DNA of 34,960 bases from Verrucomicrobiia bacterium (GCA_025451535.1 JANWKE010000122.1:1-34960); one strand, 5' to 3'. Shown: positions 1 through 34,960, counted from the stretch's first letter. Numbers and translations are program-made. Notes: generated by a model from the sequence alone, not told the origin.

Positions 1-229
1 AGCGCTCGTAATGGCCGAGGTCGAGGTCGGTCTCCGCACCGTCGTCGAGCACGTAGACCTCGCCGTGCTGGTACGGGTTCATCGTGCCGGGGTCCACGTT
101 GAGATAAGGGTCGAATTTCTGCAGCACGACCTTGAGGCCGCGGTTCTCGAGCAACGTGCCGAGCGAGGCCGCCGTCAGGCCTTTGCCCAGCGAACTCACC
201 ACCCCGCCCGTTACAAAAATGAATTTCAT
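1..229 (-). CDS. pyrG: CTP synthase, N-terminal part (cut by window edge)
   Basis: CTP synthase makes CTP from UTP, ATP and glutamine in the cytoplasm. Only the first 76 residues lie in the window; the gene continues beyond base 1. The protein starts [17 protein letters not shown], the P-loop-like N-terminus of the synthetase domain, followed by the family block [20 protein letters not shown] and the acidic [15 protein letters not shown] stretch that binds Mg-ATP and UTP. The ATG at 229 fits the family start exactly. It follows kdsB on the same strand after 58 bases. Kdo activation by KdsB uses CTP, so the pairing makes metabolic sense; a kdsB-pyrG order is also known in Chlamydia. Identification is secure. 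Confidence 0.97.
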
Positions 230-238
230 GTTTTATGG

Positions 239-287
239 CCGCAAAGAGGCGCAAAACTTCTTTTGTGCCTTCGGTGCTTTTTGGCGG
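239..287. repeat. Hairpin in the kdsB-pyrG spacer
   Basis: The spacer holds AGGCGCAAAA (247-256) and TTTTGTGCCT (261-270), which pair with one G-U over a CTTC loop, with outer GCCGC and GGCGGC flanks. It starts directly after the kdsB stop. It resembles the short 'GCACGAAGGCACAAAG' type intergenic repeats met in many bacterial genomes. It could modulate read-through from kdsB into pyrG, but it lacks a T-run and is not a convincing terminator. Confidence 0.5.
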
Positions 288-1031
288 CTATTTCATTCTT
301 AAAATCTTTTCTACCCGGCTTACATCCTCCGGTGTATCCACGCCCACACTGTCGTACTCGACCTTTACGACCGCAATTGCGATGCTGTTTTCCAGTGCCC
401 GCAATTGTTCCAGTTTCTCCGCGTTTTCGAGCGGTGACACCGGGAATTTCACCAGCCGCAACAGCGTCTCGCGCCGGTAACCGTAAATGCCGACGTGCTT
501 CAAAAAAGGAAACGCCGCCAACTGTCCCCGAACGCCACCGGGGCTGGCGGCCTCGCGCAGATACGGAATCGTGCGCCGCGAAAAATATAGCGCGTGGCCG
601 GCCATATTGACAACGACTTTTACGACGTTGGGGTTGTCATATTCGGCGGGATTTTTGATGGGCGTGGCGGCGGTGGACATTTCATTTTGGACCAGCGCAC
701 CGGCCACCGCGTCAATTACCGCCGGGTCAATCAACGGCTCGTCACCCTGTATGTTGACGACAGCGTTACACGGGCAGCGCGCCGCCACTTCGGCAATGCG
801 GTCTGTGCCGCTGGGATGGTCGGGGCGCGTCATTTCCACACGACAGAACTTTTTGACCGCCTCGGCGATGCGGGAATCGTCCGTGGCCACGATGACTTCG
901 TCGAGAGTCTTTGCCTTCTGGCAGCGTTCGACGACGTGCTGAATCAGCGGCTTGCCCGCGATGAGCGCGAGTGATTTGCCGGGGAACCGTGTCGAGGCGT
1001 ACCGGGCGGGAACAATGCCAACGATATTCAC
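288..1031 (-). CDS. kdsB: 3-deoxy-manno-octulosonate cytidylyltransferase (CMP-Kdo synthetase)
   Basis: KdsB activates Kdo with CTP to give CMP-Kdo, the donor for the inner core of lipopolysaccharide, so the organism is expected to make a Gram-negative outer membrane. The protein is 247 residues, the usual family length. It opens with IVGIVPARYASTRFPGKSL, the nucleotide-binding signature, and carries RPDHPSGTDRIAEV and VVNIQGDEPLI, both typical of KdsB. The start is a GTG at 1031; the frame is closed upstream by stops, and no better ATG exists. Its product feeds on CTP made by the downstream pyrG product. No motif is missing. Confidence 0.97.
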   Translation of the reverse strand: MNIVGIVPARYASTRFPGKSLALIAGKPLIQHVVERCQKAKTLDEVIVATDDSRIAEAVKKFCRVEMTRPDHPSGTDRIAEVAARCPCNAVVNIQGDEPLIDPAVIDAVAGALVQNEMSTAATPIKNPAEYDNPNVVKVVVNMAGHALYFSRRTIPYLREAASPGGVRGQLAAFPFLKHVGIYGYRRETLLRLVKFPVSPLENAEKLEQLRALENSIAIAVVKVEYDSVGVDTPEDVSRVEKILRMK

Positions 1032-1149
1032 GGGCTTTTATTAAACCATAGTGTACCACCCCAACGCAAGCCGCGAGGGCGGCAGGGTTTTAATCCATAT
1101 CCCGGGTTGCATTCGTTTGGCCGACCCAGTGTGTGAAGTTCGATGCTGG

Positions 1150-2196
1150 TTATTGGATTGGAACCGGTGAATTGTCCAAGCCCTTCATTGGCGTTTGCAG
1201 TGCTTTCTTGAAATAAGCACCCGCCCGCGTCGGCGTGAAGTCCCAATCCTTGATCAGGCAGGGACCCCAATGCGGGTCAAAACACCAGACGGTGTAGGAA
1301 ATTCCATGCTCGGCGCAATACGTCGTGATGGCGTCGCCATAAATTTCATCGCCGATGATGGGATTGTAGCCACCGGGAGCTCCCGGTTCCAAAAAGCCGA
1401 TTTCGGTGAGAATCATCGGATATTTGTCGGCTACAAAGCCCCAGTCATGCGTCCAGTTTTGGGCCCACGGTTGCCTGGCCTTCATCGGATACGGATGCGC
1501 CACATAACCGATGCCTTCGGCGTCAATCGGGTCCCTGGCGACGGGTGTCAGGTCGTAGCCGAAATTGAACCCGGCGACGAGCGGGACTGCCGTGCCGCCA
1601 TTCGTGCGGATGGATTTGATGATTTCTTCCAATAATCCCTTCCATTCCGGCCAGGTGCAGGTTCCCAGATTGGGGCTGGTCGTCGGCTCATTGAATAATT
1701 CAAAGAAGGCGACGGTATTGTTGCCGTGATAATGTTTGGCCATGGTTTGCCAGAAATCGAGTGTCTCAGCCCGCGTGGTATTATAAGCCGTGGGCGGATA
1801 AAGCTCAGACGTAGCGGGAAAAAATTTTCCTCCATACAAATTGCCGATACTGTGCCAGTCAATGACGACGTACAATCCTTCTTCCTCGGCCCACGCGACG
1901 CCCTGGTCAAGCAGCTTGAGGTAATCCTTTTTTCCATGGATACGCCAGGCCGCCGGATGCACGGGAATCCTCACGACATTTGCGCCCCAGGTCCTGGCCA
2001 TTTCGAAATAATGTTTGTTCCATTCACCATTGCGCTGCAACTTGTCCGGATCGCTGGCGTCCAGACCGCGGAAAATGATGGTCTTGCCGTCGGCGGTCAC
2101 GAAATGATTGCCGTGCACGCTGATATGGCTGGGTTGCGCAAAAGTTCCGGAAGAAAACAAAACGGTGGTCACGCAGAGGCAAAGGATTTTTCTCAT
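1150..2196 (-). CDS. Secreted glycoside hydrolase family 5 (cellulase-like)
   Basis: A 348-residue exported beta-glycosidase. Residues 1-20 (MRKILCLCVTTVLFSSGTFA) form a Sec signal peptide with an A-x-A-like end, which is why the ATG at 2196 is preferred over a start 60 bases upstream. The TIM-barrel marks of GH5 are visible: VVRIPVHPAAWR near 75-84, VIDWHS near 111-116, FELFNEP with the acid/base Glu170, and ILTEIGF with the nucleophile Glu265. A conserved HPY triad sits near 234-236. The likely substrate is a beta-1,4-glucan or mannan, but GH5 is broad and the subfamily cannot be fixed by eye. No carbohydrate-binding module is attached. It is monocistronic by appearance, with kdsB 118 bases downstream. 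Confidence 0.9.
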   Translation of the reverse strand: MRKILCLCVTTVLFSSGTFAQPSHISVHGNHFVTADGKTIIFRGLDASDPDKLQRNGEWNKHYFEMARTWGANVVRIPVHPAAWRIHGKKDYLKLLDQGVAWAEEEGLYVVIDWHSIGNLYGGKFFPATSELYPPTAYNTTRAETLDFWQTMAKHYHGNNTVAFFELFNEPTTSPNLGTCTWPEWKGLLEEIIKSIRTNGGTAVPLVAGFNFGYDLTPVARDPIDAEGIGYVAHPYPMKARQPWAQNWTHDWGFVADKYPMILTEIGFLEPGAPGGYNPIIGDEIYGDAITTYCAEHGISYTVWCFDPHWGPCLIKDWDFTPTRAGAYFKKALQTPMKGLDNSPVPIQ

Positions 2197-2325
2197 GATG
2201 ATATTTGCAGGGTTGAAGCAGAATTGGGGCAATTCACGAACCGGAGCGTATCCCACCGCAAACCAGTGTCAATATCACCTGCCCCTCACACGTGTCACGA
2301 CGAACGGAAGCCCTTTGAAATTTTT

Positions 2326-2406
2326 TTAGCGACTTTCCGCGCGGAAAGTCAGAAAGGCAAATACCAGCGCCACCGCAAACGGCAACGCAAACAGTAAAAT
2401 GCTCAT
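2326..2406 (-). CDS. Putative 26-residue single-span membrane peptide
   Basis: A short open frame reads MSILLFALPFAVALVFAFL followed by a basic tail TFRAESR and a stop. The composition (about 19 hydrophobic residues, then charged residues) is that of a small membrane peptide such as those that accompany transporters or oxidases, although no such partner gene is next to it. A perfect TATAAT lies at 2419-2414 on the same strand, only 7 bases before the ATG, so transcription would start at or next to the ATG (leaderless mRNA). The -35 region is poor. The last codons sit in a perfect 20-base palindrome (2331-2350). It could be chance, since it is very short. Confidence 0.4.
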   Translation of the reverse strand: MSILLFALPFAVALVFAFLTFRAESR

Positions 2407-2587
2407 GCCGGTGATTATATCACAAATCGGCCATTTGCGACAGTTCGGTTACGCAAATGTAACATTTATGCGTCGAATCGAGGTGGGTAACAACTCAACC
2501 AGTTGTATAAGTTGTATATAACAGATTACGACGAGCCTGAGCGGGGAAAAATCAATTTCAAGCCAAGTTTTCCGCCGGGTTTGTCCG
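2407..2587. other. AT-rich non-coding stretch with tandem 9-mers
   Basis: This spacer between the tandem-kinase gene and the small ORF contains two back-to-back copies of AGTTGTATA (2501-2509 and 2510-2518) and a CAACT/AGTTG inverted pair (2491-2505). GTGAT-TAT-ATCAC (2411-2423) overlaps the TATAAT box of the small ORF. These look like promoter and operator material rather than coding sequence; no gene is seen here. Confidence 0.35.
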
Positions 2588-4330
2588 CTAATTTGCCTGA
2601 TTATCCGGCCGGCGGCGGACGAGTTCAAAGTTGCAGAGGCGCACTTCGGGTTTGCCGGTGGAATCCAATGCCAGCTTTTTCTGAGCGTCGAAGGAAATTA
2701 ACAGGTGGTCCGGCTTGAGATTGAGGTCCTCCAGACCGCATTGGGCCAGTTTGCCCGCCTTTGACCGCATCAACTGCTGCATCACTTCTTCGGAAATCAG
2801 TTTGTTGGCGCACGCGTATTTCGCGTTCATCGCGGTGTAATGACCATCGTCCTGTGCCGCCAGCAGCTCGTCGGGTCCATTCCAATAGCCCCAAATAGTG
2901 ATGTAATTGCAGCCTTTCTGGAGGGCCGGCTCGCCTTCCGGGGTGAGCAACTGTGCCAGCTCGACAAAACGCCGTTCGTCGGCCGCCTGCTGGTCGGGTT
3001 CACGTTTGCTGCCCGTCATGTAGATGGCGCGGGGATAAATTGTCTTCACGCCGCGCCGGCTCAATTCGAGCGCAAACGCAAATTCCTCGAACGGGCTGTT
3101 GAACCCGTGTTCGCGGACCGCGTCCTGGTTGCTTTCGGGGTGGGCCAGCCACGGCGGTTCGCCCATGCGCGACACCCGCCAGACCAGGTTGATATTGTCC
3201 TTGGTGGAAGTTCGGAACACCTGGTTGTGCGAGGAAAGTTTCTTCTTGGGCGTGCGGCGCCAGCGTTCGGGCAGGAAATAATTGAACAAGTCAGGGTCCT
3301 TGCCGACGACCCATAGCAGCCCGCCCGTGCTCTCAGCGCGGCCGAAAATGTAATCCACGCCCATGACGTTGGTCGCGTGAAGATGGGCGGGCAGCGGTTT
3401 GGCGGTGTCCACTTCGAACCTCCGGGCCATGTGCTTGAGATAAATCTGGCGATTGGCGCTGCGCACGGCCTGTTCATGCTCCGGTGTACGTTCGAGCAGC
3501 TCGTAATCCACCAGCGCATAAACCAGCTGGCCGTTCCGGTCGCGCAACAGCGACTGGTCATGTCCCGACCGCAAAATGACGTGGGCGGGTTTCATATCAA
3601 TGACCCGGTAACCCTTCTGCCACAATTCGTGCGTGGCCAGACAGGTGACCCGGGCGAGAAACTCGGCGCGCTCCTGGTCCTGCAATTTGAGATACTCCGC
3701 CGACTCCACCGCGTCCAGGCCCTTGACCCAACCGTACAGCACGACGTATTGCCGGAGGATGTCAATTTCCACGCCCGGATGACGGACGACTTTCGCCCGG
3801 ATTTTGTCCTCGGACCGGCCGGTCTGCCAGAGTTGCAGCCGTTCAGACGGCATGTAAATCGCCAGCGGCTTTTGCGTCCGGATGTGGATGCCTTCCGGGC
3901 CGGCCTCGCCCTTGCGCAATTCCATGAGCAGCGAAAATTCCTCGAACGGGCTGTTGAACTCGGCGTGGATGAATTTGTTAAAGGTGAAGGTGTCGAGCGG
4001 CACGCCCTCGCCGACACGCGACCATTTGACCACCATGTGCAGCGACACGCCGTTCACCCGGCGGGTGGGGACCTTGTAAACCGTGCTGGTGCCTTCCAGC
4101 CGTTCGCGCTTGGTTTCGAACCACTCCTGCGCGTACCAGTTTTCCGGCAGCAGATTCTGCCAGAACGGCAACCCCAGGTGCGTCAAGTAAAGGTCGCCGC
4201 CGTCCCGGGTCTTCATGTGCACGTAATCCACGCCCAGCAACGAAATGGCGCTGCCTGGAACGTCTGCGGGGACCGGGAGTACGGCAGGTGCAGCGGTGGC
4301 CGGATTTGAAGCTGCAGCTTCACTGGACAT
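2588..4330 (-). CDS. Tandem kinase-like protein: one active-like and one degenerate domain
   Basis: This 580-residue protein has no name I recognise. It is an internal duplication: residues 30-285 and 322-575 share, in order, GVDY(V/I), LPE(N/R)W, SR(V/M)GE, FNSPFEEF, an aromatic YGW/WGYW strand, (M/L)KPxH and an [DN]-[YF]-E-L-[LV] block ending in Arg. The order matches a protein-kinase fold: VVKW with Lys102 (ATP lysine), FEEF with Glu130/131 (helix C), YVVLYGW as hinge, VIDMKPAHVIL with Asp245 and Lys247 (catalytic loop), and VDYEL with Asp275 (DFG position). In the second copy these become Arg385, Glu415/416, Asn537 and Asn567, so the second domain looks inactive. No signal peptide or membrane segment is seen; the first 28 residues are Ala/Pro-rich. 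The kinase reading is inferred from motif order alone. Confidence 0.75.
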   Translation of the reverse strand: MSSEAAASNPATAAPAVLPVPADVPGSAISLLGVDYVHMKTRDGGDLYLTHLGLPFWQNLLPENWYAQEWFETKRERLEGTSTVYKVPTRRVNGVSLHMVVKWSRVGEGVPLDTFTFNKFIHAEFNSPFEEFSLLMELRKGEAGPEGIHIRTQKPLAIYMPSERLQLWQTGRSEDKIRAKVVRHPGVEIDILRQYVVLYGWVKGLDAVESAEYLKLQDQERAEFLARVTCLATHELWQKGYRVIDMKPAHVILRSGHDQSLLRDRNGQLVYALVDYELLERTPEHEQAVRSANRQIYLKHMARRFEVDTAKPLPAHLHATNVMGVDYIFGRAESTGGLLWVVGKDPDLFNYFLPERWRRTPKKKLSSHNQVFRTSTKDNINLVWRVSRMGEPPWLAHPESNQDAVREHGFNSPFEEFAFALELSRRGVKTIYPRAIYMTGSKREPDQQAADERRFVELAQLLTPEGEPALQKGCNYITIWGYWNGPDELLAAQDDGHYTAMNAKYACANKLISEEVMQQLMRSKAGKLAQCGLEDLNLKPDHLLISFDAQKKLALDSTGKPEVRLCNFELVRRRPDNQAN

Positions 4331-4602
4331 GACATCAACCTAATCTTTCCGCCAGTCACCGCTAACCATGGCTTATCCGAAACGCACCAAAATTTGGCCT
4401 CGGATGAACATGGATTTTGTGGAAAGAAAAACGTGCAACAATTAGAAGAAACAGGTGGCTAAGCTCTTAGCCAGATTTGGTGGTTTGTCCACGCCGCCCG
4501 TCGCCGCAAGCCAAAGCTTTTGGATGCGAACCAGATTGATTCAACGGACGTTTTTCAAATCCTGCTGTGGCATTTGAAATAATGCTGTCTTTCCTTGTCG
4601 GC
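4331..4602. other. Non-coding spacer before the transposase repeat unit
   Basis: No gene is seen. TGGCTAA-GCTC-TTAGCCA (4456-4473) can form a hairpin. AACAGGTGGCTAA (4450-4462) is repeated in inverted orientation at 5283-5295, on the far side of the transposase, so the left border of the mobile unit may lie near 4450. Confidence 0.4.
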
Positions 4603-4687
4603 TGTCCCAACGGGACATTCGACAATGGCCCGGCGTTTCAACGCCGGGAGAAATTCGGAATTGCATAAGTTCCGAAGGAACGGCTGA
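4603..4687 (+). repeat. REP-type three-hairpin repeat, copy 1 (left of transposase)
   Basis: Three hairpins in a row: TGTCCC-AAC-GGGACA (4603-4617), CCCGGCGT-TTCA-ACGCCGGG (4629-4648), and GTTCC-GAA-GGAAC (4669-4681) followed by GGCTGA. The transposase ATG comes immediately after. The middle hairpin is identical in copy 2. The first and third stems differ between copies, but the differences keep pairing. Confidence 0.85.
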
Positions 4688-5143
4688 ATGGATTCCATGT
4701 CCTACGTCAGCTCCTATTTCCATTGCGCTTTCAGCACCAAGGAACGGCAGCGGCTCATCAGGCCCGAACTGCGCGAACGGCTCTGGCCGTTTCTCGGCGG
4801 CATCGCTCGACAGAACAAAATGAAAGCCATCGAAATCGGCGGCGTGGAAGATCACATTCATATTCTGGTTTCGCTGCCGTCCACGATGGCGATTTCCAAG
4901 GCAATGCAATTGATAAAGGGTGGTTCGTCAAAATGGATTCACGAAACGTTTCCCGAACACCGGCTGTTTGCGTGGCAGGAAGAATACGGCGCGTTCAGCG
5001 TGAGTGTGTCGCAGTTGGACAAAACCATCGGATACATCAAGGGTCAGGAGACGCATCATCGCAAAATGACGTTTCAGGAGGAATTTCTCGCGTTGCTGAA
5101 GAAACATCGCATCGAATACGACGAACGGTATTTGTGGAAATGA
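4688..5143 (+). CDS. REP-associated IS200-like tyrosine transposase
   Basis: A 151-residue Y1 transposase of the IS200/IS605 superfamily. It opens with SYFHCAFSTKERQRLI, has the HUH motif as EDHIHILVSLP (the two metal-binding His), and carries the catalytic Tyr in TIGYIKGQETHHRK near residue 119. Such enzymes cut and rejoin single-stranded DNA at hairpins. It is flanked on both sides by hairpin repeats, with no TnpB, which fits the RAYT group (REP-associated tyrosine transposases) rather than a classical IS200. The start could be the ATG at 4688, which touches the last bases of the repeat, or at 4697. The frame is intact and all catalytic residues are present, so it may still be active. Confidence 0.9.
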   Translation: MDSMSYVSSYFHCAFSTKERQRLIRPELRERLWPFLGGIARQNKMKAIEIGGVEDHIHILVSLPSTMAISKAMQLIKGGSSKWIHETFPEHRLFAWQEEYGAFSVSVSQLDKTIGYIKGQETHHRKMTFQEEFLALLKKHRIEYDERYLWK

Positions 5144-5183
5144 GTTTCAGCGGTTCACGCGAATTGGGTTGTTCGCGCCACCG

Positions 5184-5270
5184 TTGTCCCAACAGGACAA
5201 TCCGACAATAGCCCGGCGTTTCAACGCCGGGAAAAACGTGACACAATATGAGTCTCGAAGAGACGGCTGA
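5184..5270 (+). repeat. REP-type three-hairpin repeat, copy 2 (right of transposase)
   Basis: Same layout and orientation as copy 1: TTGTCC-CAACA-GGACAA (5184-5200), the identical 20-base CCCGGCG hairpin (5212-5231), then GTCTC-GAA-GAGAC (5252-5264) and GGCTGA. Compared with copy 1, the last stem has changed on both arms (TTCC/GGAA to TCTC/GAGA), a compensatory change that argues the folded DNA or RNA is what is selected. Confidence 0.85.
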
Positions 5271-5282
5271 TGCGGGCGAAAA

Positions 5283-5295
5283 TTAGCCACCTGTT
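5283..5295 (-). repeat. Right member of a 13-base inverted pair bracketing the transposase region
   Basis: TTAGCCACCTGTT here is the exact reverse complement of 4450-4462. The pair encloses the transposase and repeat copies 1 and 2 (846 bases). IS200-type elements lack terminal inverted repeats, so this may mark a larger unit or may simply be shared repeat sequence. Confidence 0.45.
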
Positions 5296-5312
5296 GTCTT
5301 GTTGAAAAAGCC

Positions 5313-5400
5313 AGCCGTCCCTGCGGGACTTATTCTGTTCGGCCGACGACGTCCCGGCGTTGAAACGCCGGGCTATTGTCAGTCGCCGCTGTGCGGCTCA
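5313..5400 (-). repeat. REP-type three-hairpin repeat, copy 3 (inverted)
   Basis: The same unit read on the minus strand: GCCGC-ACA-GCGGC (5397-5385), GACTGACAATAG, the CCCGGCG hairpin (5372-5353), then GTCCC-GCA-GGGAC (5329-5317) and GGCTG. Both outer stems differ from copies 1 and 2 yet remain perfectly paired. Its outer edge supplies the TGA stop of the pilin-like gene ending at 5398. Confidence 0.85.
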
Positions 5401-5790
5401 CTGCAAAACGTGGGCGGGTGTGACGTTGGTGCCGAGCGAGCAAGTTGGAGGCTCGCTAAGTTTTCCAATGACATATTTTCCGCCAGACGGGCATTGGGGA
5501 AGCTTCCCTTTGGTATCACGTCCAATGTAGGGCTTGATATCGTTTTCCGTGACAACAGTGTTTCCATTGGTTTTTCCATTTTCCAACGCCCACTGTTGCT
5601 TTGCCCCATCAATTTGACGAAGATTGTTGATGCAAACATTTGCGTTCCACCCGGGGCCACTTCTTCCTGTTCCGATGTGATTTGACAGTACCACCAAGGC
5701 AACAAATCCAAGAAGAAGGCATGCGAGTCCCGTCTTAATTAAAAATTCCAAGACGGGTCGGGGACTTTCATCCTTTACCAGTTCGTTCAC
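5398..5790 (-). CDS. Pilin-like single-span membrane protein
   Basis: A 130-residue protein with a short cytoplasmic N-terminus, one hydrophobic segment (LEFLIKTGLACLLLGFVALVV, about residues 14-35), and an exported part with CINNLRQIDGAKQQWALENG and CPSGGKYVIG. These two blocks are typical of small pseudopilin-like proteins of Verrucomicrobia and Lentisphaerae, in which a family-wide 'LRQIDAAKQQWA' helix precedes a 'CPxGGxY' loop. The classical prepilin cleavage motif GFTLIE is absent, so it is probably not processed as a pilin. The start is GTG at 5790. The stop codon coincides with the edge of repeat copy 3. Function unknown; assembly into a secretion pseudopilus is only a guess. Confidence 0.6.
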   Translation of the reverse strand: MNELVKDESPRPVLEFLIKTGLACLLLGFVALVVLSNHIGTGRSGPGWNANVCINNLRQIDGAKQQWALENGKTNGNTVVTENDIKPYIGRDTKGKLPQCPSGGKYVIGKLSEPPTCSLGTNVTPAHVLQ

Positions 5791-5831
5791 CCAATTTATT
5801 TAACACCACCCCGCCCCTTTCGTTACGTTAA

Positions 5832-7073
5832 CTACCTTCTCCGTCTGGCCATGCCGAAATGGTAGCCGCCGTGAACACGCGATCCGCGGGCTTTGCCGGG
5901 AAAACCGCCTTTGGGCTGGCCGGGCTTTCCTTCCTCGAACAGCATCGTGTACTTGTAATCGAAGTTCTCCAGTTTCACGCGCGGGATTTTCTGGCTGATG
6001 AAGCGTTCAATGGCAAACACGTGGCTGGCGTCCTCGGCGGTCATGATGGTGAAAGCGTCGCCGCTCGCCTCGGCGCGGCCGGTGCGCCCGATGCGATGGA
6101 TGTAATCCTCCGGATGCTGCGGCACGTCGTAATTGACGACGTGGCTCACGTCCGCAATGTCAAGTCCGCGCGCGGCGATGTCCGTGGCCACGAGCGCTTC
6201 AAACCGGCCGTCACGGAAGCCCTTGAGCGCCTGCTCGCGTTCGCGCTGGGTGCGGTTGGAGTGCAACACGGCCACGGCGTGGTTGTTGCGCTTGAGCAAT
6301 CCAGCAATGCGGTCGGCGCCGTATTTCGTCCGGCAGAAGACCAGCACCGAGTTGTAATTCACGCGCTTCAACAGTTCCAGCAGCAGATCGGATTTTTGTG
6401 AGTCAGCCACGGGATAAATGACGTGCTTGACGGTTTCGGCCGGCGTCCGGCGCGCGCCGATTTCAATCGTTTCCGGATTGCGCATGGCCCATTGAATGAG
6501 CGTTTCGATTTGCGGCGGAATCGTCGCGGAAAAGAGCGCGGTGTGCCGCTGGCGCGGGCAGCGTTCGACAATGCGGCGTACGTCGGGCAGAAACCCCATG
6601 TCCAGCATCCGGTCAGCCTCGTCGAGCACGAGGAACTGGACTTTGTCGAGTCGCACCGTGCCGCGTTCGAGGTGGTCCAGCAAACGACCGGGTGTGGCGA
6701 CAATGATGTCGGTTCCCGCCCGCAACGAGTCATTTTGGCGGCCATAACCAACGCCGCCAAAGACGACGGTAATATTCAAATTGGTGAACCGCGCGTAATC
6801 GCGGAAGGCCGTTTCCACCTGCGCGGCGAGCTCGCGCGTCGGCTCCAGAATCAGGGCGCGCGGGCCGGCGGAATTATGCTGGTCGAGTTTCGAGAGAATG
6901 GGCAGGGCGAAGGCGGCGGTCTTGCCGGTGCCCGTCTGGGCGCTGCCGATGACGTCGCGTCCGGCAATCACGAGCGGGATGGCGCGGAGCTGGATGGGGG
7001 TCGGGTCGGTGTAGCCCGCGGCGCGCACGCCATCGAGGGTTGTTGGGGCCAGGCCTAATTTGCTGAAAGGCAT
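5832..7073 (-). CDS. rhlE: DEAD-box ATP-dependent RNA helicase RhlE
   Basis: A 413-residue DEAD-box helicase that unwinds short RNA duplexes, in bacteria mainly during ribosome assembly and RNA decay. All motifs are present: Q motif (YTDPTPIQLRAIPL, 21-34), Walker A AQTGTGKT (45-52), PTREL (78-82), DEAD (151-154), SAT (182-184), the second-domain block ATDIAARGLDIADV, and HRIGRTGRA. The C-terminus is short and basic (PGKARGSRVHGG...ARRRR), as usual for the RhlE group, and probably gives non-specific RNA binding. A palindromic repeat lies 48 bases upstream of the ATG and may be in the leader. The downstream neighbour in transcription is the pilin-like gene. Confidence 0.95.
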   Translation of the reverse strand: MPFSKLGLAPTTLDGVRAAGYTDPTPIQLRAIPLVIAGRDVIGSAQTGTGKTAAFALPILSKLDQHNSAGPRALILEPTRELAAQVETAFRDYARFTNLNITVVFGGVGYGRQNDSLRAGTDIIVATPGRLLDHLERGTVRLDKVQFLVLDEADRMLDMGFLPDVRRIVERCPRQRHTALFSATIPPQIETLIQWAMRNPETIEIGARRTPAETVKHVIYPVADSQKSDLLLELLKRVNYNSVLVFCRTKYGADRIAGLLKRNNHAVAVLHSNRTQREREQALKGFRDGRFEALVATDIAARGLDIADVSHVVNYDVPQHPEDYIHRIGRTGRAEASGDAFTIMTAEDASHVFAIERFISQKIPRVKLENFDYKYTMLFEEGKPGQPKGGFPGKARGSRVHGGYHFGMARRRR

Positions 7074-7120
7074 AAGTAATCTTAGCAGTACGTTAAATTA
7101 ATGGAAGCAAGGAATTGGCT

Positions 7121-7191
7121 CGGAGGGACGAGGTACACGAGTCCCCATTCGTAATGGTAAAAGTCAGGGTCTCGTATAACTCGACCCTCCG
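7121..7191. repeat. Palindromic element, intergenic copy (family also inside hemL)
   Basis: A 71-base element with 12-base terminal inverted repeats CGGAGGGACGAG (7121-7132) and CTCGACCCTCCG (7180-7191), one mismatch. Inside is a second stem, CGAGTCCC... and ...CAGGGTCTCG, around an A-rich loop. It is clearly the same family as 13355-13429 in hemL; shared blocks include CGAGTCCC, AAAAGTCAGGG and the ends. Here it sits between the gene ending at 7201 and rhlE. Confidence 0.85.
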
Positions 7192-7200
7192 ATAAAGTGG

Positions 7201-8874
7201 TCACGACGGTGATTCAACCGCCTCCTCGCTCGTTCCGTCAGGAGGCGTGACCACGGATTCGGCAGCCGGAACCTGGGCTTCGAAGGGTGCGGTCGATTCA
7301 GCCGTTGGCGTTTGAATCTCCGCCGCCGGCGCAGCCGCGACCTCGGCGGCCGATACGGGTTCCGTGGCCGAAATCGTTTCGCCTTCCGCCACCGGTTTTT
7401 CTGCAACCGGTTTTTTCTCCGGTTTGGGCGGCCGGGGCGCGGGCTTCTTGGCCGTCTCCAGCCGGCCGTCGGCGAACTCAATAACGTGGCCCTGATGCAC
7501 GAGCCAGTGCAAATCGGCGATGATGGCGTTTTGGTCCGGCGTCGGTTCGGCAGCCGCAACGGGAACTTTGGGTGTTCCGCCTTCCACCGGCGCGGCGGCC
7601 GGCAGCGCTTCCGTTGCGAGCTTGATTTCAATGATGGCCGGCTGCGGCGTGGGGGCGAGTGTTTCCATCAACTGCCGCCGGCTGCATTTCGGATGCGCAT
7701 TGATGTGGGCGATGAGGCGCCGGATATTTTCCGACACCGGCGTGGTTTCGAGGTCGAGAAACTGCGGACGCGCCACGGAAACGTGGGTGAAAGTCTTGTT
7801 GACCTTGAAGAACTGCAGACCGTGCGTGGCAAACTGCCGGCTGAGTTCGGTGGCCAGTTGCAGCGGAAAATGTCTTTGCTGCTCCCATTCGGTACGCACG
7901 AGTCGCTGCAATTCGCGGCTGCGCAGATTCCGGCTGGGTACCCCGGCGACGGTGTGCGTTTCGACCGATTTGATGATGGTTTCCTTGTGCGTCACGCGAA
8001 AATGCTTCTCGACCTCCTCCAGGTTCGGCAGCTTCAGCGGTTCGGGCACGTTCAAAACGACGTATTCGGTTTTGAAACTCTGTTCCTCGACCCACTTTTT
8101 GACGACGGCCTCGTCCTTCACGATCTTCACGCGGGCCTTGAACACGTCGAATGGCATCCGGGCAAACCGGTCGGCGTGCAATTTATGCAACCGGTTCTGG
8201 TAATCGTGATGGTTCGGCGGGCCGAGAATCACGCCGCTCATGCCGCATTGCGCGACAAACGTGTACGTGCCTTTGGGCGGCTCGGTGGCCGTGCGCTCGG
8301 CCTGATAAAACGTGGCGAAATGAGTTTTCAGGACGTGCGCGATCGCCTCGTCCTCGCTCAACCACGGCGTCTCGTCCAGCGCGCAAACGAACAGCGGCTG
8401 CGAGACGGCGCCTTCAGGCTTTTTCTTCACTGCCAGCCGGACGGTGTAGCGTTCCGGTTTCTGCAGGACGAGCTGCGCAATCTGGAACAGCGGATACGCC
8501 CGCCCGGTCATCTTGATCTGGCGTGCGAGTGATTCGACACCTCTTTCATCCGGCAGAAAAGTGACGGCGATCTCCGGCAGCAACGCGGGGGTTTCGCGGC
8601 GTTCGTCTTGCAAAGCGGGACGGCGGTCATCGCGGCGATCAAAACCCTTTCGACGGTCGCCAAATTTCGAACCGGGACGTTGCGGGCGGGGACCGCGCCG
8701 CTCGCCGAACGATTCGCTGCGCGACCGTTCCCGGTGGTCACCGCGCCGGCGTTCGGGCTTTGCGCCTTCGGCACCGGTAAATTTTTCATACGGGTTGGCC
8801 TCGGCCTTGCCCTGTGCCCACGCCGGCTGGAACAGGTTTTCCAGGTCTAAATCCATGTCGGGAATGCTGCTCAT
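7201..8874 (-). CDS. Conserved hypothetical protein with Arg-rich N-tail and Pro/Ala/Glu-rich C-tail
   Basis: A 557-residue cytoplasmic protein that I cannot assign to a named family. Residues 1-35 are acidic and aromatic; residues about 40-95 are rich in Arg, Asp and Gly with RRGDHRERSRSESFGERR-type blocks like those of RNA-binding tails. A compact core (about 95-400) has EIAVTFLPDERGVESLARQI, VAQCGMSGVILGPPNHHDYQ and HFRVTHKETIIKSVETH. The last 150 residues are low-complexity Pro/Ala/Glu (repeats like KPAPRPPKPEKKPVAEKPVA). No catalytic motif or membrane segment is visible. It lies 21 bases downstream of recA and upstream of rhlE on one strand, so a role with RNA or nucleic acids is plausible but inferred only from the tail and neighbours. 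An alternative start is Met7. Confidence 0.7.
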   Translation of the reverse strand: MSSIPDMDLDLENLFQPAWAQGKAEANPYEKFTGAEGAKPERRRGDHRERSRSESFGERRGPRPQRPGSKFGDRRKGFDRRDDRRPALQDERRETPALLPEIAVTFLPDERGVESLARQIKMTGRAYPLFQIAQLVLQKPERYTVRLAVKKKPEGAVSQPLFVCALDETPWLSEDEAIAHVLKTHFATFYQAERTATEPPKGTYTFVAQCGMSGVILGPPNHHDYQNRLHKLHADRFARMPFDVFKARVKIVKDEAVVKKWVEEQSFKTEYVVLNVPEPLKLPNLEEVEKHFRVTHKETIIKSVETHTVAGVPSRNLRSRELQRLVRTEWEQQRHFPLQLATELSRQFATHGLQFFKVNKTFTHVSVARPQFLDLETTPVSENIRRLIAHINAHPKCSRRQLMETLAPTPQPAIIEIKLATEALPAAAPVEGGTPKVPVAAAEPTPDQNAIIADLHWLVHQGHVIEFADGRLETAKKPAPRPPKPEKKPVAEKPVAEGETISATEPVSAAEVAAAPAAEIQTPTAESTAPFEAQVPAAESVVTPPDGTSEEAVESPS

Positions 8875-8895
8875 GGGAAAACGGCCGGGCCGTCG

Positions 8896-9933
8896 TCAGG
8901 CGGCCGCCCGCTGGGTGAGGATGGCACTCACGATTTTTTGGGCGAGCGCGGGATTTTCGACGAGCGCCTTTTGCGCGGCCTCTTTGCCCTGGCCGATCAA
9001 TTCGCCTTCAAATTGCAGCCACGCGCCTTTTTTGCCGACCACGCTGGCCTCCACGCCCACATCGAGGATGCTGCCTTCCTGGTTGATGCCGTGGTTGTAA
9101 ATGATGTCAAATTCGGCCTCGGCGAACGGCGGCGCGACCTTGTTTTTGACAATCTTGACCCGGACGTGATTGCCGATGGCGTTGCCGGCGGCGTCCTTGA
9201 GTGTGTCCTTGCGGCGGATGTCAATGCGCACACTGGCGTAAAATTTCAGGGCCTTGCCGCCGGGGGTCGTTTCGGGATTGCCGAACATCACGCCGACTTT
9301 CTCGCGCAATTGGTTGGTGAAAACACAGGTCGTTTTGGACTTGGCCAGAATCGCCGTGAGTTTGCGCAGTGCCTGGCTCATCAGTCGCGCCTGCATCCCC
9401 ATGGTGGCCATGCCCATCTCGCCTTCCAGTTCGGCCTTCGGCACCAGCGCGGCCACGGAGTCAATCACGATCACATCCAGCGCGTTCGAGCGGGCGAGCG
9501 TTTCGCAAATGGTCAGCGCTTCCTCGCCGGAATCCGGCTGGGACACGAGCAGGTCGTCCAGGTTAACGCCCAGTCTCTTCGCGTAGCCCGGGTCCAGTGC
9601 GTGCTCGGCGTCAATGAACGCCGCCAGTCCGCCGGCCTTTTGGGCGTTGGCGATGATATGCAGCATGAGGGTGGTCTTGCCGGAGGATTCCGGCCCGAAA
9701 ATTTCCACGACGCGCCCGCGCGGGATGCCGCCGACCCCGAGCGCCAGATCCATGGCGAGCGAGCCGGTGGGGATGACGTCAATTTTCACCTGTGCGCGGG
9801 CGTCGCCCAGGCGCATAATGCTGCCTTCGCCGTAGCTTTTAGTGATGGTGGCAATGGCGGCGTCCAGCTCGCGCGAGCGCGACGCGGCGGCTTTGGTTTC
9901 AACGGCGGATTTATCAGCGGCTTTCGGCGGCAT
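8896..9933 (-). CDS. recA: Recombinase RecA
   Basis: RecA forms filaments on single-stranded DNA, drives homologous strand exchange and triggers LexA self-cleavage. The ATG at 9933 gives 345 residues, the usual size; the frame stays open for almost 600 bases further upstream but that part overlaps the opposite-strand lipoprotein gene and has no RecA character. Walker A GPESSGKT is at 80-87, followed by [19 protein letters not shown], the L1 region with [37 protein letters not shown] (L2) and the C-terminal [17 protein letters not shown] block. The N-terminal tail is Ala/Lys-rich and longer than in E. coli. It heads a minus-strand group with the 557-residue protein and rhlE. Confidence 0.98.
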
Positions 9934-9973
9934 AAAATTCGGGGTAATTTCGTTGTTGGTCGTCCGAAATAAG

Positions 9974-10002
9974 ACACTAGTAAATTGGCCGGGAATAGTC
10001 AA
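9974..10002 (-). promoter_or_regulatory. Candidate recA promoter
   Basis: On the minus strand, TTGACT (10002-9997) and TAGTGT (9979-9974) are separated by 17 bases, 41 bases before the recA ATG. The -35 is a near-perfect sigma-70 match, the -10 is weaker. An ACTAGT palindrome overlaps the -10, but no recognisable SOS box of E. coli or Bacillus type is seen. Confidence 0.45.
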
Positions 10003-10068
10003 ACCCTGATAAAAGAAACCGCACGCAGAATGATTGAAAACCGGGCCGGGCTCCGGCAGTGTGTCGGC

Positions 10069-10587
10069 ATGAAAGCGATAAAATGGCTGCCCCTGGTCCT
10101 GGTTGTGGTCATGGCCGCCGGCTGCAAAAAGGCCGAAAGCACCGGGACGCCGCCGGACGCGGAGAACCAATTGCCCACGCAGGCGCAACCGAAATTGCGC
10201 ACGCTGAAAATCTATCTGGGCGCGGAAACCCTGGACGCCGAGCTGGCCACCACCCGGCGCGAGGTCGAGACCGGTATGATGTTTCGCACCAACCTCACCG
10301 ACGAAAGCGCGATGTTGTTTGTTTTTGCCCAGCCGTACCAGGTTTCGTTCTGGATGAAAAACTGTCCGGACTCGCTCTCCGCCGCCTATATCGGCCCTGA
10401 CGGCGTGATTCAGGAGATCCATCATCTCGAAAAATACGACACCAACTCGGTCGTGGCCGCAAAACCGGACATCCAATACGTCCTGGAGGTCAACGACGGC
10501 TGGTTCCAACGGCACAATGTCAACACCGGCATGTTGATTCGCACGGAAGTCGGTTCCCTGCAGGATACGTTCTTCCGCAACCGGTAA
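10069..10587 (+). CDS. DUF192 lipoprotein
   Basis: A 172-residue exported lipoprotein. It starts [21 protein letters not shown]: a short basic head, a hydrophobic core and a lipobox (M-A-A-G-C) with the lipidated Cys at about residue 20. This fixes the ATG at 10069 rather than earlier in-frame starts. After a Pro/Thr linker comes a DUF192 domain: [36 protein letters not shown], the long-lived 'FWMKNxxxxL' signature, and [14 protein letters not shown]. The family is widespread in bacteria and archaea without an assigned reaction. It is divergent from recA (135 bases between starts) and convergent with the next gene, with only 6 bases between the stops. Confidence 0.85.
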
Positions 10588-10593
10588 TGAAAT

Positions 10594-12141
10594 TCATGGC
10601 GCTACCGCCCGGAAAAATTCCGCTGGTCGGGAGTAAATATGTTCCCACAGGAGAGGAACGCCGTAGTTGGTTACGGTGATTAACGGCGTCCAATTTGTGA
10701 GATTCATGGAGCTTTCCAATATGACCGCCGTGCCGAGGGGAACCGGCAATTGCCAGGCGAAGTACCCGCCGTGAAGCGGCTGATAATTTGTGTTCAACAG
10801 CGAGAGAGAGATTGCCCAGGGATTGCCCGTTCCGCCCGCCCCGATCGGATAGATCACCGGAGGATTGGTTGATGCATCGAAGGATGCCCAGCGTTCGTTG
10901 CTGGCTTGTATGACGTTGTTCGGGTCGCTGGTGATCACAATGCCGTTCAAGCCAAACTTGGGGAAAGAGATGGTCACCGGCGGGCGAATCGTTCCCGGTC
11001 CGGCCAGGTCGGAGCTGCCATTCACACCGGCGTTGTTCAACCAATTGCTGGTGCCGGTATATTTCACGATCGCCGGAACCTGGCTGCCTGCAACTGCATA
11101 GGCATTGAAGACAATATCGGGGCGGGAACTCACCCGCTCCAGCTGCTGCTCCATCCGGACGCCGTTGGTGACGTAGACATCGGTATATCTATTGGTGACG
11201 GGTGTGATGAATCCGCCTGTTTGAAAATCATAATTCAAGGATTCGGGAACGAATGTGATTTTGTCGATCCCAGGCCTTAACGCGAGGTTGACGTAATTAT
11301 TCGAGTTGGCTCCGACCCCGTGGACGTCCGGCAACAAGGTTTCGAAATTGAGATTGTTGGTCTGCAACAGGTAGCGGAGCCCGCCAACATCGTCGCGGGT
11401 CAGGCCGGTGTAAAAGTAGCCGGGAGAGGAAGCGACCTGACCATCGGCGACTGCCATGTTCTGGCTGAACGGGCTCATGGGAATTGCGTAGATGAAAACG
11501 CTCTCCGGCCAAATGCCCTGGTTGATTTGCCAGACCAGATAACTGGAGTAGAAAGAGTCGTTGAGAGCATTCGTTGCCGTGCCGGAAAATGGATCAAAAT
11601 TCCTCAAGATCACGTTGACGTTCGTGTTCCCGCCGGATATGGAAAAATCGTGGACACAAAACATGTACCGCAGGGGTTGGGCGAGGCCAAGCTGTTGAAG
11701 CAGGAGGAACAACGTTTCGGACTTGAGATCAATCAGCCCCTGGGAGTTCGCGGTGAAATTCTCGCTCAGCGTGCTTAGCGCGTAGGCATTGGGATCCGCC
11801 TGTGAAGCGGGCGGCAAATTATTGAGAATTTGAATGGCGCCTTGCACCACCGCGACTCCGTTGGAGCCAAAGAAATCTTCGAACGACGGGTCGAAGACGT
11901 ATGTGACCACGGGCACATTCCAGCGATACCCTTCGCCAATGTTCATGGGGCCCCCGATGTCACCCAAAAGTTGAAAGCCGTTCGTCGGCGCCATCCAGGA
12001 TTCATAAGGCCCGAGCAGTGAATACGCCGGTGCGTCGATTGCCGACAGCAGAAGTCCCAACATAAGTCCCAGTCGCCAGCCCCGATGAGGCAGAGCGGTT
12101 CCATCCAAACGATGTTTGTTTTGCGAGAGCTTTGATGCCAT
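10594..12141 (-). CDS. Secreted protein with Verrucomicrobia-type C-terminal domain
   Basis: A 515-residue secreted protein. The ATG at 12141 is preceded by AAAGGTGG, one of the better ribosome binding sites in the window, and the signal peptide [19 protein letters not shown] lies near residues 24-43. The body begins with [14 protein letters not shown] and [15 protein letters not shown], and includes [15 protein letters not shown], at the place where matrixin-like relatives carry the zinc-binding HExxH helix; no such His motif is present, so no protease activity is claimed. The C-terminus has [13 protein letters not shown] and ends RPAEFFRAV, the beta-rich C-terminal module seen on many exported proteins of Pedosphaera-type Verrucomicrobia. 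Exact function unknown. It is divergent from hemL. Confidence 0.75.
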
Positions 12142-12265
12142 AACCACCTTTCTTTGACCATTGACAGGTTTGATCCTGATCACATTCCTGACCTGGTTTC
12201 AATGATTTATGCTGAGGTAATTCTATCGGGGTCATCTAGGGTTGTCTATCAGTGGCGGTACGCTT

Positions 12266-12294
12266 CTTCTTGTACGGTTAAACATTACAAGAAG
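12266..12294. promoter_or_regulatory. Inverted repeat in the divergent hemL / secreted-protein spacer
   Basis: CTTCTTGTA (12266-12274) and TACAAGAAG (12286-12294) form a perfect 9-base inverted repeat with an 11-base A/T-rich centre; TTGTCT and AGACAA flank it at 12242-12247 and 12293-12298. The site lies 125 bases from one start and 109 from the other, so it may be an operator shared by both genes or a hairpin in one leader. Confidence 0.4.
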
Positions 12295-12402
12295 ACAATG
12301 CCAATACTCCGGTGGGTGCGGCTGACAAGCCGCTCGGTTTGGCTCTGCAACGCTTTCAAAAATACTGGCAGTTCCGGCTGTCCGCCGGCAGACTCGGACG
12401 CG

Positions 12403-13758
12403 ATGAAGCATGATCAATCCGAAAGGCTTTTCGCCGAGGCGCTGAAATTCATTCCCGGCGGCGTCAACTCGCCGGTCCGCGCGTTCCGCGCCGTGGGCGG
12501 CCAGCCCTTCTTCGTCGACCGGGCCAAAGGCGCGCGCGTCCGGGACGTGGACGGCAACGAATACATTGATTATGTCTGCACCTGGGGGCCGGCAATTCTT
12601 GGCCACGCGCATCCGAAAATCATCGCCGCCGTCAAAGCCGCTGCCGACCACGGCACGAGCTTCGGCATCCCCAACCCGCATGAGGTCACAATGGCGAAAC
12701 TGATTTGTTCGCTGGTACCCAGTGTCCAAAAGGTGCGCATGACCAACTCCGGCACCGAGGCGTGCATGAGTGCCATCCGCCTGGCGCGCGGTTTCACCCG
12801 GCGCGACAAAATCATCAAGTTCGACGGCTGCTACCATGGCCACGCGGACTCGTTGCTCGTCAAGGCCGGCAGCGGCGCGCTCACGTTCGGCAATCCGGAC
12901 AGCGCGGGCGTGCCGGCGGCGTTCACGCAACACACCATTGTGCTGCCGTTCAATGACGTTGAGGCCGTCAAAGCCGCATTCGACGCGAATATAAATCAAA
13001 TCGCCGGCATCATTGTCGAACCGGTGCCGGGCAATGCCGGAGTTTATTTGCCGAAACCGGGTTATCTGGAATTTCTCCGTGAGATTACCCGGGCGAACGG
13101 CGCGTTGTTGATTTTCGACGAGGTGATGACGGGTTTCCGTCTCGCACCGGGCGGGGCGCAGGAGCGGTTCAAAATCACGCCGGATTTAAGTTGTTTCGGC
13201 AAAATCATCGGCGGCGGCCTGCCGGTCGGCGCCTTTGGGGGGCGGGCCGACATCATGGATTTGCTCGCGCCGCTGGGACCGGTCTATCAGGCCGGGACGT
13301 TGAGCGGCAATCCGCTGGCCATGGCGGCAGGAATCGCGGCGCTGGAGGAATTGTCGGAGGGGCGAGCTCTGCGAGTCCCTGAATCAAAATCGAAACAAAA
13401 GTCAGGGGCTCGTGCAACTCGCCCCTCCGGAGCGAACGCTTACTCAAAGCTTGAACAGCTCGGCGCGCAACTGGAAACCGGTATGCAAGGCGCCGCAAAG
13501 GCCGCCAGGGTTCCGGTGCAATTTAACCGGTGCGGCTCGATGTTCTGCGCCTACTTCACCAGCGGACCGGTCCATAATCTGACCGACGCCATGAAGAGCG
13601 GCCGCGCGCGGTTCGCTAAATTTTTCCATGGCATGTTGGACGCCGGCGTTTACCTCGCGCCGTCGCAGTTCGAGGCAGGTTTCATTTCCACCGCGCACAC
13701 GGTGGCGGACATTGATCGGACGGTGAAAGCGGCCGCGAAGATTTTGCGAGGGTTGTAA
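12403..13758 (+). CDS. hemL: Glutamate-1-semialdehyde 2,1-aminomutase with in-frame repeat insertion
   Basis: HemL converts glutamate-1-semialdehyde to 5-aminolevulinate in the C5 route of haem synthesis, using pyridoxal phosphate. From the ATG at 12403 the product has 451 residues and starts [20 protein letters not shown] with the family block [13 protein letters not shown]. Class III aminotransferase marks are intact: [45 protein letters not shown] and [12 protein letters not shown] with the cofactor Lys267. Residues about 318-342 ([14 protein letters not shown]...) are absent from normal HemL and are encoded by a 75-base palindromic element; without them the length is 426, the family norm. 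The insert falls between the large domain and the C-terminal small domain, so the enzyme probably still works. Earlier in-frame starts from 12154 encode no HemL sequence. Confidence 0.96.
13355..13429. repeat. Palindromic element inserted in the hemL coding sequence
   Basis: 75 bases, exactly 25 codons, bounded by perfect 12-base inverted repeats CGGAGGGGCGAG (13355-13366) and CTCGCCCCTCCG (13418-13429). An inner stem CGAGTCCCTGA / TCAGGGGCTCG (two G-T pairs) continues the hairpin. It is related to 7121-7191, which lacks four bases and would not keep frame. It adds a Lys/Ser/Arg-rich hydrophilic stretch to HemL. Confidence 0.9.
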
Positions 13759-13842
13759 CCTTTATCTTCTCCGTCCGTCTCACAGGCTATGACGCTGCGT
13801 CATGCTGGTGCAGCGCAAAACCTAAACCGACAAAAAAAGCCT

Positions 13843-14301
13843 ATGAAACTGACCAAAATGACGCTCATCACCGCGTTGGCCTTAGGTGGTTTGCTGACAC
13901 TGAGTCCGGCCTTGCGCGCGGATGATGCCACCAACACTCCGCCTGCCACACCCCCGGCGGGCGACCGCGGACCGGGCATGAGGGGCCGGGGCCCAAACTT
14001 CGACATGATTGCGCAACGACTCAACCTGACCGACGACCAAAAACCGAAGGTCAAGGAGATTCTCGATGGCCAACGGCAACAGATGCGCGATTTGTTTCAA
14101 AACCAGGATATGTCACGCGAAGATCGCATGGCGAAAATGAAGACCATTCGCGAGGATACCGACGCGAAACTGAAGGCCGTGCTTACGGCTGATCAGTTCG
14201 ATCAATGGCAAAAAATGGAATCCCGGATGCGCGGTCCGCGCAACCGCCCTCCGGGTGAAGGCGGCACCAATGCGCCAGCCGGTGCGCCGCCGCAAAATTG
14301 A
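13843..14301 (+). CDS. Spy/CpxP-like periplasmic protein (LTxxQ), copy 1
   Basis: A 152-residue exported protein. The signal peptide KLTKMTLITALALGGLLTLSP ends near ALRADD at about residue 26, which fixes the ATG at 13843. The mature part is helical with two LTxxQ-type motifs, RLNLTDDQKPKV and AVLTADQFDQW, and Met/Arg-rich stretches (MRDLFQNQDMSREDRMAKM), then a Pro/Gly tail. Members of this group bind misfolded proteins or metal ions in the periplasm and damp envelope-stress signalling. It precedes a terminator and a second Spy-like gene, and shares with it an upstream TGTAACxTTT box, so both may belong to the regulon of the ECF sigma factor encoded at 14873. Confidence 0.75.
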   Translation: MKLTKMTLITALALGGLLTLSPALRADDATNTPPATPPAGDRGPGMRGRGPNFDMIAQRLNLTDDQKPKVKEILDGQRQQMRDLFQNQDMSREDRMAKMKTIREDTDAKLKAVLTADQFDQWQKMESRMRGPRNRPPGEGGTNAPAGAPPQN

Positions 14302-14322
14302 TTTGTGGGGGCATACGTTGAC

Positions 14323-14349
14323 AAAGGGACGGCTTTCAGCCGTCCCTTT
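14323..14349 (+). terminator. Rho-independent terminator after the first Spy-like gene
   Basis: AAAGGGACGGCT (14323-14334) and AGCCGTCCCTTT (14338-14349) form a perfect 12-base-pair stem with a TTC loop, followed by CCGTTTT. It separates the first Spy-like gene from the sigma-factor operon. Confidence 0.8.
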
Positions 14350-14361
14350 CCGTTTTCGACT

Positions 14362-14389
14362 GTAACATTTCCAGGCTTGTTTTCGTATT
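14362..14389 (+). promoter_or_regulatory. Candidate ECF-type promoter of the sigma-factor operon
   Basis: GTAACA (14362-14367) and CGTATT (14384-14389) are 16 bases apart, as in ECF sigma promoters with an 'AAC' -35 and a 'CGT' -10. Transcription would begin only a few bases before the ATG at 14399. A similar pair, GTAACC (13755-13760) and CGTCTC (13776-13781), 15 bases apart, lies before the first Spy-like gene. Autoregulation is inferred. Confidence 0.4.
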
Positions 14390-14398
14390 AAAATCAGT

Positions 14399-14869
14399 AT
14401 GAAAACGAACAAATGGATTACCCTCACCGTGGCCACCGCACTGAACCTTGTTGGATTAATGACGACCCCTTCACTGGCGGCGGACGCCAACGCACCGGCG
14501 CACGGACGATTTTTTCAGCGCATCGCCCAAAGACTGAACCTGACTGATGACCAAAAGGCGCAGATCAAAACCGTTCTGCGGTCCGAGAAAGACACATTAA
14601 AACCGTTGCTCGGCCAATTGCATGCCGCGCGGGAAAACCTGCGCGCCGCGATTCAGGCCAGTGGCGCCAACGAAACCACCGTGCGCGCCGCGTCCGCCCG
14701 GGTTGCCGCCGTCGAGGCCGATTTGGCGGTTGAACGGATGAAAATTTTCGCCAAAATCGCGCCCATCCTGACCGATGAACAACGCCAGCAAATCAGCGAG
14801 TTCGAGCAGCGCGCCGATGATTTTGCAGACCGGGCGATCGCCCGCGCCAGTGACCGGTTGGGCGACTGA
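14399..14869 (+). CDS. Spy/CpxP-like periplasmic protein (LTxxQ), copy 2
   Basis: A 156-residue exported protein, related to the one ending at 14301. The signal peptide runs MKTNKWITLTVATALN...SLAADA with cleavage near residue 28. The mature part has RLNLTDDQKAQIKTVL and PILTDEQRQQISEF as LTxxQ motifs around a long, Ala/Arg-rich amphipathic helix (about residues 75-125). Its stop is 3 bases before the GTG of the sigma factor, so the two are co-transcribed and probably translationally coupled. Having a Spy-like chaperone or sensor as first gene of an ECF operon suggests feedback on envelope stress or metal. Confidence 0.75.
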   Translation: MKTNKWITLTVATALNLVGLMTTPSLAADANAPAHGRFFQRIAQRLNLTDDQKAQIKTVLRSEKDTLKPLLGQLHAARENLRAAIQASGANETTVRAASARVAAVEADLAVERMKIFAKIAPILTDEQRQQISEFEQRADDFADRAIARASDRLGD

Positions 14870-14872
14870 ACC

Positions 14873-15436
14873 GTGAGCGACGATGCCGAATTGCTGGAAC
14901 GCATCCGGAACGGCGCATCTGACGAGTTCGCCGAACTCGTCCGACGGCATCAGTCGCGCGTGTTTGCCATTTTGCACCGTTATGAACGCGACGCCCACAA
15001 GGTCGAAGACCTCGCCCAGGAAGCTTTTGTCAAGGCCTGGCGCGCGCTGGGGCAATTTGACGGCCGCGCGCCTTTTGAACACTGGCTTTCCAGCATCACC
15101 ACGCGGGTGGCGCTGGACCACTTGAGAAAAGAAAAACGCCGGCAGAATGAAATCGGCCTGCCTGAACTCGGTGAGGATGCGCTGGACTGGTTGCGCCGTG
15201 GCGACGAGAAGAGTGAACTCGAAGCGCGCAGTGCGGCGGAGCTGCTGGAACTGGCGATGCGCGAACTGTCGCCTGCCGACCGCGTAGTTATCACCCTGCA
15301 GGAACTGGAAGGCCGGAGCGTGAAGGAAATCGCCACGGCCCTCGGCGCCTCCGGCGTGGCCGTGCGGGTGCGGGCCATGCGGGCGCGCGCAAAGCTGAAA
15401 CAGGCGCTGGAAAAAATTGCGAAAGAAAAATTATGA
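14873..15436 (+). CDS. ECF-family RNA polymerase sigma factor
   Basis: A 187-residue sigma-70 family factor of the extracytoplasmic-function group, directing RNA polymerase to stress promoters. It has only regions 2 and 4: region 2 with KVEDLAQEAFVKAWRAL and FEHWLSSITTRVALDHLRK, and region 4 with LSPADRVVITLQELEGRSVKEIATALGASGVAVRVR as its helix-turn-helix. The start is GTG at 14873. The gene sits between a Spy-like gene (3 bases away) and a small membrane protein (4-base ATGA overlap), which fits control by a membrane anti-sigma factor. The subgroup cannot be told by eye. Confidence 0.92.
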   Translation: MSDDAELLERIRNGASDEFAELVRRHQSRVFAILHRYERDAHKVEDLAQEAFVKAWRALGQFDGRAPFEHWLSSITTRVALDHLRKEKRRQNEIGLPELGEDALDWLRRGDEKSELEARSAAELLELAMRELSPADRVVITLQELEGRSVKEIATALGASGVAVRVRAMRARAKLKQALEKIAKEKL

Positions 15437-15741
15437 ACAACCGGAAATTGAGACAATTGTTTGCGTCGGCGCGCCGGGAAACCGCGCCCGCGCCGCCGGA
15501 GGATTTTGCCGCGGACGTGCTGCGCGCCATCCATCGCGAACCGCCGGCTGCCGCGCCGGAAACGATTTCAGTTTTTGACCAGTTGAACCTGTGGTTTCCC
15601 CGCCTGGCGTTGGCGGCCTCGGCGGTCATTGTGCTGTGCGTGGCGGCGGATTACGGGCTGACGGCGGTGGGCATGCCGAGTCTGAGCGACGGCGTGTCAC
15701 AACTTTCTTCACAGTGGCTTTTGACGCCGACCGGACTTTGA
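15433..15741 (+). CDS. Probable membrane anti-sigma factor
   Basis: A 102-residue protein whose ATG overlaps the sigma-factor stop (ATGA). The first 55 residues are charged and cytoplasmic in character (KLRQLFASARRE, DFAADVLRAIHRE), followed by one membrane span near residues 57-75 (RLALAASAVIVLCVAADYGL) and a short exported tail. Size, order and one-span topology are those of small anti-sigma factors such as CnrY. No zinc-binding HxxxCxxC motif is present, so it is not a ZAS-type factor. The role is inferred from position and layout, not from sequence similarity. Confidence 0.6.
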   Translation: MNNRKLRQLFASARRETAPAPPEDFAADVLRAIHREPPAAAPETISVFDQLNLWFPRLALAASAVIVLCVAADYGLTAVGMPSLSDGVSQLSSQWLLTPTGL

Positions 15742-15743
15742 TT

Positions 15744-16130
15744 ATGAAAGCGTTCAAATTATCGCTGCTGATCGCCCTGGTGTTTCTGGCCGGCGTGGCG
15801 GCCGGGGTGGTCGGCACGCGCGTCGCCATCCGCCACTGGGTGACCACCGCCATTCAACGACCGCAAAATTTTCAGATGCTCCTCGAACGCAACTTGCGCT
15901 GGCGGCTCCGGCTCGATGCGCGCCAGCGGGTGGAAGTGCACCGGATCCTGACCGATACCCGCATCCAGTTGAGGGATTTGCGGCAGGGCTATCGTCCGCA
16001 GGTCGTCGCCGTGCTCACCAACACCGAGGCGCAAATATCCGCCATTCTGACGCCGGAACAAGAGGCGCGTTTTGAAAAGATGCAACAGGAAAACCGGCGG
16101 TTCTTTCCGCCACCCGAACCAGAACGGTAG
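15744..16130 (+). CDS. Membrane-anchored Spy/CnrX-like periplasmic sensor
   Basis: A 128-residue protein with an N-terminal signal anchor (FKLSLLIALVFLAGVAAGVV, about 4-23) and a helical periplasmic domain with RLDARQRVEVHRIL and AILTPEQEARFEKMQ, the two halves of the LTxxQ repeat seen in Spy, ZraP and CnrX. It ends in a Pro-rich tail. The ATG at 15744 is two bases after the preceding stop. With the sigma factor and one-span protein before it, the order sigma, small membrane protein, periplasmic LTxxQ protein has the same three parts as the CnrH/CnrY/CnrX metal-responsive system. Which signal it senses is not visible; it has few His and no Cys. Confidence 0.7.
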   Translation: MKAFKLSLLIALVFLAGVAAGVVGTRVAIRHWVTTAIQRPQNFQMLLERNLRWRLRLDARQRVEVHRILTDTRIQLRDLRQGYRPQVVAVLTNTEAQISAILTPEQEARFEKMQQENRRFFPPPEPER

Positions 16131-16148
16131 CCGGACAGGTTTGCAACT

Positions 16149-16223
16149 GTAGCGGCGCTCTATGAGCGCCGCATTTCATTTTTGTGCCAGAATGATTTTC
16201 CGGCGGTCACAGACCGCCGCTAC
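16149..16223. repeat. Double-hairpin intergenic repeat, copy 1
   Basis: GTAGC, then GGCGCTC-TAT-GAGCGCC (16154-16170), an A/T-rich spacer, GGCGGTC-ACA-GACCGCC (16202-16218), then GCTAC. The outer GTAGC and GCTAC pair with each other. The same layout is found at 26876-26948 and, with other stem sequences, at 33115-33189. It lies just past the end of the sigma-factor operon and may act as a 3' stabiliser or terminator. Confidence 0.8.
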
Positions 16224-16312
16224 AGCAAAACTGCCGTTGAACCACATCTGCTCGAACGATACAAATTCCATTTGAGCAAAACCGGCGATGGCGGTACTGT
16301 GGGCGTTGCTTT

Positions 16313-16389
16313 GCGCGCGTAGCTCAATTGGATAGAGCGTCGGCCTCCGGAGCCGAAGGTTGTGGGTTCGACCCCCGCCGCGCGTACCA
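16313..16389 (+). tRNA. tRNA-Arg, anticodon CCG
   Basis: A complete cloverleaf: acceptor GCGCGCG (16313-16319) pairs with CGCGCGT (16379-16385, first pair G-U), D arm GCTC/GAGC, anticodon arm TCGGC/GCCGA with loop holding CCG at 16347-16349, T arm GTGGG-TTCGACC-CCCGC (16362-16378). The discriminator A and an encoded CCA (16387-16389) follow, then a run of six T. It reads the Arg codon CGG. It sits immediately upstream of the accessory cluster starting at 16598. Confidence 0.97.
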
Positions 16390-16561
16390 GTTTTTTCTGT
16401 GTCTTCGTTGCCGTCGCAACTGAACCAAAAACCAGCGGCGACCCAATCCATTTTAAACTACCAATACACTGAATTACCTGCTGGAAGGCTGGAAAACTGC
16501 CTGAAATCGCTCAAAAACACCCACAAATACGCAGTAAACAACTCTCGACTTGTATTTGTAC

Positions 16562-16590
16562 TTGCGACTTTAATTTGAAAGTCGTACCTT
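16562..16590 (+). promoter_or_regulatory. Candidate promoter with palindromic operator, abiEi-like gene
   Basis: CGACTTT-AATTTG-AAAGTCG (16565-16584) is a perfect 7-base inverted repeat. It is placed between a -35-like TTGCGA (16562-16567) and a -10-like TACCTT (16585-16590), 17 bases apart; transcription would start at or beside the ATG at 16598. An extra half-site CGACTT lies at 16546-16551. AbiEi-type antitoxins are known to repress their own promoters through inverted repeats, so autoregulation is likely. Confidence 0.5.
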
Positions 16591-16597
16591 TATTTGC

Positions 16598-17665
16598 ATG
16601 AAAGAGATTCGATTCGAGTATCCGATAGAAAACTTCCCGGGTTTTCTGGCTGACGCCGCTTGGGGCGATACCGTATACGAGGTGCTCGTGGAAACCAAGG
16701 ATGCCCGAAGGTTGCGCACGGCTTTGATGGAAATGGCCCGGGTCGCCGCGTCAGACAAGGTACGTCGCGCGGTGCTGGTGCTGGAAGAGCCGGCCATCAC
16801 GGAATCCCGCTTGCGCGAAGAATGGCAGGGAGCAGCTTCGGTCATCCGGCCGGAGCTTTTCGGTCGCCTGGCCATGGCGATTCGTCAATCCGGGAAATGG
16901 AGTGGCATCCCGGTTTCCCCGGACACCGGGGAAGTTCCGGTCCTGGATGAAATCCTCCGGCATGAAATCTCGCGTCGGCCCGCCCCGTCGGGCAGAAATT
17001 CAGAGGCCCACTATGAGATACTGCGCATCCTCATTCACCAATGGCTGCTCGGCCGGGGGCCGTTCGCAATCAATTCACTCATGAAAATTTCCGGGACCAG
17101 CCACCCGACGGTCTCACGTTCCCTCGATCGTCTGGACCATTATTTGAAACGCCATTCCGACCGCAGTGTCGAACTGCGAATTTTCCCGCGCGAAGAATGG
17201 GCACGCTTGCTGGCGGTGTCGGATGACGTTCGCGGCACGGTTCGTTTCGCCGACCGTTCCGGCCAGCCGCGCTCGCCGGAATCCTTGCTGCGTCGTTTGG
17301 GCCAGCTTCGACTTCCCGCTATTGCCATCGGTGGTGTCCTGGGGGCAGAACATTACCAGCCCGCCCTCGACCTCATCGGTAATCCGCGCCTCGACATTTG
17401 CCTCCACGCCGGGCGCAAGGCCGCCGACCTTTCGTGGGTTGAACGCCTTGATCCGGGTCTCGAGCGAACGGTTCGCCGCGACGAATCACCGGCCGTGGTG
17501 ATTCACACCCTCCGGCGGGCAGAGTCGCTTTTCCAACCCGGGGCCGACGGTCTCCCCTGGGCCGACCCGGTCGAATGTCTGCTCGATTTGCACGAAGCGG
17601 GTCTTGAATCCCAGGCGCTGGAGTTTCTGAATTCATTCCCTGTAACCCGAGGCAGCCCGTTATGA
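16598..17665 (+). CDS. AbiEi-like transcriptional regulator / antitoxin
   Basis: A 355-residue protein. Residues 1-100 form an alpha/beta region with DTVYEVLVETKDARRL; residues about 138-185 are a winged helix-turn-helix (FAINSLMKISGTSHPTVSRS, LDRLDHYLKR); residues about 225-347 resemble the C-terminal domain of type IV AbiEi antitoxins, with AIGGVLGAEHYQPAL, a strand of the PRLDICLH type, and the ending WADPVECLLDLHEAGLESQALEFL that parallels the family's 'VSPVQLYLDL...EAA..L' helix. Its stop overlaps the start of the nucleotidyltransferase gene (ATGA), as in AbiEi-AbiEii pairs. The extra N-terminal 130 residues are not part of the classical AbiEi, where the HTH is at the N-terminus. The family call is by motif reading and gene partner. 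Confidence 0.65.
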   Translation: MKEIRFEYPIENFPGFLADAAWGDTVYEVLVETKDARRLRTALMEMARVAASDKVRRAVLVLEEPAITESRLREEWQGAASVIRPELFGRLAMAIRQSGKWSGIPVSPDTGEVPVLDEILRHEISRRPAPSGRNSEAHYEILRILIHQWLLGRGPFAINSLMKISGTSHPTVSRSLDRLDHYLKRHSDRSVELRIFPREEWARLLAVSDDVRGTVRFADRSGQPRSPESLLRRLGQLRLPAIAIGGVLGAEHYQPALDLIGNPRLDICLHAGRKAADLSWVERLDPGLERTVRRDESPAVVIHTLRRAESLFQPGADGLPWADPVECLLDLHEAGLESQALEFLNSFPVTRGSPL

Positions 17666-18603
17666 GCCGTGACGCCAATGTGAAATTGATTTCGCCCGGG
17701 GCGGTTCTGAAACAAATCGCCGCCGCCATTCCGCCGGACTTCCGGCAAAACATCATCATCGTCGGCAGCCTGGCGGCGGGCTATCATTTCTTTGGCGACA
17801 ACCCCAGGCTGCAAGTCCGCACCAAAGACGTGGATTGCCTTATCTCTCCGCGCATCAAGGCCATCCCTGCCGGACAGGCCGTCGCGGACCGTTTGTTTGC
17901 CGAGCAGTGGCAGTTGCGGACCGAGGGTAGTTGGGGCAAACCCGGTGATGCCCGGACTCCCGAAAACCGGTTACCGGTCGTCCGACTTCATCCGCCCGGT
18001 TCGCAGGATTGGTTCATCGAACTCCTCACCGTTCCCGAGTCCGAAAACGATCTCGACCGGAAAGACCTTCGCCTGGTTACCACCAAAGGGCATTTCAGCC
18101 TGTGCAGCTTTCGTTTTCTGTCGCTGGTGGAATTCGAGCCCGGCGCGACTCCGTTTGGCATCGCCATCGCCCGCCCCGAAACCATGGCGCTGGCCAACTT
18201 GCTGCATCACCCGGTGATCGGGAAAGAGACGATGAGTGGTCTGATTGCCGGCCGTCGCATCAAACGCAGCAACAAAGACCTGGGGCGCGTCCTTGCGCTG
18301 GCCCGGCTCACGGAAGGCAAGCGGGAGGATTCACTGCTGGAATGGCCAAAAATCTGGGCGGCTGCGCTGCAAAGCCGCTTCCCGTCGCACTGGCGCGAAC
18401 TCGCTCCACGAGTGGGGGCCGGGTTACGGCAACTGCTGCGCCCGGAAAATGAAGCCGACCTGGAAGAGGCCCGTCATACGTGCGAAAACGGGTTGCTCGC
18501 TTTCCAGGCACCCTCGCTGAAACTGTTGGAAATAACGGGGCAACGGTTGCTCCAGGATGCCGTTGAGCCGCTCGAAAAAATCTCCACGGCACCGCGAGGA
18601 TAA
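17662..18603 (+). CDS. AbiEii-like nucleotidyltransferase, putative toxin
   Basis: A 313-residue protein of the DNA polymerase-beta-like nucleotidyltransferase fold. The core motif is IIIVGSLAAGYHFFG (Gly35-Ser36) followed by TKDVDCLIS with Asp56 and Asp58, the metal-binding pair; a possible third acidic position is in DWFIELL. The C-terminal half is helical with KRSNKDLGRVLALARL, similar in place to the helical half of AbiEii toxins. Such enzymes add nucleotides to tRNA or other targets and stop growth when not balanced by the antitoxin. It is translationally coupled to the AbiEi-like gene. The helicase-nuclease gene follows after 201 bases. That gap (18604-18804) shows no clear gene or terminator, so the helicase may have its own promoter. 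Confidence 0.7.
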   Translation: MSRDANVKLISPGAVLKQIAAAIPPDFRQNIIIVGSLAAGYHFFGDNPRLQVRTKDVDCLISPRIKAIPAGQAVADRLFAEQWQLRTEGSWGKPGDARTPENRLPVVRLHPPGSQDWFIELLTVPESENDLDRKDLRLVTTKGHFSLCSFRFLSLVEFEPGATPFGIAIARPETMALANLLHHPVIGKETMSGLIAGRRIKRSNKDLGRVLALARLTEGKREDSLLEWPKIWAAALQSRFPSHWRELAPRVGAGLRQLLRPENEADLEEARHTCENGLLAFQAPSLKLLEITGQRLLQDAVEPLEKISTAPRG

Positions 18604-18804
18604 CAGTAAACGCTGCAAAATTCGTCTGTTCTGCTCATCAAACGGCACCTGGGCGTTCCGGGGATGGTTCACTATCACACCCGAAAAGCGCGCGAAATTG
18701 CGCCTGAAAATTGAAAGTTTCACCAATTTTGAACGCAGCAGGTTCAATCCCGGTCTAAAATCTCCGCCTATTAGACAGACAAGGGGGACTGAAATAGACG
18801 CACC

Positions 18805-21800
18805 ATGAATGAGCTAAGACCCATACCATCACTACCATTAACCGCATCACCATCATCGGAACCGGCAGAGCGGCTGCTGAAAATCTTTGAGTTCCTGAAA
18901 ACCTACCTCGATTTGCGCTACCCGCACGTGCGGGACATTGGGCAGCAAATGCGGGTGCTCCGGCTGAACGACCTGCCGCAGCACGCGGCCATTGAAATCT
19001 TCCGCCCGAACGGCGATCCCGAACAGGAATCGGAGGAGGACAGCGACATCATTTTGCGCATCACGCGGCCCGGCCTGACACATTGCCCGACGCCACCGGC
19101 GGCGATTGCCGACTGGCTGAAACCCGGCTGGCAGGAGATTGACGCCAGTGCCGAGATCCAGCCGTCCCGGACGGTGCGGGAAAAGAACGGGTCGACGCGG
19201 GTTGAGCGGTTTGAAGAAGTGCCGCAACGCCCGGCCTCGTTCCGGAAATGGCAGGAGGAACGGGCCGAATGGCAGCGGAACGAACAGCCGGCCCGCCAGG
19301 CGCTCGCGACTTTCCAGGCGGCCTATGAATGGTTTGGCATCCATGAACGCGAAGCGGAACAAATCGAACTGCTGGTTGGCGACGGACTGTTGCATTGTCC
19401 CGACGCAGCCGGGGCGTTCAACCATCAGGTGCTGCTCCAGCGGCTGGAACTGGAATTCTATCCGGAAAAGGGCAACCCGCAATTCGTCTTCCGCAAACGC
19501 GAACAACCGCCCGAATTGTATGTGGAATTTCTGCGCCTGCTCCCGCAGGCAAACCACCAGCAAATCGCAAAATGCGTGGACGAGTTGAAGCAAACCGAAC
19601 TGTCACCCTTGGGTGGAGAGGAGACCGACGGATATCTGCGCCGGTTGATTTACGGCATCTTTCCGGGCGCCGGCGAAATGCTGGCTGCCGGCGAACCGCC
19701 CAAAGACGACCAGCCGAGCATCCGCCGGGCGCCGGTCATCTTCATGCGCCAGCGCCGTTCGGGAGTTGAGAATGTGTTAGATATGGTGCGGGAGGACATC
19801 GGCAAGCGGACAGATTTTTCCGCCGCCCTGCTGCAAATCGTGGGCCTCGGCAATGGGCATCCGGCTGCGGCGCCGCGGCCAGTGCCTTCGCCAGGAACCG
19901 CCACCGGGCATGGTGACGCCGAAATTCTGTTGAGCAAGCCGGCGAACAAGGAGCAGCTGGAAATTGCCCGCCAATTGACGAAGCGCGATTGCGTGGTGGT
20001 GCAAGGCCCGCCGGGAACCGGCAAGACGCATACGATTGCGAACCTGCTTGGCCATCTGCTGGCGCAAGGCAAGCGCGTCCTCGTCACGGCGCACACCCCG
20101 AAAGCGTTGCGCGTGTTGCGGCAGAAAGTGGTGGCGGCGTTGCAACCTCTGTGCATCAGCGTTCTGCATAATGACCGGCAGAGCCAGGCGGAATTGCAGC
20201 AGTCCGTCCGACAAATCTCGGTCCGGCTCGCCCAGGATGACCAGGTGTTGGAGCGGGAGGCGGAACGGATCCGGCGCGAACGCGAACGGATTATGGCCGA
20301 ACTGGCCCGGGCCCGGGCACGATTGCTGGAGGCGCGCCAGGATGAAATCCGCGGCGTCCAGCTCGGTGGCAAAGCGGTCAGGCCGGTTGACGCCGCGAAA
20401 CGGGTGAAACGGGGTGTGGGTTCGGACGATTGGATTCCGGGCCCGGTCAATTTGGGCGAGGAACCGCCGCTGTCGCCGGCCGAAGTCGCCGCGCTTTATC
20501 ACACCAACGCGCGGGTCAGTCTCCGCGACGAACGCGAGTTAAAGGCGGGCCGCCCCGACACCAAGGCACTGCCAACCCCTGCGGCGTTCCGGGAATTGAT
20601 GGACGAAATCGGCGCCTTGTCTGCGCAGAACCTCCGCTACCGGGAGGAATTGTGGAATGGAGCCGCCGGCCCCGATGATTTGGCGGAGTTCGACCGCATG
20701 TTGTCCCGCGCCACCAGGGCCATTGAATTTTTGAAGGACAGCGCGCCATGGCAACTGGAAGCCGTGCAAGCCGGGCGCGATGGCAGCAGCGCGCGGCAGG
20801 TCTGGGATTCGCTGGTCGAGCTGATTGATAACTCCTGGAGCGAGATCCAGGCTTGCCACACCCAGGTCATGACCCACGGTCCGCAAGTGGACGACCAGCG
20901 ACCGCCGCGTGAATTGCTGCCCATCGTGGACGAGATTATCGCGCACATTGAATCGGGAAAGTCGTTCGGGCGGTTGACGAAACTGACCAGGCCCCATTGC
21001 CACCAGTTTATCACCACCGTGCGTCTGGGCAATCGTCCGCCGGCCCTGGACCAGCCGGCACAGTTCCGGGCGGTGCGGGCGTTGCTTCGCATGCAGATCG
21101 TCCGGGAGGAACTCGCCGAACGGTGGGCGCGGCAGATGTCGTCCCACGGCGCCCCGCCGACAGACGCTTTGACCGACCAGCCGGAGAAGGTCGCCCACGG
21201 TTTCGTGCCGACGATTCAGAATTGCCTGGACTGGCACAAGTCAACCTGGCTCGCGCTGGAAGCTGATTTTGAGCGGCTCGGTTTTCACTGGCAGAGTTAC
21301 CTGGAATCCACCCCGCCGGAAACCGGGGCCAACGCGGCATTGCGCCGCCTGCGCACGGCGGTGACCGGCGAATTGGAAACCATTCTTAAGGCGCGTGCCG
21401 GCCGGCTGCGCGAAAAATATCTGGAAGGGGTGTGGACCACCTGGCTGGCGGCGCTCCCGGAGAGCGGCCAGCCGGAAGCAGCGGCAACCCGGGAATTGAG
21501 AACATCCCTCCGGGAAGCGTCGCCGACGGATTATGAACAGGCTTACGAGGAATTGGTTCGCCTCAAGAACCTTGAACCGGACCTGGAGTCGCGTCGAAAT
21601 CTGCTCGCCCGTCTGCAGGCCAGCGCGCCCGCGTGGGCCTCGGCGGTGGAAAACCGTCATCCCGATCACGCCCGGCCGGAACCGCCCGGCGATCCGGCGG
21701 CAGCCTGGGAATGGCGGCAGTTCCATGATGAGCTGGAGCAACGGGCAATGGTTTCGCTCGACGAATTGCAGCAGCACATCGAGCGCCTCAACCATGAACT

Positions 21801-23445
21801 CATGGAGGCCACGGCGCAATTGGCCGAAAAGCGAACGTGGGCGAGTCTGATCCGGCAAACCAGTCCGGAGCAGCAGCACGCGCTGAAATCATATGCCCTC
21901 ACGCGGAACAAGCTGTCGAAAACCGGCACCGGCGTGCGCGATGCGGAATTGCGGGCCGCGGCGAGAAAGGAATTGACCGTGGCCAAAGCCGCGGTGCCCG
22001 TATGGATTATGCCGTTGAACGAAGTCGCCGACTCGTTCGATCCGCGCACCACCCGGTTCGATGTCGTGATCATTGACGAAGCCAGTCAGTGCGATCCGAC
22101 GGCCATGTTCGCACTGTATCTTGGGCGTCAGGCCGTCATCGTGGGTGATGACGAGCAGGTGACGCCGGTGGCGGTGGGCGTGGACATGAAGGAGGTCGAG
22201 GGGTTGATTGACATTCACCTGCCTAAGGATTTTCCGTCGCGGCAACATTACGACGGGACCACCTCCATTTACGAATTGGCGCAGGTGTCGTTCGGCGGTG
22301 TCATCCGGCTGGTGGAACACTTCCGTTGTGCGCCGGACATCATCGCGTTCAGCAATCACCTGTCCTACAAGGGCGAAATCAAGCCATTGCGCGAGGCTTC
22401 CGCCATCAAGCTCGCACCGCATATCATTCCATACCGCGTCGAATGGGACGGCGGTGTCCAGCCGCAGGAGGAATCCAATCAAGCGGAAGCGGAAGCCATT
22501 GCCGCGCTCATTTGCGCCGCACTGGAACAACCGGAGTATGCGAAGAACGAGGAAGGCAAACCGACAACATTTGGTGTCGTGTCCATGGTTGGCGATCGGC
22601 AGGCGATGAAGGTGGACGCAATTTTGCGCCAGCACATCGAACCGGCCGAATACAGACGCCGCCGGATTCTCTGCGGCGATTCGGCGCAATTCCAGGGCGA
22701 TGAACGGGACGTGATGTTTCTGTCCATCGTGGATGCCCCGTCGGCGAAACCACCGCTTCCTTTAAGGCAGGAAGGGCCAAAAAAGATTTTCAAGAAACGG
22801 TTTAACGTCGCTGCCAGCCGGGCGCGCGACCAGATGTGGGTGGTGCACAGTCTCGACCCCGAAACCGACTTGAAGCCGGGCGATTACCGGCGCCGATTGA
22901 TCGAGCACGCCATCAACCCCACGGCGTGGGAAGAAAAAGCGGACCCGCTGCCGGATAAAATGGAGTCCGCGTTTGCAAAGCGGGTGCAGGCCATCCTGCA
23001 AGCGGCGAATTTTATCGTGTTGCCTCGCTTCAAAGTCGGCAGCCACCGGATTGATCTGGCCGTGGTCGGCAACGGACGGCGATTGGCCGTGGAGTGCGAC
23101 GGCGAACGGCACTTCGAACCGGAACAATTGCAGGAAGACCTGGAGCGCCAGGCCGTATTGGAGCGGCTCGGCTGGCAATTTGTCCGCGTGCGCGGGAGCG
23201 TCTTTTTCCGCGACGAAGAGCGGGCGATGGAGCCGGTCTTCCGGCGGCTGGAGGAGCTGGATATCACTGCGGACGCGAAACTGGCCGGTCCGGAGTCTCC
23301 GGCCGGGAAGGATGAATTGGTGCAACGGGTAATCCGGCGGGCCAAAGAATTGCGGGCTGGCTGGCAGCACGGAAAACCGTCCATCGAACTGGTCAAACGC
23401 CTGAGCCTGCCCAACCCGCGAACCCGCCGTGTTCGCATGCGATAA
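18805..23445 (+). CDS. Large SF1 DNA2/NAM7-type helicase with C-terminal REase-like domain
   Basis: 1546 residues. The N-terminal 390 residues show no motif I recognise. The SF1 core is split: Walker A GPPGTGKT at 401-408, then about 680 residues of mostly helical, Arg/Glu-rich insertion, then Walker B IIDEASQCDP (Asp1091-Glu1092), GDDEQVTPV (motif III), LVEHFRC (motif IV), QFQGDERDVMFLS (motif V) and FNVAASRARDQMWVV (motif VI). Residues about 1390-1480 resemble the MTES_1575-type restriction-endonuclease fold often fused to such helicases: HRIDLAV with Asp1417, AVECDGERHF with Glu1430 and Asp1432, then LERLGWQFVRVRGSVFF. It should be an ATP-driven nucleic acid motor with nuclease activity. 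The setting beside a TA-like pair suggests phage or plasmid defence (inference). The core motifs are complete and the frame is intact. Confidence 0.85.
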   Translation: MNELRPIPSLPLTASPSSEPAERLLKIFEFLKTYLDLRYPHVRDIGQQMRVLRLNDLPQHAAIEIFRPNGDPEQESEEDSDIILRITRPGLTHCPTPPAAIADWLKPGWQEIDASAEIQPSRTVREKNGSTRVERFEEVPQRPASFRKWQEERAEWQRNEQPARQALATFQAAYEWFGIHEREAEQIELLVGDGLLHCPDAAGAFNHQVLLQRLELEFYPEKGNPQFVFRKREQPPELYVEFLRLLPQANHQQIAKCVDELKQTELSPLGGEETDGYLRRLIYGIFPGAGEMLAAGEPPKDDQPSIRRAPVIFMRQRRSGVENVLDMVREDIGKRTDFSAALLQIVGLGNGHPAAAPRPVPSPGTATGHGDAEILLSKPANKEQLEIARQLTKRDCVVVQGPPGTGKTHTIANLLGHLLAQGKRVLVTAHTPKALRVLRQKVVAALQPLCISVLHNDRQSQAELQQSVRQISVRLAQDDQVLEREAERIRRERERIMAELARARARLLEARQDEIRGVQLGGKAVRPVDAAKRVKRGVGSDDWIPGPVNLGEEPPLSPAEVAALYHTNARVSLRDERELKAGRPDTKALPTPAAFRELMDEIGALSAQNLRYREELWNGAAGPDDLAEFDRMLSRATRAIEFLKDSAPWQLEAVQAGRDGSSARQVWDSLVELIDNSWSEIQACHTQVMTHGPQVDDQRPPRELLPIVDEIIAHIESGKSFGRLTKLTRPHCHQFITTVRLGNRPPALDQPAQFRAVRALLRMQIVREELAERWARQMSSHGAPPTDALTDQPEKVAHGFVPTIQNCLDWHKSTWLALEADFERLGFHWQSYLESTPPETGANAALRRLRTAVTGELETILKARAGRLREKYLEGVWTTWLAALPESGQPEAAATRELRTSLREASPTDYEQAYEELVRLKNLEPDLESRRNLLARLQASAPAWASAVENRHPDHARPEPPGDPAAAWEWRQFHDELEQRAMVSLDELQQHIERLNHELMEATAQLAEKRTWASLIRQTSPEQQHALKSYALTRNKLSKTGTGVRDAELRAAARKELTVAKAAVPVWIMPLNEVADSFDPRTTRFDVVIIDEASQCDPTAMFALYLGRQAVIVGDDEQVTPVAVGVDMKEVEGLIDIHLPKDFPSRQHYDGTTSIYELAQVSFGGVIRLVEHFRCAPDIIAFSNHLSYKGEIKPLREASAIKLAPHIIPYRVEWDGGVQPQEESNQAEAEAIAALICAALEQPEYAKNEEGKPTTFGVVSMVGDRQAMKVDAILRQHIEPAEYRRRRILCGDSAQFQGDERDVMFLSIVDAPSAKPPLPLRQEGPKKIFKKRFNVAASRARDQMWVVHSLDPETDLKPGDYRRRLIEHAINPTAWEEKADPLPDKMESAFAKRVQAILQAANFIVLPRFKVGSHRIDLAVVGNGRRLAVECDGERHFEPEQLQEDLERQAVLERLGWQFVRVRGSVFFRDEERAMEPVFRRLEELDITADAKLAGPESPAGKDELVQRVIRRAKELRAGWQHGKPSIELVKRLSLPNPRTRRVRMR

Positions 23446-23533
23446 CGTTCGGTGTCGACTGTGTGCGGGAGTCCGTGCCGCACCAGCCCGTTTATCCGCT
23501 ATTCCCCGGGTTCATTTTTTTAAATATTTCCCC

Positions 23534-23579
23534 TTGACTCCATTTTCAAAACCAGCTACCTTTCTATAAAAAGGTAGCT
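23534..23579 (+). promoter_or_regulatory. padR promoter with palindromic operator
   Basis: AGCTACCTTT (23554-23563) and AAAGGTAGCT (23570-23579) form a perfect 10-base inverted repeat around CTATAA. TTGACT (23534-23539) plus TACCTT (23557-23562, inside the left arm) make a 17-base-spaced promoter; alternatively TATAAA at 23565 in the centre is the -10. Either way a dimer bound here would block RNA polymerase, as known for PadR autoregulation. The ATG follows 16 bases after the palindrome. Confidence 0.7.
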
Positions 23580-23595
23580 TGCTGAGTATTTAACG

Positions 23596-23922
23596 ATGAG
23601 CGTGAACGAAAAATTTTCGGCGATTCGGAAGGGGCTGCTCGAGCTTCTCGTGCTGCAGATCATCGCGGCGGAGAAGGTTTATGTGGCGGACATCCTGAAG
23701 CAGCTCAGCGCGACCGAATTCGCCACCCAGGAAGGCACGCTGTATCCATTGCTGAGCCGGATGCGCCGCGAAGGGCTCCTGGATTACGAATGGAAGGAAT
23801 CCGAGGCCGGGCCGCCCCGCAAATATTACGAGCTGACCGCGAAAGGCCGGGAGCAGTTGCGCGAAACCCTGGAGTATTGGGGCCAGATCAACGGGACGGT
23901 GAAAAAACTGGGGCAAAAATAG
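23596..23922 (+). CDS. PadR-family transcriptional repressor
   Basis: A 108-residue winged-helix repressor. The family pattern is complete: RKGLLELLVLQIIAAEKVYV, ILKQLSATEFATQEGTLYP with the recognition helix, LLSRMRREGLLDYEW and the wing GPPRKYYELTAKGREQL. Members dimerise and respond to small molecules or to envelope state. It is followed after 14 bases by the PspC-domain gene and preceded by a palindrome that is very likely its own operator. PadR-PspC pairs occur in several phyla and suggest control of a membrane-stress protein. Confidence 0.93.
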   Translation: MSVNEKFSAIRKGLLELLVLQIIAAEKVYVADILKQLSATEFATQEGTLYPLLSRMRREGLLDYEWKESEAGPPRKYYELTAKGREQLRETLEYWGQINGTVKKLGQK

Positions 23923-23936
23923 AAAGGAAACGACCC

Positions 23937-25100
23937 ATGAACAAAGTCATTACCATCAATCTGGGCGGCAACGCGTATCAACTCGAAGAAGGCGGCTATG
24001 ACACCCTGCGCGCCTATCTCGAAACCGCGACCGCACAACTGCAACGCAATCCGGATCGGGATGAAATCCTCTCGGACATCGAGCGGGCGATCGCCGAGAA
24101 GTTCCGCGCCCTTTTGGCCAGCCACAAGACGGTGGTCGAGACGAAGGAAGTCGCCGCTGTCCTGGCGGAGATGGGGCCAATCGAGGCGGACCCGGGTGAA
24201 GCCGCGGCCCCGGGCGCAAGTGGCGCCGGCGCCTCGAGCAACCCGGGCGGACAGAAGACGGCCGGAGAAGAAAAAGCGGCCGGGAGCGGCGGAACGCCAA
24301 GGCGGCTCTATCGGATCCAGGAGGGCGCGATGATTGCCGGCGTCTGCAACGGGATTGCCGCCCATATGAATATCGATCCGACCATCGTACGGCTGGCCTT
24401 TGTTCTTTTGACCATATTTTGGGGCACCGGGTTGCTGGTCTATGTGGTGATGGCGATTGTGGTGCCCGAGGCGCGGTCGCCGGAGGAAAAAGCGGCGGCC
24501 TCCGGTTTCCCGGCGACGGCGCAGGAATTCATCCGGCGCGCCAAGGAAGGATATTATGAGGCCATGAAGGGCTTTCCGGACCGCAAAGCGCGACGCGAAT
24601 GGAAGCGCCGGTTCAAGCAGGAAATGCGCGCGCACGCGGACCAATGGCGGTATAACTGGCATAGCTATTGGACGGAGCATGCCCCGGTTCATCCCGGGAT
24701 GGGCTTCGCGCTGCCGTTCCTTTCATTGTTGCAAGGCGCGGCGACCGTCGTGTGGATTTGCGCCATTATTTCGCTGCTGGCGACCGGTGCTGTGTTCGGG
24801 TTGGCGCTGCCGGCGAATGTGCCGACATGGGTCGCGGCGCTGTTGCTGTTGATTGCCTATGGCATTCTCGTGGGGCCGCTGAAATTTGCGCGGCGCGCGT
24901 GCTATTATGGTCTGGGCCGGCCAAGATGGGCCTGGTCCTTCGTGTTTCTCATGGATGCGGTGGTCTGGCTCGCGGTGGTCGCCACCCTCCTGTGGCTGGC
25001 CTTCCATTTTCTGCCGGAATTGCGTGATGCGGTTCACACCCTTCCGTCACTGGCGCACCAGGCCGTCGACGACATCCGGACCTGGTGGCATGGGAAGTAA
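23937..25100 (+). CDS. PspC-domain multi-span membrane protein
   Basis: A 387-residue inner-membrane protein. The ATG at 23937 is preceded by AGAAAGGAAA, a good ribosome binding site; the open frame further upstream overlaps padR. Residues 1-80 are a soluble head with INLGGNAYQLEEGGYDTLRA and repeated ExL helices, common before PspC domains. After a Gly/Ala/Pro linker comes the PspC domain (122-178) with LYRIQEGAMIAGVCNGIAAH, MNIDPTIVRLAFVL and a membrane span ending VVMAIVVPEA. Three or more further spans fill residues about 255-370, ending in a soluble helix. PspC is the membrane sensor of phage-shock-type responses; here PadR, not PspA, is its partner. No PspA or PspB gene is in the window. 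Confidence 0.85.
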   Translation: MNKVITINLGGNAYQLEEGGYDTLRAYLETATAQLQRNPDRDEILSDIERAIAEKFRALLASHKTVVETKEVAAVLAEMGPIEADPGEAAAPGASGAGASSNPGGQKTAGEEKAAGSGGTPRRLYRIQEGAMIAGVCNGIAAHMNIDPTIVRLAFVLLTIFWGTGLLVYVVMAIVVPEARSPEEKAAASGFPATAQEFIRRAKEGYYEAMKGFPDRKARREWKRRFKQEMRAHADQWRYNWHSYWTEHAPVHPGMGFALPFLSLLQGAATVVWICAIISLLATGAVFGLALPANVPTWVAALLLLIAYGILVGPLKFARRACYYGLGRPRWAWSFVFLMDAVVWLAVVATLLWLAFHFLPELRDAVHTLPSLAHQAVDDIRTWWHGK

Positions 25101-25151
25101 AGCGAGTGCGCCTGGCTCGGCACGGGGTCAGATAGCTCCGAATAAATCACG

Positions 25152-25433
25152 TCATATCCGCATCGAGATAAAGCCGGCATATAGAATTTGAACGACGATC
25201 ACAGCCACCAATCCAAGGCCGACCATGGCCAGAAGCCGGTGTTTCGAGAACATCCGCACTGACGAAACCAATAACAGAACAACCAACCAGAAGAATACCA
25301 TGGCGAGCCAGTACACCCAAAGGTCGAGAAATGACAAATCCACGATACGGCATACCAGATATAGGGCCAGGACAATTACCTCTAAAACGGCCAGGCAAAC
25401 CTGGTGCAGCCTGTCTGTAGTCGGTAAAGTCAT
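25152..25433 (-). CDS. Small multi-span membrane protein, unknown
   Basis: A 93-residue, almost wholly hydrophobic protein with three predicted spans: CLAVLEVIVLALYLVCRIV (about 13-31), LWVYWLAMVFFWLVVLLLV (about 37-56) and LLAMVGLGLVAVIVVQILYA (about 67-87). Short basic loops separate them. I recognise no family motif. It is convergent with the PspC gene and 45 bases downstream of the next minus-strand gene, so the two could share a transcript. It may be a real but poorly conserved gene; the hydrophobic periodicity argues against chance. Confidence 0.55.
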   Translation of the reverse strand: MTLPTTDRLHQVCLAVLEVIVLALYLVCRIVDLSFLDLWVYWLAMVFFWLVVLLLVSSVRMFSKHRLLAMVGLGLVAVIVVQILYAGFISMRI

Positions 25434-25478
25434 GTCCGTGATTCCACTAAATTTGCCTGGCGATCCAAAGCCCCTATG

Positions 25479-25997
25479 TCATTTTGAGTTCTTTTCATCC
25501 AGGATCGTGAACGAATTTGACGCATCCTCTGCCAGATTTGGGTCAGGGTTCAGGAAGGGAAACTGGGCGCGATAATCCCGTGCCCGCTGGAGAGCTCTCA
25601 GATCCATTTGCTTCTGAATCGAAGCGGGCAGGGTGCTGTATTCGGAACCGAACTGGGCGATTTCCATATCCAGATGCCATTCGAGAAACTGCAATGCCTG
25701 GTTGGTCCGTCCTTTTCTCAAACCTTTCAAAATCGAAACGGTTACCGATACGTTAGCGGCATGTTGCAAGGCTCGGGAATCGGACAGGAAGTCGTTGAGC
25801 TGTTTGAGGGCATTGGTTTGTTTGGTGTCGCGCAGATAATTGACCAGAGACACATACCCTTCAAACGCAATGTCATCGTTAGCGGTTAACTTTTGGCCGG
25901 ATACCCTGGTAGCCGGCTCTGCCTGAGACCATCGAGCCGCAAGGAAACCAATGCCAAGGGCCAGGCCAAGGAGGGCGAAGGTGAACGCTGTTTTCAT
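25479..25997 (-). CDS. Hypothetical protein with N-terminal signal anchor
   Basis: A 172-residue protein starting MKTAFTFALLGLALGIGFLAARW: a signal anchor or signal peptide, then a soluble helical domain with VSLVNYLRDTKQTNALKQL, KGLRKGRTNQALQFLEWHLD and a C-terminal LRALQRARDYRAQFPFLNP. The ATG at 25997 is preferred over a TTG 12 bases earlier because it sits right before the hydrophobic core. The helical repeats (hydrophobic every 3-4 residues) look like a small TPR-like or helical bundle domain. Paralogous proteins of this kind are frequent in Verrucomicrobia, without known function. Confidence 0.6.
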   Translation of the reverse strand: MKTAFTFALLGLALGIGFLAARWSQAEPATRVSGQKLTANDDIAFEGYVSLVNYLRDTKQTNALKQLNDFLSDSRALQHAANVSVTVSILKGLRKGRTNQALQFLEWHLDMEIAQFGSEYSTLPASIQKQMDLRALQRARDYRAQFPFLNPDPNLAEDASNSFTILDEKNSK

Positions 25998-26112
25998 ACA
26001 ATCGTGCAATGAGGGCTAACAATCCAAAGAGCCACAGCTACCGGCGGCTGGCTCACGTCTGCAATCTCGACTCTTAAGTCTCATAACTCAACCGAATTCT
26101 CGGCGATTCAGA

Positions 26113-26739
26113 TCATAAGACTACGGTTTTGGCGCTCTTGGCGTAGGCAACGAGTTCGTGGCGCATGTCCGGGCAGTGGGAAAGAAACTCGTCAATGGTG
26201 TCAGCAACGTTGGGATAGTAAATGGACCAGTGCCCCAAGCCGTGCAGCGCACTCTCCCGGCAAGCATCATGTGGAATTGTCAAGAGCCGCTGGAGGACAA
26301 GGAGAACCTCCGAGTCGAATTCGGTACGCTCAGGCAGATCAGGCCGACCATGAATAGGAAGAACGTCCCACCACATATAGCAAATCCTGTTGAGCGGTCC
26401 CGCGCCTGGCTCGTCGAGGTGAGAAAGGTGTCGTGAGCAGCGCACAGCCATGACCTGCTCGAAAAGGGGGATGAATGACCGAAGGGCGCGGAGCCGCGCG
26501 CTGTCGGAACATCTGGCTGCACAAGTGAGAACGTGAACTCTGACCCACCTGCATCGAGGAGGAATTGAAACGCCTGGTCGAGTTGGGTGTCGGAAAAGCG
26601 CGCCAAAAGTTCGCCGGAATGCTCAAAGTTTTCTGCGATAAGACGAACAATCTGCTCTGAGCTATCAGGCCACCCGGCGGAGTCCCCCGACCAGTTGTGA
26701 GGCGCTGGATGATCAAAAAGGAATGAAATCCAGTTTCAC
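26113..26739 (-). pseudogene. Frameshifted hypothetical gene (two indels)
   Basis: Three pieces in different frames join into one protein. Piece 1 starts at GTG 26739 (VKLDFIPF) and runs into a TGA right after a T5 run; removing one T continues it as DHPAPHNWSGDSAGWPDSSE and ENFEHSGELLARFSDTQLD...FSLVQPDVPTAR. At a GCGCGCGG run near 26485-26490 the frame shifts again; removing two bases gives RLRALRSFIPLFEQVMAVR, which continues to the stop as CYMWWDVLPIHG and HDACRESALHGLGHWSIYYP. Both breaks lie in short simple runs. The last third alone (26113-26451) is still open from an internal ATG. The gene is either decayed or the sequence has two errors. The C-terminal part resembles a HEAT-like helical protein; no activity is known to me. 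Confidence 0.7.
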
Positions 26740-26875
26740 AGTGAGACATCCATGTTCACAAAATGTGTGCAGAAACGTCCAACCAGGAAGTATGCAACAA
26801 AAGTGTTGTATATCACGGTTCATAATGCCCCATCTAATTCGTCTGAACCGGTTTGTCCAGCTGAATTCAAGTCCG

Positions 26876-26948
26876 GTAGTCGTGGCGCTCTGGGAGCGCC
26901 GCATCCTTTCATTTTGCGGAAATGTCGGCGGTCGCAGACCGCCGCTAC
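26876..26948. repeat. Double-hairpin intergenic repeat, copy 2
   Basis: GGCGCTC-TGG-GAGCGCC (26884-26900), spacer with TTTCATTTT, GGCGGTC-GCA-GACCGCC (26927-26943), then GCTAC (26944-26948); a slightly altered GTAG at the other end. The two stems are the same as at 16149-16223, only the loops and spacer differ. It ends 9 bases before the stop of the oligopeptidase gene on the minus strand. Confidence 0.8.
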
Positions 26949-26956
26949 ATTAAATC

Positions 26957-29152
26957 TTAATTCGCCGCCGGCGGTTGAAATCCGGGCAGGCCGAATTGCC
27001 AGAAGAGAAACGACCAGATATCAGCCGTCTGCTCTTCTCTTTGTTTTTTCGTTGAACCGATGCCGTGGCCGGCTTCGTAGTCCACGCGCAACAGGACGGG
27101 TTTGCCACTGGTCGTGGCGGCCTCCAGACGCGCCGCCATTTTTGCTGATTGCCAGGGTTCCACCCGCGGGTCGTTGATGCCGGTTGTCAGCATCACGGCA
27201 GGATATTTCGTGCCGTCCTGGACGTGGGCGTAGGAACTCATTTCATATAGTTCCTTGAAGCCGTCCCCGGACTTGACGCTGCCGAATTCGGGAATGTTCG
27301 GCACGCCGTTTGGCGTCGTCTCGATGCGCAGCATGTCCAGGCAGCCGACTTGAACAACGGCTGCCCCGAAAAGATCGGGCCGTTCGGTGATGGCCCGGCC
27401 GATCAGGATGCCGCCGGCGCTGCCGCCTTCGCCGGCCAGCTTGTCCGGTGACGTGTATTTGTGCTCAACCAGATATTCACCGCAGGCGTCGAAATCCTTC
27501 CAGGTGTTTGGCTTGGTCTGTTTGTAACCGGCCTTGTACCAGTCTTCGCCGTATTCGCCGCCGCCGCGGACGTGGGCGATGGCAAACACGCCGCCTTTCT
27601 CGCACCACGCCAGCATCACCGGACCGAACGTCGGGTCCTGCGAAATGCCGTACGCGCCGTAACCCCAAAGCAGCGCCGGATTCGAGCCGTCAAGTTTGAG
27701 GCCGCGCTGGTAAATGATGGACAGCGGAATCATTTCGCCGTCGTAACTTTTCGCTTTGACCTCAACCGATTCCAGGTTCTCCGGCGCATCGAATTTGCCC
27801 AGGGGTTGCAAGCCGGTGTTGGTGATTTTTGTCGTCTGCGGATCGTAGGCGTAAATCTGGTCGGCCCTGGTCCACGTCGCCAGATCCAGCCAGGTGCCAT
27901 CCAGCCGCGGGTCCACCGCCATCAGCGATACCGATCCGTCAAACGGCAGCTTGACCTGCTCGGCTTTCCCGCGAAACGGCACACGCAGAAGACGGCCGAT
28001 GCCGCCGTCCCGCAGTTGCACGTACAGTGCGTCCCGGGCGACCACCAGTGCCGTAATCACGGCGTTGCCGGCGGGCATAACCACCCTGGCCGACGCCAGG
28101 TCGGGTTTGGACAGGGAAGTGGTGATGATTTTGAAACGTGGCGCGTCCTTATGCGTCAGTAGAAAGATTTCCTTCCCTTTCACGGCCAAATCCGTGACGT
28201 CGTCGTCCACATCACAAATGTTTTGCCACGGTGTGTTGGGTTTGCCGACCGACACCAGCGGCGCGGCATAAACCGTAATCTCCTGCCGCGTGCCGTGCTC
28301 AATCGTACCCAGTGCGTATTCGGAGCCCGGCACGACGCTGACAAACGGGTCGTCCGCCGGGTCCACTTTAACCCGCGGCGAAACTTCATAGCCGAAGACC
28401 GGCGGCTCTTTATCGGCATCGGCGCCGACCACATGCAGGTACACCCGACTCTTCTCGTAACGCGCAGTCTCCGGCATGTCGGGTTCCATTTTTTGCAGGC
28501 GGTTGTAGAGAAATGATTTTCCATCCGGACACCAGCTGATCCCTCCGAATTGCGCGCGATCAATCGGCTGGTCCACCTCCTTGCCCGTGGCCGTCTCCAA
28601 CACGTGAATCACGGCGTCTTCCGAGCCGGCCGCGGAGAGCCCGCAGGCAACGTAGCTCCCGTCCCGCGACGGTTCATAATAGTTGATGGCAAAGGGCTTG
28701 CCGGCGGCCTTGGCGAATTTTTCCGGATCGAACAGCAACGTTTCCGGCCCCGTTAATCCCTTGCGGACATACAGCTTGAACACATTATCCTGCGGCAATC
28801 GCTTCTGGTAGAAATACCGGCCATCCGGCATCCGGCGGACATCCTCCACCCGCGCCGCCACAGCATTGTTAAGTTCATGGATCCGGGCAAGCAATGCCGG
28901 CCGTCCGGGAATGCGCTCCAGCAGCGAATGCGTGTAATCGTCTTGGAGCTTCATCCACGCCGTCACGTTGGGGTTGGACAGGTTTTCCATGTAACGATAC
29001 GGATCGACGACCGCCGTTCCGAAATACGTGTTGGTGACACTTTCCACCGGCGCCGCCGGCGGGCCAGGCAGGGCCGCCAGACCGCAACAGGCCGTCTGCA
29101 GACTGACGCCCGCCGCCAGAAAAATTTTTACCGTTGATTTGGTGAGGTTCAT
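26957..29152 (-). CDS. Exported prolyl oligopeptidase (peptidase family S9)
   Basis: A 731-residue serine peptidase that cuts short peptides after Pro. The ATG at 29152, behind an AAGGAAA ribosome binding site, gives a signal peptide (STVKIFLAAGVSLQTACCGL); a Cys-Cys pair lies near its end, but no clear lipobox. The N-terminal part shows PVESVTNTYFGTAVVDPYRY and WMKLQDDYT, typical of S9A, followed by the seven-bladed propeller. The C-terminal hydrolase domain carries the triad: Ser578 in GEGGSAGG, Asp661 in TGINDPRVEPWQ, His696 in YEAGHGIG; the oxyanion-side block LLWGYGAYG is also present. It lies 32 bases downstream of the AGE-family gene and probably shares its transcript. The physiological substrate is likely periplasmic peptides. 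Confidence 0.95.
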   Translation of the reverse strand: MNLTKSTVKIFLAAGVSLQTACCGLAALPGPPAAPVESVTNTYFGTAVVDPYRYMENLSNPNVTAWMKLQDDYTHSLLERIPGRPALLARIHELNNAVAARVEDVRRMPDGRYFYQKRLPQDNVFKLYVRKGLTGPETLLFDPEKFAKAAGKPFAINYYEPSRDGSYVACGLSAAGSEDAVIHVLETATGKEVDQPIDRAQFGGISWCPDGKSFLYNRLQKMEPDMPETARYEKSRVYLHVVGADADKEPPVFGYEVSPRVKVDPADDPFVSVVPGSEYALGTIEHGTRQEITVYAAPLVSVGKPNTPWQNICDVDDDVTDLAVKGKEIFLLTHKDAPRFKIITTSLSKPDLASARVVMPAGNAVITALVVARDALYVQLRDGGIGRLLRVPFRGKAEQVKLPFDGSVSLMAVDPRLDGTWLDLATWTRADQIYAYDPQTTKITNTGLQPLGKFDAPENLESVEVKAKSYDGEMIPLSIIYQRGLKLDGSNPALLWGYGAYGISQDPTFGPVMLAWCEKGGVFAIAHVRGGGEYGEDWYKAGYKQTKPNTWKDFDACGEYLVEHKYTSPDKLAGEGGSAGGILIGRAITERPDLFGAAVVQVGCLDMLRIETTPNGVPNIPEFGSVKSGDGFKELYEMSSYAHVQDGTKYPAVMLTTGINDPRVEPWQSAKMAARLEAATTSGKPVLLRVDYEAGHGIGSTKKQREEQTADIWSFLFWQFGLPGFQPPAAN

Positions 29153-29184
29153 GTTGGTTTCCTTCGTCCGAAAATGAATTAACG

Positions 29185-30498
29185 TCAATCCCCGGCGAAC
29201 GCGTCAATAAATTTCATCATCGCGCGCACATCATGGTAGTTCGCCTTCCAACTGTTCGCCAGCGTTGTATCCACAGGCTTGCCGCCGCCGGCCACCGCGT
29301 AAAGCCAGGTCCCGGTGGCTGGATTCACCTGATAAGTCTTAAGGAACCGCAACTCCTGGTCCAACGCGATTTCGTAGCGCGGATCGTCCTGATGTTTCAG
29401 CGCTATGGTCAGGGCGGACAGCATTTCGGCCTGTACCCACCAGATTTTTTGCGTGTCGGTTGCCGGCTGGTTGTCAAAGCCGCGATAATAAAGCCCGCCG
29501 CGTTGGTGGTCATAACCGTTTTTCAGCGCATGATCAAGGAGCGCGTAAAAATGCTGCCACGACGGTGTCTGGCCGAGCACTTGTTCGGCATGAATCATGA
29601 GCCAGGCAAATTCGACGTTGTGACCGTAGGAAAGTCCCGCACTGCTGGCCACCGTTACCGGTTGCCAATCAAACTGGCGGTGAAAGGCGCACCGGGACGG
29701 GTCGTCCGGGTAAAAATACGTCGCGTTGATGCGCAAGGCCTCGACCAGTGATTGCTTCACGTCCGAATCGTGGGTCGCGTCATACAATTCCGCCAGTGCC
29801 TCCATCCAGTGCAAATGCGAGTTGGCGCTTTTATAGCCAATCACTTCGACCTGATTGCGCGGATCACCGGGTGAAAGCGGTTGCCAGGTTCGATCCGCAT
29901 GCTCAAACCAGCCGCCGTTTTTGGTGTCATGCAGGTGCCTCTGAACGGTGTGATAAAGATCCAGCGCATGGGCCAGCGCCCCCTGGTCGCCGCTGGCGCG
30001 GTAGTATTCGACCAGGGCGTAAATCGTGAACGCCTGGCCGTAGAGCAATTTACAATCGTTCACCGGCTTGCCGTCCAGGTCGGTCGTCCAGAAGTAACCG
30101 CCGTTCCGCCGGTCGAGAAAATGGTCGAGCAGGAAATGATAACCTTGCCTGGCCGCCGACAAATAATTCCGGCGGGTGTCGCTGTAACCTTCGAGTTGCG
30201 CGAGCGAAAAGGTCCAGACCATGCGGCTCTGCGTGACGGTTTGTTTTTCGGCGGGCGTGCTACGGCCTTTCACCGCATCATCGGCGAGCCGATAGCCGCC
30301 GTGATTAGTGTCCTGTGCGGTGTCATACCAGTAGGGCAGGATTCTATCGGCCAACTGCGTTTTCATTTCATGCGCCGGCGTGGAAAAGTCCATGGCGTGA
30401 CCCGGCATAGCCAGCGCGAAAAAAACGACGACGGGCTGCAGAAACCATAATCGGTAACGTTGAAAAACGGCCTTCCAGGTGGCGGATTTGGCCCACAT
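29185..30498 (-). CDS. AGE-family sugar 2-epimerase, exported
   Basis: A 437-residue (alpha/alpha)6-barrel protein of the N-acylglucosamine / cellobiose 2-epimerase family, which interconverts C2 epimers of glucose- or mannose-type sugars. Marks include HGGYRLADDAVKG, KLLYGQAFTIYAL, NSHLHWMEALAELY, YGHNVEFAWLMI and KANYHDVRAMMKF; the conserved His residues in these blocks match catalytic histidines of the family. An N-terminal hydrophobic stretch (LWFLQPVVVFFALAMPGHA, about 19-37) points to export, unusual for the family but common in Verrucomicrobia. The ATG at 30498 is chosen over a TTG six bases earlier. The gene is divergent from transketolase (94 bases between starts) and precedes the oligopeptidase. 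Confidence 0.85.
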   Translation of the reverse strand: MWAKSATWKAVFQRYRLWFLQPVVVFFALAMPGHAMDFSTPAHEMKTQLADRILPYWYDTAQDTNHGGYRLADDAVKGRSTPAEKQTVTQSRMVWTFSLAQLEGYSDTRRNYLSAARQGYHFLLDHFLDRRNGGYFWTTDLDGKPVNDCKLLYGQAFTIYALVEYYRASGDQGALAHALDLYHTVQRHLHDTKNGGWFEHADRTWQPLSPGDPRNQVEVIGYKSANSHLHWMEALAELYDATHDSDVKQSLVEALRINATYFYPDDPSRCAFHRQFDWQPVTVASSAGLSYGHNVEFAWLMIHAEQVLGQTPSWQHFYALLDHALKNGYDHQRGGLYYRGFDNQPATDTQKIWWVQAEMLSALTIALKHQDDPRYEIALDQELRFLKTYQVNPATGTWLYAVAGGGKPVDTTLANSWKANYHDVRAMMKFIDAFAGD

Positions 30499-30592
30499 GC
30501 GCAAAGGGTTACATTTTCATCTTTGCGATTCAAGAGACATTGCCTCATTTCACTCTTGGCTTTCGCTGCCTGTTGCGTAAACTAAGGGTTCC

Positions 30593-32422
30593 ATGATTGA
30601 TACTGATATTGAATTGTTGAAGGGCATCGCGAATCAGTTGCGGATTCACTCGATCACCGCGACCACGGCGGCCGGCAGCGGCCATCCCACCTCCTGCTGC
30701 TCGGCGGCGGATGTGGCGGCGGCCCTGTTTTTTGGCCACATGCGTTACGACGCGAAGAATCCCCACTACCACAACAACGATCGCTTTATTCTGTCCAAAG
30801 GCCACGCCGCGCCGTTGCTCTACGCCGCCTGGGCGGAAACCGGTTTGTTCCCCGCCGATGATTTGCTCAAGCTCCGCAAATTTGGCAGCGATCTCGAAGG
30901 CCATCCGACGCCGCGCCTGCCGTTTGTGGACGTGGCGACCGGCTCGCTGGGCCAGGGTTTGAGCGTCGGAGTCGGCATGGCGCTGGCCGCCCGATTCGAC
31001 AAGCTGGATTACAACACCTATGTGCTGATGGGCGACGGCGAAGTCGCCGAAGGTTCCGTGTGGGAAGCGGCGTCGCTCGCCGGCGTTTACAAGCTCAGCA
31101 ATCTCATCGCCATAGTGGACGCCAATCGCCTCGGCCAGAGCCAGGCGACGGCCTTTGGCCACGATATTGGCGTGTATCGCAAACGTTTTGAGGCCTTCGG
31201 CTGGCGCGTGGAAGACATTGACGGGCATGACCTTGAGGAGATTTCGGAAGTGCTGGGTGGTGTTGGGTTGAACGATCAACCGCTGGCCATCATCGCCAAA
31301 ACCTACAAAGGCGCGGGCGTTTCCTTTTTGCAGGACAAAGACGGCTGGCATGGCAAACCGTTGAACAAGGAAGAAGCCGCCAAGGCCATCGCCGAACTTC
31401 AACCGACCGCCAAATCGGGTGTCGGCGTGCCGATTCCGGCGCCGAATCAACTGCCGGCGCCGAATGGCGCCGCGCCTGCCGGTTACCCGCCGCTCGGTTA
31501 TAAAATCGGCGACTCGGTCGCGACGCGTGAAGCCTACGGCAATGCCATCACGCGCATCGGCGAGGTGGACCCGCGGATCGTGGCCATGGACGGTGATACC
31601 AAGAATTCCACTTATTCGGAAAAGTTCATGAAGAAATTTCCGGCGCGCTTCACGGAATGTTATATCGCGGAGCAGAACATGGTCGGCACCGCCACCGGCA
31701 TGGGCGCGCGCGGCAAGGTGCCGTTTGCCTCCACCTTCGCGACGTTTTTCAGCCGCACTTTTGACCAGGTCCGCGTCGCCGGGATTTCGCAATCGAACCT
31801 GAAACTGACCGGCTCGCACGTCGGCGTGAGCATCGGCGAGGACGGCCCGTCGCAAATGGGTCTGGAAGACTTGGCGATGATGCGCGCCATTGCCGGCAGC
31901 GCGGTGTTGTATCCCTGTGATGCCGTTGCGACTGAAAAGCTGGTCGAACAAATGGCGCAAACCAGGGGCATTTGCTACCTGCGCACGTCGCGCCCCAAAA
32001 CCCCGGTCATTTACAACAATGACGAACCATTTCCGATTGGCGGCGCGAAGGTGTTGCGTGAAGGCGACAAGGCCACGGTCGTGGCCGCCGGCGTTACCTT
32101 GTTTGAAGCTTTGAAGGCCGCCGACGCGCTCAAGAACGAGGGAATCGGCATCACGGTCATCGACGCTTACAGCATCAAGCCGCTGGGCAAGGACGTGATT
32201 CTGGCTGCCGCAAAAAAGACGAACAGCACCGTTATTACCGTGGAAGACCATTATACTGAAGGCGGCCTGGGCGACGCGGTCGCCGGCGAACTCAGCGTCG
32301 AGGGCATCAAGGTGCACAAGCTCGCGGTAACGTCCCTGCCGCGCTCCGGCAAACCGGAAGAATTGCTGGCGTATTTTGGCATCGATGCCGCAACGATTGT
32401 GAAAAAAGTCAAAGCACTCTAA
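30593..32422 (+). CDS. tkt: Transketolase, short form
   Basis: Thiamine-diphosphate enzyme moving two-carbon units between sugar phosphates in the pentose phosphate cycle. The protein has 609 residues, nearer the ~620 of the animal-type transketolase than the ~660 of E. coli TktA, and shares with the short type the start of the sequence (LKGIANQLRIHSI, GSGHPTSCCSAADV). Visible sites: SKGHAAPLLYAAW, the cofactor motif GDGEVAEGSVWEAA (147-160) ending at Asn178 in VDANRLGQ, then in the second domain the active Glu in CYIAEQNMVG and the strand GSHVGVSIGEDGPSQMGLED. A Pro/Ala linker (VPIPAPNQLPAPNGAAPAG) joins the two halves. AAGGG five bases before the ATG is a fair ribosome binding site. A strong terminator follows. 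Identification is secure; the subtype is inferred. Confidence 0.95.
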   Translation: MIDTDIELLKGIANQLRIHSITATTAAGSGHPTSCCSAADVAAALFFGHMRYDAKNPHYHNNDRFILSKGHAAPLLYAAWAETGLFPADDLLKLRKFGSDLEGHPTPRLPFVDVATGSLGQGLSVGVGMALAARFDKLDYNTYVLMGDGEVAEGSVWEAASLAGVYKLSNLIAIVDANRLGQSQATAFGHDIGVYRKRFEAFGWRVEDIDGHDLEEISEVLGGVGLNDQPLAIIAKTYKGAGVSFLQDKDGWHGKPLNKEEAAKAIAELQPTAKSGVGVPIPAPNQLPAPNGAAPAGYPPLGYKIGDSVATREAYGNAITRIGEVDPRIVAMDGDTKNSTYSEKFMKKFPARFTECYIAEQNMVGTATGMGARGKVPFASTFATFFSRTFDQVRVAGISQSNLKLTGSHVGVSIGEDGPSQMGLEDLAMMRAIAGSAVLYPCDAVATEKLVEQMAQTRGICYLRTSRPKTPVIYNNDEPFPIGGAKVLREGDKATVVAAGVTLFEALKAADALKNEGIGITVIDAYSIKPLGKDVILAAAKKTNSTVITVEDHYTEGGLGDAVAGELSVEGIKVHKLAVTSLPRSGKPEELLAYFGIDAATIVKKVKAL

Positions 32423-32447
32423 GCACCGGGAAATTTTCAAAATCTTC

Positions 32448-32477
32448 AAAAACGCGGAGAGAATTCTCCGCGTTTTT
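32448..32477 (+). terminator. Rho-independent terminator after transketolase
   Basis: AAAAACGCGGAGA (32448-32460), GAAT loop, TCTCCGCGTTTTT (32465-32477): a perfect 13-base-pair stem that ends in the T-run. It separates transketolase from the YqgE gene; with A- and T-runs on both sides it could work in both directions. Confidence 0.9.
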
Positions 32478-32549
32478 CCATATATTCCATGGACTTGGAC
32501 GGTTTTCTTTTTGCCAATCCCGCAGGGGTGAGGCAGATTGTGATGGGAC

Positions 32550-33113
32550 ATGAGTGGAAACGGCAAATTTCTGAAAGGCCAGTTGCTGTTGGACGGCGGC
32601 AATCTGCGCGGCTCGTTTTTCCACCAGTCCGTGGTACTGATTTGCCAGCACGACACCGAGGGCGCGTTTGGTCTCGTACTCAACCATTCCCTCGGCAAAA
32701 CCGTCGGCGAAATGATCGTTGCCGACCTGCCCGACACGCTTCGGGAATCGCCGCTGTATCTCGGCGGCCCGGTGCAGCCCGCCTCCTTGAGTTATCTGCA
32801 CACGGACAATTTCATTCCCAATGCCGACGTGCTGCCCAATCTGGCGCTCGGCCATTCGATTGATGAACTGGTGGACATCGGCGAATCGTTTTCGACCGGG
32901 AAAAAGGTCAAAATGTTCGCGGGCTACGCCGGCTGGTCGCCCGGCCAGCTGGAAAAGGAAATGAAACTCAAGTCCTGGCTCACGTTCCCCGCGTCCCTGG
33001 AGCTCGTTTTCGAGACACCGCCCGAGCAACTCTGGGGAAAAATCCTGAAAAGCAAGGGCGGCTGGCGCAATAAACTGCTCTCCCAGACGCCGGAGGATTT
33101 GTCGCTGAATTAA
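32550..33113 (+). CDS. YqgE/AlgH family protein (UPF0301)
   Basis: A 187-residue cytoplasmic protein. The family blocks are clear: FLKGQLLLDGGNLRGSFFHQ, SVVLICQHDTEGAFGLVLNH, PLYLGGPVQPASLSYLHT, FAGYAGWSPGQLEKEM and SWLTFPASLELVFE. Members of this family (E. coli YqgE, Pseudomonas AlgH) have a compact alpha/beta fold and no settled biochemical role; AlgH affects alginate gene expression in Pseudomonas. The ATG at 32550 gives the normal length and has no strong ribosome binding site. It is a single-gene unit between a terminator and a double-hairpin repeat. Confidence 0.93.
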   Translation: MSGNGKFLKGQLLLDGGNLRGSFFHQSVVLICQHDTEGAFGLVLNHSLGKTVGEMIVADLPDTLRESPLYLGGPVQPASLSYLHTDNFIPNADVLPNLALGHSIDELVDIGESFSTGKKVKMFAGYAGWSPGQLEKEMKLKSWLTFPASLELVFETPPEQLWGKILKSKGGWRNKLLSQTPEDLSLN

Positions 33114-33114
33114 G

Positions 33115-33189
33115 CGGTTGTAGCCGCCGATGTGAGTCGGCTCCGACCCCATTGATTTGAAATGAGCGGACTGACGTCCGCTGCAACCG
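33115..33189. repeat. Double-hairpin intergenic repeat, divergent copy 3
   Basis: Outer CGGTTG (33115-33120) pairs with CAACCG (33184-33189); inside are GCCGA-tgtgag-TCGGC (33126-33141) and GCGGAC-TGAC-GTCCGC (33166-33181) separated by an A/T-rich spacer that includes ATTGATTTGAAATGA. The layout equals the copies at 16149 and 26876, but the stem sequences are different. It begins one base after the YqgE stop and fills the spacer between two convergent genes. Confidence 0.7.
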
Positions 33190-33197
33190 GTCAAGAC

Positions 33198-34181
33198 TCA
33201 ATTCGCCTCGACACGCAACAGTGCCGCGTCTGATTTCGCTAAAAGCTTCGTTTGCGCCAGGGACGCGGGCACCAGGCAGAACTGGCCGGCGACGGAATTC
33301 GCAGAAATTGAACCACCCTTGATTTCAAATTGACCGCGAACCACGGCAATAATTTGAAGCTTGCCCGGTTTTAAACCCAGTCCCGCACCGGTTTTCATCT
33401 CCAACACCTCAACGTCGAAAAGAGGATCGCGTACGAGCGAGCGCCTCTGGATTTTCCCGTCAGCAGCAAATTGAGTTTCCACCAGGTTCGGCTCGAAATC
33501 ATTGAAATTAATGCTCGCCAGCGATTGGGCGACGTGAAGTTCGCGAGGCTGGCCGTCCAGTCCCCGGCGCTTCCAGTCGAACACGCGGTAGGTGGTGTCC
33601 GAATTTTGCTGGATTTCAAAAATTACGAGGCCCGCGCCGATGGCATGGACGCGACCGCTCGGCAGAAACATGGCGTCGCCGGCCTTTACGAGAACACGGT
33701 GAAAACATTCGGCGACGCTGCCGTCCCGGATTTTTTTCTCAAATTCGGCGCGCGTGACGCCGCGTTTAAGTCCCACATATAATTCCGCACCGGGCGCAGC
33801 ATCGGTGATAAACCACATTTCGGTCTTCGGCTCACCGCCAAACTCAGCGGCCTTATTCGCTGGCGGATGGACTTGCAGTGACAATTTTTCCCGCGCGTCG
33901 AGGATTTTGCACAGCAGGGGAAACCGGTTCCCGGTTGCCGGTTTTGCGCCGCCAAGGAGTTCAGTCGCGTGATTTTCCATGAGCCAGCGCAAATCCTTGC
34001 CCGCGAGCGGGCCGTTGGCGATAACGCTGGCCTCGCCAGGCCGGTCGCTGATTTCCCATGATTCGCCGATGGACGCGCCGGGCGGGAGTTGCTTGCCGTA
34101 GAGCCGGCGGATTTCCCGTCCGCCCCAGACGCGTTCCTTGAAAATCGGCTGAAAAGTGAGCGGATAGAGCACCGAGATCAA
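33198..34181 (-). CDS. manA: Mannose-6-phosphate isomerase, class I
   Basis: Zinc enzyme that interconverts fructose-6-phosphate and mannose-6-phosphate, feeding GDP-mannose and related sugars into polysaccharides. The 327-residue product has [19 protein letters not shown] and [14 protein letters not shown], then the metal ligands in order: Gln and His in LSLQVHPP, Glu in KTEMWFI, His in [28 protein letters not shown] follows as the family signature. The length is that of the short bacterial ManA. The start is unusual: either TTG at 34181, whose TTGA overlaps the accA stop, or GTG at 34172; no ATG is in range. Either suggests translational coupling to accA. Confidence 0.94.
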
Positions 34182-34960
34182 GCCGTGGCGGCAGCGCGGG
34201 TCATGAGATTGGAAGCCGGTGTGAGAGCAGGCCTCACTTCGTCAGCGGTGGGCTGGACTTTTTCAAGGAAGTGCCCGTGGGCGCGATATTTTTGATAACG
34301 CATTTTCAGCCGCTCGGCGACCGACAGCGCGAGACTCTTTTCAAGATTTTTGAGCAGATGTTTTTTTAAATTGTCCGCCGTCGTATCCGGATCGGTGTGT
34401 GCGCCGCCGAGCGGTTCGGGCACGATTTCATCCACGAGTTTGAGTTCGAACAAATCCTTGGCGGTAATTTTGAGGGCGGCGGCGGCTTTGGCCGCATTCG
34501 CACGGTCCTTCCACAAAATGGCCGCGCAACCTTCCGGGCTGATGACCGAATAATAGGCATTCTCCAGAATCAACACCCGGTCGGCCACGCCGATGCCCAG
34601 CGCGCCGCCGGAACCGCCTTCGCCGATGACGGCCGAGATGATGGGCACTTCGAACAGCGTCATTTCACGGAGATTCACGGCGATGGCCTCGGCAATATGG
34701 CGTTCTTCCGCGCCGATGCCGGGGAAGGCGCCGGGCGTGTCGATCAAGGTGATGACGGGCAGTGAGAACTTTTCGGCGAGACGGATAAGGCGCAGGGCCT
34801 TGCGATAGCCTTCGGGATGGGCGGAGCCGAAATTGCGCCGGATGTTTTCCTTTGTGTCGCGCCCCTTCTGCGTGCCAACGACCATGACCCGATGACCCTC
34901 AAGCCGGGCAAACCCGCCGACGACCGCGCGGTCCTCCGAGTAGAGGCGGTCACCATGCAA
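34178..34960 (-). CDS. accA: Acetyl-CoA carboxylase carboxyltransferase subunit alpha, C-terminal part
   Basis: AccA with AccD transfers the carboxyl group from biotin to acetyl-CoA, making malonyl-CoA for fatty acid synthesis. The window holds the last ~260 residues; by comparison with E. coli AccA (319 residues) about 60 N-terminal residues lie beyond base 34960. Visible family blocks: [75 protein letters not shown] (oxyanion-hole glycines), [13 protein letters not shown] and [14 protein letters not shown]. The C-terminal tail is slightly longer than usual and Ala/Thr-rich. Its stop overlaps the putative TTG start of manA by four bases. Confidence 0.97.

Follow-up and report, generated by a model that had tools for sequence, protein, structure and literature searches.

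Introduction

Three consecutive genes beside a tRNA-Arg gene in a Verrucomicrobiia bacterium raise the question of whether they form one defence system, or a smaller unit and an incidental neighbour. They encode a winged-helix protein (REG), a nucleotidyltransferase (NT) and a very large helicase-nuclease (HEL), and lie in a stretch of 34,960 nucleotides (GCA_025451535.1 JANWKE010000122.1:1-34960), which we call the window. An earlier note on this DNA had proposed that the three act together, with REG and NT as an AbiEi/AbiEii-type toxin-antitoxin pair.

By examining the distribution of each gene among related genomes, assisted by structure models and an analysis of promoter repeats, we arrive with moderate confidence at a different reading: REG-NT is a nomadic toxin-antitoxin-like module carried in or beside nuclease-based defence operons, and HEL is a stand-alone neighbour. 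A doubtful three-gene system is thereby replaced by a more specific and testable two-gene family, which no model searched in Pfam, PADLOC or NCBIfam matches, and which recurs inside restriction-modification (RM) operons and bears a sharp tandem-repeat signature of 19 bp. A literature search of partial coverage, with most preprints outside it, found no earlier description of the pair.

The tRNA-Arg site

REG, NT and HEL are three open reading frames, all on the plus strand after tRNA-Arg, and the flanks consist of housekeeping genes (recA, an aminotransferase, a peptidase and an epimerase), as the earlier note had described (Table 1). Its account of the individual genes also held: REG and NT overlap by 4 bp in an ATGA; REG is a helix-turn-helix protein whose C-terminal WADPVECLLDLHEA helix begins at residue 321; and NT bears the nucleotidyltransferase signature GS...DVD (GS at 35-36, TKDVD at 54-58).

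Table 1. Positions of the features discussed, counted from the first nucleotide of the window
Feature	Coordinates	Strand	Description
tRNA-Arg (CCG)	16313-16389	+	found by ARAGORN; left edge of variable site
Variable segment	16394-23520	.	~7.1 kb; ~90 bp instead at the syntenic G022 locus
Tandem operator-like repeat	16546-16585	+	two CGACTT-headed units exactly 19 bp apart (16546, 16565)
REG	16598-17665	+	355 aa, putative autorepressor/antitoxin; REase-like N-terminal domain, winged helix 130-207, conserved C-terminal domain
NT	17662-18603	+	313 aa, MenT/JHP933-fold nucleotidyltransferase, putative toxin; GS...TKDxD...E120...K205-D206
HEL	18805-23445	+	1546 aa, SF1 (AAA_11/AAA_12) helicase with C-terminal MTES_1575 nuclease; PDC-S37/ProA/Hhe-like
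PadR regulator	23596-23922	+	first gene right of variable site; syntenic in G022

The corresponding locus of a congener (G022, L042) shares the window's gene order on both sides, namely aminotransferase, LTXXQ proteins, ECF sigma factor, two small ORFs and tRNA-Arg on the left, and PadR, PspC, S9 peptidase, epimerase and a transketolase-like gene on the right. There PadR follows the tRNA after ~170 bp, and the ~90 bp at the place of the window's segment hold none of the three genes. Because this site is empty and the same tRNA-Arg in another genome (G024, L041) is followed by other cargo, we regard the segment as variable. The segment encodes no integrase, a search for att direct repeats of 12 bp or more gave none, and tRNA-borne integration was therefore rejected. 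By inspection, the cargo in G024 includes a 1068-aa ORF resembling secreted glycosidases and a PEP-CTERM-like protein (L041:4148-9075). Elsewhere in the window, an ORF at 4688-5143 resembles, by inspection, REP-associated (RAYT-type) transposases, and REP-like palindromes (TGTAGCGGCGGTCTGTGACCGCCG, at most 3 mismatches) occur at 16148-16171, 16201-16224 and 26926-26949, three where none is expected.

REG and NT as a unit

A scan of the genome collection with REG returned 15 loci, with NT after REG in most and HEL in none, and 388 genomes of the phylum yielded five further pair loci, likewise without HEL. At these related loci genes were called with a simple codon-usage script, selected neighbours were checked by Pfam or PADLOC, and L022 and L027, being the same place, were counted once. 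Distances among REG and among NT sequences are strongly correlated (Mantel r 0.91, p 1e-4; 13 loci, with host relatedness left in). REG is found without NT at two loci (L026 and L028), at one of which a REG-like gene is followed by a Pfam-confirmed NERD nuclease-related protein in place of NT (L028:3061-4805). Accordingly, we do not tie the role of REG to NT alone, and REG may pair with other effectors. A REG-like gene with a similar NERD-like ORF was also noticed at L036:1960-2934, by inspection only.

The tandem repeat upstream of REG recurs, with 19-bp direct repeats preceding the gene at 16 of 17 loci. At a shift of 19 the mean best match is 21.2/30, against 11.4 (sd 0.54) under a null of first-order Markov resampling of the sequence (z about 18), and 19 and 38 are the only shifts that stand out. 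The repeat sequence varies among loci and the 19-bp spacing is constant. The second unit of the window (16565) is palindromic (CGACTTT-AATTTG-AAAGTCG), and CGACTT-N13-CGACTT has a single occurrence in its own genome, upstream of REG. Judged from their arrangement in the DNA, the repeats are likely an operator, through which REG-NT apparently regulates itself.

Fold and motifs of REG and NT

Structure searches with the REG model (pLDDT 84, pTM 0.64) identified the winged helix, matches to which alone filled the match list, so that other parts of the protein were barely probed. The assignment of a restriction-endonuclease-like N-terminal domain is drawn from weak structural matches to XPF, MUS81 and FANCM (Foldseek E-values all >0.001) together with an E-V-K motif present in most relatives. 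The window copy reads E28-V-L, and from this substitution it is probably without nuclease activity.

The NT model (AF2; pLDDT 86.8, pTM 0.88) aligns by VIA-align with MenT3/TglT, MenT4 and MenT1 at Z ~9-10 and with JHP933 at Z 7.6. The values for MenT3/TglT (Z ~10 over 224-230 aligned residues) and MenT4 (Z 9.6) indicate the bilobed pol-beta-type nucleotidyltransferase fold; this assignment is based on VIA-align Z and aligned length, the Foldseek E-values being weak (all >0.001). Motifs I-II of the form hG[G/S]xnDhD are present, with a spacing of 19 and not 15; G35, S36, T54, K55, D56 and D58 are invariant in 13/13 loci, as are E120 and K205-D206 in the 13 NT sequences. D206 is a candidate motif IV aspartate, assigned by position only. 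Where the motif III lysine of AbiEii (K173; motifs as in PMC3985639) would be expected, at position 179, NT has Asn in 12 of 13 sequences and Ser in the other, so that catalysis may be different or lost. The invariant K205 nearby could be a substitute, going by sequence position rather than by residue-level superposition.

How far do these features place the pair in a known family? Like REG-NT, AbiE (AbiEi COG5340, AbiEii DUF1814) consists of two adjacent genes, the regulator first, and combines a winged-helix regulator and repeat operators upstream with a pol-beta nucleotidyltransferase bearing hG[G/S]...DhD (PMC3985639, PMC7319586). However, neither protein of the window matches Pfam: at E<=1 the AbiEi model matched none of 13 REG members, which gave weak HTH matches only, and the AbiEii model none of 9 NT members. 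Nor did PADLOC or NCBIfam recognise REG or NT, their one match being a weak one to CARF_TM through the HTH alone, and an NT profile searched against PDB sequences matched no solved structure. REG further differs from AbiEi by its extra REase-like domain before the winged helix, and the 19-bp direct repeats of the pair differ from the 23-bp inverted repeats that serve AbiEi and Rv2827c as operators (PMC7319586); NT is set apart from AbiEii by its motif I-II spacing (19 versus 15) and by an Asn where the motif III lysine would stand. Direct AbiEi/AbiEii membership was thus rejected, there being no profile match for either protein, and since both profile searches and the motif III lysine failed to support it we do not claim that REG-NT belongs to AbiE.

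NT is comparable to the toxins of MenAT systems (MenT1/3/4, TglT) in aligning over most of its length with MenT3 and MenT4 and in a T-x-D motif such as T39/D41 of MenT1 (PMC10435456), but identity is ~10%, NT lacks a lysine at the sequence position expected to be equivalent to K137/K189, and the partner protein is another one. What the earlier note had said of the pair is thus retained in part: a toxin-antitoxin-like unit is supported by the MenT/JHP933 fold, the overlapping genes, co-evolution and the operator array, whereas the AbiEi name has to be dropped. We infer toxicity of NT, its neutralisation by REG and an anti-phage effect from fold and context, and infer repression by REG as well. 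Once free, NT would probably stop growth by modifying part of the translation machinery, for example tRNA.

Association with restriction-modification operons

Of 16 genomes with the pair, 7 have an N6-methylase no more than 10 kb from NT, where 0.32 would be expected (Poisson P 5e-8); the count mixes loci from different searches, and in one of the seven (G326) the distance is 9.7 kb. Recurrence inside or beside RM operons is thus above chance, and type I RM, rather than HEL as had been supposed, is the recurrent partner of the pair. At L024, N6_Mtase/HsdM_N is followed by REG-NT and then by Methylase_S (hsdM-REG-NT-hsdS). At L027 an hsdM-like ORF (N6_Mtase at the corresponding place in G085) precedes REG, after which stand a truncated NT and an hsdS-like remnant. 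The downstream genes of L025 encode a HIT protein, a type IV-like helicase and HsdR, besides an HsdM-like ORF; the pair comes directly after hsdR at L056, and has hsdM, hsdS or hsdR around it at L059 and L060. NT and hsdS overlap by ATGA at L024 and L029, as do NT and an hsdS-like remnant at L025; at L029 and L025 the hsdS ORF was recognised by its likeness to that of L024. Other loci have DUF499/HmaC (L030) or an HNH and a WYL gene (L035) near the pair, and in the stretch read at L023, L057, L058 and L031-L033 no recognised defence gene was found. The RM context occurs in several clades and needs 5 changes on the tree, by which its being a clade trait was rejected. On the 5' side of one pair (L029:8062-8331 and G488:C71:11701-12636) stand a short ORF that by inspection resembles TIR-type nucleotide-binding proteins and an hsdM containing one internal TAG, so that the RM operon there may be decayed.

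Toxin-antitoxin units inside type I RM systems are already known in principle from DarTG2 (PMC12255303). In the RptR-DarTG2 system of EPEC ('guilt-by-embedding'), as here, such a unit is embedded in an hsd operon and direct repeats act in operator control, three of them forming the RptR operator (PMC12255303). The differences are that toxin and regulator belong to other families, that DarTG2 lies between hsdS and hsdR whereas REG-NT lies most clearly between hsdM and hsdS, and that the regulator REG belongs to the pair itself.

The same precedent can be turned against a toxin role, since RptR, a repressor with direct-repeat operators, controls type I RM (PMC12255303). REG-NT might then be a regulatory, non-toxic RM accessory, in which REG, in the manner of C proteins or RptR, would time the expression of hsdS/hsdM downstream and NT would be a modifier without toxicity. 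The REG promoter and its operator array inside the hsd operon, directly 5' of NT-hsdS with its ATGA coupling, would fit such a role, as would the missing canonical motif III lysine of NT; but in several genomes, as in the window, the pair has no hsd genes nearby, the invariant nucleotidyltransferase motif, like the resemblance to MenT in fold, points to an enzyme that is active, and we consider this explanation unlikely.

Similarly doubtful is a reading of REG-NT as chiefly an addiction module, one that keeps mobile or variable segments stable and has no anti-phage role. The specific enrichment at type I RM speaks against it, as does the lack of any REG or NT homologue among 72,556 plasmid records; nor were homologues of either found in viral contigs. 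Its attraction lies in the scattered distribution of the pair (6/388 phylum genomes), the strain-variable segment in which it sits, the precedent of AbiE, which is capable of plasmid stabilisation (PMC3985639), and genes that by inspection resemble those of a recombinase (near L033) and a transposase (near L032).

The reading that we prefer, a nomadic toxin-antitoxin-like module, would have REG-NT ride repeatedly inside or beside type I RM and other nuclease-based defence operons, and plausibly serve its host operon as a second, growth-arresting layer or as a stabiliser. A more elaborate idea, which we put forward tentatively and consider unlikely, is that REG-NT acts as a guard for defences that cut DNA. 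Through its REase-like domain REG would read the status of the DNA or host operon while holding the 19-bp array and NT, and blocking or loss of the partner RM would free NT and arrest the cell. Partners would change (type I RM, Hma-like, HNH and, here, the helicase-nuclease), and REG would also work with effectors such as the NERD protein. If the toxin role is true, the family would be a new case of restriction combined with a layer of growth arrest, and would allow a direct approach to the question of whether embedded toxins guard restriction systems.

HEL as a probable independent neighbour

The HEL ORF is intact and agrees with the earlier description of a 1546-residue SF1 helicase with a D...ExD nuclease: it has AAA_11/AAA_12 domains with the motifs GPPGTGKT at 401 and IIDEASQ at 1089, and a C-terminal match to MTES_1575 (E 9e-24) with D1417...E1430-x-D1432. 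Helicase and C-terminal stretches are common to HEL and the PDC-S37, ProA, Hhe and Mko helicase-nucleases (E 3e-53 for PDC-S37 and 1e-53 for ProA), but HEL falls far below the curated NCBIfam cut-offs (182 versus 1500 bits for ProA, 126 versus 2000 bits for Hhe) and is thus a relative without assignment to either.

Among 97 relatives, two (G014 and G025) have an orthologue of HEL, with 62-63% identity, and the pair is in neither of these genomes (75-81% complete). A few plasmids encode HEL-like proteins (~31% identity over most of the length), and there REG and NT have no matches. Within the same 97 relatives, NT is confined to its own genome and G085, where HEL is not nearby; at every other REG-NT locus HEL is missing from the stretch read, which was up to 10 kb long; and full-length HEL is in none of 11 other genomes with REG loci. 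No independent genome searched was therefore seen to combine REG, NT and HEL, and the trio as a conserved unit was rejected; as many genomes are incomplete MAGs, these absences of HEL or pair are suggestive, not final. Upstream of HEL we found no similarity to the corresponding sequence of G014 or G025 and no convincing copy of the REG-type operator.

The proposal that the three genes act together therefore did not stand, HEL and the pair being found apart, whereas a relation of each to defence did, in that both resemble or neighbour defence genes. A single three-gene system, in which HEL would degrade foreign DNA and NT, freed from REG, would halt growth as a backup, is very improbable: the genes are contiguous on one strand within a segment missing at the congener's site, and HEL is like anti-phage helicase-nucleases, but against this stand the separate occurrences just described, the want of an operator copy 5' of HEL and a 201-bp gap between NT and HEL, which leaves HEL without translational coupling. 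HEL is probably a stand-alone neighbour of REG-NT, adjacent by chance and most likely working alone, and in the window it shares the variable segment at tRNA-Arg with the pair.

At L061:2417-7024 and 7631-10426, the HEL orthologue of G014 adjoins a TrwC-type relaxase, which suggests a mobile element. The C-terminal part of a further HEL relative lies at a contig end (L062:15936-17060), beside a pair of AbrB-like and PIN-domain-like ORFs that is VapBC-like by inspection.
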